DNA of 58,218 nucleotides, taken from positions 1 through 58,218 of IMG/VR virus record IMGVR_UViG_3300046171_000069; one strand, written 5' to 3'. Position 1 is the stretch's first letter. Each line of letters opens with the position of its first letter. Shown piece by piece: positions 1 through 58,218 of the stretch. Under the pieces are notes generated by a model. That model saw only the letters and a list, made by a program, of their open reading frames with translations. It was not told the DNA's origin and searched no databases. This DNA is from a virus. The position numbers and the translations under genes were made by a program.

Positions 1-1369
1 AGAAAATGCCTCTTTCGGGTATTGGACTTTATCTGACAACACGACAGGAAACTACAATACCGCTTTAGGAAGCAGGTCGCTAAGAGCAAATACAACAGCA
101 GCAGGCAACACCGCAGTTGGATATAGCGCTTTACACCTTAACACTACAGGAGCCACAAATACTGCTGTAGGTAATGCTTCTTTAGATGCTAATACAACAG
201 GAAGTAATAATGTTGCTGTCGGTGATAATGCATTGGGTGCTAATACAACTGCGTCAAACAATACCGCGATCGGTCAAAACTCAGGCTCCGCAATAACTAC
301 TGGAACGAAGAACACCATTCTTGGTTCTTACAACGGCAACCAAGGCGGCCTCGACATCCGCACCTCAAGCAATAACATCGTCTTGTCAGATGGTGACGGT
401 AATCCACGTCAGGTGATTAACAGCTCAGGCAATGTCGGTATAGGAACTGTGTCGCCTGCCAGATTATTTCATGTGGCGGCAGGAGTAGGAACTACACCAT
501 CTACCAGTGGTTTAGGGATTCTTGCTTTAACACAAAATAATTCTAACGAAGCAAACTCTGCTGGTTACGGAATAATAGCTGGCAACACTGGAAATGCCTC
601 TATATTTTTTGGCGACTCTGACGATGCAGATATAGGTAGTATTAAATACGAACATAATACCAATGAAATGGTATTCACAGCTAATACTTCAGAAGCAATG
701 CGTATCGACAGCTCTGGCAATGTCGGTATAGGAGACACAGACCCCGACACTGGGCTAACAATAGGCAGTTCGTTTTTAACTAACAGTGTTGCTGGAGCGT
801 CTGTCAAAGTCAAAGCTATTGCAAGTAGTAGCATATTAGAAATAGGCCAAGATGGAAATAACTCTGCGCTCCTTACACTTACAAATAGTAGTGGAACCGA
901 AACAATCAGAGCGGCGGGCCATAATGGAGCTTTAACGATTACAGGAGCGCTGTCAAAAGGCTCTGGCTCGTTTAAAATTGACCATCCACTGCCTTCTAAA
1001 ACAGACACGCACCACCTAGTCCACTCTTTTGTAGAAGCGCCGCAAGCTGACAACATTTATCGTGGCAAAGTAGATTTAATTGATGGCTCTGCGTCAGTCA
1101 ACATTGACGCTATTGCGGGGATGACAGAAGGCACGTTTGTTTTGCTCAACAGAGACGTGCAGTGTTTTACATCAAATGAATCAGGTTGGACTGCTGTAAA
1201 AGGCACTGTCAGTGGGAATATCTTAGCAATTACGGCGCAGGATAATACTTGCACAGATGCAATTTCATGGCTGGTTATTGGCGAACGGCAAGATCAGCAT
1301 ATGTTTGACACAGAATGGACTGACTCTAACGGGAAGGTCATCGTAGAGCCTCTTAAAGGAGCTAACTAA
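1..1369 (+). CDS. Giant tail fibre, C-terminal part (continues from 55004-58218)
   Basis: This is the 3' part of the fibre gene that starts at 55004; the frame is open from base 2 and joins the right edge without a frame break. It carries the last head-type repeats (NTAVGYSAL, NTAIGQNSG), then short SSGNVGIG motifs. A C-terminal domain of about 135 residues starts near base 964 (motif FKIDHPLPS). I recall similar C-terminal domains in marine virus fibres. It is the likely receptor-binding tip or trimerisation end, which is inferred. The stop codon overlaps the next start (TAATG), so the following small genes are probably translationally coupled. Confidence 0.85.
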   Translation, partial: ENASFGYWTLSDNTTGNYNTALGSRSLRANTTAAGNTAVGYSALHLNTTGATNTAVGNASLDANTTGSNNVAVGDNALGANTTASNNTAIGQNSGSAITTGTKNTILGSYNGNQGGLDIRTSSNNIVLSDGDGNPRQVINSSGNVGIGTVSPARLFHVAAGVGTTPSTSGLGILALTQNNSNEANSAGYGIIAGNTGNASIFFGDSDDADIGSIKYEHNTNEMVFTANTSEAMRIDSSGNVGIGDTDPDTGLTIGSSFLTNSVAGASVKVKAIASSSILEIGQDGNNSALLTLTNSSGTETIRAAGHNGALTITGALSKGSGSFKIDHPLPSKTDTHHLVHSFVEAPQADNIYRGKVDLIDGSASVNIDAIAGMTEGTFVLLNRDVQCFTSNESGWTAVKGTVSGNILAITAQDNTCTDAISWLVIGERQDQHMFDTEWTDSNGKVIVEPLKGAN

Positions 1370-1698
1370 TGGCTAGATGGACTATATCTACAATGGAACA
1401 CAACGTGTCAGACGGCGGTGTGATTGTAGCCCACTGGCGTGTAAATGACTCAGAGACTGTTGGTGACGACACCTACTCTGCTTCTGCATACGGCACTGCT
1501 TCGTTTACTTACGACGCATCTAGCCCCGATTTCACACCCTATGCCGATTTAACCGAAGAGCAGGTGTTAGGTTGGTGCTGGAGCGAAGAAGGTGGTGTTG
1601 ACAAGGACGCTGTTGAAGCGTCACTAGCGGCTAACATCGCAGAGCAAAAAAACCCAACAATTGAAAACGGCGTGCCGTGGAGCATAAACAATGACTGA
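1369..1698 (+). CDS. Small protein following the tail fibre, function unknown
   Basis: A protein of 109 residues whose start overlaps the fibre stop and whose end overlaps the next gene by 8 bases, so it sits in a tightly packed operon. It is acidic, with a Trp-rich middle (motif VLGWCWSEEGGVD). Small proteins directly after a fibre gene are often fibre chaperones or fibre-associated proteins, but nothing in the sequence proves that. The family looks familiar from marine phages as a conserved hypothetical; I cannot name a function. Confidence 0.7.
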   Translation: MARWTISTMEHNVSDGGVIVAHWRVNDSETVGDDTYSASAYGTASFTYDASSPDFTPYADLTEEQVLGWCWSEEGGVDKDAVEASLAANIAEQKNPTIENGVPWSINND

Positions 1699-1936
1699 CG
1701 AAGTAAGAACCGCTGAAGAGCGCACACAGGACTTTACTGCTATGGGTCATAGCGTAGACCTAATCAACGCCCTTATTGCCGGTGACCACGACGAGTGGGA
1801 AGCCGACGAGCGTCAAGACTGCTGTGACCGTAACGTAGCTCACCTTGAGATTATGGTTGCCAAGGACGATTGGGATGGCGAGGACATGACTGCCGCTAAT
1901 GCCGCAATTACTGCGGGACAGGGCTATACAGCATGA
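1691..1936 (+). CDS. Small acidic hypothetical protein
   Basis: A protein of 81 residues, strongly acidic, with paired cysteines (DCCDRN) and no membrane segment. It overlaps the genes on both sides (8 bases upstream, an ATGA overlap downstream), which supports it as a translated member of the fibre-lysis operon. Not recognised. Confidence 0.65.
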   Translation: MTDEVRTAEERTQDFTAMGHSVDLINALIAGDHDEWEADERQDCCDRNVAHLEIMVAKDDWDGEDMTAANAAITAGQGYTA

Positions 1937-2100
1937 TTCTGCAACTAATATCTGACCTAGCGGCGATTGCGCCTATGGTTGTTACCGTGTGTTCAATTAT
2001 TGCGGCAGTTACCGAAACCCCAAAAGACGACGTTTGGATCGGCAAGCTGTACCGCTTTATTGACATCATGGCGATCAATGTAGGCAAGGCCAAACACTAA
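1933..2100 (+). CDS. Small membrane protein, holin-like context
   Basis: A short gene of 55 residues whose start overlaps the preceding stop as ATGA. The N-terminal half is hydrophobic (about residues 2-27, with AAIAPMVVTVCSIIAAV) and is followed by a charged half ending in KAKH, which fits a single-pass membrane protein. It lies four genes before the lysozyme, so a lysis accessory role is possible. Homologous function is not recognised. Confidence 0.6.
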   Translation: MILQLISDLAAIAPMVVTVCSIIAAVTETPKDDVWIGKLYRFIDIMAINVGKAKH

Positions 2101-2121
2101 CCAACCACAGGAGAAACTGAC

Positions 2122-2340
2122 ATGGGAAAAAATGAACAGACCCCCATCACAGTGAACGAAAAAGAGTACATTCTTGAAGACATGACTGACCAGCAGAAAA
2201 CCCTGCTGAATCACGTAAATGACTTAGATAGAAAACTCAACAGCGCACGATTTAACCTTGACCAACTATCCTTTGGTCGAGAGAAGTTTTTTGAAGAACT
2301 TGTTAAATCGCTCGAAACCCAAGACGAAGTAGACGAATAA
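2122..2340 (+). CDS. Small coiled-coil protein of the lysis region
   Basis: A protein of 72 residues preceded by CAGGAGAAACTGAC, a good ribosome-binding site. The N-terminus contains a conserved-looking INxKEY segment (ITVNEKEYILEDMTDQQK). The rest is predicted helical with heptad spacing (LLNHVNDLDRKLNSARFNLDQL). Small proteins of this shape are frequent in marine phage lysis and tail regions with no assigned role. No membrane segment is seen. Confidence 0.7.
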   Translation: MGKNEQTPITVNEKEYILEDMTDQQKTLLNHVNDLDRKLNSARFNLDQLSFGREKFFEELVKSLETQDEVDE

Positions 2341-2344
2341 AAGG

Positions 2345-2626
2345 ATGGTGCCCGTGGACGATCAAGCAGTACGTCTTAATAGGATTGAGGCAAAGCTCGA
2401 TAAAATAACCGAAGCTATGACCATGATCGCCCGCGTGGATGAAAAGTTGGTGGCTAATCAAGCCCGAACAGATCGGTTAGAGTACCGTTTGGACGAGCAA
2501 GAAGCTGATATAGACGGCTTAAAGTCAGTGGTCGGGTACAACACTCAAAGCGTTAAAGTTGCCGAGCGTTTTATCTGGATTCTTATATCGTCGATCGTTG
2601 GGTTGGCAACCTACTACATGCGATGA
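2345..2626 (+). CDS. Coiled-coil protein with C-terminal membrane anchor (XhlA-like architecture)
   Basis: A protein of up to 93 residues. About 65 residues of coiled coil (RIEAKLDKITEAM, DRLEYRLDEQEADIDGL) are followed by one C-terminal hydrophobic helix (FIWILISSIVGLATYYM). This is the architecture of haemolysin XhlA-type and related holin-associated proteins. The start is uncertain: ATG at 2345 sits on the AAAAGG box itself, and GTG at 2354 (VDDQAV) would have better spacing. The end overlaps the holin start. A role in host lysis is inferred from architecture and position. Confidence 0.7.
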   Translation: MVPVDDQAVRLNRIEAKLDKITEAMTMIARVDEKLVANQARTDRLEYRLDEQEADIDGLKSVVGYNTQSVKVAERFIWILISSIVGLATYYMR

Positions 2627-3018
2627 TTGATCAACTGATTGGCCCTATATCTGGTTTGCTTGACAAATTTGTCGAGGATAAAGACCAGAAAGCCAAACTT
2701 GCACATGATATTGCAACAATGGCTGAACGCCATGCCCATGAAGCCAACATGGGTCAACTTGAGGTCAACAAGGCCGAGGCGCAACACCGATCTATTTTCG
2801 TTGCAGGCTGGCGTCCTTTCTTAGGTTGGGGACTGTCTTTCGCTATGGTGTGGCATTTTGTCCTTGTGCCAATGATTACCTTTGGGTTTGCTTTTGCAGG
2901 TGCGGATATACCACAACTTCCTGCGTTTGACATGGACTCGTTAATGACGGTGCTTATGGGGATGCTGGGTTTAGGCGGATTACGCACGTATGAAAAAACA
3001 AAAGGCTTAACTCAATGA
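2623..3018 (+). CDS. Holin, GTA-type three-transmembrane family
   Basis: A protein of 131 residues with an amphipathic N-terminal region and a GWRPFLGWG motif at about residue 65. Hydrophobic segments follow (LSFAMVWHFVLVPMITFGFAF and MTVLMGMLGLGGLRTYEK). This arrangement, including the WRPF and GLGGLRTYEK signatures, matches the three-TM holin family known from gene transfer agents and marine phages. It would make the membrane lesions that release the endolysin. It overlaps both the preceding coiled-coil gene and the following lysozyme gene by four bases (ATGA). Confidence 0.85.
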   Translation: MIDQLIGPISGLLDKFVEDKDQKAKLAHDIATMAERHAHEANMGQLEVNKAEAQHRSIFVAGWRPFLGWGLSFAMVWHFVLVPMITFGFAFAGADIPQLPAFDMDSLMTVLMGMLGLGGLRTYEKTKGLTQ

Positions 3019-3443
3019 GCAAACTAATAAAACAACTAAGAAGACATGAGGGTGTGCGTTCACACGTTTATACGTGTCCCGCTGGTTACGAAACCATTGG
3101 AGTTGGCAGAAACATTGCCGAATCTGGATTGGGCCTATCTGAAGATGAAATAGACTATCTCCTCGAAAATGACATCAAAAGATGCAAACAAGAGCTTATT
3201 GCGCTGTCTTGGTTCACTGATCTTGATTCGGTTCGGCAAGACGCGATGGTCAACTTGTGCTTTAATCTTGGTATGACGCGTCTAATGACGTTTAAGAAGG
3301 CATTAGCGGCTATGACAATAGGGGACTACTCTACCGCCGCAGATGAGTTTATGGACTCTAAATGGGCGACTCAGGTGGGTTCTCGTGCGGATGAAGTGAC
3401 TGAAATGGTCCGCACAGGTCGTTATGGAGAGGGTTATGCGTAA
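3015..3443 (+). CDS. Endolysin, T4-type lysozyme (GH24 muramidase)
   Basis: A 142-residue lysozyme that cleaves peptidoglycan glycan strands. The catalytic signature is visible: HEG with Glu12, Cys21 and Thr27 (YTCPAGYETIGVG), which is the E-8aa-(C/D)-5aa-T triad of phage GH24 lysozymes, here with Cys in place of the T4 Asp20. The typical helical core (MVNLCFNLG) and a C-terminal R-x-E-x-x-x-M segment follow. No signal-anchor segment is seen, so export depends on the holin encoded directly upstream with an ATGA overlap. Length is slightly shorter than T4 lysozyme (164 residues). Confidence 0.92.
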   Translation: MSKLIKQLRRHEGVRSHVYTCPAGYETIGVGRNIAESGLGLSEDEIDYLLENDIKRCKQELIALSWFTDLDSVRQDAMVNLCFNLGMTRLMTFKKALAAMTIGDYSTAADEFMDSKWATQVGSRADEVTEMVRTGRYGEGYA

Positions 3444-3644
3444 TACGATAGAAGCACATACAACGAAAACGGCGTTGAACCTACACATACAGTAGAAGTC
3501 GTTTGTGCTCATTGCGGCTATGATCTTGACGAATCAGAGCTAGAAGCCGACACTTGTTCAGACTGTAACCAACCTCTTAACTTAAAAGAGAGCGTATCGA
3601 TACAAGTAACCACGTTGCCGCCAGTATTTGGCGACACTTTATAG
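3436..3644 (+). CDS. Zinc-ribbon protein, frame broken by one missing base
   Basis: ATG at 3436 starts MRNTI and hits a stop at once. Adding one base near 3449-3451 gives an intact 69-residue protein across the span. That protein carries two CxxC pairs (CAHCGYDL and CSDCNQPL), the signature of a small zinc ribbon. The 209-base span is one base short of 70 codons, which fits a single deletion. The start overlaps the lysozyme end. Function unknown; the break is probably a sequencing error. Confidence 0.55.
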
Positions 3645-3651
3645 GTGCGTT

Positions 3652-5521
3652 ATGGCTCTAAAAAAGTTAGCTTTCAAGCCGGGAATTAACCGCGAAGTAA
3701 CTCGTTACACTAATGAGAATGGGTGGTATGAGTGCGATAAAGTGCGATTTCGGCAGGGTTACCCTGAAAAAATAGGTGGTTGGGAGCGCATCTCTGTATC
3801 TACGTTTCAAGGTATCTGTCGTTCCCTATCAAACTGGATAACGCTTGGTAGTATCAACCTTATCGGCGTAGGAACACACCTTAAGTTTTACCTTGAGGAA
3901 GGCGGCGGATACAACGACATTACACCTATCCGCGCAACTACCGCCGCTGGAGATGTGACCTTTGCGGCTACTAACGGTTCAACCACACTAACTGTAACTG
4001 ATAGCGGACACGGCGCACGTGAGGGAGATTTTGTTACTTTTAGTGGCGCGGTAACACTTGGCGGTAACATTACTGCTGATGTGTTAAACGCTGAGTATCA
4101 GATAGTCACTGTCCCAAGCATCAATACGTACACCATCACCGCAACTGCCACTGCTAATTCTTCGGATACAGGCAACGGCGGTTCATCTGTTGTGGGTGCG
4201 TACCAGATACGCTCAGGCGAGCCTTATGAAGTCCCTCTGACTGGTTGGGGCGGTGGTACATGGGGTGCAGGCACTTGGGGTACTGGCTCAGTATCTACCG
4301 AATCTATCCGTCTTTGGAGTCAGTCTAACTTCGGTGAAGACTTAATATTTGGACCGCGTGGCGGCAGGTATTTTTTATTGGGACGCAACTAACGGTGTAA
4401 GCACGCGTGGAGTGTACTTAAGCTCGTTATCAGGCGCATCCAACGTACCTACAAAACAGAACTTTATTCTTGTGTCTGATGTAAGCCGGTTTGTCTTTTG
4501 TTTTGGGGTAAACCTTTTAGCTTCTGGCACGTTCGACCCCATGCTAATTCGCTGGTCAGACCAAGAAGACCCTACAAATTGGACTCCCGCATCTACAAAT
4601 CAGGCTGGATCTATTCGGCTTTCAAAAGGCACTGAAATTGTAACCGCAAAGCAGTCGCGCCAAGAAATACTGGTTTGGACTGATTCATCTGTGTATTCGC
4701 TTCAGTACCAAGGTGCTCCCATTGTATGGAGTACACAGTTGGTTGGAGACAACATATCGATTGCTTCTCAGAATGCTGTGGCGTTCTCTAGTGGTGTTGC
4801 TTTTTGGATGGGTAAAGACAAGTTTTACGCTTATGACGGTCGTACTCAGACGCTTCCTTGCGACGTACGTAGGTTTGTATTTAACGATTTTAACGAGTTG
4901 CAGTATGACCAAGTAACGGCGGGTACAAACGAAGCATTCCATGAAATTTGGTGGTTTTATTGCTCACAAAATAGTCAAACTAATGACAGGTATGTGGTTT
5001 ACAACTATCTAGAAAAGACGTGGTATTACGGCACGATGGCACGTACTGCGTGGTTAGATTCAGGACTGCGTGATTATCCGTTAGGTGCTTCGTATCAGTA
5101 CAACCTTGTTAATCACGAGTTTGGTACCGACGACAACGAAACTGGAACGCCTGCCGCGATTACTGCAACGATAACTTCGGGTCAGTTTGACATAGACGAT
5201 GGAGATCGTTTTGCCTTTGTTTGGCGAGTTATGCCGGATATGACGTTTGATGGATCTACAGCAGATTCTCCGCACGCAACGATGAGCTTGTTACCCCTCG
5301 CAAATTCAGGATCTGGGTACAACAGTCCTACATCCGAGGGCGGATCTAATTCTGGGACGGTAACTCGTACAGCTACAGTGCCGATTGAGCAGTTTACAGG
5401 CCAAGCAAACATCCGTGTGCGTGGTCGCCAGATGTCTATAAAAATAGAATCGGATTCGTTAGGAGTAAAATGGCAGTTAGGGTCGCCTCGGATTGACTTA
5501 CGCCCTGATGGGAGGCGTTAA
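3652..5521 (+). CDS. Tail hub/nozzle-like structural protein, one frameshift
   Basis: Start at ATG 3652 (MALKKLAFKPGINRE) rather than the upstream ATG, because this N-terminus looks like marine phage tail proteins. The frame breaks at a run of six T near 4374; five T would join the halves (GGRYFYWDATNG) into about 622 residues. The protein is beta-rich, with a WG-rich segment (TGWGGGTWGAGTWGTG) near residue 200 and propeller-like segments after it (ILVWTDSSVYSLQ, VAFWMGKDKFYAYDG). I read it as the tail hub or nozzle, comparable to P22 gp10 or T7 gp12; that role is inferred. It overlaps the next gene by one base. Confidence 0.7.
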
Positions 5522-6138
5522 TGGCTAATGAGCTAGAACGCCCTGCACCTCCTGCGCTACCTCTTGCGACTGAAACTTATGATCGCCCGTTTATGGACCA
5601 GAACAGCAATGTTCTACGTCTGTTTTTTACGCGTCTTGTGAATGCGTTTGATAACTTAGTTAGTACCGACAACGGGGGTAAGTTCCTTTACAGTCCTGTA
5701 GGCACGTTTTATAGCACGCAAGATCAGACCGCCGCCGCTACAAACACTGGTTACGCAGTTACCTTTAATAACACGGTACTTAATAGCGGAATTACTTTAT
5801 CTAACAACAGCCGTATAAACGTCGCAAATGCAGGGGTGTATCAGTTCAACGTAACGTTGCAGTTAGAGCACAACAACGCCAGTGATGCACAAATAACAAT
5901 CTACGAAGAGAAGAATGGTAGTGCTGTATCGTATTCAGGGCACCAATTCCATACAAAAGGTAATGACTACGAAGCAATAAATTGGGAGTTTATGACCTCT
6001 TTAGCGGCAGGTGATTACATAGAAATTTACTGGGCAACGGATGACACGAGTCTAAACTTACACACAGAAGCGGCCTCTTCTCCGCACCCCGGTATACCGT
6101 CTGCGTCTATTGACGTGACGTTTGTAAGTAATGTGTAG
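5521..6138 (+). CDS. Tail-associated protein with C1q/TNF-like jelly-roll
   Basis: A protein of 205 residues. Residues 1-60 are Pro-rich then helical ([36 protein letters not shown]), a pattern common at the N-terminus of virion-attached phage proteins. The rest is beta-strand rich with the pattern of a C1q/TNF-like fold ([19 protein letters not shown], then [10 protein letters not shown]). Such domains occur in phage spikes and adhesins, so a surface or receptor-contact role is plausible. Start and previous stop overlap (TAATG). Confidence 0.7.
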
Positions 6139-6146
6139 GCAATAAT

Positions 6147-12646
<6,500 letters not shown>

Positions 12647-12657
12647 GGTAAGTTACT

Positions 12658-13563
12658 ATGACAACAGATGATACTGGCTCAGGCACAACAGATACACCAC
12701 CGCCTACAGAAGACCCTAATGTAGGACAAAAAGTCGGCTCAGAGTCTTCGCTATCCTCGTGGGTCGGGCCTTACGTAACTGAAATGTTAGGGCGCGGTGC
12801 CGCTCTTGCAGATATGCCCTATGAAGCCTATTTTGGACCACTAACGGCGGGCGAATCAGATCTTCAAAGGCAGGCGTTTCAAGGAATAGCGGGGTTGGCT
12901 ACACCTGAAGACATGGGCGCGTATGACCCCGGCTCGTTTACTGATTTTGATGTACAACAAAATTACATGAATCCCTACATTGAGGGGGTTCTTAACCCTC
13001 AACTAGATGAACTTCGCCGGCAAGCGGAACTATCTCGCGTAGAGCAGGCGGGCAAATTAACGCGTGCAGGTGCATTCGGTGGCTCCCGACAACAGCTCGC
13101 AGAAAGCGAGTTAACACGTAATTTACTTGACAAAGTAACTCAAGCTACGGGCCAAGCATATTCTGATGCGTTTGAACGCGGGCGACAGCAATTCAATATT
13201 GAACAAGATCGTGGTATGTCTGCCCAAGAAATGGCGAACACTTACGGGTTACGTGTGTTAGCTGACCAACTTGCCGCTGGTGCACAACAACGAGGCATCG
13301 AACAAGAGGGTATTTTTGCAGACAGAGCGCAATTTGAAGAGGAGCGGGACTTCCCTTATAAGCAGGTGCAGTACATGCAGTCGCTACTGCAAGGGCTACC
13401 TTTGACAGCGCAATCATATTCGTACACGCAACCTAGCCAATTTTCTCAACTTCAGGGTGGGTCGGCGGATATTTTAAACTATCTAAGACTTCTATTCCCT
13501 GACTTGTTTGGTAGGGGCGGCGGTAATAATGACGGTGGTAATAATGACGATGGTGGAGATTAA
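12658..13563 (+). CDS. Putative internal virion/ejection protein
   Basis: A protein of 301 residues. The N-terminus is Thr/Pro-rich and acidic. The middle is strongly helical and Gln/Glu/Arg-rich (LDELRRQAELSRVEQAGKL, FGGSRQQLAESELTRNLLDK). The C-terminus is Gly/Asn/Asp-rich (GGGNNDGGNNDDGGD). Helical, Gln-rich proteins upstream of giant internal proteins are typical of ejection-protein clusters. The FGGSRQQ segment is one I recall as conserved in marine phages. No catalytic motif is seen. Confidence 0.65.
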   Translation: MTTDDTGSGTTDTPPPTEDPNVGQKVGSESSLSSWVGPYVTEMLGRGAALADMPYEAYFGPLTAGESDLQRQAFQGIAGLATPEDMGAYDPGSFTDFDVQQNYMNPYIEGVLNPQLDELRRQAELSRVEQAGKLTRAGAFGGSRQQLAESELTRNLLDKVTQATGQAYSDAFERGRQQFNIEQDRGMSAQEMANTYGLRVLADQLAAGAQQRGIEQEGIFADRAQFEEERDFPYKQVQYMQSLLQGLPLTAQSYSYTQPSQFSQLQGGSADILNYLRLLFPDLFGRGGGNNDGGNNDDGGD

Positions 13564-13568
13564 ATCCA

Positions 13569-15677
13569 ATGTCTATCGATAGAGAAATTAATCAGCGTGT
13601 AGAAGCCTACGGCAACAATCCCGGTGCACTGAAGAAGCGCTACGCCGCGTCTAAACAACTTATTGACCTACTTGCGCTTCAACGCCTGAAGTCTCAGAAA
13701 GAAGCTACCGCACGTCAAATCCAGATGGAAATGGAGCAGATGCCCGGCACTATCAAGGCGCAACGTGAGAAAGAACTCATGGGCCAAAGCGTGCAGGATC
13801 TCACCAAGCGTACTGCCGATACCATGCGTAATATGGCGCAGAAAAAGCAGATGAAAGCCGTGCAAAAAGGTATGGCCGAACGCGCCAAGGGACTAGCGGG
13901 ACTTACTGGTAACCCTCAGATGGCTATGGCGCAACAGAATCGGCCTCAACAACCTCAGCGTATGCAAGCGGGCGGTATTGTTGCGTTAGCGGGTGGTGGA
14001 GATGTTGAAGGTGACAACGCCGAAGTAAAAAGGGAAATTCAAAGACTCATTAATATGGGTTATTCCGACGAAGAAATTAAAGGGATGCTGTCCAAAACTC
14101 CTGAAGAGGTAATTAAGTCGGTTCGTAGACAGCAACAAGAAGACATGCGGGCATCCGGTAAGGGCATACCGGCTGAGAAAGGGCAAGATATTCCTGCTGG
14201 TAGAGAATTTGATGAACCTAAAAAAGAAGAGACCCGTCGTGGAGGACGTTTAGCAGAATCTGGACGTGTAGAAGAAAAAGCCAGAGAAGCGGCTCCTAGA
14301 CCTGATTCTCTATTTGGTCAAGCAAAACCAGATGATGTTGAAGAACTTAAGAGGCGTGGATTATTACCTCCTAATTTTAAAGGTAGTATATCTTCTAGAC
14401 GAGCAGAAGAAATGTTGGCTAGGCCAGCGCAAGCACCAGAAAAACCAGAAGGCATCGCCGCTGTAGCAGAGAAAGCACAACCGCAAGAATCTGTCGGTGT
14501 TCTTAGAAGTGACGCTAACAAACCATCGACCGACAGCATCGTTGATAAACTTATCGCACCTAAAGAAGCAGGCATGGAAGAGAAAATTCCTGAGACTGCT
14601 ATCAAGAACGTGAAAAACGGAAAAGTTGACGAGGCGTTTGATTTACGTAAAGAACTTGATGCGCTACCAGAGCTAAAAGCTGAAACAGTAGATCGAGAAG
14701 GTGCTGACGAGCGTGGTATGGAAGTGCTTAAGATGTTTGGTAGAGCACCTGAAGATCTTGAATCTCCTAAAGAGGCGGGCAGATTAGCGAAAGAAGAGTC
14801 TTACAGAGACTATGGTATTGAGGCTAAAGACAAAGAACGCCGAGCAGGATTAGCACAGCTTGAAGCGCTCGATAAAGCGCAAAGAGATCCCAGAAAGTTA
14901 CGTCAAGAGCGCCTAATGGCTAGCCTGATTGCCGGTAGTCGAGGTGGCCTAGGTTCAGCGGCGGCAGGAGGCGCACGTGCGGCGCAATCACAAGGACGTG
15001 CTTTGCGTGAACGCCAAAAAGAGCGAATGAGTATTGTCAAAGACATTCAGCAGTCGAATACAGATCTAGTTAAGTTAGCGAAAGGTGACCAAAAAGCGGC
15101 TATTGAACGCCAGACAAACATGATCACCAACGCTATGAACACCCTATCTGGGTACGAAACGACTGAAATGCAGACGCGAGCTACTGAAGCAACTAACAGA
15201 AACGCAACGCAAATTGCCAACTACGAAGGTAAAGTTGCTCGCATAGAAATGCTGGCTGATGACGCGCAGAACAAGATAGAAAACCGTATAGCAACGGGTG
15301 AGGTTTACCAAGACGCTGTTGACCAAGCTATGGATTCGATGAAAGAAGTTTCAGAACGTCTTGATGAGCTGACACAACAAGCTGTACAGGTTGATCCTAT
15401 CGTAAGAAAAATTAAAGAAGAGTTGGATGAAGAGCTAGAAAGAGAAGCAGGACTTAATCCGTTTAGCCGCGATCCTGATCCAGAGAAAGTTTCAGAACTA
15501 CGAAAGAAATTAGTAGAGCGTATAGAACAGCTTGAAGCAGGTATGTTACTTGCTAACCCCAAGTTGTACGAAAGATTTAATAGCCTTAAAAATGCTATCT
15601 TGAAAGCGGAAGGTAGTAGGGACCGCGCACTTTTACCTCCAGAAGATGAAGCCTATATAAGACAATTTTCGGGGTAA
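13569..15677 (+). CDS. Putative internal virion protein, long coiled coil
   Basis: A protein of 702 residues, highly charged and helical. Residues 30-115 are basic coiled coil (MEMEQMPGTIKAQREKEL). A short QAGGIVALAGGG motif follows at about residues 135-147, then a long acidic/basic disordered stretch. An Ala/Gly-rich segment near residue 450 (LGSAAAGGARAAQSQGRA) precedes a C-terminal coiled coil of about 200 residues. Its place, five bases after one presumed internal protein and three before the next, suggests an ejectosome component. No enzyme motif is visible. Confidence 0.65.
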   Translation: MSIDREINQRVEAYGNNPGALKKRYAASKQLIDLLALQRLKSQKEATARQIQMEMEQMPGTIKAQREKELMGQSVQDLTKRTADTMRNMAQKKQMKAVQKGMAERAKGLAGLTGNPQMAMAQQNRPQQPQRMQAGGIVALAGGGDVEGDNAEVKREIQRLINMGYSDEEIKGMLSKTPEEVIKSVRRQQQEDMRASGKGIPAEKGQDIPAGREFDEPKKEETRRGGRLAESGRVEEKAREAAPRPDSLFGQAKPDDVEELKRRGLLPPNFKGSISSRRAEEMLARPAQAPEKPEGIAAVAEKAQPQESVGVLRSDANKPSTDSIVDKLIAPKEAGMEEKIPETAIKNVKNGKVDEAFDLRKELDALPELKAETVDREGADERGMEVLKMFGRAPEDLESPKEAGRLAKEESYRDYGIEAKDKERRAGLAQLEALDKAQRDPRKLRQERLMASLIAGSRGGLGSAAAGGARAAQSQGRALRERQKERMSIVKDIQQSNTDLVKLAKGDQKAAIERQTNMITNAMNTLSGYETTEMQTRATEATNRNATQIANYEGKVARIEMLADDAQNKIENRIATGEVYQDAVDQAMDSMKEVSERLDELTQQAVQVDPIVRKIKEELDEELEREAGLNPFSRDPDPEKVSELRKKLVERIEQLEAGMLLANPKLYERFNSLKNAILKAEGSRDRALLPPEDEAYIRQFSG

Positions 15678-15680
15678 GCC

Positions 15681-18600
15681 ATGCTGAAAATTTCAGAGAT
15701 AGAACGTGCGCTAGAGAATGCGAAACGTCAAGGCAACGCAGAGGCTGTTCAAAAAATTACTGGGATTTTGAATCGTGTTCGTCCTAAAGTAGAGGCGCGT
15801 CCTTCGCGTGAAGAGCAAAAACGACAGTACCTAGACTCACTACGCGAATCAGATTTTCGAGTCGGAGACCCAAGCCTTGGTGCTAATATCGCAGGTGGTT
15901 TTGGCTCAGGCTTTGTCGGTATGGGAGAGATGGCGGCTCTTGGTGCCGCTACGCTTCTTGAGGAAGAAGACGAACTAGCCGCTCGCCAGAAGATTCAATC
16001 AGTAGCAGAAGCGCTACGTCCCGAACGAGGCGACCCCGATTCTATTTCGTATAAGCTAGCGTCCGGCCTTGGCTCTATCGCAGGTATTGCTAGTCCCGCA
16101 CTCCTTGCCGCCGCCGCGCCTATTTCAGCCCCTGCCGCTGGTGCAATCGGCATAGGTGGTGCCGCCACGTTAGGTATTGGTGCTGGTGCTGGTGAAGCAA
16201 GTGAGCGTGCTCGTGCCGCTGGTGCTACCGAAGAAGAACGTGGTACAGCCTCTCTACGCGGTGCCGCCATAGGATCTTTAGAGGTAGTTCCCCTCACTCG
16301 AATTTTTAGACGTTTACCTAAACTTCGTGAGTTGTTTGAGAAAGGCGGAGAAGAAGTTAAACAAGAGGTAAAAGGTTTACGAAAACTTTTCCAAGAGCCA
16401 CAAACAGCTTTGGGTAGGACGGGCAGGACAGGACTCGGAGAAGGCGCACAAGAAGCCGCCGCAGGTATTCTTCAGAACCTTAACGAACGCGGATACAACG
16501 TTGAACGTGAGCTTGTTGACGCAGGCGTTCTTGAAGAAGGTGCAATCGGCGCTGGTTCAGGTGCGATATTACAGGCCATTGTCGAAGCCTTTACGCGTGG
16601 CAAACCTCGTGGAGCACCAAGAACTGAAGAGGCACCCGCTACTGAAGAAGAGATTGTAGAAGAAGAACAGCTACTGGGCTTACCTGCACCTGTTGATCCT
16701 GACGAATTAATACAAGTGCGTATGCCAGATGGTAGTACGCAAGAAGTTCCGGCACGGATAGTAGAAGAAGCTAGACGTAAAGAACGTGAAGCACGAGAGA
16801 CCGCTACACAACGAGAACAAGAAAGAAGGCAAGAAGCCATAAAAGACGAAGAGCGTAGAGGTTCTACGCGGGTGCCTACTGAGTTAATCGACGACAGACT
16901 AACCGCTGATATGTCGCCAGAAGAACGTGCACGTGTTAGAGCACAAGACGAACAAATCGACGCGTTTACAGCCGAACGACAAGCTGAACAGTCGAAAGTA
17001 GATCGTAAAGAACGTCAAGAGAAAAGAGCGGCAAGAAAGCTAGGTTTACGCGGTGATCGGATAGAAGACCAACCTGTACTGCCCGGTTTTGAGCAGGATA
17101 CTGAAGTACAGCGTGAGATGTTTGGGACTCGTAGAGTTGCTGGTAAAGATGTTCCTACAATCAAACGTCAGAAAGTAACGCCTGAATCAGAGCGGCTTAT
17201 GCGTAAGCCTACTCCTGCTCCAGAACAACAAGAGATGCGGCTCGAACAACCCCGTGCAGAACGAAGGCAGATAGAACAGCCCTTAATAGGACCAAAGGGC
17301 GGCATTCCAAGACGCCAAAAGGCTCCTTTTAAATCTGCTACACGAGAACCTAAGCCTACACCAGACATCATTACGGAAGAGCGCCTAAACGAACTAGGTG
17401 TTAATCGCTCATCACCTTTACGTAACCCTAAGTCCGGCATTATTGGTAAAGATTTAAATGATCCAGCCATTCGACGACGCCTTACTAAGTTTTCTCAAAG
17501 CACAAAACTCGGCAGTAAAAAATCTCGTGCAAATGTGGCACGATTACTGGAGGGGATATCGGAGAAGCAAGGTGATCTATTTACGGAAACGACACAGGGA
17601 CGCGGATCAGCCACTGCGACAGGAGTTCGAAATGCAGGGATTACAGAATCTGAGCAAGTTTCAAGTAGAGCTAGCGTTCCAAGTGCTGTACCAACTGTGG
17701 GGACAGAACCAAGAGTACCTTCTGATGGAACAGGTACCGAAGCCGTTGTTGCACCTGAAGCCGGAGGAGTGGATGACACTGGAGGACGCGTTGGAGAGCC
17801 TGTACGAGGAACGGATACTGAATCCGCTTCACTAGAAACTAAAACTACTACGGTTTCGGGGCAGGCAAAGAAAGCTACTACAGGTAAACAAGTTACACAG
17901 AAAACTACAACATCTGTTACCCCGGCAAAGAAGGAAAGAAAGTCAAGAACTACTAAAGGCGTAGTGAAGCGTGGAGTGTTGTCACGACCTAAGCTCTTTG
18001 AGGTTCCGACTGACAAAGATCCTGTATCAGATGCTGACGTTGATGCAGTTGAAGCTCGTTTAGAAGAAGCAGTTTCCCGAGATGAATCTAGATCTAAAAC
18101 AGATGAGAGATCGGCACTTGAAGCCTACTTCGGTAGAGACGAACGTGTTATCGATGCTTTGGATAGAGCTATTCATGACGTTGTGGATGAAAGCCCAAGA
18201 TTTACAGAGCAAAAAGGCACGAGCGCAGAAACAAAGGCGTACTTCGCGCAATCGGGTAGAGAAAACGCTAAGAAAGTTTTGGCGTGGGCTAAGAAGAATC
18301 TATCTGAAGAAACTAATGCGTGGATAAAAGAACGCACTAAGCAGAAGAAAAAGGCGCTTAGTCGAGTCAGCCAAAGAACTGTAGACGTAAAGAAGTCCGA
18401 AGAAAGAAAAGCTAGAAACCCTTCAGAGATGGAGGCACAAGCTAAGGTAGCGACACAAAGAGTAACGGAGCAGTACACTAACGAGCAGGCTTACGCAGAG
18501 CAAGAAGACGCACGTCAACAACGCGACCTCGATGCCGAAGTACAAGCAATCGAAGAATTCTTTAACGAAATACCCTACGAACTACGTACAGGTGATGTTG

Positions 18601-21600
18601 TACTTGGTAACACGTTACACCCAACCACTGCGGCTCTTTTACGCGAAGGTGAACTAACTGAAGCATTAAAAGTATTAGCGAGCCTTACACCTAATAAGGA
18701 TCTTGCGCGGATTGCCAATGCCTTCGCTGACAAGCTAGGCAAAACAAAGGTTAAGTTGTTCTCGTCTAAGGCTAAGGATAGTGTTGCCGGGTCGTTTGAC
18801 CCTAAGACGAACACGATTAATTTAAATACCGCTGACGGGATAAGCCAGCATACGTTAATGCACGAGGTAGGCCATGCGCTAACTTCGGCAACGTTGGCCA
18901 ACAAGTCACACCCCGTAACAAAACAACTCACTAGTCTTTATAACGACGTTAAAGACAAGTTCGGCACTGCGTATGGCGCTAAAAATCTAGATGAGTTTGT
19001 TTCTGAAGCACAATCTAACGAACGTTTCCGTGCAGAACTCGCTGGGATTAACCCTGACGGATCAAATATTAACGCGCTCCAACGCTTTCTAAACATAGTT
19101 GGGAACTTATTCCGGCAAGTAGTGGGTAAAAAACGTAAAGACATTGAGTCCGCTATGACTCAGGCTGACGCGCTAATTAATGAAATCCTCGCTCCTGCAC
19201 CCGAGTATCGAGACGCGAACGCCCTCGCTATGGAAAGCACTTATGCTGGGGTGAAACAAGTAGCGGATAAAATCGATGCGTTACAAAAAACAGTAGGAAA
19301 GCCCTTAACCAAAAAGGGTCGAGCAGAATTCGGGCAGTTGGGCAAAGAAACAATAGATTCTCTTGGAGAGAAATACGGCGATTTGGCTCTTAAGTTCTTA
19401 GATATGAACGCTTATATAGACGTCGCAAGAGCAACTAACGCTAAACTCGGTACGGTAGCTCAAAAAGCTCTTGTCGCAATGGAAAGAATGCGGGGTGCGT
19501 CAGCACAAAGAGATGACGCTACTTACAAGGCTATACAACCTATGGAGCGATGGTTTGACAGCACAACTCCAGAGCAGACAAAGCTGTTTAACGATATTAT
19601 TTATAACCGTGAGTACGGCTCTACCATCTTCCAAGTGGACCCCACGTTAACTCGTGCACAGGCCGAGAAGAAGTACAAAGGTAAGCCAGTAGACGGTAAT
19701 GATCTATGGGCTATCTGGCAAGAAAACCAGAAGCAGTGGAAGAAATTAGAGCCTGAAGGTAAAACAGTCTACAAAGACATGCAGGCGTTTTACCGTAAGC
19801 AATTTGAAGAACTAAAAGAAGTTATATTTAGCCGCATCGAAACGATGGCTGATGGCGATACTCAGACCATTGCAAAGCTAAAAACTGAGTTTGAAAAGAA
19901 GTTGTTTGATCGAAAAGGTATGGATGTCTACTTCCCGCTAGTTCGTGAAGGCAGATACAAAATAGGTTTCCGGTACAAGCCCGGAAAAACACCTAAAGGT
20001 CAAGATAATTTTGTGTTCGAGATGCACCAGAACCGGAAGGACTGGTTAGCGCAACTTCGTGAGATTGAAAGTAATCCTGATATGGAGTTAGTGCGTTCTT
20101 CTGATAATGAATCGTTTGTGGATTATGCGAAACAAGCACCTTCGTCTTCGTTCGTAAACCAGACATTAAAGATGATGCAGGCGAAAAAAGTAGACGGTGA
20201 AGTTCAAGAAGCATTTATGCGGATGGTGGTTTCTACGTTACCAGAATCTTCGTTAGCTCGTTCACTACAAAGTCGAAAAAATACAGCCGGTCACGAGACT
20301 GATGCGCTCTACGCAATAAAGACTAAAGGATACGACCTTGGACGTCAGATAGAAAAACTAAAATTCTCAGGAAGTATGCAGAATATTCTATCTGATTTAG
20401 AAAAGGTATCACGGACAGAATCCGAAAAGTTTAAGCCAGAAGAGCAATGGAAACTCGAACAGTCCATAAAAGACTTACAGAGTCGAATGAATTTTGCTGT
20501 AAGCGGAGCTAAGTACAAAGAAGTAGAAGGAGTTGTACGAGTAGCTAACCAAATGGCGTTTGTAGGGACTATTGGTTTCAACACAGCGTCCGCTATGGTG
20601 CAAACAGCGCAGATACCTATGGTTGTCATGCCTATGATGATGGCTAAGTATGGAGTAAAACCGACACTACAAGCTATGTATCGCGCGATGCGACTAGTCA
20701 TGAGTGCACGTAACCATCGTCCAGAACTAGATAACTTATCCGCAGTAAAGGGTAAGCGGCTCGCACAAAAAGCCACCGACGCCGCAGGTAAATTCTCTCC
20801 TGCGTACGGCCTAGATGCGTATTACAAACAGGATGGTGACAAGTTTGTCGTTAGAGATGATATCGATCTTAGCAAAGCTGAAAGAAAAGAACTTGAAGAG
20901 CTTGCGCCTTTAGTAAAACAAGCATCGGACCGTGGACACTTAAACCGTTCTTTCATGGCTGATGCAGTCGGTTTGCTAGAAGGAGGTAGAGCAAAACGTG
21001 ACGACGGAATGGGGTCAAAACTTTTATCTGGTTTAGACACCGGTACAGCTATATCTGCCATGATGTTTAACCAAGCAGAACGTTTCAACAGACAAGTCTC
21101 TATGGTGCTGGCTTATGATTTAGCTAAACAAGAAGCGAAAAAGAAAGGCGAGACTATTAGCGAAGACGTTTTAATAGAAGAAGCGTTTAGAGAAACACAC
21201 CGGTTAAATGGCGGCTCGACATTAGAAACAGCGCCCCCAGTAGTTCGAGAGAACGTAGGCCGCGTGGCGGGTATGTATAAGTCCTATGGTATGCGGATGT
21301 ATACCACCATGTTTAGCGTAGGCGCTAATGCGTTAGGTGTGTACGACAAGATGCTAAAAGAGCAAGGTCTGTCTGATGCAGAGATAAAAGAACGTGTGTC
21401 AGTCGCACGTAAACAAGCCTTCGGCATCCTTGGTTCTTCGATATTCTTCTCGGGTATACACGGCGTCCCTATTTACGGCGCTATACAATTAGTATATGAC
21501 CTGTTTGCAGGGGATGAGGACGACGACTTTAACTCTGTGGTACGAGACTATGTAGGTGAAGGTTGGTACAAAGGCGCGGTTAACAAGATACTCTCCGAAG

Positions 21601-22271
21601 CTGGTGTAGGTATAGACGTCGCTTCTCGGGTGCGTTTGACCGGACTGATCATTCAGACAAACCGCTATCAAACTGACCCTTCAGCAGAAGAGTTTATTGG
21701 TTACTACCTTGGTGGTCCGGCGCTTAGTGTCGGTAAACGTCTTGGGCGCGGATTCTCTGATTTATATGATGGTGAGTTCCAACGAGGCGTCGAAAACCTC
21801 CTACCTGTCGGTATTTCTAATGCTTATAAAGTGCTCGGTCGTTATCAGCAGGATGGCGGCATCTACTCGCGTCGCGGAGACCCTATCTACGATGATATTA
21901 CTGGCGGAGAAATGGTAGGACAGTTCTTTGGATTTGCGCCGTCAGAATACACGCGGATTCAAGAGAACAACCAACGAGTTAAGAAAATTGACATAGCCTT
22001 ATCTCGAAAAGCATCTGAACTTCGCAAGCAATACTATCTTGCTACTCGCCAGAATGATTACGAGAAAGCTCGTGAAGTACTGAAAGAGATAAACAAGTAC
22101 AACCGTAATCACCCCAGCTTTGCGATCACACAGGATTCTATTGACCGGTCGATGAAGCAACACATGAAAACATCTACTGAGATGTACAACGGCGTAACGC
22201 TATCTCCAGCGATGCGTAGGATACTAGACGATCAGTTAGAAGCAGAGCGCAACGGTTTCATAGCCCCTTAA
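15681..22271 (+). CDS. Giant polyvalent internal virion protein with HEVGH metallopeptidase motif
   Basis: At 2,196 residues this is the largest complete reading frame in the window. An N-terminal Ala/Gly-rich hydrophobic segment lies at about residues 125-165. A long charged, low-complexity region follows. Residues 1061-1065 are HEVGH within LMHEVGHALTSA, the zinc-binding core of a gluzincin-type peptidase. The C-terminal third is helical (MVVMPMMMAKYGVKPTLQAM, GMYKSYGMRMYTTM) and resembles the large polyvalent protein-associated domain family seen at the end of phage giant proteins. I infer an ejected internal protein that may cut peptidoglycan cross-links or host proteins on entry. It ends the late transcript, followed by a terminator. 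Confidence 0.75.
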   Translation: MLKISEIERALENAKRQGNAEAVQKITGILNRVRPKVEARPSREEQKRQYLDSLRESDFRVGDPSLGANIAGGFGSGFVGMGEMAALGAATLLEEEDELAARQKIQSVAEALRPERGDPDSISYKLASGLGSIAGIASPALLAAAAPISAPAAGAIGIGGAATLGIGAGAGEASERARAAGATEEERGTASLRGAAIGSLEVVPLTRIFRRLPKLRELFEKGGEEVKQEVKGLRKLFQEPQTALGRTGRTGLGEGAQEAAAGILQNLNERGYNVERELVDAGVLEEGAIGAGSGAILQAIVEAFTRGKPRGAPRTEEAPATEEEIVEEEQLLGLPAPVDPDELIQVRMPDGSTQEVPARIVEEARRKEREARETATQREQERRQEAIKDEERRGSTRVPTELIDDRLTADMSPEERARVRAQDEQIDAFTAERQAEQSKVDRKERQEKRAARKLGLRGDRIEDQPVLPGFEQDTEVQREMFGTRRVAGKDVPTIKRQKVTPESERLMRKPTPAPEQQEMRLEQPRAERRQIEQPLIGPKGGIPRRQKAPFKSATREPKPTPDIITEERLNELGVNRSSPLRNPKSGIIGKDLNDPAIRRRLTKFSQSTKLGSKKSRANVARLLEGISEKQGDLFTETTQGRGSATATGVRNAGITESEQVSSRASVPSAVPTVGTEPRVPSDGTGTEAVVAPEAGGVDDTGGRVGEPVRGTDTESASLETKTTTVSGQAKKATTGKQVTQKTTTSVTPAKKERKSRTTKGVVKRGVLSRPKLFEVPTDKDPVSDADVDAVEARLEEAVSRDESRSKTDERSALEAYFGRDERVIDALDRAIHDVVDESPRFTEQKGTSAETKAYFAQSGRENAKKVLAWAKKNLSEETNAWIKERTKQKKKALSRVSQRTVDVKKSEERKARNPSEMEAQAKVATQRVTEQYTNEQAYAEQEDARQQRDLDAEVQAIEEFFNEIPYELRTGDVVLGNTLHPTTAALLREGELTEALKVLASLTPNKDLARIANAFADKLGKTKVKLFSSKAKDSVAGSFDPKTNTINLNTADGISQHTLMHEVGHALTSATLANKSHPVTKQLTSLYNDVKDKFGTAYGAKNLDEFVSEAQSNERFRAELAGINPDGSNINALQRFLNIVGNLFRQVVGKKRKDIESAMTQADALINEILAPAPEYRDANALAMESTYAGVKQVADKIDALQKTVGKPLTKKGRAEFGQLGKETIDSLGEKYGDLALKFLDMNAYIDVARATNAKLGTVAQKALVAMERMRGASAQRDDATYKAIQPMERWFDSTTPEQTKLFNDIIYNREYGSTIFQVDPTLTRAQAEKKYKGKPVDGNDLWAIWQENQKQWKKLEPEGKTVYKDMQAFYRKQFEELKEVIFSRIETMADGDTQTIAKLKTEFEKKLFDRKGMDVYFPLVREGRYKIGFRYKPGKTPKGQDNFVFEMHQNRKDWLAQLREIESNPDMELVRSSDNESFVDYAKQAPSSSFVNQTLKMMQAKKVDGEVQEAFMRMVVSTLPESSLARSLQSRKNTAGHETDALYAIKTKGYDLGRQIEKLKFSGSMQNILSDLEKVSRTESEKFKPEEQWKLEQSIKDLQSRMNFAVSGAKYKEVEGVVRVANQMAFVGTIGFNTASAMVQTAQIPMVVMPMMMAKYGVKPTLQAMYRAMRLVMSARNHRPELDNLSAVKGKRLAQKATDAAGKFSPAYGLDAYYKQDGDKFVVRDDIDLSKAERKELEELAPLVKQASDRGHLNRSFMADAVGLLEGGRAKRDDGMGSKLLSGLDTGTAISAMMFNQAERFNRQVSMVLAYDLAKQEAKKKGETISEDVLIEEAFRETHRLNGGSTLETAPPVVRENVGRVAGMYKSYGMRMYTTMFSVGANALGVYDKMLKEQGLSDAEIKERVSVARKQAFGILGSSIFFSGIHGVPIYGAIQLVYDLFAGDEDDDFNSVVRDYVGEGWYKGAVNKILSEAGVGIDVASRVRLTGLIIQTNRYQTDPSAEEFIGYYLGGPALSVGKRLGRGFSDLYDGEFQRGVENLLPVGISNAYKVLGRYQQDGGIYSRRGDPIYDDITGGEMVGQFFGFAPSEYTRIQENNQRVKKIDIALSRKASELRKQYYLATRQNDYEKAREVLKEINKYNRNHPSFAITQDSIDRSMKQHMKTSTEMYNGVTLSPAMRRILDDQLEAERNGFIAP

Positions 22272-22310
22272 CGAAAAAACCCCCTTCGGGGGACCAAAGG
22301 GGGAATACTT
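22272..22310. terminator. Bidirectional terminator between converging modules
   Basis: A CCCCC-TTC-GGGGG hairpin at 22280-22292 is flanked by six A on the left (a U-run for minus-strand transcripts) and followed by a second G5 run and a T-rich stretch on the right. It lies between the stop of the giant late gene and the end of the minus-strand block. The rest of the gap to 22381 holds no gene I can support. Confidence 0.8.
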
Positions 22311-22381
22311 TTCTTACAAAGGAGAACATATCAACAAACTACGTTTGTAGGAGCAACACGTAATTTGTCCCGATCAACATA

Positions 22382-22603
22382 TCACATTTTACGCCAAAAA
22401 CGTACCCCTAAGCACCCATTCTCAATCCTTACTCGACTAGTTATCTCCCAGCCTTTCTCGGTGCATATACGATTCACTTCTTTTATAGCGTCCTCGGTAT
22501 TGATACACGGGATGAATATAGAGGTACCGATACTCATGTTGTCCCAGTTGACTTCAATCCGTACCCCATCAGGTGCAAGATCATAAGTCCTCAAGATTTT
22601 CAT
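22382..22603 (-). CDS. Small conserved phage protein, last gene of the early block
   Basis: A protein of 73 residues starting MKILRTYDLAPDGVRIEV. I chose this ATG over one 18 bases upstream because that N-terminus matches small proteins I recall from alphaproteobacterial phages. It has an alpha/beta composition ending in LGVRFWRKM, without cysteines beyond the central IPCINTEDA and RICTEKG. It overlaps the end of the primase-helicase gene by about 23 bases. Function unknown. Confidence 0.65.
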   Translation of the reverse strand: MKILRTYDLAPDGVRIEVNWDNMSIGTSIFIPCINTEDAIKEVNRICTEKGWEITSRVRIENGCLGVRFWRKM

Positions 22604-25409
22604 CGTCGGGTTCCATGTCAAACTTCATAGCAATCACATCCGTAGGAGGTAGCTGTAGGTTGGTACCCTTTGTAAGCCGTACCTTCTTACGTTTGCCTTG
22701 GCACTTACTGATAATCTCGCTGACCAAGTGCGCGTAGTTTATTTGCAAATCACCACACCACTCCTTCAAAGGTTTAGGTTTAACATAAAACATCTTAGTG
22801 TCTGTTTCGTACCTAGCGATCAAACGTCCACGCGCAACCTGCTCGGGGATTACATGTTGGTCTAACCCGTTATCGTGTGTGCCTCGATTGTCCATCGTGC
22901 TTTTTATCTGAAGGATGTAGCTAATGTTTTCGCTAAAGAAGTCATCGAGAACATCGTAGACGCTACCTGCCATCTCATTCATGTTGCGCTTGTTTTGCGC
23001 GACTAGTTCAGTCACGGCCCACTTAAATACCTTCTGAACATCGAAGTCGTGCAGACCCGCTCGTTTAGCTATGAGCAAGCCGGATATGGTTGACGCTATA
23101 GTTGCTGACCAGAATCGGTTTTCGGACGTTAGCTCGGCCACCTTGTCTACGCGCTTCTGCACGTCTAGAACGATCTGACGGCACTCTGATAGGTTTTTAA
23201 GGATGTGCTGTATGTAAATCACCCCCGCGTGTCCATAGTTGTTCAGAAGGCTATTCTCGAAGGCGTCAGTGGTTTCCTTGTCTTTCACTGAGTCGAAGAT
23301 ACGTTCCACGCGACACTCAAGTACCCGCTGTGCCTCTGCTTTCGGCATAGCTTTCGCCATACTGATACGCTCTACAACGCTGGTGTTGGCGGTATACATC
23401 ATCAAGAGACTCCACCGGTCTCCACGGTAACGTTCTACGTTCGAGCTTTGAGACATACGCCCACGCTGTTGCCCACTCGTTCCTTGGTAAACAAGTTCTG
23501 ACATCTGCTTGGGAGCCATGTTTGTGATCTCGTCGATACCTGTCGGAAGACTGTGCATCAACTCTGCACGGTTCATCTTAAAGTTGTAGGTATCATCCTT
23601 CTGCAACACGAGCTGTTCTGGGTCGCCCCATATACCTGACGCGGCTAACAGTAGGGCGGTCTTACCGACACCGGAGTCTTTGTTATAGAAAGACACAGTG
23701 CCGCAGTTGGTATTCAGGAACTCCATCAACGGACTACCAAACCCCATGCCGAATGCAAACTGCTGAAGAACAAACCTATCTTCATTCCACAGTGACAGGT
23801 TTTCACGCCATGCCTCGTAGGTACCTTTAGGTTCAAAGGCTGGAAACAATCCTACTGTTTGGTTAGACGGCGGGTTGAACTCAACGCTATCAGCAGTGAC
23901 TTTTTGATTCCCAAGAATGAATCCACTCATGTCGTCAGTCCAACCAAACTGACGGTGCGCTTGATCTGCTGTGCTGGTAGCTTGCAACTCATCTACCCAA
24001 TGCAATGTATACGTCATTAGCTCATCCATTTTCTTCAAGGTAACGCCTCTCGAAGACAGCGCCTTACGGAATTCTTCTGTCGATGTGACAGCACTCATAG
24101 GCAAAGTGAACTCCCGCACACCGTCTCTCGGTAAGTGCAGACGCATAACTATCGCCTCGCCTACCTCGGGGTCGTGTACGCGTTTCACAACATACAAGTC
24201 GTTGTGGTACAGCCGCTTCTCTTCTACGTCACCTTCTTCATTAGTCGTCCTAATATATACCCCGCCGTTCACACCACGAACGTAAGGCGGAGGATACTTA
24301 GGTATCTCATAAGTTGTTTTAGGTTGGTTAGGTATCTCTAGTGCCGGGGCTTCAACATAAGTGCCGTCGTCCCCAACCTCGGCTTCTTTGAGCCGCCTAC
24401 CCAACACAATCGGCGATTTTACCTGCCCCCACTGCGGACAGTTCGGGCACACGTCAGGGTTAAACTCATCAAACTTCGCACACGTGTACGGACCTTTGAT
24501 TTGTCTGAGCTTATCCTGAGTATCTTCTGGCGTGTATTCGGGATGGTTTTTGGAGATGATGTGCATCGCCTTATCACTATCCGTACAGAACTTAGCGATA
24601 GATAACCCCGCTCGCCAGAGAGGTTCGCTTGTTTCTTCTTGGTGCCGGATGATGTTGTACAACTGCTCACAGCCATCACCACGTTGAGTCTTCACCAAGA
24701 TATCTTTAAACACATTTTCTTGATTACCCATCAGGTTGTGCATTGTTTGGCTCAACTCTTTGGGTATGTGTTTAGTCGGAACTGGTATCATTTCTCCGCC
24801 AAGCAATTCGGAGAATGTGTCAAAAACGACAGTCTCAAATCGCTCACCTAAGCCAAAAAAGCCTACGTCCGACGGAGGATTAGTCTTGTAGTTATGTGTG
24901 TCAGGAACTCTTAACACGCGTGCACCATCAGCGGTTACCGCAGGGTCAGCTAAGAAGTTCTGTTTTGCACACAAACGCTTCAGTCTTTCTGCTACGGGAA
25001 ACCAATCCTCATAGCACACCGGTTCCGATAGAAACCAATAGACGTGTACACCACGCCCCGAGTTAACCATCGTCGGTGTTGGTAGTTGGTTGGCACTACA
25101 AAACTTACGCAGTGCTTTGATTGCTTCTTCTTGCGAAGCAAAGTCTTTTGTCGGGCCACAATCGAGGTCAAGAAAGAACGACTGGAGATGTTTTACATTA
25201 TCAACTTTACGGGAGTTAGCTTCTTGGAACGTTGCTAGCCCGTAGTATACGTCGTACCCCTGCTGGTCAAACTGCGTTGCGGCTTCCACAACATCGTCGA
25301 TAGAGCTATAGAATTTTTGTGTCTTACGCTCGTCCGCCGATTTTGCCGCAAATATGCAATAGTGCCCCTCGCTACTAAGTACCCTCTCTAAAAATGTTTT
25401 CGTTTCCAT
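22581..25409 (-). CDS. Primase-helicase fusion: AEP/RepB-type primase plus DUF927-like helicase
   Basis: From METKTFLERV this is about 942 residues; the ATG was preferred over an upstream in-frame start. Residues about 76-185 carry archaeo-eukaryotic primase-type motifs: LDLD (80-83), SGRGVHVYW, and VLRVPDTHNYK. A Cys pair (CPNC) follows the primase part near residue 310. The C-terminal half has a Walker A SGVGKTALL (about 575) and GIDEITNM as a likely Walker B, in the style of DUF927/superfamily 3-like helicases. It would lay primers and unwind the phage genome. It is the second-last gene of the minus block. Confidence 0.8.
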   Translation of the reverse strand: METKTFLERVLSSEGHYCIFAAKSADERKTQKFYSSIDDVVEAATQFDQQGYDVYYGLATFQEANSRKVDNVKHLQSFFLDLDCGPTKDFASQEEAIKALRKFCSANQLPTPTMVNSGRGVHVYWFLSEPVCYEDWFPVAERLKRLCAKQNFLADPAVTADGARVLRVPDTHNYKTNPPSDVGFFGLGERFETVVFDTFSELLGGEMIPVPTKHIPKELSQTMHNLMGNQENVFKDILVKTQRGDGCEQLYNIIRHQEETSEPLWRAGLSIAKFCTDSDKAMHIISKNHPEYTPEDTQDKLRQIKGPYTCAKFDEFNPDVCPNCPQWGQVKSPIVLGRRLKEAEVGDDGTYVEAPALEIPNQPKTTYEIPKYPPPYVRGVNGGVYIRTTNEEGDVEEKRLYHNDLYVVKRVHDPEVGEAIVMRLHLPRDGVREFTLPMSAVTSTEEFRKALSSRGVTLKKMDELMTYTLHWVDELQATSTADQAHRQFGWTDDMSGFILGNQKVTADSVEFNPPSNQTVGLFPAFEPKGTYEAWRENLSLWNEDRFVLQQFAFGMGFGSPLMEFLNTNCGTVSFYNKDSGVGKTALLLAASGIWGDPEQLVLQKDDTYNFKMNRAELMHSLPTGIDEITNMAPKQMSELVYQGTSGQQRGRMSQSSNVERYRGDRWSLLMMYTANTSVVERISMAKAMPKAEAQRVLECRVERIFDSVKDKETTDAFENSLLNNYGHAGVIYIQHILKNLSECRQIVLDVQKRVDKVAELTSENRFWSATIASTISGLLIAKRAGLHDFDVQKVFKWAVTELVAQNKRNMNEMAGSVYDVLDDFFSENISYILQIKSTMDNRGTHDNGLDQHVIPEQVARGRLIARYETDTKMFYVKPKPLKEWCGDLQINYAHLVSEIISKCQGKRKKVRLTKGTNLQLPPTDVIAMKFDMEPDDENLEDL

Positions 25410-25498
25410 GTACCCACCCATTGCTTGCAACGTTACGGCAGAGACGTTTGTCCCCCGCCCTGCCGTAACGCGGTTCAATTACCATTGTGACGAGTAAC

Positions 25499-26203
25499 TT
25501 AGTCGTCCCAGTTGTCGATAATTGCACTGAGGTCTTCATTCTCTGCGGGTGCTGGAGCAGATTTCTTTACAACTTTGGTTGGCTCCTCGATGGCGGGTTC
25601 CGCTGGAGCAGGTTCATCAAACCCGTCCAAGTTATCAGCCTTCGGTGCTGGAGCACTTTGTGCAAACGGATTTGACTCGCTTACATCGAAACCATCCACA
25701 GCACTAAACGGTGATACAGATTGGCGTTCTGCTAGTTTTATTACCTGCACACCGCGCAGTCTTAAAGATACCCCTGCACCCATCGATGCGCTATAGGGAA
25801 CTCCAACAACAGCAATATTAATTACGCTGTCACTTGTTAACTGGAAGTCATCAGGTAACTTCTGCGTCTTGGCATCGTACTGTGCTGGCTTGTTGGTCTT
25901 CTCACCGTTGTACGCACCCTTGAGGCTGGCCTTGTACTGGAACATACCATCGTCCGTTTTCTTGAACGGGTTCTTGATATCAGGCCAATTAGACTTCTTA
26001 CGCTCGTTGTATAGCGCTTTCATGTAAGCGTATAGCGAACGTGCTGTGTCCTCATCAGTCTTGAACTGTAGTGTGTATTCGGCACCGTCATCCAGTGCAT
26101 CGCATGGCACCGATCTATTTTCGGTGTTATCGAAACGGTAGGGGCGATCAATCTTTGGATAGATTGCGACCGCGTTGGGTATTACATGTTGCTCAGTTGA
26201 CAT
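25499..26203 (-). CDS. Single-stranded DNA-binding protein, T7 gp2.5-like
   Basis: Start at MSTEQHVIP, preceded by AAGGAGACTGAT; about 234 residues. The N-terminal two thirds are beta-rich (OB-fold-like; YRFDNTENRSVPCD, INIAVVGVPYSASMGAGVSL). The C-terminal third is Pro/Ala-rich and disordered and ends in the acidic tail LSAIIDNWDD, which is typical of SSBs that recruit polymerase and helicase. Neighbours (primase-helicase, SNF2 helicase, polymerase) support the role. Confidence 0.75.
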   Translation of the reverse strand: MSTEQHVIPNAVAIYPKIDRPYRFDNTENRSVPCDALDDGAEYTLQFKTDEDTARSLYAYMKALYNERKKSNWPDIKNPFKKTDDGMFQYKASLKGAYNGEKTNKPAQYDAKTQKLPDDFQLTSDSVINIAVVGVPYSASMGAGVSLRLRGVQVIKLAERQSVSPFSAVDGFDVSESNPFAQSAPAPKADNLDGFDEPAPAEPAIEEPTKVVKKSAPAPAENEDLSAIIDNWDD

Positions 26204-26204
26204 A

Positions 26205-26875
26205 TCAGTCTCCTTGGTTTGCATTCGCAGGTGAGTAAACAAAACCGCTTACCTCTGCAAAGGGTTGCCCTTGTTGGGGCGGGTTTAATGAAATCGCTTC
26301 GTTGGCCTCATTGCTTTGTGCTAACGAGACAACGAGATCTAGCTCCTCTTCGTTGAGGGCACGAAGGCTTGAAAGACTAGCTTGGCACGGGGCTATCCTG
26401 ATCAAACGAACAACGTGTTGTCACAGAAATAACAGGGTGTGCTGTGAGAAGAAAGATGTTGTGCATAGGCTTGCATTGGCATCTTACCTTCTACCGCTCT
26501 ACCAAATACCGATGTTGCTGGTAGTTGTAGTTGGTACACCTTGCTCAGGTCGTCCTCTAAAACAACCGCTAAACGCTGTGCGAATCGACACGCACGTCCA
26601 CCAGCTTGTCCTGACCCCTTAATGTTCTGGGGGCAATCCATACACCGAGATGCTTGTCTGTTATGCACAGGCACATCAGGCGATGGCTGGTTTGTATCCG
26701 CCGACCAGCACGTAGGTGGTGATGGGGTGTTGGGATCGAATGCACCGGCGTAGTAAGAACGAGATACCTTAGCGGCGTTTACCACAACAAATTTTATTGT
26801 GTCTTCTACCGTAGATACCTGTCTCCCACCCTCGATGATGCGAAACACTCCTCCACTTAGGCTAATCCGGTCCAT
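26205..26875 (-). CDS. Conserved phage protein with Cys motifs, frame broken by indels
   Basis: The N-terminal 158 codons read cleanly from MDRISLSGGVFRI and contain CWSAD, CMDCPQN and ACRF, a possible metal-binding set. After MQAYAQHL the frame stops. Shifting frame at a C-run near 26440 and at two more places before 26350 joins it to a C-terminal piece containing NEEELDLVVSLAQ that ends at 26205. At least three one-base errors are needed. The start overlaps the HTH gene stop (TGATG) and the end abuts the SSB ribosome site. Function unknown. Confidence 0.6.
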
Positions 26876-27194
26876 CAGACATCATCGTCAATAGGAGCGG
26901 TAAACATGTCAGCCCAATGCTCATCAGACTTATCAACCTCTGCCTGAGCTTCTAGACCATCAACCGTAATCTGAGCTACATCAACACCCAGTGCTTCGTT
27001 AAACGAAACAACGTTCGTTGTGCTGACTGAGTCAGGGCTTCAGATACATCGGCAATAGAAAACCGATAGGTGTTACCTACTTTTATGTAGGTGTTCTTGG
27101 GAATGTGTCCCTTACGCACCCAGCCTCTGATCGTAGATACAGATACAGAGAAGTGCTTGGACAGATCTTCGATTGGCACAAACGGACCGTTCAT
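26875..27194 (-). CDS. Helix-turn-helix DNA-binding protein (excisionase/MerR-like), frameshifted
   Basis: The N-terminal 50 residues (MNGPFVPIEDLSKHFSVS, STIRGWVRKGHIPKNTYIKV, YRFSIADV) are a classic helix-turn-helix-17/excisionase-like domain: helix, turn, RGWVRKGxIP recognition segment and a beta wing. A one-base shift near 27010 continues the frame for about 50 residues, through AQITVDGLEAQ to DEHWADMFTAPIDDDV, stopping at the start of the next gene (TGATG). It is probably a small regulator or DNA-remodelling accessory. With no integrase visible, a regulator is more likely than an excisionase. Confidence 0.65.
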
Positions 27195-27594
27195 GATTTT
27201 TTCCTCACTGCTATGGTGTATTCAGAATCGACATTGAGACCTTTAGGTACGATGTCGGGGTTCTCTTCGAGGAACGCTTTTCACGTTGGCTTGGTTAAGG
27301 CGCTTTTCCATAAACTCAGGAACTTCATGCTCAAGCACAAACTTGTGCATTTGCTCCCAGTCGCTAGTCCAGTACCTTGTCTTTCACCGAACGGTAAAAG
27401 AGACCTCAGAAGTTTTGACGCTTTCGAGACCATGCTCGTCTGCAGTAATCGAGTAGGGCGGTCTTCACCTTATCCATTTGTTGGTTAAGGCTGGACTCCT
27501 TCTCTTTATACTCCGCAGATAGCTTGGCTTTCTCGTCGCGGATCTTTAGGTAAACGCGTGTTAGCTTCTCAGCTAACCCTGCTTCTTCACTCAT
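27191..27594 (-). CDS. Helical hypothetical protein, frame broken by several indels
   Basis: Start at MSEEAGLAEKLTRVY, with AAGGAGACTCAA upstream. The N-terminal 55 residues are coiled coil (KLSAEYKEKESSLNQQMDKV). Successive one-base shifts near 27437, 27400, 27380 and 27280 recover LESVKTSE, YWTSDWEQMHKFVLEHEVPE and FLEENPDIVPKGLNVDSEYT before the stop, which overlaps the HTH gene start. The repaired product is about 134 residues. I recall similar proteins in proteobacterial phage replication regions; function unknown. Confidence 0.55.
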
Positions 27595-27655
27595 TTGAGT
27601 CTCCTTCGCACACGACACAAGTGTCGGGTTTTTCACTTTACTTACACGTTATGAG

Positions 27656-29203
27656 CTAGTCAAGCAGTTCTTTGTATAAATCGATCATTTTTGTGTGTAC
27701 GTCTATTCTACTATCTAGTAGTGAGTAAACACGCTTTTCTACGGGCGATCCTTGCAACTGTACGACAGTACATTTGTGGTCTTGCCCTGATCGATGCACG
27801 CGAGCGTTGGCCTGTGCGTAAGTTTCGAGGGAGCTGGTTGGTCCCCACCACACCACAGTGTTTGCGGCTGTTAGGGTGACACCGTGCGCCGCTGACTGCG
27901 GCTGGATAACAAGAACACGTGGATCGTCTTGTTCTTGAAACTGTTTGAAGATAGCTGTTCTGTTTGGCGCTGACACGTCACCACGTATGACTTCAGTCGT
28001 TATACCGTCTGATCTAAGTTTATCAGTGAGGATGTCGATGGTGTGCTTGAACGGTACGAACACCAGCACCTTCTTACTGCTTTCATCGATGACCTCTCGC
28101 AGTACCTTGTAGCGATGCTTGATGTCGAACTCTAATGCCTCTCCGTCATCGGTGTAGACTGCACCAGATGCTATTTGCAGTAGCTTACTCATATTGATAG
28201 CGGCGTTGGCGGCAGTGATCTCTTCACCTGCGGCTTGTATAACAAGTCTCTGCTTGAGGTCGTTGTAGTATTTGTTCTGTTGACGTGTCAGTTCTACCTC
28301 ACGCTTGGTGTAAACCATCTCAGGTAGATCAAGACATTCTTCTTTGGTAAATCGTATGGCAGGTTGTAGTGCTTCGTACACGATCTGCGTGGCGTTTTCT
28401 TTCGGCACCCATTTAAATTGTGTGACCTTGTGCATCACCATGTCTCGGAACGAACTGAAGAACCGTGGCACACCTACAGGATTGACTAGCTTCGCAAGTC
28501 CGTACGCATCAAGAGGTGACTGCGCGGCAGGTGTACCTGTCATCAACCACAACCACGTCTTGTCATTTAATAGTTTGAACAACGTCTTCCAGCGTTTAGT
28601 CTGTGGGTTCTTGTAGTGTGTTGCCTCATCGATAATGATGCAGTCGAAGCCGCCGTTGGCGATCTCATCGAGCACGATCTCTACTCCATCGTAGTTGATG
28701 ATGACGTACTCAGATCCCTCGTTAATAATCTTCTTCCGCTTTTGTTTGTTCCCGTAAGCCACCGACACCGTGCGGTGCATAGCAAAACTAAACAAATCAT
28801 TACGCCATGCACTATCCATAATCGATAGCGGGCATATAATCAGCACGCGGTTTATCTTGCCTTGCGTCATCAGAAAGTCCGATGCCCAGATAGCCGATGC
28901 GGTCTTCCCCGTACCCTGCTCGTTAAAGCAGAAAGAACGTCGGTTCATCGTAAGAAAGGCGGCTGTTGTCTTCTGGTGGTCGTATGGCTTGTATTGTCCG
29001 GGCCAGTTGTAACGTCCTTGAATAGGTGATGGGACGTTAATGTTTAAATTCTTGAGGCTGTGAGCTTCGTCTACACCCCAGTTAACAACAACTTTGTTAT
29101 CCGAAAGTTCCCGACTTTTTTGGACTGTCGTTGTCACTTTGTTTGGGTTCCGTAGGCGCAACAAAAGCGCCTTGTTGTCTAATATTTGCACGTTGTTCTC
29201 CAT
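27656..29203 (-). CDS. SNF2-family ATP-dependent helicase
   Basis: Up to 515 residues with the superfamily 2 motifs in order: Q-like region (YKPYDHQKTTAAF), Walker A EQGTGKT, motif II DEAT, motif III TGTPAA, and C-terminal motifs VLVIQPQSAAHGVTLT and ARVHRSGQ. It is a DNA translocase likely used in replication, recombination or fork restart. The start is uncertain: ATG 29203 overlaps the preceding gene by 107 bases, and GTG at 29137 is an alternative. The recognisable part begins at VVVNWGVDEAHSL. Confidence 0.88.
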   Translation of the reverse strand: MENNVQILDNKALLLRLRNPNKVTTTVQKSRELSDNKVVVNWGVDEAHSLKNLNINVPSPIQGRYNWPGQYKPYDHQKTTAAFLTMNRRSFCFNEQGTGKTASAIWASDFLMTQGKINRVLIICPLSIMDSAWRNDLFSFAMHRTVSVAYGNKQKRKKIINEGSEYVIINYDGVEIVLDEIANGGFDCIIIDEATHYKNPQTKRWKTLFKLLNDKTWLWLMTGTPAAQSPLDAYGLAKLVNPVGVPRFFSSFRDMVMHKVTQFKWVPKENATQIVYEALQPAIRFTKEECLDLPEMVYTKREVELTRQQNKYYNDLKQRLVIQAAGEEITAANAAINMSKLLQIASGAVYTDDGEALEFDIKHRYKVLREVIDESSKKVLVFVPFKHTIDILTDKLRSDGITTEVIRGDVSAPNRTAIFKQFQEQDDPRVLVIQPQSAAHGVTLTAANTVVWWGPTSSLETYAQANARVHRSGQDHKCTVVQLQGSPVEKRVYSLLDSRIDVHTKMIDLYKELLD

Positions 29204-29414
29204 CGGCGCGCCGTTCAGTCGGCGTCATATTACGGCTTTTTATTTGTTCTAATTGTCGGTCAACTGATTTGACGAGCTTCGGTAAGTCTTCAAGCTGAAA
29301 CTCGTCTAAGTAATTTGCGAACTCTACTCCAAGTGCGGACTCCACCTCGTGCATGTAGAAACCGCCCATCAATAAACTCCTCGCGCGATCCCATACGACT
29401 AAAGGGAAAGCCAT
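29097..29414 (-). CDS. Small phage protein upstream of the helicase
   Basis: A protein of 105 residues: a hydrophobic N-terminal segment (MAFPLVVWDRARSLLMGGF), a helical middle (YLDEFQLEDLPKLVKSVDRQ) and a polar, probably disordered tail. Its stop lies inside the helicase open frame, while its start abuts the next gene's stop. Not recognised. Confidence 0.55.
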   Translation of the reverse strand: MAFPLVVWDRARSLLMGGFYMHEVESALGVEFANYLDEFQLEDLPKLVKSVDRQLEQIKSRNMTPTERRADGEQRANIRQQGAFVAPTEPKQSDNDSPKKSGTFG

Positions 29415-29689
29415 TACACATTTCTCCGTGGGCCACGGCTTAAACGCCCACCACCTGCGCGGTTGCGACTACTACTTTGTACCTTGACGCCGTCCTTGTT
29501 AGACCCACCACGTGACAGCGGCTTCTTGTGCGCTACATCTTTACCCTCGCGCTTATCAGCCTTACCGTTGTTGTTAGCATCTTTACCTGTCTTATCCATC
29601 TTACGACGGGCACGTTGACGCTCCATACGATCTTCGTGTTCGCCGCGTGACTGCTGTAGCCTGTACTCTTTCTTGTAGTTACGTGCCAT
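29414..29689 (-). CDS. Basic protein with degenerate HNH-like motif
   Basis: A protein of 91 residues, very basic (RMERQRARRKMDKTGKDAN). The segment DVAHKKPLSRGGSNKDG followed by SRNRAGGG resembles the core of an HNH nuclease (DH-x-P-x-S-x-GG-x(n)-N), but the zinc-binding cysteines are absent. It may be a small nicking enzyme or just a basic nucleic-acid-binding protein. It is packed between the nuclease gene and the next hypothetical gene, with shared start/stop bases. Confidence 0.6.
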   Translation of the reverse strand: MARNYKKEYRLQQSRGEHEDRMERQRARRKMDKTGKDANNNGKADKREGKDVAHKKPLSRGGSNKDGVKVQSSSRNRAGGGRLSRGPRRNV

Positions 29690-30360
29690 TAGTTACTCCC
29701 GTTGTGTACACATACTGTTACTGGACAGTGGCGCTTACATAACCCACTCGGTCGGGCATTCCACACGTTACGTTTCTCAGCCATCTGCATAATCGAGTAG
29801 ATATTTGTCCACTTAGTCCACAGCATACCCGCATCGGAATCGGCGTAGCTATCTTTTACTAGGTCATTACTCACGACGAACAACAACCCAGCACGTACGT
29901 GCGTAATCTTTGGGTAGTGTGCGAACACCAACAGTGCCATCAACTCTAGCTGTCCCTTGTCAGCGTACTTCGCACTCTTACCTGTCTTGTAATCAATTAC
30001 CCATGCCAACCCGTCTTCTTCGTTGATAATCAATAGGTCAGCAATACCTCGGTACCACACTTCTTTGTCGTAGAAGCTACACGGTAACAAGTTCTCAGTT
30101 ACACCCAGCTTCTCTTCACACAGCTTCGCACCTTTCTTGGCGCTAAGTGAATCAAGCATGGCTTGCGCGTAGTCAAACATTTTAGGGAGTGGAGTGCCGT
30201 CTCGGATGTATTCCTCAGCGGCTGTATGGAACGCATTGCCGTAGCGAATAGCTTCAGTCTCAACGAACGGATACTCTTGGAGAATCTTCTCGTGATAGAA
30301 CTGTTTAGGGCACTGCTCAAAGGCTTTCGCCTTGCTAAACGACCACGGCGCTATACTCAC
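29689..30360 (-). CDS. PD-(D/E)XK exonuclease, Cas4/RecB-like with Cys cluster
   Basis: A protein of 223 residues. N-terminal FEQCPKQFYHEKI and YGNAFHTAAEE are the usual helix and His motif of PD-(D/E)XK_1 nucleases. The active-site strand pair is GIADLLIIN and WVIDYKTGK (D-x(n)-D-x-K). Cys17 plus the C-terminal CKRHCPVTVC form four cysteines placed as in iron-sulfur AddB/Cas4-type nucleases. It likely resects DNA ends in recombination-linked replication. It overlaps the polymerase gene at the start (ATGA). Confidence 0.8.
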   Translation of the reverse strand: MSIAPWSFSKAKAFEQCPKQFYHEKILQEYPFVETEAIRYGNAFHTAAEEYIRDGTPLPKMFDYAQAMLDSLSAKKGAKLCEEKLGVTENLLPCSFYDKEVWYRGIADLLIINEEDGLAWVIDYKTGKSAKYADKGQLELMALLVFAHYPKITHVRAGLLFVVSNDLVKDSYADSDAGMLWTKWTNIYSIMQMAEKRNVWNARPSGLCKRHCPVTVCVHNGSN

Positions 30361-32197
30361 TCACAATCTCCATACGACCTACCTGTACCACTCTCGCAGT
30401 CGATAGGTAAACCTGCCGCCCATGTTGGGACTTGGCGCATACAATCTTCGATGTACGCTTGTGCTTCGTCCACCTCTTCGTCACGTACACAGGCCACAAT
30501 CGAATCGTGAACTGTTAACACAACGCGGTATCTCTTGCTAATTTGTAGCATCTGCTCACCAATTATGCAACGCGCTACTGCTTGACACAGGTTCTCTGTA
30601 GCCTTCCCGCCGTAGATTCGAGTTCGGCCTCGACGGGTCTTGTAGCTGTACTCCAACCCGTTCTCGGTTTGTTCTGCTGATAAGTCGTTATACCGTAGCA
30701 ACAACCCTGACGGTAATCTGACAGCACGTTCCGATCCCAACACTTCCAACACACCAGCCTTACCTACCTGCATAGTGTCACCGTTGGTCATGTAACGAAT
30801 CATGTTCTGGCAGTTGCGCCACAAGTGGTTGATCTTCCAGTTGGACTCGCGATAAATGTTTATGATACGACGAGCCTCATCAAGCTCCACTTCAAACCCA
30901 AAGTTCTTTAGCTGTGCTTGGAACTTGACTGCGCCCATACCGTAGCCCGCACCGAGGATGGTGGTCTTACCTACAAACCGTTGATCTTTTGTCACGTCTC
31001 GCTTCGTCGCAACCATAAGATCCGCGAAGCCATCTTTACGTAAGACGTCCTTCTCCCTGCAGCGAATGCCGGCTGTTAGATCGTCCTGCCTCGCCATCCA
31101 TGCAAGGACCCGTGCTTCTATCTGAGCAGAGTCCGGCATCGATTAGGGCTATATCCTTCTGGTGAGAGGATACTGCTCTTTAACTTCTTACCGTTGGTCC
31201 ACGACTAGGTAAGGTTCTGCATATTGATCTTGTCATCACCACCCCAGCGCCCAGTGTGTGCGGCGTAATAACGTACGGGTACGGGTAACATGCCCACGCT
31301 TACCTGATGTCGATAAATCTCTGCGTGCGCGTTTCTTCAAGCGTACTCTTATTACCTAACCGCGCGGCAACCACTGCCTGTACTCGTGAGTCCTCGTGAT
31401 CCGACAACGCCTTGAATGCTTCGTCAGACTTAGCGAAACGCGAATGTTTCTTTGCCCGTGGTTGCACTGATCTTCATGGGCGGCTTGACACCTAACCCTT
31501 CGAGAACTTCTGCGAACTTCGGGTTAGACATGAGATCTTCTTTAGACACACCCGCTGTTTCGAGTAGCTGGTCCTTCTGCTCTTTTGTATCTTCAAGGTG
31601 TTGTTCGAGTAGCCCGATATCCAGATCTAACACAGGTTCAACAAACATACGGAGCGTACAGTCGATCAACTCCAACTCCTGCTTGGGGAACCCTTTACGT
31701 AGAAAGATGTTAAAGAGTTTGTAAGTTAGTTCGACGTCATTGATGCAGTAGTCACCGTACTGAGAAAGCTCCTGTGCCGTGAAATCGGCACGGCGTTTGC
31801 CTAACGCGTTTAGAACTTCGGTCCCCTTAGCGCCGATCTGATATCGTTCAGCAAGCGCCTTGAGACTTCCGCCAGCGTCCACCCCATGTAAAGCACGGGC
31901 GATACAAAGAGTGTCAGCGTAAATGCGAGGATGAACATCAAAGAGCCAAGACAAAATAGCGCCGTCAAACATAGTATTGTGAGCAAGTACCATAGCGTCA
32001 GACCAATCGAACGTGTGTAGGTATCGTTTGATCTCATCATGTGAACCACTTGCCCATTCAGTGCCTTCATTGTTTACCTTAACTCCTACACCGATAACTT
32101 CAAAACGACGGTCGCGGATGTATTCTTCGGTTGTTATCTTAGACAGAGAGAAGTCTTTGTCGTAGTACGTCTCAAAGTCCAAAGTGATCAGGTTCAT
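30357..32197 (-). CDS. polA: Family A DNA polymerase with 3'-5' exonuclease, frame broken by indels
   Basis: The N-terminal 255 codons carry the proofreading motifs: LDFETYYD (Exo I), AHNTMFDGAILSW (Exo II) and YCINDVELTYKLF (Exo III). At 31130-31440 at least three one-base errors interrupt the frame; other frames there give GKKLKSS and DxDSAQIEARVLAW (motif A). The C-terminal part has motif B (RFVGKTTILGAGYGMG) and motif C (VLTVHDSIVA). The repaired product is about 613 residues, the normal size for phage Pol A enzymes. It is the phage replicase. Its stop overlaps the nuclease gene. Confidence 0.88.
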
Positions 32198-32475
32198 CTT
32201 GGCAACCCCGTAAGACGCATAAACTTCTTAACCAGTCTTTTCCAACACACCCGCAGTTTTCTTGTGGTGCGTTTTGGTTTTGACGAGGCGGTCGTTTCTT
32301 CGACGTGTCGAGTGACAACCTCAGCAGTCATCCGCTTCGCATTCTCTTCTCTGGTGATCTTGTACGCGTAGCCATAAGACACCGACAAAACTTTCGATAC
32401 CATTCGAGGGCTAGCGTCAGGGTTTAACTTAAGATACTCACGTATCTTGTCTGCTTTTGACTTGTACTGATTCAT
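32194..32475 (-). CDS. Small basic protein with HTH-like N-terminus
   Basis: A protein of 93 residues preceded by AGGAGCACAAC, close to the leader sequence shared by other early genes. Residues 8-42 (KIREYLKLNPDASPRMVSKV, then YAYKITREE) read like a winged or simple helix-turn-helix. The C-terminus is Lys/Arg-rich. The stop overlaps the polymerase start. It may be a DNA-binding regulator; not certain. Confidence 0.55.
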   Translation of the reverse strand: MNQYKSKADKIREYLKLNPDASPRMVSKVLSVSYGYAYKITREENAKRMTAEVVTRHVEETTASSKPKRTTRKLRVCWKRLVKKFMRLTGLPR

Positions 32476-32546
32476 GTTGTGCTCCTATTGATGTTGAAAA
32501 AGCTATACGCGACCGGCATTGTCCGGCGCGACTTTGATACCAGTTG

Positions 32547-32786
32547 TCACAATCTGGTGGGGTCGAGGTCGTCGTCTAGCTCGGGGTGGTAGGCATCCTG
32601 CTCGCTCGCTTGCGCCAGTAGCCCGATTGATTCGTCGTCCGCGTCGGTCAGGCCATACACAAAGAACCCATCCTGTGTGAACCCTTCAAACGTCAGGCCA
32701 TCAGGACGTAGCCGGTAGCGGTCGTCACCTACTATGACCCATCCGTTCTCGGCGTATGCCTCTGGTGGGAACTTGTTAAATTCCAT
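32547..32786 (-). CDS. Small acidic hypothetical protein
   Basis: About 79 residues starting MEFNKFPPEAYAENGW. The middle has a beta-rich pattern (YRLRPDGLTFEGFTQDGFFV) and the C-terminus is acidic (ELDDDLDP). It overlaps the end of the VRR-NUC gene by about 11 bases. Not recognised. Confidence 0.55.
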   Translation of the reverse strand: MEFNKFPPEAYAENGWVIVGDDRYRLRPDGLTFEGFTQDGFFVYGLTDADDESIGLLAQASEQDAYHPELDDDLDPTRL

Positions 32787-33120
32787 GAACTCGCTCCTCA
32801 AAATCTAGTTCAAGCTGACCGGCGTCTCTCGCTTGACCCCCGATCTCAACCATCACGTCGTCGATGTTGGTTTCGTTTATGACTAACGCTATGCCTTGGT
32901 TTAGTTTTATATCATTCAGATTCTTTTCTTGCAATGGGGTAGGCTTATTTTTTCCTGCTTTACATTCGATACCAAAGAACAATCCTTTGTAACATCCTAT
33001 GATGTCAGGAACTCCGCTCTTACCGTATCCCCCGGTAACTGGATAAAAGTAATAAGCTCCCAACGTCTTAAGGTGTGCTACCACTTTCTTCTTTACTTTC
33101 GCCTCGGGTGTCATCGCCAT
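32776..33120 (-). CDS. VRR-NUC nuclease (Holliday-junction-resolvase-like)
   Basis: About 114 residues from MAMTPEAKVKKKV. The start is fixed by AAGGAGAGAACAAC upstream. It has the compact VRR-NUC signature: basic helix, YYFYPVTGGYGKSGVPDIIG (catalytic D) and FFGIECKAGKNKPTPLQ (E-x-K, then Q). It probably resolves branched DNA during replication or packaging. It is the first gene after a terminator and carries one copy of the 18-bp palindrome 15 bases upstream. Confidence 0.88.
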   Translation of the reverse strand: MAMTPEAKVKKKVVAHLKTLGAYYFYPVTGGYGKSGVPDIIGCYKGLFFGIECKAGKNKPTPLQEKNLNDIKLNQGIALVINETNIDDVMVEIGGQARDAGQLELDFEERVHGI

Positions 33121-33134
33121 GTTGTTCTCTCCTT

Positions 33135-33152
33135 GGTAGTCCACGGACTACC
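33135..33152. repeat. 18-bp palindrome, flavour A, upstream of the VRR-NUC gene
   Basis: Reads GGTAGTCCACGGACTACC on the plus strand: 8-bp arms around a 2-base centre. It sits between the terminator at 33165-33188 and the AAGGAGA box of the nuclease gene. Same family as the copies at 37932, 38005, 38590 and 39667. Confidence 0.85.
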
Positions 33153-33164
33153 GTTTTACAGACA

Positions 33165-33188
33165 CAAAAAAGGGGGCCGAAGCCCCCA
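33165..33188 (-). terminator. Intrinsic terminator on the minus strand
   Basis: GGGGGC (33172-33177) pairs with GCCCCC (33182-33187), with six A on the left (33166-33171) that become the U-run on the minus strand. It splits the early block, so the genes from 33120 leftward need read-through or a promoter in the 45 bases that hold the palindrome. Confidence 0.8.
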
Positions 33189-33203
33189 ACGTTTCTCACA
33201 CTA

Positions 33204-33524
33204 CTAAGACCGGTACACCCAAAAGGTATGCTCGTCGATACGTCTACCCACATCGTCAATCGACTGCATGGGTGGCTTTACCTTGAGCGTGTTAAGCACC
33301 GCCAGCTTTCGCTGTATCCATTCGGGCAACTCGTCCACCGAATCGTATGCCCCCTCAACTTGCGTGTCAACACCTTCCATACCAAAACATGAGACTAAGA
33401 CACTTTTCGTATTAGGGTATATCACAACGCGGTAGATGTTGTCATCGTGTGGTAACAAGTTATCTACAATACGTTCCATTTCCTCCAACGCTTGGATTGG
33501 AACGACCTTAGTCTGCAAGGACAT
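33204..33524 (-). CDS. Small hypothetical protein of the early block
   Basis: A protein of 106 residues with helical N-terminal part (PIQALEEMERIVDNLLPHDD), beta segment (YRVVIYPNTKSVLVSCFGM) and a PEWIQRKLAVLNTL motif. That motif resembles PEDLTRKLAVLQML in the next upstream gene, so the two proteins may share a C-terminal domain (related ends, different lengths). It ends just before a terminator and overlaps the upstream gene by 17 bases. Function unknown. Confidence 0.6.
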   Translation of the reverse strand: MSLQTKVVPIQALEEMERIVDNLLPHDDNIYRVVIYPNTKSVLVSCFGMEGVDTQVEGAYDSVDELPEWIQRKLAVLNTLKVKPPMQSIDDVGRRIDEHTFWVYRS

Positions 33525-34441
33525 AGAACACCCCGCGACCTGCGCTCACACCCACACCATCCACAAAGTCCTCGGTGTCGAGCATTTGCAGTACAGCAAG
33601 TTTACGTGTGAGATCCTCGGGTAACATGTCCTCGGTGTAGCGGTTGTACGCTTGGTCAAGCTCGTAGCTGTACGGATTGTCTTGCGTACCCTTGACGACA
33701 TCGAACAACATCTTGTCACGTGACTCGTATGCCATAACGCAGTAGAACGTCACACCTTCTGATGGCTGGTTAGCAAGCCGCTCATCTGCGGCGACCATCG
33801 CCTTCACGTCGCTCTCGAACTCAGGATCAAGGAACTCATGACCCATGTCGAGCAGGTGCTTTAGCTCTTTGTACAGTCTCGAATTCTGGTTAGGCTTTTT
33901 GTTGTATACGCTAGTCACAATGTCCACCACCTTCTCTGCTGTTGTACCTACGTCCTTAGTTAGCTTGTCGAACTCTTTACGCACACCATCCTTGAGCACC
34001 CCTGCTTTTATGCCAGCCAACCTAATCGGCGAAGGCCGACGCAGATACGTCTTAGCATTTTTGAGCGCGGTGTTTATGTTGATGGATGTTTTCGTGTGTC
34101 GGTTGTCGTTACCCCAACTGTACTTGTCGTTGGTAATCGCCCACGAGTGTACGCAGTACGTCGGTGTCCATCCGTTGGCCTTGTTGTCACGCACGTCGGT
34201 GTAACCGATCCAACCGATAGCCCACGGACAGTCGTCACGTGTCACCCAGTAAGACGTTCTGTTACGTCGAACAAACACAATGTCTGTCTCACGTGCACAG
34301 AGTGCTTTACCTACCTCGTCCTTGAACGTATCGAGATGTATGCGGTTCTGTTGTTCATCCTCACTGCCAGCCCAACCGTACTCAGTGCGCGGTCGGCGCG
34401 GCCTCCTTGATCTTCTCTACTGCAATCCAATTAAAGCTCAT
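33508..34441 (-). CDS. Hypothetical early protein, one frameshift
   Basis: Start at MSFNWIAVEKIKEAA (ATG 34441) after AGGAGAACAAC. One indel near 34390 breaks the frame; beyond it YGWAGSEDEQQNRIHLDTF leads into the long open frame. The repaired product is about 310 residues. It includes Trp/Tyr-rich YWVTRDDCPWAIGWIGYTD and a C-terminal PEDLTRKLAVLQML similar to the neighbouring 33204-33524 protein. No known domain recognised. Located between the nuclease and the VWA/MoxR genes, behind a flavour-B palindrome. Confidence 0.6.
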
Positions 34442-34456
34442 GTTGTTCTCCTATTT

Positions 34457-34474
34457 GGTAGTGCCGGCACTACC
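34457..34474. repeat. 18-bp palindrome, flavour B (perfect)
   Basis: GGTAGTGCCGGCACTACC, a perfect palindrome 15 bases 5' of the start at 34441 and directly before AGGAGAACAAC. It differs from flavour A only in the inner arms. Confidence 0.85.
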
Positions 34475-34475
34475 G

Positions 34476-34640
34476 TTATCCGTTGCGTACTTTGTCGTAC
34501 GCGTTTTTGATTACTTCGACCTCACGTTGTGCGGCCTTGGGTGTAAGCTCATCGTGGTGTAGCTCACCGCGCACAAGTATTGCGTTGCAGTGTTCTCTTA
34601 CGATCTTATCTATGATTGCTGTTGCAAATGCGTATTCCAT
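34476..34640 (-). CDS. Very small hypothetical protein
   Basis: A gene of 54 residues from MEYAFATAIIDKIV to AYDKVRNG. It is predicted helical and contains EHCNAILVRGELHHDEL. It fills the gap between the VWA protein stop and the palindrome of the next gene, with a GGAGACATGTGAT leader. It is short, but in a tightly packed block; moderate confidence. Confidence 0.5.
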   Translation of the reverse strand: MEYAFATAIIDKIVREHCNAILVRGELHHDELTPKAAQREVEVIKNAYDKVRNG

Positions 34641-34641
34641 A

Positions 34642-35866
34642 TCACATGTCTCCAGATTTTATGTGAACTTGCTTACCTGTATCAGGCTTTGCTGTTTTGT
34701 TGTCCAGTATGCACCATAGCACAGGACAGTCCCATTGACCCCATGATCCAAACACGTACCCATCAGTCAGTACCACACAGGCTTGCGGGTTGATGTTGTT
34801 GTCACGTATGTAGTTGGGTACACACTCGACGCTGGTACCACCACCACCGACTGGCTTGGTCGCCTTGGGTAGGTTGTCAAGCTCGTGTGTATCGTATGAC
34901 TCGTCACCACGTACGCTTGGAGTCCCAGTACAACACGCGTATGCGTTCTGGCATGAGCGATTGACAGATCTGACGTATCTCACTCATGAACAATGTCAAC
35001 TCGGTTTGACCAATAGACCCTGACGTGTCAATGGCTATGACAAGCTCGCCGACCTGATCGCTGATACCACTGGGCATATAGTACCCAGACGATACGTAAC
35101 GCCTGTTAGGACGTGACCACGTGACTATAGTCACTACCCGCACACGTGTTCTGGATGAACTCGCGTAGCACCTCGCGCCAGTTGATCTGCGGCTCCAGCA
35201 ACTCACCGAACCGATCACGCTCGGAGCCATCGCCTACCTTGCCAGCGACCATCGCACCCTGACGTATGGCCTCGTCGATGTCACGTGCAAGCTCGCGCTT
35301 CTCGTCGTCGGTCAACTCCTGAGCACCCTCCCAGTCGTGCTCGTCGAACCCGCCATGCGTATTGACTCCACTGGCAACGTTGGTATCGGTCACCGTCACC
35401 GTCGCCATCTTCTGGTGACGAGTTCTCACATAGATCCTTGAACACTCGGGCCGCGTCCCAACCACGGTACTTGTAGTCGCGGTGCCCTTGGGCTGGCATG
35501 ACTGCCCAGCCGTCGGTGTTGTCGTCGCTGATCTTGATGTTGATCACATGGTCACATGCGATGTTGGCAAGCGTTGGCGTCTTGCTTGTACATCCACTCC
35601 CACGTGGTGAGATGTTTGTACAGCTTGTGGTACACCTCGTGTAGTACCAGAAACCGAAGCTCAGGATCGTTTATCTCCTCGACAAACGCACGTCCGTACA
35701 ACTCATCACGTCCGTTAGTACACGCGGTGGGCACAGTGTCAGACACCGTGCGATCACCGACCATCACCACACCCGCCAGCGCTACATACTTGGGGTTGCT
35801 GATAATGTCATACACAGCTTTGCTTACACGTTGCTCCGCTGTCAGTTGTTTACCTATAGATAACAT
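34642..35866 (-). CDS. Metallopeptidase-like/VWA protein (MoxR partner), frame broken by several indels
   Basis: From MLSIGKQLTAEQR the first fragment carries a zinc-peptidase-like HEVYHKLYKH. The second and third fragments are acidic linker (TDDEKRELARDIDEAI). The fourth has a von Willebrand A domain with the MIDAS residues DTSGS, then GGGGTS and LTDGY in the last fragment. Frames shift near 35575, 35400, 35125 and 34920. The repaired product is about 408 residues. The N-terminal peptidase-like domain plus C-terminal VWA matches proteins that work with MoxR ATPases; the ATPase is the next gene upstream. I infer a chaperone or remodelling complex. Confidence 0.7.
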
Positions 35867-35880
35867 GTCGTTCTCCTTGT

Positions 35881-35897
35881 GGTAGTGCGGCACTAAC
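35881..35897. repeat. Palindrome, flavour B (one base shorter)
   Basis: GGTAGTGCGGCACTAAC, an imperfect 17-base copy 15 bases 5' of the start of the VWA protein and directly before AAGGAGAACGAC. It overlaps the last codons of the MoxR gene. Confidence 0.75.
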
Positions 35898-36987
35898 TAC
35901 TTCTTGTCTGCGCGAACATGTAGTTGTTAGCCATCGCCCAGTCAGTGAACTTGCGGTTAGTCATCACGACCTTGCGGTGTGCGTAGCTGTCACGTGTCAC
36001 ACCACCAGCAAACATACCCTGCGCTTCCATGTCGAGACGTGGCAAGTACGTCATCCACGCGTCGATCCAGTCAGCCGACATCGTAGCTAATGACCTGTAA
36101 ACAACCATACACACAGCCGCCGCGCTGTCCGGTACGCGTGCGTTCAGCGGGTCATCCTTGATCGACTGGAGTGACGGTAGCTGATCGGCCAGCTTCACAA
36201 ACGCCATGAGGTCCATCGCACCACGGTCGCCGATTGTACCCATGAGTAAACTTGTCAGGGTCTGATCGTCATACAGGTGTCGTTGCTTGAGCCAGTCGGA
36301 CGCGGCTTCCAGCGAGCGCGGTGTCACAAACGCCGCACGTTGCGCCTTGGGATGGTAGATGTAGGGATTGTCATCTGGATCTTTGACATCCTCGAACCCG
36401 TGGAATAACTGCGGGTTGTCTTTACACCAGCCCAGTAGTGCGTGATCGACACCGGCATTGATCGCATAGTCCTCGATCCACTCGATGTTGCTCGGCTTGC
36501 GTAGCGTCACCACTGTTATGCGGTTGCGTGCGTGTGGTGGTAACAAGTCACCGACACCCTCGGCCCCAAGGTTAGTGGTAGCAAACACTATCGAGTCAGG
36601 GTGTAGCTCGTAGCCGCCGACCTTGCGCTCCAACATCACACGTAGTAACGCGTTCTTGACTGCGGGGTTGGCCTTACCGTACTCGTCGATCATGAGGATG
36701 ATCGGCTTGCCATGATGCAGACCCAGCTCCTCGTTCGTCGCAAATTTGACGAAATCGGCAGAGTCGAGCGTTGCCATCTTGGGGATCATGATGTCGCCTA
36801 GATCCTTGGTGGTACAGTCGAAGTAACACGGTACGTGGTCAGGTAGTGTGTCTGATAACGTGTTAAGTAGTGAGGACTTACCCGTCCCCATGTGACCCTG
36901 TACAAGGATCGTCCGTTGATTACCGCCGTGCTCGATAGCGTTGGCGACTTGGTTCAGGTTCAGTGCATACATTTGTTGTGCGTTCAT
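35893..36987 (-). CDS. MoxR-type AAA+ ATPase
   Basis: About 364 residues from MNAQQMYALNLNQV. Walker A is GHMGTGKSS, Walker B is IILMIDEYGKA, sensor 1 is VFATTN, and the arginine region is HARNR, all in AAA+ order. A C-terminal helical domain follows (GTIGDRGAMDLMAFVKLAD). MoxR ATPases act with VWA proteins to remodel or activate target complexes; the VWA/metallopeptidase gene follows directly. Phage copies are often labelled cobaltochelatase subunits by homology, but no cobalamin gene is here. The start was chosen from TGGAGAACAAC. Confidence 0.85.
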   Translation of the reverse strand: MNAQQMYALNLNQVANAIEHGGNQRTILVQGHMGTGKSSLLNTLSDTLPDHVPCYFDCTTKDLGDIMIPKMATLDSADFVKFATNEELGLHHGKPIILMIDEYGKANPAVKNALLRVMLERKVGGYELHPDSIVFATTNLGAEGVGDLLPPHARNRITVVTLRKPSNIEWIEDYAINAGVDHALLGWCKDNPQLFHGFEDVKDPDDNPYIYHPKAQRAAFVTPRSLEAASDWLKQRHLYDDQTLTSLLMGTIGDRGAMDLMAFVKLADQLPSLQSIKDDPLNARVPDSAAAVCMVVYRSLATMSADWIDAWMTYLPRLDMEAQGMFAGGVTRDSYAHRKVVMTNRKFTDWAMANNYMFAQTRSS

Positions 36988-37000
36988 GTTGTTCTCCAAT

Positions 37001-37017
37001 GTTAGTGTGGCACTAAC
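37001..37017. repeat. Palindrome, flavour B variant
   Basis: GTTAGTGTGGCACTAAC, 13 bases 5' of the MoxR start and just before TGGAGAACAAC. The outer arms change from GG to GT/AC while pairing is kept, which suggests selection on the paired structure. Confidence 0.75.
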
Positions 37018-37039
37018 TTTTTAGTAGTGTGTTTGTTGG

Positions 37040-37975
37040 TTAGATGTCGAGTGATGGTAAAGACTTGATGGCATTGTCCACGGCACGTTTGGTCTCGGCA
37101 CGTAGAAACGCGTCATCACGTAGTGCGTCCGGTGTGATACCACGCAAGGCATCCTCTAGCTGTAAGCGCATAGCCGACATCTGAGAGTCACCGGTCACGT
37201 TGCATACGTCGAGCAAGTCCACCATGTCGAGCACGTTGTCCACGAGCGAGTCACGGAATATCTTTTTCTTCTCGCTGTCGCCGTAGTCGAGACGTTCTGA
37301 CATCTTAGTGAGCGCGTCGTATACCCGATGCCACACATCGTCCATCGCACGGTTAATCATCTGAGAGTAAAAACCCTCGTAGTGAGACTTTAGTTGCTCA
37401 GTCGCTTCAGTGCCGATGTCAATACGAAAGTCGCCCGCGTCAGGTAGTGGGATGTAGTTGAGCCGGAACCCGAACTTAGACGCAATGGAATCGACAGAGG
37501 GGTAGTCGTCCGCACGGAACAACGCACCTAAACGTGCTTGTGCTTGACTGATCTCCCACTCGTACGAATCGAGAAACACCTTGGCTAGACGCTCGTACTC
37601 GTTTTGCATGTCGGTCATGGCTTGGTGGTACTTGGCATATTGCGCGGTAGGTAGTAGGCGCAGACCCGTGTCAGACCAAGGCATAGACATAGAGTAGTGC
37701 ATGTTGCGGATGTTACCTGTCAGCTTTTGGATAGCGGTTAGCTCCTCGCTGTTACCTAGTAGCTTCTTATGCACGTTGGCAATACCGGAGTCGGCACCGT
37801 TAGTGCGTGTCACATCAGTTGATGCACGTTTGTCGAGCTTGCGGCCTGTCCATGTGCTGATGGATAGCTCAACCAACATAGCAGAGGACGCGATGGATGG
37901 CGTACTGATAGCTGGTGCTACGTTGTCAGTTGGTAGTCCGTGGACTACCGAAGTGTTGCTATTGTCGTGTTGCAT
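37040..37975 (-). CDS. Helical protein upstream of MoxR (DUF3150-like)
   Basis: A protein of 311 residues, mostly helical (MTDMQNEYERLAKVFLDSYE, MINRAMDDVWHRVYDALTKM). I recall a DUF3150 family that sits beside MoxR/VWA pairs in phages and plasmids; the assignment is from architecture and place, not a search. The first 20 residues are odd: codons for SVVHGLPTDN are one copy of the 18-bp palindrome, so the true start may be later (MLVELSIST). The start at 37975 is supported by AAGGAGAACGAC. Confidence 0.65.
   Translation of the reverse strand: MQHDNSNTSVVHGLPTDNVAPAISTPSIASSAMLVELSISTWTGRKLDKRASTDVTRTNGADSGIANVHKKLLGNSEELTAIQKLTGNIRNMHYSMSMPWSDTGLRLLPTAQYAKYHQAMTDMQNEYERLAKVFLDSYEWEISQAQARLGALFRADDYPSVDSIASKFGFRLNYIPLPDAGDFRIDIGTEATEQLKSHYEGFYSQMINRAMDDVWHRVYDALTKMSERLDYGDSEKKKIFRDSLVDNVLDMVDLLDVCNVTGDSQMSAMRLQLEDALRGITPDALRDDAFLRAETKRAVDNAIKSLPSLDI
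37932..37949. repeat. 18-bp palindrome, flavour A, inside an open frame
   Basis: GGTAGTCCGTGGACTACC, lying within the first codons of the 37040-37975 gene as annotated and about 70 bases 3' (in transcript sense) of another copy at 38005. It could mark the true gene leader if translation starts downstream. Confidence 0.8.
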
Positions 37976-38004
37976 TGTCGTTCTCCTTGAACGTTGTTGT
38001 AGTT

Positions 38005-38022
38005 GGTAGTCCGTGGACTACC
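38005..38022. repeat. 18-bp palindrome, flavour A, leader copy
   Basis: GGTAGTCCGTGGACTACC, 29 bases 5' of the ATG at 37975. It lies between the gene start and the structured element at 38032-38100. Confidence 0.85.
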
Positions 38023-38031
38023 GTGGTTAGG

Positions 38032-38100
38032 ACTGGGGAGCCGTGACACGCCATATGTAAACGTGTACATACGCAGGAATTACGCGCACGACCCCCCAGT
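38032..38100. other. Nested inverted repeats (structured element) in the gene-free region
   Basis: Three arm pairs nest in order: ACTGGGG (38032-38038) with CCCCAGT (38094-38100); CGTG (38042-38045) with CACG (38087-38090); TATGTA (38054-38059) with TACATA (38066-38071) around AACGTG. The set could form a long hairpin in RNA or a cruciform in DNA. It lies in the 5' leader region of the 37975 gene. No protein frame covers it. Confidence 0.55.
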
Positions 38101-38162
38101 TGTATTATTATCTCACATATAACAAATCATGTCAAGTTTTACGTTATTGTGGGTAGAAGTGT

Positions 38163-38251
38163 AATGTTCTGTTGTATTGTGTATTGTTCTTATAATGTTC
38201 GTTTTTGAAATGGCGTAACTTTTTGATTTACAAGCAATGTTCGAATGTTCG
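38163..38251 (-). repeat. Octamer repeats AATGTTCG, inverted half of an iteron-like array
   Basis: Five copies of AATGTTC(G/T) or ATTGTTCT start at 38163, 38183, 38194, 38236 and 38244, all in the orientation opposite to those at 38307-38548. Two of them are directly adjacent (38236 and 38244). No gene is supported here. Confidence 0.75.
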
Positions 38252-38276
38252 CGTTTTTGAGGAGATAAGAGCTACC

Positions 38277-38303
38277 CTGAGAGGGGTCTCTCGATTCTCT
38301 CAG
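38277..38303. other. Central hairpin between inverted octamer arrays
   Basis: CTGAGAG (38277-38283) pairs with CTCTCAG (38297-38303), with an internal GAGAGGGGTCTCTC. It lies exactly between the left octamers (opposite strand) and right octamers (forward strand), which makes the whole region roughly symmetric. Candidate replication origin centre or regulatory hub. Confidence 0.6.
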
Positions 38304-38306
38304 AAA

Positions 38307-38548
38307 CGAACAATACAAACGGAAATACTTTTACAGAAGCGTGTAATTTTTTAGAAAACGAACATTATAAAGATTATTAAGATTAGATAAGATAGAACAC
38401 TTTTTGATAGGCAAGAATTGTCAACGCCTTGCATAGGATGGTACCAGATGTCACCAAAATATAATGTACGCACATGCTTTTTAAAAAGCGAACATTAGCC
38501 GAACATTACGAACATTAGCCGAACATTACAAAATCGTTTCCGAACATT
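38307..38548 (+). repeat. Octamer repeats CGAACATT, forward half of an iteron-like array
   Basis: Seven copies of CGAACA(T/A)T start at 38307, 38359, 38489, 38500, 38509, 38520 and 38541. Four are spaced 9-11 bases apart (about one helical turn) at 38489-38527, as for protein-binding iterons. Together with five inverted copies to the left they make 12 sites in about 390 bases. Confidence 0.8.
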
Positions 38549-38554
38549 GTGCTG

Positions 38555-38728
38555 AGGCTCGGCGCGACATGATTAACTGGTATCAACTTAGTAGTCCGTG
38601 GACTACCGTAGCCCGGGAGCAGGCCGCATTGCACACACGTGATAACACGTTAGGCTCGGCGCGGCACAAATAACTGGTATCGAAAGGCTCGGCGCGATGA
38701 GGCTCGGCGCGGCATATATAACTGGTCT
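38555..38728 (+). repeat. GC-rich direct repeats, three full units and one partial
   Basis: Units start AGGCTCGGCGCG at 38555, 38652, 38685 (partial) and 38700; three continue to AACTGGT(A/C)TC after a variable 8-9 base middle. A related segment with its second half inverted occurs near 32518-32545. No gene is supported in this stretch; the overlapping minus-strand frames are repeat-driven. Confidence 0.75.
38590..38607. repeat. 18-bp palindrome, flavour A, between GC repeats
   Basis: AGTAGTCCGTGGACTACC (one mismatch at the first base), between the first and second GC-rich repeat units and not directly before a gene. Confidence 0.75.
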
Positions 38729-38742
38729 CAAACGGCAGGCAC

Positions 38743-38765
38743 AAAAAAACCCCGCCGAAGCGGGG
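38743..38765 (-). terminator. Intrinsic terminator on the minus strand
   Basis: CCCCGC (38750-38755), CGAA loop bases, GCGGGG (38760-38765), with seven A to the left forming the U-run on the minus strand. It ends the first early transcript, directly after the small membrane protein gene. Confidence 0.85.
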
Positions 38766-38772
38766 TGAGTTG

Positions 38773-38940
38773 TTAGCGTACATCTATGTAGCGGGCTAGT
38801 GAATCGACGCCGGTGAGCAGTGCCACACTGAGCACTGCTGATACCAGAGCGGTAACCCACATAAAATTAAGCAGTGCCATCATGGTGGATAGAATGGACA
38901 CTGATGCGAAGATGATAAGAATGCACATCAATATAATCAT
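38773..38940 (-). CDS. Small two-helix membrane protein
   Basis: A protein of 55 residues from MIILMCILIIFASVS. Two hydrophobic helices (about 2-28 and 30-46, ending LLTGVDSLARYIDVR) suggest a hairpin membrane protein. The start is preceded by AAGGTAACACGTT. It sits alone between two terminators (38743 and 38954), as the second gene of the early transcript. A host-membrane or superinfection-type role is possible but unproven. Confidence 0.6.
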   Translation of the reverse strand: MIILMCILIIFASVSILSTMMALLNFMWVTALVSAVLSVALLTGVDSLARYIDVR

Positions 38941-38953
38941 AACGTGTTACCTT

Positions 38954-38979
38954 AAAAAGGAAGGGCCCCGAAGGGCCCG
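38954..38979 (-). terminator. Intrinsic terminator after the first early gene
   Basis: GGGCCC (38963-38968), CGAA, GGGCCC (38973-38978), with an A-rich run on the left (38954-38962) giving the U-run on the minus strand. It lies directly after the stop of the 38985-39635 gene. Confidence 0.8.
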
Positions 38980-38984
38980 ATGGG

Positions 38985-39635
38985 TTAGAGTGATTTGATC
39001 ACTGCGTTGATGGCTTTTTTGACTTTGGCCGCGTCGTAGTCGGGTGCCTCGTCTTTTTCGCATTGAGCCACTACTTTTGCGAGCGCTTCCAAGATTTTGG
39101 TCTTAGGTGACTTAGGTGTTTTAGCCTGTCCACCCGTACCGTCAACTACATCTTTAGAGTATGCCCAGCCTTCCTGAAACTCTCCCTCGACCTCTTTCCC
39201 TTCCACATCGTGAACGGGGATTTTCTTAGACCAAATCACTTGATCTAATTGCTTAGAGATTTTACCGAGTCGGGAGGCAGGTTGACGGTTCCAATAATCC
39301 CAGTTGCCAGTAGTGGGTTCGGTTTTTTTCTGGGTAGGTGTTTTAGTCACATACTGCATACCCTCTTTACCGAGCGCTAGAATTTCCTGCGCTCCCGCTG
39401 GTAAGCCTTTCGCAATGTGGTCTATTAACCATTTTCGCTCGGCCGGAGTGCATCCCTCTGGGTTATTTTCCGCGTGAAATGGTGAACAATGTTCAGCCTT
39501 TTCGAACCCAGCCTCCTTAAGTGCGCATAGCACTGAGAAGCGTAGATCCTCGGTGGTTAACTCAGCATTAATAGATGCTGTGATCATTTTTCCTAGGCCC
39601 GAGTCTAGGTTGCGGGTAAATGGTACATTTGTCAT
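38985..39635 (-). CDS. First early gene, hypothetical protein
   Basis: A protein of 216 residues, the gene nearest the divergent control region and so probably among the first transcribed. The N-terminal half contains LRFSVLCALKEAGFEKAEHC and GCTPAERKWLIDHIAKGLPA. The C-terminus is Lys-rich and helical (YDAAKVKKAINAVIKSL). No known domain is recognised. Its position between a palindrome and a terminator suggests an abundant, self-contained early transcript, perhaps a host-takeover protein. Confidence 0.65.
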   Translation of the reverse strand: MTNVPFTRNLDSGLGKMITASINAELTTEDLRFSVLCALKEAGFEKAEHCSPFHAENNPEGCTPAERKWLIDHIAKGLPAGAQEILALGKEGMQYVTKTPTQKKTEPTTGNWDYWNRQPASRLGKISKQLDQVIWSKKIPVHDVEGKEVEGEFQEGWAYSKDVVDGTGGQAKTPKSPKTKILEALAKVVAQCEKDEAPDYDAAKVKKAINAVIKSL

Positions 39636-39666
39636 ATCACTAATTCCTGTAAGTGATTTAAAAGAT

Positions 39667-39684
39667 GGTAGTCCGTGGACTACC
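39667..39684. repeat. 18-bp palindrome, flavour A, upstream of the first early gene
   Basis: GGTAGTCCGTGGACTACC, 32 bases 5' of the start at 39635. A half-copy of flavour B (GTTAGTGCC) follows at 39686. Confidence 0.8.
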
Positions 39685-40061
39685 GTTAGTGCCTAGTGGG
39701 TTGTTCCCCGAAGGCAGGGCCAGTATCGCTATTATGTGATAGCAAATCAAGGGATAACCTGACAGATGATGAAATAAAATGAGCATACGTGGCAAATCGT
39801 GATATCCGATAGGGTACCCCACCCCCATCACCCCGCTGTCAGTTTAGGATTCCGTATCATCTATATATTACTAATTTCCACAAATTTAGAGTTACTTTTT
39901 GAGTTCAGCCCTTCCCCAAAGCCGCTCACAGGGAACACCCCCCTTACTCTTTGAAATCGGCTTAGAAAAAATTTTTCGCGTAAATTTTTTGGGTTCTAGG
40001 TAGTAATTAAATAATAACTTGTTACATTGAGTGAAACGGGATAGTAGCTGGGGGGCTACCC
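39685..40061. promoter_or_regulatory. Divergent control region between early and late blocks
   Basis: About 375 bases with no supported gene. Early genes read left from it and late genes read right. It is AT-rich at 39840-40030. A weak sigma70-like pair, TTGGGT (39989) and TAATAA (40012) with 17 bases between, points to the late block. A GTAGC/GCTAC hairpin lies just before the first late gene. No clear leftward promoter seen. Confidence 0.4.
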
Positions 40062-40409
40062 GTGCCATATAAGAGCCAGAGTAAAAAGAAGGCTCGGCAT
40101 AAGCGATACCACAAAGCATGGTACGAACGTAACAAAGAAAAGCAGAAAGCTAGGAACGCTGAGAACCGCAAGAGGTATCGCGCTGAGTGGAATCAGTTTA
40201 AGAGCGAGCAGGAATGTTCTCGCTGTGGCTTTGCTCATCCTGCGGCAATCGACTTTCACCACAAAGAGCCTGCAACAGACGACCGTAAAATTAGTGTGCT
40301 GACCTCAAACGGACAATACGCGGCGGCTAGGAAAGAGGTGGAAGAGCGTTGCATACCTTTATGTGCCAACTGCCACCGTATTTTGCATTGGGATGAGATG
40401 CACGAGTAA
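40062..40409 (+). CDS. HNH endonuclease
   Basis: A protein of 115 residues. The N-terminal half is basic (QSKKKARHKRYHKAWYERNK). The HNH core has zinc pairs CSRCG and CANCH with the catalytic IDFHHKEP and a second His/Asn-like region (CHRILHWDE). It is the first rightward gene, before the terminase genes, a position in which HNH proteins often assist the terminase in DNA packaging; it could also be a free-standing homing enzyme. Confidence 0.85.
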   Translation: MPYKSQSKKKARHKRYHKAWYERNKEKQKARNAENRKRYRAEWNQFKSEQECSRCGFAHPAAIDFHHKEPATDDRKISVLTSNGQYAAARKEVEERCIPLCANCHRILHWDEMHE

Positions 40410-40482
40410 ATACCACACGTTGTACCTAAACATGATCTGATGTATAAACCGACACTAACGGTGTAAAACCTGCGGAAACAAG

Positions 40483-41077
40483 ATGGCTTTAGAGATCGAA
40501 CCTGAGATTGGTGTGCCGATTCCAGACAAAACGCCTACCTTAGACCTTACAACTCGCGTAGAAGCGGGCTGTAACACAGCCACTATGCTCAAAGAACACG
40601 GGCTAGACGTCGAACCTTCCGCTGAAGATAACGAGATTGCGGCAAAACTGACCTTGGCTTACGCAGACGACCCTGAGAAGACATCAAAGAAGGTGAGTAA
40701 CAAGCGTGCATCCACGCTACCCCCTGCCGCGTTGGTCGCTACACACGGAATATTGACCCAGTTCGGGCATTCCGTCGTCGAAAGTGCCACACAAGTGCGC
40801 CATTTGGTGACTAATAAGCTGATCGAAGAGACCGAGAACCCCGACCCACGCGTGCGGATACGTGCGTTGGAGCTGTTGGGCAAGATTTCGGACGTAGGGG
40901 TTGTTCACTGAGAAGGCCGAGGTCACCATAACGCACAAGACGACGGACGAATTGCGGGAAAGTTTGCGTGCGAAGCTGGCAAAACTCGTAGAACCTACCG
41001 AAGAACCCGAGGATGCGGTGATTATTGACGGTGAAACGGTCGATATTGACGAAGAACTAGGGCTAACGGATGGCTGA
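40483..41077 (+). CDS. Small terminase-like protein, one frameshift
   Basis: The open frame stops at 40911, but removing one G from a run of four near 40895 continues it (LFTEKAEVTITHKTTDELRE) to a stop at 41077, inside the terminase start. The repaired product is about 197 residues: acidic N-terminus, central helix-rich part, RIRALELLGKISDVG near residue 130 and an acidic C-terminus. Position and size fit a terminase small subunit, although no clear HTH is visible. Confidence 0.6.
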
Positions 41078-42623
41078 ACCGGCGGTGGACTTCTCAGATG
41101 GGGATATCCAGACGCTTTTGGACAATCTGGACGCGTTTTCGGCGGATGAGATCGCTGAAATCGAGAAAATCACGGGTGAATTGTCTAATCGTAAGCAGAA
41201 TGAGGCCGCATACCTCGATCTGATAGACTTTTGTAAGCTGATGATGCCGGAATTCATTGTGGGTAAGCATCATAGGATACTGGCAGACATGCTGATGGCG
41301 ATTGAGTCGGGTGATAAGGACCGTGTTTGCGTCAATATACCCCCTCGCCACGGCAAATCTCAGCTTGTTTCTATCTTCTATCCAGCGTGGTTTTTAGGTA
41401 GAAACCCAAACAAGAAGGTCATGATGGTGTCGCACACGACGGATCTCGCGGTCGATTTCGGGCGAAAAGTGCGTAACCTAATTGCTACAGACCAGTACAA
41501 ATCAATATTTCCTGCCACAACACTAGCGCAGGATAGCAAGTCAGCAGGTAGATGGAACACAAGCGTAGGAGGCGAATACTATGCGTGTGGTATTGGTAGC
41601 GCTCTTGCTGGTCGTGGTGCCGATTTACTTCTGGTTGATGACCCACACTCTGAGCAAGACGTCATCAATGGCAATTTCGAGGTATTCGACAAAGCCTACG
41701 AGTGGTTTACCTTCGGTGCACGAACCCGTCTGATGCCCGGTGGACGTGTGGCAATTATCCAGACACGGTGGCACATGGATGATTTGACCGGTCGTGTGAC
41801 GGCTGACATGGGGAAGAATGCCCGTGCCGATCAGTACGAGGTGGTTGAGTTCCCCGCGATCCTAGAAGTGCAGAACAAGAAGACAAAGAAGTACGTCGAG
41901 AAACCCCTGTGGCCTGAGTTCTTTGATCTTGAGGCACTCCTGCGTACCAAGGCATCTATGCCGACGTTCCAGTGGAACGCGCAGTATCAGCAACAACCCA
42001 CCGCAGAAGAGGCGTCAATCGTCAAACGTGAGTGGTGGGGGATATGGGATCAGGACAGCCCGCCTCAGTGTGAGTACATCATTATGTCTTTGGACGCGGC
42101 GGCTGAGACCCATAACCGTGCCGATTACACTGCACTGACGACTTGGGGGGTGTTCCTCAACGAGAATACAAACGCCTACAACGTGATACTTCTTAATAGT
42201 ATTAAGAAGCGCATGGAGTTTCCTGAGCTGAAGCAGATGGCGATGGAGGAGTATCAGGAGTGGGATCCCGACTCGTTTATTGTGGAGAAGAAGTCCGCTG
42301 GTACGGCGCTGTACCAAGAGATGAGACGAATGGGCCTGCCTGTGCAAGAATACACGCCACACCGAGGCTCCGGTGATAAGATGGCGCGATTGAACTCTGT
42401 TGCTGATATCGTGGCCTCAGAGCTAGTGTGGGTACCTCCGACGCGGTGGGCTGAAGAGGTTGTGGAAGAAATTGCTGGATTTCCGTTTATGAGCCATGAT
42501 GACCTCGTGGACTCAACGGTAATGGCCCTGATGCGGTTTAGGCAGGGAGGGTTTATCCGCTTGCCCACAGACGAACCAGACGAACCACAATACTTCAAGC
42601 GTCGAAGCGGCGGGTATTACTAA
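41070..42623 (+). CDS. terL: Terminase large subunit
   Basis: A protein of 517 residues that powers DNA packaging and cuts the concatemer. ATPase motifs: Walker A-like PPRHGKSQLV (about residue 92) and Walker B LLLVDDPHSEQD (about 187). The nuclease domain has IIMSLDAAAETH (about 340), VEKKSAGTALYQEM (about 410) and MSHDDLVDS (about 475), which carry the acidic catalytic residues of an RNase H-like fold. It overlaps the small subunit gene and precedes the portal gene. Confidence 0.93.
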   Translation: MAEPAVDFSDGDIQTLLDNLDAFSADEIAEIEKITGELSNRKQNEAAYLDLIDFCKLMMPEFIVGKHHRILADMLMAIESGDKDRVCVNIPPRHGKSQLVSIFYPAWFLGRNPNKKVMMVSHTTDLAVDFGRKVRNLIATDQYKSIFPATTLAQDSKSAGRWNTSVGGEYYACGIGSALAGRGADLLLVDDPHSEQDVINGNFEVFDKAYEWFTFGARTRLMPGGRVAIIQTRWHMDDLTGRVTADMGKNARADQYEVVEFPAILEVQNKKTKKYVEKPLWPEFFDLEALLRTKASMPTFQWNAQYQQQPTAEEASIVKREWWGIWDQDSPPQCEYIIMSLDAAAETHNRADYTALTTWGVFLNENTNAYNVILLNSIKKRMEFPELKQMAMEEYQEWDPDSFIVEKKSAGTALYQEMRRMGLPVQEYTPHRGSGDKMARLNSVADIVASELVWVPPTRWAEEVVEEIAGFPFMSHDDLVDSTVMALMRFRQGGFIRLPTDEPDEPQYFKRRSGGYY

Positions 42624-42634
42624 GAGGCTAGGAC

Positions 42635-45091
42635 ATGGCTATAGAAAAAGGAATGTACTCTGCGCCAGAAGGCATGGATGAGATCGCTGAGGCAGATGGA
42701 CCTTCACTAGAGATTGAGATTATCGAACCTGAAGCGGTCATCCTCGATGACGGGTCTATGGAGATCACACTGATCCCCGATGCTGAGATGACCGACATGA
42801 TGTCGTTCGACATCAACCTTGCGGAAGTATTGGACGAATCACACCTTCAAGAGATATCGAGTGAGCTGACTGGCCTGATTGAGTCTGATATTGATGGTCG
42901 TAAAGAATGGGCAGATACCTTTGTTAAAGGGCTAGATGTTCTAGGGTTCAAGTACGAAGAGCGTACTGACCCGTGGGAAGGCGCGTGCGGCGTGTACTCA
43001 ACCGTGTTGGCAGAAGCGGCTATTCGGTTCCAAGCCGAAACCATGTCGGAAACATTCCCTGCCGCCGGTCCTGTCAAGGTTAAAATTCTGGGGGAAGAGA
43101 CCAAGGACAAGGAGGAGGCCGCGCAACGCGTCAAGGCGGATATGAACTACGAGTTGACGGAGCGGATGGTCGAGTACAGACCAGAGCACGAGCGACTCTT
43201 ATATAGCCTAGGACTCGCTGGTTCGGCGTTTAAGAAGGTTTACTACGACCCCAATATGGGACGTCAGGCGGCTATCTACATCCCCGCAGAGGACGTTATC
43301 GTGCCTTACGGCGCAAGTCACATCGAGACCGCAGAGCGTGTTACTCACGTTATGCGAAAGACAAAGAACGAGCTACGCAAGCTACAGGCGGCTGGGTTCT
43401 ACCGTGACATCGAGCTAGGCGAGCCTCAACCCTACCACTCCGATATTGAAGAGCGTAAGGCTGAAGAAGGCGGATTCTCTCTAACAGACGACAATCGATA
43501 TGCGCTGTACGAAGTACACGTGGATATGATTATTGATGGCGTGGATGATTCTGAAGAAGACATTGCCAAGCCTTATATTGTAACTATCGAGCGTGGTAGC
43601 GGTGAGATTCTGTCGATTCGCCGCAACTGGAATGAGATGGACTCACTCCAACTCAAACGTCAGCACTTCGTACATTACGTTTACGTCCCCGGATTTGGCT
43701 TCTACGGCCTTGGTTTGATCCACATCATCGGGGGGTACGCCAAGGCGGGAACGTCGCTCATACGGCAATTGGTGGACGCTGGTACGCTGTCTAACCTGCC
43801 GGGTGGACTTAAGTCTCGCGGACTACGAATCAAAGGCGACGATACGCCAATAGAACCCGGTGAGTTTAAGGACGTTGATGTACCTAGTGGATCTATCCGC
43901 GACAACATCATGCCGCTTCCCTATAAAGAGCCAAGCCAGACTCTACTTGCGCTTTTGAACCAGATTACAAACGAAGGGCGTCGTCTGGGTGCTATCTCTG
44001 ACATGAACATCTCGGACATGTCGGCTAACGCGCCTGTAGGCACAACGCTCGCGCTCCTAGAGCGGACTCTCAAACCAATGGCGGCAGTACAGGCACGTGT
44101 CCACTACGCCATGAAACAAGAGTTCAAGATGCTCAAGGAGATCATGGCTGAGTACGCGCCAGAGGAGTACGACTACGAGCCGATTCGTGGTGAGATTAGC
44201 GCACGTCAGATGGATTACGCGATGGTGGATGTTATCCCCGTCAGCGACCCGAACTCATCCACTATGGCGCAACGCGTCGTACAGTACCAAGCTGTGTTGC
44301 AGATGGCACAGTCCGCACCTCAGATTTACGATCTGCCACAGCTTCATCGCCAGATGATTGAAGTATTAGGCGTCAAAAACGCCGACAAGTTAGTCCCCAC
44401 AAAGGACGATGCGAAGCCGACCGATCCAGTCAGCGAAAACATGGACGCACTCGTAGGCAAACCTATGCGTGCGTTTATCTACCAAGACCACAAGGCGCAC
44501 ATCGCTACGCATACAGCGTTTATGCAAGACCCCTCAATGGCGGCTATGATCGGGCAGAACCCGCAAGCCAAGGCTATTATGGCGGCTATGCAGGCGCACA
44601 TTGCGGAGCACCTTGGATTCCAGTATCGCCAAGACATCGAAGAGAAACTTGGTGCGCCACTTCCACCCCCCGGAGAGGAGCTTCCAGAGCAGATCGAAGT
44701 CGATTTGTCACGTCTCGTTGCAGAGGCAGGTGCACAGCTTATGCAAGGCAACAAGCAGAAAGCCGCCGCCCAACAAGCCCAGCAACAGGCAAAAGACCCC
44801 GTACTCCAGCAGAAGCAGGCTGAACTACAGTTGCGAGCGCAGGAAGTACAGCAGAAAGCCGCTAAATCTCAGCAGGATACTCAGTTGAAGCAAGCTGAGA
44901 TCCAACGTAAAGCGAAGAAAGATCAGATTGACGCTTTGATGGACGCCCAGAAACTCAAGCTAGACCAGCAAGAGCTACAGCTTGAAGCGCAGAAAGAGGG
45001 CGTTAAAGCGGCATCAGATCGACGTAAAGACAGTACACAGCTCGATTTAGAGTTAGCAAAATTATTAAACCAGAAGGATCGAGGTAACTAA
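42635..45091 (+). CDS. Portal protein
   Basis: A protein of 818 residues, the size class of P22-like portals with a long C-terminal part. The conserved core is visible: DPWEGACGVYSTVLAEA (about 115), ETFPAAGPVKVKI (about 145), YIPAEDVIVPYGA (about 215) and FGFYGLGLIHIIGG (about 355). The C-terminal 160 residues are Gln/Lys-rich coiled coil (KQKAAAQQAQQQAKD), like the barrel helix of such portals. It forms the dodecameric channel through which DNA enters the capsid. The end overlaps the next gene start. Confidence 0.9.
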   Translation: MAIEKGMYSAPEGMDEIAEADGPSLEIEIIEPEAVILDDGSMEITLIPDAEMTDMMSFDINLAEVLDESHLQEISSELTGLIESDIDGRKEWADTFVKGLDVLGFKYEERTDPWEGACGVYSTVLAEAAIRFQAETMSETFPAAGPVKVKILGEETKDKEEAAQRVKADMNYELTERMVEYRPEHERLLYSLGLAGSAFKKVYYDPNMGRQAAIYIPAEDVIVPYGASHIETAERVTHVMRKTKNELRKLQAAGFYRDIELGEPQPYHSDIEERKAEEGGFSLTDDNRYALYEVHVDMIIDGVDDSEEDIAKPYIVTIERGSGEILSIRRNWNEMDSLQLKRQHFVHYVYVPGFGFYGLGLIHIIGGYAKAGTSLIRQLVDAGTLSNLPGGLKSRGLRIKGDDTPIEPGEFKDVDVPSGSIRDNIMPLPYKEPSQTLLALLNQITNEGRRLGAISDMNISDMSANAPVGTTLALLERTLKPMAAVQARVHYAMKQEFKMLKEIMAEYAPEEYDYEPIRGEISARQMDYAMVDVIPVSDPNSSTMAQRVVQYQAVLQMAQSAPQIYDLPQLHRQMIEVLGVKNADKLVPTKDDAKPTDPVSENMDALVGKPMRAFIYQDHKAHIATHTAFMQDPSMAAMIGQNPQAKAIMAAMQAHIAEHLGFQYRQDIEEKLGAPLPPPGEELPEQIEVDLSRLVAEAGAQLMQGNKQKAAAQQAQQQAKDPVLQQKQAELQLRAQEVQQKAAKSQQDTQLKQAEIQRKAKKDQIDALMDAQKLKLDQQELQLEAQKEGVKAASDRRKDSTQLDLELAKLLNQKDRGN

Positions 45092-45288
45092 TGCCTAAAA
45101 CCGTCTTTGACGTGCTTACAGATAAAATCGACGACCAACTGTCGTCTGCACAGAGCTTTGTAGCTGGAGGTAGTCCTAAAGATTACCCCGCTTACAGAGA
45201 AGTTGTTGGACTTATTCGGGGTCTGGAGTCCGCAAAATTAATCGTAGAAGACCTCTCGCGTAACTTTATGGACAATGACGATGACTAA
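45091..45288 (+). CDS. Small protein after the portal
   Basis: A protein of 65 residues (MPKTVFDVLTDKIDDQLSSA, ending in LSRNFMDNDDD). Small acidic helical proteins in this position recur in marine phages. Overlaps the portal stop by one base and the GroES-like gene by about 14 bases. Function unknown. Confidence 0.65.
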   Translation: MPKTVFDVLTDKIDDQLSSAQSFVAGGSPKDYPAYREVVGLIRGLESAKLIVEDLSRNFMDNDDD

Positions 45289-45679
45289 CACTCAGCCGCT
45301 AAAATTGCCTGATGCTCCAAAGAAAGAAATCTCCGATGCTGAATGGGAACAACAACTCCCAAAACCTGCCGGATACCGCTTACTTATCGCGCTACCTGAA
45401 GTAGAAGAGTTCTACGACGGGGGCCTTCTTAAGACCACCAACTCCAAGCAAAAGGAGTACATCCTGTCGATTATGGGTATTGTCATAGACATGGGTAAAG
45501 GTGCTTATGGGGATAAAGAACGGTTCCCTGAAGGTCCGTGGTGTAAGGAAGGTGACTACGTGATGTTTCGTATGAACACCGGCACACGGTTCACGGTCAA
45601 TGGCAAAGAGTTTCGTTTGATGAACGATGACTCTATCGAAGCTGTAATTCCTGATCCTCGTGGGATCATGGCAGTATAG
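45275..45679 (+). CDS. GroES-like co-chaperonin
   Basis: About 132-134 residues (ATG 45275 or 45281). It has the GroES beta-barrel pattern: PAGYRLLIALPEVEE at the start, a mobile-loop-like FYDGGLLKTTNSKQ, then GIVIDMGKGAYGDKE, WCKEGDYVMFRMNTGTRF and NDDSIEAVI at the end. It is longer than bacterial GroES (about 97 residues), like other phage co-chaperonins. It probably works with host GroEL in folding the capsid protein, and it sits among the head genes. Confidence 0.85.
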   Translation: MTMTNTQPLKLPDAPKKEISDAEWEQQLPKPAGYRLLIALPEVEEFYDGGLLKTTNSKQKEYILSIMGIVIDMGKGAYGDKERFPEGPWCKEGDYVMFRMNTGTRFTVNGKEFRLMNDDSIEAVIPDPRGIMAV

Positions 45680-45689
45680 GAGATAAGCA

Positions 45690-46686
45690 ATGCCTTTTCA
45701 GAAAGTAGAGTTTGAATTTCCTCATGATGAGGAAGGAAAAGAAAAGAATTTAGAGATTGATATTGAAGGTTCAAGTGCGGAGCAGATTGATGTTGGCGGT
45801 AAAAAAGCTAAAGCACCGACTCCAAGGGAAGTGGATTCTTCTGACAACGAACTTGAGATTGAGGTGGTTGACGATACGCCGAAAGCGGATCGAAACCGGA
45901 AACCCTCAGATCCTCCAGAAGCTGTTACCGAAGAAGAATTGGAAGATTACTCCGAGAAGGTACGGAGAAGAATTCAGCACTTCAGTAAAGGCTACCATGA
46001 TGAGCGTCGTGAGAAAGAGAAGGCGATTCGTGAGCGCGAAGAGCTAGAGCGACTGTCGCAACAGTTAGTAGAAGAAAATCGAAAACTGAAAGAAAGCGAT
46101 TACAAAAGTAAGGGTGTTCTTTTAGAAAACGCGAAGAAGGCGGCAGAGGCAGAGATAAATTCTGCTAAACGCTCTTACAAACGTGCATATGACAACGGCG
46201 ACTCAGACAAATTGTTGGCGGCTCAAGAGAAGTTAACAAATGCCAAACTTAAAGCTGATAAGCTAGAAAACTTCAGATTACCTGAACCAGAAGTAGGTGA
46301 TGAACAACCTTACATCCCAGAAGCACCGAAAGTGGATGAAAAGACACGTGCTTGGCAACAGGACAATCCGTGGTTTAATGAAGACGAAGAAATGACAAGT
46401 TTCGCCCTAGGGTTGCATAATAGGCTTGTCAAAGAGGGTGTAGACCCTCAAACTGACGATTACTACGAGCGAATTAACACTCGTATGCGAGAGGTATTCC
46501 CCGATAACTTCGAGGATGAACCGGAGGTAAGACGAAGATCCAGCAATGTGGTTGCCCCCGCTACGCGGAGCACAGCGCCTAAGAAAATTAGGCTCACGCA
46601 AACACAGTTAACGCTTGGCAAAACGCTTAGGTCTTACCCCAGAACAGTACGCCAAACAGGTTGCATTAGATATGAGGAAACAATAA
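45690..46686 (+). CDS. Scaffold protein, one frameshift
   Basis: Charged, mostly helical protein with an acidic N-terminal half (EEELEDYSEKVRRRIQHFSK) and a long coiled coil (KEKAIREREELERLSQQLVE, NRKLKES). One extra base near 46617 breaks the frame; removing it gives KRLGLTPEQYAKQVALDM and a stop at 46686. The repaired product is about 331 residues. Composition and the position between portal and major capsid fit a scaffolding protein. The stop overlaps the next ATG (TAATG). Confidence 0.7.
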
Positions 46687-47099
46687 TGGCTGAGAATCGT
46701 ATAGACCGAGAGCTTAAGTCTCGTGAAAAACGACCCGCAAAAAGGCTTGGACGCGCCCCGAGGTACTACCCTCACCTAATCCCGAGCCGGGTTACGAATT
46801 TCGCTGGGTTAAGAGTCAGTTCGCAAGGTACGACTGACGCCACGAATGTTTCTTCCAAACTGCGTGAAGGTTGGGAGCCAGTAAAGGCTTCAGATCACCC
46901 AGAAATTACGTTGGTCACAATCGAGAACGATCGGTTCAAAGACAACGTTGTGATTGGTGGTTTGTTGCTGTGCAAGGCTCCAGTCGAACTCATCGAAGAA
47001 CGTACTGACTACTACAAACAGCAGACACGTTCCCAGATGGAATCTGTAGACAACAACCTCATGCGAGAGAACGATCCTCGTATGCCTCTCTTTCCATGA
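46686..47099 (+). CDS. Head-region protein, two compensating indels
   Basis: Starts MAENRIDRELKSREK at the TAATG overlap and ends MRENDPRMPLFP; about 137 residues. Between 46738 and 46815 the listed frame reads a poor peptide. One base added to an A-run near 46738 and one A removed near 46815 restore KKAWTRPEVLPSPNPE and PGYEFRWVRVSSQGTT, a far more protein-like sequence. It lies between scaffold and capsid genes and is probably a minor head protein or capsid-assembly factor. Confidence 0.65.
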   Translation: MAENRIDRELKSREKRPAKRLGRAPRYYPHLIPSRVTNFAGLRVSSQGTTDATNVSSKLREGWEPVKASDHPEITLVTIENDRFKDNVVIGGLLLCKAPVELIEERTDYYKQQTRSQMESVDNNLMRENDPRMPLFP

Positions 47100-47150
47100 G
47101 AGAAAGACGAAGGTCACTTTTGGTAACGGAACTTAATATAGGAGCTTAAA

Positions 47151-47747
47151 ATGGCTTATCCTACTGTAAGTGGTCCTTATGGACTTGTTCCGGTAAAACT
47201 GTTGAGCGGCTCTCCTTTCGTAGGTGTTACTCGTCACTTCAAGATTGCAAGTGGCTATGCAACAGCTATTTTCTATGGGGATGCTGTGAAGCTCGTTACC
47301 GGAGGCACTGTCGAGCGTGATACGTTTCGACGCCGCTATGACACCCTGTGGGTGTTTTCCTTGGCTGTACCTACACCGATCCTAACCTCGGTTATAAGGT
47401 GTTCCGTCAGTCATACCCCGCTAGCACTGTTGCATCTGACATCGAAGCATATGTTGTCGACGCAACTGACGTTTTGTTCAAGGCCGCTGTCGTATCTTCG
47501 GGTACAACTATCGGTGACCTTGCACAGACTGATATCGGTGCTAACGTCGCAGGTGTAGATAACACTGGTGATTCGACTTCAGGCAACTCTCGTTGCGCGA
47601 TTTCTGACACTAGCGCTACAACTAACACTCTTCCCTTTCCGCATCGTCGGATTGGTTGAGGAAACTAAAAACAGCTCGGGTGGTTTTACTGAGGCTTACG
47701 TTAAGTGGAACGCAGGTCACCAGTACGACAACACGACTGGCGTATAA
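47151..47747 (+). CDS. Capsid decoration-like protein, three indels
   Basis: Starts MAYPTVSGPYGLVPVKLLSG. Three extra bases (near 47328, 47344 and 47630) break it. Repaired, it reads through GVFLGCTYTDPNLGYKVF and PFRIVGLVEETKNSSGG to a stop at 47747, about 197 residues. It is beta-rich, with no catalytic motif. Directly before the major capsid gene, it is most likely a capsid decoration or stabilisation protein; I recall similar proteins in this place in marine phages. Confidence 0.65.
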
Positions 47748-47760
47748 GGAGATTTGAGCA

Positions 47761-48669
47761 ATGGCTATTTCACGCGCCCAGCTACTAAAGGAACTCCTTC
47801 CCGGACTGAACGCTTTGTTTGGTATGGAGTACGCAAAATACGGCGAAGAGCACGCCGAAATCTTTGAAACCGAAACCTCAGATCGCTCGTTTGAGGAAGA
47901 GACCAAGCTCTCAGGCTTCTCAGCCGCACCTGTTAAAAACGAAGGTGCCGCAATTGAGTATGACAATGCTCAGGAAGCGTGGACTGCTCGCTATACACAC
48001 GAGACCATCGCAATGGGTTTCTCTATCACTGAGGAAGCTATTGAAGATAACTTGTATGACTCTTTGTCTGCTCGTTATACGAAGGCTCTCGCACGTGCTA
48101 TGGCGTACACCAAGCAGGTCAAGGCCGCTACTATCTTGAATAGTGCGTTTGACACTGGTGTGACCTACGGCGACGGTAAGGCACTTTGCACTACCGATCA
48201 CCCACTGGTTAGCGGTGGTAGCAACTCGAATGAGCCAACTGTTGCGGCTGATCTTAACGAGACTTCTTTGGAAGCCGCCGTTATTCAGATCGCTGGTTGG
48301 ACAGACGAGCGTGGTCTTCTCATCGCCGCCAAGCCTAGTAAGCTGGTAATTCCACCAACCTCTCAGTTCGTTGCAACTCGTTTGCTCGAAACAGAAGGTC
48401 GCGTGGGCACTGCGGATAACGACCTTAATGCGATTCGCAATAACGGTTCTATCCCAGAGGGTTACACTGTTAACCATTACCTGACTGATACTGACGCTTG
48501 GTTCTTGATGACTGACGTTCCTAACGGCCTCAAGCACTTTGTCCGTACACCAATGTCTACATCTATGGATGCTGACTTTGATACTGGCAACAGCCGCTAT
48601 AAGGCTCGTGAGCGTTACTCGTTCGGCGTGTCAGACCCATTAGGCATTTTCGGTTCGCCCGGAGCTTAA
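47761..48669 (+). CDS. Major capsid protein
   Basis: A protein of 302 residues that forms the head lattice. It has features of the gpT/HK97-like families: N-terminal LFGMEYAKYGEEHAEIFET, the conserved FSITEEAIEDNLYD segment (about residue 85), LCTTDHPLVSGGS (about 142) and YKARERYSFGVSDPLG at the C-terminus. It is followed by a strong terminator, which suits a gene expressed at high level. No separate head protease gene is seen near it. Confidence 0.85.
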   Translation: MAISRAQLLKELLPGLNALFGMEYAKYGEEHAEIFETETSDRSFEEETKLSGFSAAPVKNEGAAIEYDNAQEAWTARYTHETIAMGFSITEEAIEDNLYDSLSARYTKALARAMAYTKQVKAATILNSAFDTGVTYGDGKALCTTDHPLVSGGSNSNEPTVAADLNETSLEAAVIQIAGWTDERGLLIAAKPSKLVIPPTSQFVATRLLETEGRVGTADNDLNAIRNNGSIPEGYTVNHYLTDTDAWFLMTDVPNGLKHFVRTPMSTSMDADFDTGNSRYKARERYSFGVSDPLGIFGSPGA

Positions 48670-48676
48670 TGATTAG

Positions 48677-48706
48677 AGGGGGGCATTCGTTGCCCCCTTT
48701 CTTTTT
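48677..48706 (+). terminator. Intrinsic terminator after the major capsid gene
   Basis: GGGGGCA (48679-48685) pairs with TGCCCCC (48691-48697) around TTCGT, followed by a T-rich run. It ends or attenuates the head-gene transcript. Confidence 0.85.
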
Positions 48707-48732
48707 GTGTGTTATAAAAAATGAATCCCTGA

Positions 48733-48751
48733 CAGTCACATCCCGTGACTG
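48733..48751. promoter_or_regulatory. Inverted repeat upstream of the virion protein cluster
   Basis: CAGTCAC (48733-48739) and GTGACTG (48745-48751) flank ATCCC. It lies between the capsid terminator and the next gene, downstream of an AT-rich TTATAAAAAA stretch. It could be an operator or part of a promoter region. Confidence 0.4.
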
Positions 48752-48776
48752 ACATTGCCCAAGACAGGAGATTCAC

Positions 48777-49241
48777 ATGGGACAAACTACTTTTTCAGGA
48801 CCAGTGCGGTCTGAGCGCGGTTTCACTCCGGTAGGTTCAACGGCTGTAGTAGCAATTACAGCAGAAACAACTCTTACTTACGCTGACCATGTTGGCCGTA
48901 TTATTGAGATCAATGATGCAGACGGCGCGGTTACACTTCCTTCAATTACGTCTGACACCCTTGGTGCAACCTACAAGATTTTTGTTGGTACAGATTCTAC
49001 AGATCTGGATGTTAAAACTGATGGTACTGACAAGTTTGTAGGCTCTCTCGCAGTTTCAGGCACTACAACGGCGGCGTTTGCTCCTGCCGCGTCTAACGAT
49101 GTTATCTCTATGAACGGTACTACAACTGGCGGCGATCGCGGATCTATTATTGAGATCACAGCTATCGCTACAGCAGAGTACATGGTATCAGGTACACTAG
49201 TTGGTTCAGGCACAGTAGCTACTCCATTCGCAGACTCTTAA
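48777..49241 (+). CDS. Virion-region structural protein, beta-rich
   Basis: A protein of 154 residues preceded by ACAGGAGATTCAC. It is Thr/Gly/Ala-rich with alternating beta pattern (VVAITAETTLTYADHVGRII, NGTTTGGDRGSIIEITAIA). This style of small beta protein is common after the capsid gene in marine phages and may be a head fibre or decoration. No catalytic residues are seen. Confidence 0.65.
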   Translation: MGQTTFSGPVRSERGFTPVGSTAVVAITAETTLTYADHVGRIIEINDADGAVTLPSITSDTLGATYKIFVGTDSTDLDVKTDGTDKFVGSLAVSGTTTAAFAPAASNDVISMNGTTTGGDRGSIIEITAIATAEYMVSGTLVGSGTVATPFADS

Positions 49242-49254
49242 TAGGAGATAGACG

Positions 49255-49530
49255 ATGCCTAGATCAGATGTTCAGTCTAAACGCGTCACGGGCACAGGAT
49301 CTTTAGGTGTTGGCCCTGCGCGTATTCGCCAAGTGCAAGTTTTGAGCACTACAGGAAGTCCTCGCCTTACTATCACTGATGGTAACGGCGGGAGCACTGT
49401 ATTAGACCTAGACTTCGTTGCTTCTGATTCACACTCCGTCAACATTCCTGACGACGGTATTCGGTGCCAGTCAGACGTATATGTAAGTGCGTTCACTAAC
49501 ATTACTGCTATGACAGTGTTCTATGGATAA
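49255..49530 (+). CDS. Small beta-rich structural protein
   Basis: A protein of 91 residues with AGGAGATAGACG upstream. It has beta-rich alternation (ARIRQVQVLSTTGSPRLTIT, VLDLDFVASDSHSVNIPDDG). It lies in the same transcript as the preceding beta-rich protein. Probably a virion component; not recognised. Confidence 0.6.
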   Translation: MPRSDVQSKRVTGTGSLGVGPARIRQVQVLSTTGSPRLTITDGNGGSTVLDLDFVASDSHSVNIPDDGIRCQSDVYVSAFTNITAMTVFYG

Positions 49531-49535
49531 ATACT

Positions 49536-49847
49536 ATGCGGGCTTACTACAAGAAAGGCGGCTCGGTTAAGAAAAGCCCCGCGTGGACACGCAAGGAAGG
49601 TAAAAGCGAGTCCGGCGGGCTTAACAAGAAAGGAGTTGAAAGCTACCGCCGGGAAAATCCCGGTAGTAAGCTGAAGACTGCGGTAACGACCAAGCCTAGC
49701 AAGTTAAAGAAAGGTTCTAAAGCCGCTAAACGGCGTAAGTCTTTTTGTGCTCGTATGGAAGGCATGAAGAAGCGGAACACCAGCGCAAAGACAGCGAAGG
49801 ATCCTAACAGCCGCATCAACAAAAGTTTGCGGAAGTGGAACTGCTGA
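49536..49847 (+). CDS. Lys-rich small protein, YYKKGG N-terminus
   Basis: A protein of 103 residues, strongly basic. It starts MRAYYKKGGSVKKSPAWTRK, then has SGGLNKKGVESYRRENPGSK and RKSFCARMEGMKKRN. I recall this as a conserved hypothetical family of tailed phages. The N-terminal motif is shared with the genes at 50526 and 50893. It may bind DNA or RNA inside the virion or act in assembly; not known. Confidence 0.65.
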   Translation: MRAYYKKGGSVKKSPAWTRKEGKSESGGLNKKGVESYRRENPGSKLKTAVTTKPSKLKKGSKAAKRRKSFCARMEGMKKRNTSAKTAKDPNSRINKSLRKWNC

Positions 49848-50545
49848 TGGCGTTCCTACAATCAAATATTCCTCATTTTAAATGTTGGGTTCGTAGAGAA
49901 TATACGCACAACCACACGGCGTATCATGGCGAGTTTTTACACGCTATGGTCATTGCTGTAACCACTATTCCTAATCGATGTTTGTCTTTTCAGGTTATTT
50001 TTACTGGCTGTGAGTCAGACGACACCGACGAACCCAATGTTCACGGCGGAGCTATGTGGGCACGTATGCCGATTACGGCACTTGTAGGGGATACACCTCT
50101 AGAAGAATGGCCTGATCCTATGCCTGTTTGGGCGGCTCAACCGTGGGATTGCGCGTCTCGTACGCATAGCGTGTACGTTCTAGATAGATGCACTCCATGT
50201 CCTTGGATGGCTAAGATTGACGGTAAGTTTTATCCAGCCAAATATTATTTCACGGTGGATTACACTGATTCTGAAATCGCTGATGACCCAGCACAACACA
50301 AACAAGCGCATGTGCTTGAGCTGTTAGATGCGGGCAAGTGGACAGGGAACATCGTAGCGTTACCTAATAACAGAGTGCGCGTGTCGCACCCTGCGTGGTT
50401 TGAAATGGGAGAAGGTGCTCCTGATTTCTTACCTTCACAACATATTCACTACAGTAAGTCTGACTTAGACTACACATTGGATGTAAATCAAGTTTTTGAC
50501 AATCTCTACGCGGAGGGAGATAGCAATGAAGAAGAAAGGTTATAG
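49847..50545 (+). CDS. Conserved phage protein of the structural region
   Basis: About 232 residues from MAFLQSNIPHFKCWVRREYT; the start overlaps the preceding stop (TGATG), which decides it. It is Trp/His/Cys-rich (CTPCPWMAKIDGKFYPAKYYF, HPAWFEMGEGAPDFLPSQHI). I recall this protein as common in marine phages without a function. It has no secretion or membrane segment. The C-terminus overlaps the next gene. Confidence 0.6.
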   Translation: MAFLQSNIPHFKCWVRREYTHNHTAYHGEFLHAMVIAVTTIPNRCLSFQVIFTGCESDDTDEPNVHGGAMWARMPITALVGDTPLEEWPDPMPVWAAQPWDCASRTHSVYVLDRCTPCPWMAKIDGKFYPAKYYFTVDYTDSEIADDPAQHKQAHVLELLDAGKWTGNIVALPNNRVRVSHPAWFEMGEGAPDFLPSQHIHYSKSDLDYTLDVNQVFDNLYAEGDSNEEERL

Positions 50546-50891
50546 TAAGGGCGGTAAGGCTGGCGGCAAGCTCGAAATGGTTAAAGACCCTGCTACTGGC
50601 AAAATGGTCCCAGCGTACGCTATGGACGGCGAGGGTTCGGGCGATATGGCTAAGGGTAAAAACGCCAAAGACATGAAGAAGTCTAAAGGCATGGAGCCTG
50701 AGATGAAGCCCAAGAAGAAAAAGAAGCGTAGCGATGCTATGGATGCTGTTATGGGCACTGGCCCAGCGGCACCTCGCAAGCGCATGAACATGGGTGGCAT
50801 GGCTATGAAAAAGAAAGGCTACGCCAAGGGCGGCAAGGTTCGTGGTGCAGGTATTGCCAGTAAAGGCGTTCGCCCCTGCAAGATGCGATAA
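50526..50891 (+). CDS. Lys/Gly-rich small protein with repeated KKKGY motif
   Basis: About 121 residues from MKKKGYSKGGKAGG. The motif recurs near the C-terminus (MKKKGYAKGGKVRGAG), so the gene is flanked by two copies of the same element. The middle is Lys/Met/Glu-rich and disordered. It overlaps the preceding gene by 20 bases; the ribosome site GGAGATAGCA supports this start. Confidence 0.6.
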   Translation: MKKKGYSKGGKAGGKLEMVKDPATGKMVPAYAMDGEGSGDMAKGKNAKDMKKSKGMEPEMKPKKKKKRSDAMDAVMGTGPAAPRKRMNMGGMAMKKKGYAKGGKVRGAGIASKGVRPCKMR

Positions 50892-50892
50892 C

Positions 50893-51060
50893 ATGCGGCG
50901 TTACTATAAGTCAGGCGGGAAAATATGTTCTAAGGGTAAGGCGTGGGCAAAACGCACCTTTGATACATACCCGTCTGCTTACGCAAATATGGCGGCGTCT
51001 AAATACTGCAAAGACCCTAATTATGCTAAGGGCGCTAAAGGCAAAAAGGCGAAGAAGTAA
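50893..51060 (+). CDS. Small Lys-rich protein, RRYYKSGG N-terminus
   Basis: A protein of 55 residues (MRRYYKSGGKICSKGKAWAK, ending YAKGAKGKKAKK) with two Cys. It shares the Y-K-x-GG-K opening with the genes at 49536 and 50526. It shares its last base with the start of the next gene. Confidence 0.6.
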   Translation: MRRYYKSGGKICSKGKAWAKRTFDTYPSAYANMAASKYCKDPNYAKGAKGKKAKK

Positions 51061-51389
51061 TGGGTGAGTTGAAGAAGTGGCGAGATCAAGAGTGGGTTCG
51101 CATCGGTACTGATGGCGAGATCAAAGGCGAGTGCGGCACTTCTAAAGACAAAAAGAACCCTGATCGATGTTTGCCTAGGAGTAAGGCTCAAAGCCTATCA
51201 AAATCTGAACGTTCTTCTACAGCTAAAAAGAAGAAGCGTGAAGGTAAGAAAGGTAAGACGGTAGTCAAAAACACCAAGCAAGCGGAAGTAAAATTTCGTG
51301 AGGGTGGTCTTGCTCGCGGGAAGCGTTCTATAGCTCGTGGTTGTGGTGTTGTTATGGGTGATAGACGCAAGAAAACGTTGTACACGTAA
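51060..51389 (+). CDS. Basic protein with RGCGVVMGDRRK C-terminus
   Basis: A protein of 109 residues. WVRIGTDGEIKGECGTSK and PDRCLPRSKAQSLS with SAKKKKREGKKG-like runs look like a small basic phage family. The C-terminus, FREGGLARGKRSIARGCGVV then MGDRRKKT, is a motif I have seen at the ends of several small marine phage proteins. Function unknown. Confidence 0.6.
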   Translation: MGELKKWRDQEWVRIGTDGEIKGECGTSKDKKNPDRCLPRSKAQSLSKSERSSTAKKKKREGKKGKTVVKNTKQAEVKFREGGLARGKRSIARGCGVVMGDRRKKTLYT

Positions 51390-51400
51390 GGAGAGAAGTA

Positions 51401-51622
51401 ATGGAAGTATTCCAGAACGGGAAGTTCTCTAATGGTGGTCCGGTCTATCAGGTTGGCACTAAAAACGCGGATGGTACGTATGTCACAGTTGTATTTGACT
51501 TGATGACTAAAGAGCAAGCAGAGGCTAAACTAGAATCAATGGGGGTTAAAAAACCCGTTAAAGAGAAGCCTGTAGCTAAGAAAAAAGCTCCAGCCAAGAA
51601 GAAATCTGCGAGTAAAAAGTAA
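51401..51622 (+). CDS. Small protein with Lys/Ala-rich tail
   Basis: A protein of 73 residues: a compact N-terminal beta region (QNGKFSNGGPVYQVGTKNAD, TYVTVVFDLM) then a histone H1-like tail (KPVAKKKAPAKKKSASKK). The tail suggests nucleic-acid contact. Overlaps the next gene by one base; AAGGAGAGAAGT precedes it. Confidence 0.6.
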   Translation: MEVFQNGKFSNGGPVYQVGTKNADGTYVTVVFDLMTKEQAEAKLESMGVKKPVKEKPVAKKKAPAKKKSASKK

Positions 51623-52308
51623 TGGCAACTTCAGGTACTACAGCATTTAACATGGACTTCACGGAGATCGCTGAAGAAGCGTGGGAGCGTGCTGGCCGTG
51701 AAATGCGATCTGGATACGACCTCCGCACAGCTCGTCGTTCCATGAACCTGATGACCATTGAGTGGCAAAACCGTGGAATTAACTTATGGACCATCGACGA
51801 AGGTACCGTAAGCCTAACCACTGGTACGTCTGAGTATGATTTACCCGCCGATACTATCGATCTTCTCGAACAGGTTATTCGTACCGGTGCTGGTAACCAA
51901 TCGACACAATCAGACCTCACGATAAGTCGTATCAGCGTAAGCACTTACGCATCTATCCCAAACAAGTTATCACGTGGTAGGCCAATTCAAGTATGGATCG
52001 AGCGACTACGTGATAACCCAAAGATCAATGTATGGCCTGTTCCAGACTCTAACGACTATACGTTTAAGTATTGGAGACTCCGCCGAGTCCAAGACGCAGG
52101 TGCAGGTGCAGAAACCGCAGATATGAACTTTAGATTTTTGCCTTGTTTGGTCGCTGGCCTTGCATATCACATAGCGGTGAAGGTGCCAGAACTTACAGAA
52201 CGTGTACCTCTACTAAAGCAAATATACGAAGAGCAGTTCCAACTTGCGGCGGCAGAGGATAGGGAAAAAACACCAGCTCGGTTTGTGCCTCGTATGATGA
52301 GGATCTGA
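51622..52308 (+). CDS. Head-tail adaptor-like protein (P22 gp4-like)
   Basis: A protein of 228 residues, N-terminal helical (FTEIAEEAWERAGREM, LRTARRSMNLMTIEWQNRGI) with a beta-rich middle (TVSLTTGTSEYDLPADTIDL, PKINVWPVPDSNDYTFKYWR). I recall this pattern as a neck protein near P22 gp4 and T7 gp11 class adaptors in podoviruses. It would dock on the portal and start the tail. Nearby 52753-53382 looks related in layout. Confidence 0.7.
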   Translation: MATSGTTAFNMDFTEIAEEAWERAGREMRSGYDLRTARRSMNLMTIEWQNRGINLWTIDEGTVSLTTGTSEYDLPADTIDLLEQVIRTGAGNQSTQSDLTISRISVSTYASIPNKLSRGRPIQVWIERLRDNPKINVWPVPDSNDYTFKYWRLRRVQDAGAGAETADMNFRFLPCLVAGLAYHIAVKVPELTERVPLLKQIYEEQFQLAAAEDREKTPARFVPRMMRI

Positions 52309-52309
52309 T

Positions 52310-52621
52310 GTGGCTACTCAATTCGCGTCAAGCAAAAAAGCTCTTGGTGTATGCGACGTATGTGGGTTTACGTACAAACTACGTGAGCTAAAGAACGTCT
52401 ATAAAAAGGGACGAGATACCAACATCAAAGCGTGCCCAGAATGTTGGGATGGAGACCACCCACAACTTAAGTTAGGTGAGTTTCCCGTCCACGATCCGCA
52501 AGCGTTACGCGATCCTCGGCCCGATTCTAATCAGTATGCGTCTAGCCGCGCACTTATTGAGCCTGTCAAGCCGGTTGTGGGTACTGGTTTTATAGGGCAA
52601 GCTACAGTTCAGATTTCATAG
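52310..52621 (+). CDS. Zinc-ribbon protein, GTG start
   Basis: A protein of 103 residues read from GTG at 52310 (MATQFASSKKALGVCDVCGF). Two CxxC pairs, CDVC near residue 15 and CPEC near residue 42, form a zinc ribbon. The C-terminal part (DPRPDSNQYASSRALIEP) is Pro-rich. Its place between two adaptor-like genes recurs in marine phages; role unknown. Confidence 0.65.
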   Translation: MATQFASSKKALGVCDVCGFTYKLRELKNVYKKGRDTNIKACPECWDGDHPQLKLGEFPVHDPQALRDPRPDSNQYASSRALIEPVKPVVGTGFIGQATVQIS

Positions 52622-52632
52622 GAGTAGTTACT

Positions 52633-52749
52633 ATGCAGAAGAAAACGCAAAAAACAGCTAAGAAACCACAGTCAAAGAACAAGAAAGTTAAGGTTCGGGG
52701 TACTGGTGCGGCTACAAAAGGACTCTATGCTCGCGGTCCTATGGGGTAA
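52633..52749 (+). CDS. Very small Lys-rich protein
   Basis: A protein of 38 residues (MQKKTQKTAKKPQSKNKKVK, ending LYARGPMG). It is short but fits exactly between the stop before and the start after it, with AGGAGTAGTTACT upstream. It extends the run of Lys-rich genes. Confidence 0.5.
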   Translation: MQKKTQKTAKKPQSKNKKVKVRGTGAATKGLYARGPMG

Positions 52750-52752
52750 GTT

Positions 52753-53382
52753 ATGAACTATACCGAGCTGAAAACTAATATTGAAGACATCACTGAAAAC
52801 ACATTCACTGATGCACAGCTCGCTATGTTCACTGAGCAGGCAGAACAGAAAATATATAACACTGTTCAGATACCTGCGCTCCGTAAAAACGTTACGGGAA
52901 CGCTAACTGCGAGCAACAAGTACTTATCTACACCGGCTGACTACTTGTATACCTACAGTCTCGCGGTCGTTGATGGTAACGGTAATTACCATTTTCTACT
53001 GAACAAAGACGTTAACTTCGTACGTGAGGCTTATCCCGTACAAACGACTACTGGGCTACCTAAGCACTACGCTAATTTCGACGATGATACTTTTATTGTA
53101 GGTCCAACACCTGACAGTGGGTACACAGTTGAACTTCATTACGGGTATTACCCTGAGTCTATTGTGACAGCGGGGACTACGTGGTTAGGCGATGAATTTG
53201 ATTCTGCGTTACTTAACGGAGCTTTAGTCGAAGCGGCTAGGTTCATGAAAAGTGAGCCAGATATCATTCAAAACTACGAAAAGTTCTATGTGCAGGCATT
53301 ACAGCTTCTCAGAGTGCTTGGTGATGGTAAACTGCGTAGTGATACGTATCGTTCGGGGCAAGCCAGCCTAGACGTGAATTAG
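52753..53382 (+). CDS. Second head-tail adaptor/tail tubular A-like protein
   Basis: A protein of 209 residues: helical N-terminus (FTDAQLAMFTEQAEQKIYNT), then beta segments (KYLSTPADYLYTYSLAV), IVGPTPDSGYTVELHYGYYP and a C-terminal helical part (RFMKSEPDIIQNYEKFYVQA). This resembles the neck/tubular A-like proteins of podoviruses. Likely part of the connector; exact homology not certain. Confidence 0.7.
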   Translation: MNYTELKTNIEDITENTFTDAQLAMFTEQAEQKIYNTVQIPALRKNVTGTLTASNKYLSTPADYLYTYSLAVVDGNGNYHFLLNKDVNFVREAYPVQTTTGLPKHYANFDDDTFIVGPTPDSGYTVELHYGYYPESIVTAGTTWLGDEFDSALLNGALVEAARFMKSEPDIIQNYEKFYVQALQLLRVLGDGKLRSDTYRSGQASLDVN

Positions 53383-53392
53383 GAGATAGAAA

Positions 53393-53821
53393 ATGGCAAT
53401 TACTCAAGCAATGTGCACGTCATTCAAGAAAGCGCTTCTTGATGGCGAAATGGATTTTAGTTCAGACACATCGGCAACGTTCAAAATAGCGTTGTTTACT
53501 TCGTCTGCAACTCTTGGAGCGTCTACAACGGCGTATGCAACAACAAACGAAGTTTCAGGAACCGGGTACACAGCAGGTGGTAACACGTTAACTGTTGTAG
53601 CTCCCACGACGTCTGGAACCACTGCATTGCTAGACTTTGCAGATACAACGTGGTCTACCGCAACAATTACCGCACGTGGAGCGTTGATATATAAATCTGG
53701 CGGCGGTAACCCTGCTGTTGCTGTTCTTGATTTCGGTGCCGACAAAACGTCTACCGCTGGTGATTTTCAGATTCAGTTCCCTACAGCCGACGCGAGTAAC
53801 GCCATTATTCGGATAGCGTAA
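53393..53821 (+). CDS. Beta-rich virion protein
   Basis: A protein of 142 residues, Thr/Ala/Gly-rich with alternating beta pattern (FKIALFTSSATLGASTTAYA, GNPAVAVLDFGADKTSTAGD). I recall such a protein as common in marine phage structural clusters before fibre genes. It overlaps the next gene by one base (AATG). Confidence 0.65.
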   Translation: MAITQAMCTSFKKALLDGEMDFSSDTSATFKIALFTSSATLGASTTAYATTNEVSGTGYTAGGNTLTVVAPTTSGTTALLDFADTTWSTATITARGALIYKSGGGNPAVAVLDFGADKTSTAGDFQIQFPTADASNAIIRIA

Positions 53822-54993
53822 TGCCCTCCTCTGTCACGTATACAGGGTGGGGCTCTACCGCTTGGGGCCAAGGCTCTTGGGGTACAGATCTCACCATTGT
53901 AAGCGTCGATGGAGTAGGAGCTACCGGCGCAGTTGGCACTGTTGTTGTCGCCGCTGATGCCGATGTTAGTGTTACTGGATTAGAAGCTACTGGCGCACTT
54001 GGTAATATTACTGTTACCGGTGCGGCTACAGTTCAACCATCAGGACTTGAAGCCACTGGTAGTATAGGAAGCGTTCTTGTTGTTGCCGACGCCAACGTCG
54101 GCGTTACCGGTGTCGCCGGTACTTCTGCTTTAGGTTCTGTCACCGTCACTGCTGATGCAAATGTCAGTGTTACGGGTCTTTCTGCTACGTCCGCGCTTGG
54201 TACAGTCGTTGTCGCCGCTGACGCGAATGTCAGTGTCACAGGAGAAGAAGCTACCACAGCTCTTGGTTCTGTCACCGTCACAGGTGATGCGAACGTATCT
54301 CTAACCGGTGTCGAATCTACCGGTGCAATAGGCACTGTCAGCGTTTCAGGTGATGCAAACTTTGCAGTTACTGGCGTTGCAGGTACGACTGCGCTCGGTA
54401 CGGTTGTTGCTACAGGTGACGCCATTGTCTCCCCATCAGGACTTGAAGCCACTACTAGCCTTGGCTCTGTCACTGTTACTGGGACAGCAAATGTATCTCC
54501 GACGGGACTTGAAGCCACTAGTTCTCTTGGCACCGTTTCTATCGTTGCTGATGCTAATGTCAGCGTTACAGGAGAAGAAGCTACCACAGCTCTTGGCACT
54601 GTCGCTGTAACAGGTGACACCGTTATAACCCCGTCAGGTCTCGAAGCGACTGGTGCAATCGGAAATGTAAGCGTTGGTGTTGTTGTTGATGTTATAGTTA
54701 CAGGAGTTGAAAGTACCGCAAGTTTAGGTACAGTAACTGTTACTGCTGGAGCAACCGCACTTCCAACAGGCGTACAAGCCTCGGGTGCGGTCGGAAATGT
54801 GTTTATCTGGGGTGAAATACCTACGGATCAGACACCAGACTGGCAAGCGATTTCTGACGGACAAACGCCGACTTGGGGTAATATATCATCAGGACAAGCC
54901 CCAAATTGGCAGAACATTACAGATACGCAGAGTCCTTCTTGGGGTAATCTGGATACAGGTCAGACGCCAAATTGGGATGATATAGCCGCTTGA
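53821..54993 (+). CDS. Repeat-built fibre-like protein, fourteen 22-residue repeats
   Basis: A protein of 390 residues. The N-terminus has a WG motif (GWGSTAWGQGSWGTD) like that in the tail hub. Fourteen 22-residue repeats follow, typified by VSVTGLEATGALGxVxVTxDAN, with alternating hydrophobics that suggest a beta-solenoid or fibrous trimer. The C-terminus has five copies of an 11-residue unit such as QTPNWxxI. It is probably a tail fibre, spike or adhesin. Repeat-rich, so exact copy number should be checked against raw reads. Confidence 0.7.
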   Translation: MPSSVTYTGWGSTAWGQGSWGTDLTIVSVDGVGATGAVGTVVVAADADVSVTGLEATGALGNITVTGAATVQPSGLEATGSIGSVLVVADANVGVTGVAGTSALGSVTVTADANVSVTGLSATSALGTVVVAADANVSVTGEEATTALGSVTVTGDANVSLTGVESTGAIGTVSVSGDANFAVTGVAGTTALGTVVATGDAIVSPSGLEATTSLGSVTVTGTANVSPTGLEATSSLGTVSIVADANVSVTGEEATTALGTVAVTGDTVITPSGLEATGAIGNVSVGVVVDVIVTGVESTASLGTVTVTAGATALPTGVQASGAVGNVFIWGEIPTDQTPDWQAISDGQTPTWGNISSGQAPNWQNITDTQSPSWGNLDTGQTPNWDDIAA

Positions 54994-55003
54994 GGACAAA
55001 AGA

Positions 55004-58000
55004 ATGGCAACACAGTACACTACTATACTTAAGTTAGCACTACCTACTCAGGGCGAATTAAGTGGCACTTGGGGTGATGTTGTAAACGATAACATCACAG
55101 CAATGGTTGAAGAAGCCATCGCAGGCCGCAAAGTTATTAATACGTGGAGTAGCAACTCTCACACGCTCACCAGTGCTGATGGTACCACTTCAGAGTCTCG
55201 TGCGGCGATCCTTACTTTAACTGACACTAGCACAGCATTGTCTGGCGCAGGTACGGTCATTTGCCCAGCGGCATCTAAAATTTACATTGTCGAGAATGGC
55301 ACGGGTCAGACGATTACTGTCAAAACGTCTTCTGGCACAGGTATTGCTGTTCCTAACGGCAAAAACATGGTGGTCTTTTGTGATGGCACAAACGTCGAAG
55401 AAGGCATCACAAACATTAACAGCCTTACACTTAATGGCGACGGCGCTACCGTTTCAAGCATCAAAGATGAAGACAACATGGCGTCTAACAGCGCCACAGC
55501 ACTCGCCACCCAACAGTCGATCAAAGCCTATGTAGATTCTCAAGTTGCTACGGCTGACACGCTGGCCGAGGTTCTTGCTAATGGCAACACCACTGGCGGC
55601 ACAGACATTGCTGTAGGCACAGGCGACGATATCACCTTTGCGGATAACTCAAGAGCTATTTTTGGTGCTGGCTCTGACCTACAGATTTATCATGATGGAA
55701 CTAATAGCTATATTGTTAATACGACTAATGACTTAATCATTGGAGAAGACACAAGAGTAAGAATCAAGACTCCGTCTTTATTAGTAAACAATGCGGCTGA
55801 CAATGAAAACCTTTTGACGGCTACTGAAAACGGCGCAGTAACGCTTTACTACGACAATGCGGCAAAGATTGCCACAACCTCCACAGGCATCGACGTAACT
55901 GGCACAGGAAGTTTTGGGAATGGGTCAAATTCTGCGCCTTCTATCACCTTTACCTCTGACACAGACACAGGAATGTACAGAGGTGGTACAAACACTTTAG
56001 CCTTTACTGCGGGTGGCACGGCTAGATTTTATTCGGATGCAAATAGTTATTTAGCAATTCTAACGGCTGGCACAAGCAATACAGCGATAGGTGTTAACGC
56101 AGGTAAGGTCATAGCTTCAGGCGGTAACTACAACGTGCTTGTGGGTGACAACGCTGGCATCGCGACCACTACGGGCGACAATAATGTTGGCGTAGGCTAT
56201 CAATCTCTTTATGCAAACACGACAGGAAGCAAAAACACTGGTATTGGTTTAGACGCCTTGGCGTCAAATACAACGGGTACTGATAATGTTGGTGTAGGCT
56301 ATCAATCATTACAACTTAATACTGGCACATATAATACGGCAGTAGGGTCAACAGCCTTACGTGCTAACACGTCAGGGCAATATCTCACTGGCCTTGGTTA
56401 TGGTGCATTACTTGCAAACACTACGGCTAATAACAACACAGCCGTAGGAACATCCTCTTTAGGCGCAAACACTACAGGCGCGCACAACACTTCTGTTGGT
56501 GCTTTTGCTCTGGATGCTAATACCACGGCAGACAACAACACAGCGGTAGGTGGCTCTGCTTTAGGGCAAAACACAACTGGAGCAAACAACACGGGCTTAG
56601 GTAGAAGCGCCTTAACATCTAACACGACAGGATCAAATAACACCGCTGTCGGAAAGGATGCTGGTTTTTATATAACCACAGCCGCAAACAACGCGCTTAT
56701 TGGCGGTTTGGCTGGTGATGCTCTTACAACTGGAGATGCAAACACAGCAATAGGTTATGCATCTTTAAGCTCAGATACAAAAGGCGAAAGAGCAGTAGCT
56801 GTTGGCGAAGGAGCTTTGTTTTCGCAAAACTTTACATCTGAAACAAGTAACTACAACACTGCTATAGGATATAACGCAGGTTATTCAGTAACCACAGGTA
56901 TAAAAAATACATTCTTAGGTGGTCTTACAGGTGACGCTACAACCACAGGTTTTGAGAATGTAGCGATAGGTTACGACGCTTTAGGCACTAATACAGTTGG
57001 CTCGCATTCTGTAGCTGTCGGCCCGTCTGCTTTAAGAACTCAAAACTACGGTAGCGCTACCAACGCATACAATACTGCCGTTGGTTCTTTTGCTGGCTAT
57101 GCAATAACCACAGGTATTCGCAACACACTTGTTGGTGCAAGTGCAGGCGATTCAATAACCGATGGTGATAATAATGTTGCAATCGGAGTAAACGCCTTAC
57201 AATCAAATCAACAGGGCAGTCAAAACATTGCTATAGGCAGAGAAGCCCTGTCAAGCATGAATCCGAGTGGAGCCGCTAATACTTATAATACAGCGGTAGG
57301 GGCTGATGCTGGTTATTCAGTAACTACAGGCGTAAACAACACCCTTATTGGTGGTTTGGCTGGTGATGCTATGACCACAGGAAGCTCTAACACGGGTGTC
57401 GGTAAAAGTGCGTTAGGTGGCGTTACTACAGGTAGCCAAAACTCTTCGTTGGGTCATGGTGCTTTGCTAAGTGTTACTACATCAAGTGACAACACTGCTA
57501 TGGGTTATTTAGCAGGCAACCTAATGACCACAGGCACCTCTAACTCTCTCTTTGGTAGTTTATCTGGTGACGCAATAACAGTTGGTGGTGAGAATACTGG
57601 TCTTGGCTATAAAGCCCTTAGCGCCAATACAACAGGTTTTTATAATGTTGCGGTAGGCTCTAGGGCTTTGGCTAACATGAATGTTACCGATAGCTCTGGC
57701 ACGTACAACACAGCGGTCGGCTATAACGCAGGTAATGACGTAACCACAGGCGCATACAATACGTTTATTGGTGCTGAGGCAGGCGATGCGATTACTACAG
57801 GCCCCTCCAACGTTGCTATAGGTTATTTTGCTCTTACCTCAGAAGATGGTCATGGTCTTAACGTGGCTGTAGGTAATAGAACTTTAGCAAATCTAAACGC
57901 AGGGGCGCACGGTTACAATACAGCCGTCGGAAATGATGCAGGACTGTCAGCTACTACAGGTTTATACAACACCTTCATAGGCGCACAATCAGGTTACGCT

Positions 58001-58218
58001 ACAACGACATCAAGCAACAATGCTTCTGTTGGCGCTTTCTCTATGATGGGGAATACAACAGGCACCTCAAATGTAGCATTAGGCACTAACGCTTTGCGTT
58101 CTAATACAACAGCGGATAACAATACTGCTGTCGGAAAGGATGCTTTGTACTCAAACACTACAGGCGCTCAAAATACCGCAGTTGGTACTTTATCAAGTGA
58201 TGCGATTACAACAGGTAT
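55004..58218 (+). CDS. Giant tail fibre with YadA-like NTAVG repeats (N-terminal part; continues at 1-1369)
   Basis: The frame runs from ATG 55004 to the edge with no stop and continues at base 1 without a frame break, giving 1,527 residues in all. Residues 1-60 (ALPTQGELSGTWGDVVNDNI) look like a virion-attachment N-terminus. From about residue 355 to 1185, several dozen copies of a unit such as NTAVGYxSLxxNTTGxxN occur, with longer alternating units (YSVTTGxxNTFLGGLTGD). This is the pattern of the YadA/trimeric autotransporter head, a trimeric left-handed beta-roll that binds surfaces. It is the likely host-recognition fibre. Confidence 0.85.
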   Translation, partial: MATQYTTILKLALPTQGELSGTWGDVVNDNITAMVEEAIAGRKVINTWSSNSHTLTSADGTTSESRAAILTLTDTSTALSGAGTVICPAASKIYIVENGTGQTITVKTSSGTGIAVPNGKNMVVFCDGTNVEEGITNINSLTLNGDGATVSSIKDEDNMASNSATALATQQSIKAYVDSQVATADTLAEVLANGNTTGGTDIAVGTGDDITFADNSRAIFGAGSDLQIYHDGTNSYIVNTTNDLIIGEDTRVRIKTPSLLVNNAADNENLLTATENGAVTLYYDNAAKIATTSTGIDVTGTGSFGNGSNSAPSITFTSDTDTGMYRGGTNTLAFTAGGTARFYSDANSYLAILTAGTSNTAIGVNAGKVIASGGNYNVLVGDNAGIATTTGDNNVGVGYQSLYANTTGSKNTGIGLDALASNTTGTDNVGVGYQSLQLNTGTYNTAVGSTALRANTSGQYLTGLGYGALLANTTANNNTAVGTSSLGANTTGAHNTSVGAFALDANTTADNNTAVGGSALGQNTTGANNTGLGRSALTSNTTGSNNTAVGKDAGFYITTAANNALIGGLAGDALTTGDANTAIGYASLSSDTKGERAVAVGEGALFSQNFTSETSNYNTAIGYNAGYSVTTGIKNTFLGGLTGDATTTGFENVAIGYDALGTNTVGSHSVAVGPSALRTQNYGSATNAYNTAVGSFAGYAITTGIRNTLVGASAGDSITDGDNNVAIGVNALQSNQQGSQNIAIGREALSSMNPSGAANTYNTAVGADAGYSVTTGVNNTLIGGLAGDAMTTGSSNTGVGKSALGGVTTGSQNSSLGHGALLSVTTSSDNTAMGYLAGNLMTTGTSNSLFGSLSGDAITVGGENTGLGYKALSANTTGFYNVAVGSRALANMNVTDSSGTYNTAVGYNAGNDVTTGAYNTFIGAEAGDAITTGPSNVAIGYFALTSEDGHGLNVAVGNRTLANLNAGAHGYNTAVGNDAGLSATTGLYNTFIGAQSGYATTTSSNNASVGAFSMMGNTTGTSNVALGTNALRSNTTADNNTAVGKDALYSNTTGAQNTAVGTLSSDAITTG

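Follow-up and report, generated by a model that had tools for sequence, protein, structure and literature searches.

Opposed box arrays, an IHF bend and an unwinding element characterize the E. coli chromosomal origin, oriC. In SaPI and SCC elements, the origin iterons are read by the C-terminal domain of Rep and Cch2, respectively (PMC7581432). The SCC origin contains non-coding direct repeats bound by the C-terminal domain of the helicase, as shown for Cch2; three short iterons adjoin cch2, and mirrored arms are not described (PMC7581432). PICI origins comprise an AT-rich region flanked by two sets of iterons (PMC6092414). For related primases, the passages of PMC5862659 consulted propose C-terminal winged helices for origin recognition; in the PrimPol-PV1 supergroup they place an AEP primase with DUF927 and a C-terminal domain suggested for origin reading, and they describe no origin for its DUF927 members.

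Here, we analyzed a stretch of 58,218 bases from one virus record of a marine phage (the window), in which a gene scan places the terminase, portal and head genes on the + strand and the replication operon on the - strand. Sequence comparison and analogy with described systems suggest that 38107-38548 is very likely the phage's bidirectional replication origin, with its boxes probably bound by an AEP-primase/DUF927 helicase. As in PICI and SaPI origins, the initiator helicase is of the DUF927/SaPIbov1 Rep family. In contrast to those origins, the window has an AEP primase fused to the helicase and an IHF-consensus site at a fixed position, and its clade conserves an inner pair of boxes and the mirrored orientation. 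A PICI origin lies directly 3' of rep, whereas 12.7 kb separate the array here, beside the first operon promoter, from the gene of the proposed initiator (22581-25409), a distance that we count against the origin reading. Furthermore, PICIs are helper-dependent islands, whereas the window is a complete phage with its own terminase, portal and major head protein. The locus would function like a PICI-type origin, but by position and element type it is not a PICI origin. The SCCmec helicase (Cch, 5dgk) is homologous to that of the window, where binding of the repeats by the C-terminal domain is predicted by likeness to Cch2 and where, unlike in the SCC origin, the arms are mirrored. The domain combination resembles that of PrimPol-PV1 members, here accompanied by a candidate origin. 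Opposed arrays, an IHF-consensus site and a candidate unwinding element also recall chromosomal oriC, but the boxes are not DnaA boxes and the proposed initiator is phage-encoded. DnaA boxes (TTWTNCACA), sought as the mark of a DnaA/oriC-type origin, are absent from the region and occur in the window only at 24963 and 26661. A literature search of incomplete coverage turned up no account of this layout in phages of this kind.

Exact CGAACATT occurs nine times in the 58-kb window, every copy within 38194-38548, compared with a mean of 1.95 copies in 100 dinucleotide shuffles of the whole window, none of which (0/100) reached nine. The exact copies face one way in the left part and the opposite way in the right part. 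When near copies are counted, the twelve octamers proposed by the first-pass annotation are recovered, five left-facing and seven right-facing over 386 bp, as is the spacing of about one helical turn among four right-hand boxes (11, 9 and 11 bp). A thirteenth box, overlooked there, is left-facing and lies inside the right arm. The elements of the array are as follows.

38163-38170, - strand: left-arm box 1, AATGTTCT on the + strand, a near copy (alignment of relatives)
38183-38190, - strand: left-arm box 2, ATTGTTCT on the + strand, a near copy (alignment of relatives)
38194-38201, - strand: left-arm box 3, an exact copy
38236-38251, - strand: two left-facing boxes forming the inner pair, with starts 8 bp apart (38236 and 38244); most relatives have the pair at +20/+28 from the IHF site
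38307-38314, + strand: right-facing box CGAACAAT (alignment of relatives)
38359-38366, + strand: right-facing box at the AT-rich tract (layout in relatives)
38406-38414, no strand: conserved TGATAGGCA element, 91% conserved in the 13-sequence alignment
38463-38470, - strand: lone left-facing box in the right arm, conserved AATGTACG, 94% conserved in the 13-sequence alignment
38489-38527, + strand: four right-facing boxes (starts 38489, 38500, 38509 and 38520), the first three 97-100% conserved
38541-38548, + strand: outermost right-facing box, present only in the nearest relatives

The segregation of box orientation is the least expected feature of the array; we examined it in relatives, which were retrieved from viral contigs with the DUF3150 gene (37040-37975) and two other genes as queries. 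In an alignment of 13 sequences, the window included, box columns were 95% conserved compared with 73% for other columns (Mann-Whitney p = 3e-19). The array adjoins the same gene module in 46 dereplicated metagenomic relatives, with DUF3150 identity down to 26%. The first-pass annotation had staked its iteron-type origin reading on related phages carrying the octamers at this position; dozens do so, with the same place and symmetry, which supports that reading, and the symmetry is kept despite altered surroundings, an outcome that the annotation had named in advance as favourable to it. In a second set of 23 further genomes or contigs, examined in stretches, most showed one two-armed cluster per genome of the AATGTTC 7-mer or a shifted form, including where DUF3150 is only 29-34% identical. 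Word-switched lineages carry the cluster at the unchanged place with a different word, namely GTAAC types in L040, L044, L046 and G022, TGTACC in L146 and CGACATT copies in G008. A DNA search of the region against cultured phages gave no match.

Taking the IHF site as zero, left boxes fall near -53, -43, -33, -22 or -12, the inner pair at +20/+28, and right-facing boxes near +145 and then from about +250 to +328. We scored 47 dereplicated arrays (score of at least five; window and Pseudomonas phage Rollin included), admitting IHF anchors with one mismatch. Among 1387 IHF-like anchors in 24 genomes, used as a control, scores of at least five occurred at the array locus only. Word orientation across the 47 arrays was 144:0 in the left zone and 192:17 in the right zone (192 facing back, 17 forward); the only forward-type copy in the window's right zone is box 38463. 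The parts flanking the boxes are listed below.

38005-38022, no strand: lineage-specific palindrome GGTAGTCCGTGGACTACC, with further copies at 33135, 37932, 38591 and 39667
38107-38135, - strand: sigma70-type leftward promoter of the replication/early operon, 11/12 consensus matches
38216-38228, no strand: IHF-consensus site, consensus YAANNNNTTGATW, sequence TAACTTTTTGATT, at the same position in relatives
38343-38393, no strand: candidate AT-rich duplex-unwinding element between the arms, centre 38368, with the lowest duplex stability of any 50-mer in the 58-kb window
38556-38729, + strand: three to four direct repeats GGCTCGGCGCGACAT..AACTGGTATC (38556-38584, 38653-38681, 38686-38696 and 38701-38729)
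38749-38766, - strand: intrinsic terminator serving the small leftward genes on the right side

The IHF-consensus site separates the left triple from the inner box pair. It is exact in 34 of the 47 arrays, a count that is partly selected because anchors with one mismatch were admitted, and whole genomes contain 0-5 exact matches each; Rollin has the site too. In 43 of the 47 arrays, the 50-mer of lowest stability is found +110 to +215 from the IHF site (median +153). In some lineages extra IHF-like sites (ATCAATGGGTTA) lie between boxes, as in the right arms of G014 and L100. Several structures in the first-pass annotation fared differently. The CTGAGAG/CTCTCAG hairpin (38277-38303), taken there as the centre, is 66% conserved and missing from most relatives, and we dropped it as the origin centre. 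The upstream structure does fold better than shuffles (z = -3.3), but one of its stable arms is a copy of a recurrent palindrome of 16-18 bp with five copies in the window. The GC-rich direct repeats are real (GGCTCGGCGCG at 38556, 38653, 38686 and 38701), and a core ending in AACTGGTATC is conserved beside the array in most relatives read. The region is likewise free of any conserved gene as far as the terminator.

The leftward promoter has its -35 element (TTGACA, 38135-38130) and -10 element (GATAAT, 38112-38107, with an extended TG) separated by 17 bp, and these are 100% and 92% conserved, respectively, across 13 relatives. Such a near-consensus, conserved promoter 27 bp from the left arm invites the interpretation that a regulator of this early promoter uses the boxes as operators. 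We consider a transcription control region of this kind improbable, as most boxes belong to the right arm, 170-410 bp upstream of the promoter, and neither a divergent promoter nor a rightward gene is conserved. A simple operator array, moreover, needs neither a conserved AT-rich tract nor mirrored arms. The separate palindromes are better operator candidates. Nearly every clade phage checked, with the exception of G011, carries a 16-18 bp palindrome of its own, which is present in 3-13 copies, lies mostly in the early region and can differ even from that of a close relative. In nearly all of them a copy lies just 5' of the start of a gene of about 160-230 codons (38985-39635 here) situated between the array and the terminase region. 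The protein sequence of this gene tends to track palindrome type: the window's product is 56% identical to that of G001, which shares its palindrome type, and 24% identical to that of G025, where neighbouring genes are 85-100% identical. Judging from these sequences, the product is probably a palindrome-binding regulator. The exchange of palindromes together with the hypervariable gene among near-identical phages resembles a switching repressor-operator (immunity-like) system. As a binder of the boxes this gene was rejected, since a direct search found it in one other genome only and the hypervariable family follows the palindromes.

Among cultured phages, the array was recognised by its layout in Rollin, with TATGCAA as the word. 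Its left side carries TATGCAA at 260, 282 and 304, then the IHF site TAAGTGGTTGAT; its right side carries TTGCATA at 528, 537 and 546 with an AT-rich tract directly after, followed by TATGCAA at 617 and TTGCATA at 673. This cluster is unique in the Rollin genome among clusters of such kind with a 7-base word, and the record has no annotated gene across it. Family profiles matched AEP-DUF927 (E 2e-160), the SNF2 helicase and the polymerase in Rollin, whose primase-helicase is 28% identical to the window protein; the same search found no HTH_17, DUF3150 or MoxR homologue. No such array occurs in Planktothrix phage Pag-Yong1, which has a DUF3150 relative and the ATPase and gave no match in the AEP-DUF927 search. 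DUF3150 and MoxR were thus rejected as box binders, neither being found in Rollin and both being present in Pag-Yong1. Rhizobium phage RHph_TM3_14A carries AEP-DUF927 and shows no clear array, which counts against the proposal; it has an AT-rich gene-free stretch at 19340-20125. Short-repeat arrays can also be found in centromeres, and the terminase gene lies 2.5 kb from the array, so that a partition or packaging site was considered. This is very improbable: no ParA/ParB homologue was found among the proteins scanned, the array is absent from DSL-LC04, which has a related terminase and a different primase, and the unwinding element and IHF site would be left unexplained.

The genes relevant to initiation are the following.

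22581-25409, - strand: AEP primase fused to a DUF927 (SaPIbov1 Rep/Cch-type) helicase, the proposed initiator (sequence and fold matches)
26875-27194, - strand: HTH_17 protein with an acidic tail, the rival binder, frameshifted in this record
35893-36999, - strand: MoxR-like AAA ATPase, encoded second in the leftward operon
37040-37975, - strand: DUF3150 gene, with which the leftward operon opens

Relatives suggest that the AEP-DUF927 protein starts at Met24 of the listed ORF 22581-25478. Its N-terminus matches AEP primases, and its DUF927 part matches SaPIbov1 Rep (8tch, E 5.8e-18) and SCCmec Cch (5dgk, E 1.7e-14) in sequence searches and the structures of both in Foldseek (1e-17 to 5e-15). 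The model shows a winged-helix-like C-terminal domain at about residues 885-955 of the ORF, with a helix-helix-strand-strand order and conserved basic residues. Compared alone with the PDB (Foldseek), this domain had many winged-helix proteins among its top matches, none of them significant; we therefore infer from sequence and analogy that the AEP-primase/DUF927 helicase binds the boxes. A profile scan of bacterial genomes for the AEP protein returned two loci only.

Both this protein and the HTH protein had been suggested as binders in the first-pass annotation. Excisionase-like small proteins commonly bind tandem sites cooperatively, and HTH_17 is conserved in every checked relative with the replication module, its well-conserved recognition helix agreeing with the mostly constant GAACATT word. 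The locus could then still be an origin at which HTH_17 binds the boxes and recruits the primase-helicase. We regard this as unlikely: the HTH_17 family profile found no homologue in Rollin, where the layout is present, and the recognition helix does not differ between G008, with several CGACATT words, and G014, where GAACATT is kept. Another, weak HTH protein adjoins the AEP gene in Rollin and is a possible replacement. Of the two suggested binders, the primase-helicase fits better, as Rollin has the layout and no HTH_17 homologue was found there. The absence of such an array from Pag-Yong1 and DSL-LC04, the two phages without AEP-DUF927, also speaks for it.

Wherever the replication module is present in relatives, AEP-DUF927, HTH_17, the SNF2 helicase and others accompany it. 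The frameshift of the HTH_17 gene with respect to relatives is either a sequencing error or real. The MoxR-like ATPase and DUF2201/VWA proteins (34642-36999), with DUF3150, form a conserved block adjoining the candidate origin. The DNA polymerase (30357-32197) is split into two ORFs with a gap of about 290 bp (31139-31430) and is a single ORF in Rollin and the Rhizobium phage. Long coding repeats at 6147-10865 (GAACCA/CCTGAA and GATGAC units; Glu-Pro, Asp-rich) lie in a large + strand ORF.

Returning to the proposed bidirectional origin, the region shows the general features of iteron origins, namely clustered direct repeats near helical phase, a candidate AT-rich DUE and a consensus site for a host bending protein. 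The C-terminal domain of the fused AEP-primase/DUF927 helicase would bind the boxes while IHF bends the left arm, and the opposed arrays would set two helicase rings face to face across the AT-rich tract. The tract between the rings would then melt, the rings would load and depart in opposite directions, giving bidirectional replication, and the fused primase would make the first primers. The replication operon would be transcribed from the adjacent leftward promoter, which may be regulated by the same box occupancy. In nine genomes the GC-skew minimum is 1.6-3.3 kb away from the array (6.6 kb in Rollin), but these minima fall where gene direction switches. GC skew therefore does not discriminate and was rejected as proof of an origin.

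More tentatively, and at somewhat less than an even chance, free-living phages with fused AEP/DUF927 may use bidirectional origins of one hitherto unrecognised class, built from rigid mirrored boxes, an IHF bend and an unwinding tract. Its geometry would outlive the word, protein and word would switch together as specificity types, and the PICI origins of satellites would form a compact branch of that class instead of standing alone. Word-switched contigs carrying the AEP gene are few, and therefore no formal co-variation of word and protein is demonstrated.

Mapped phage origins are few, and the sequence of the candidate described here allows it to be recognised in the cultured phage Rollin as well as in dozens of uncultured ones, so that its working parts are directly testable. 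The constant geometry with changing words would offer a natural experiment on how initiator and sites change specificity jointly. Our results also connect the SaPI/SCCmec initiator family with this clade of phages, and call into question the published view that no other known replicon has the PICI origin layout.
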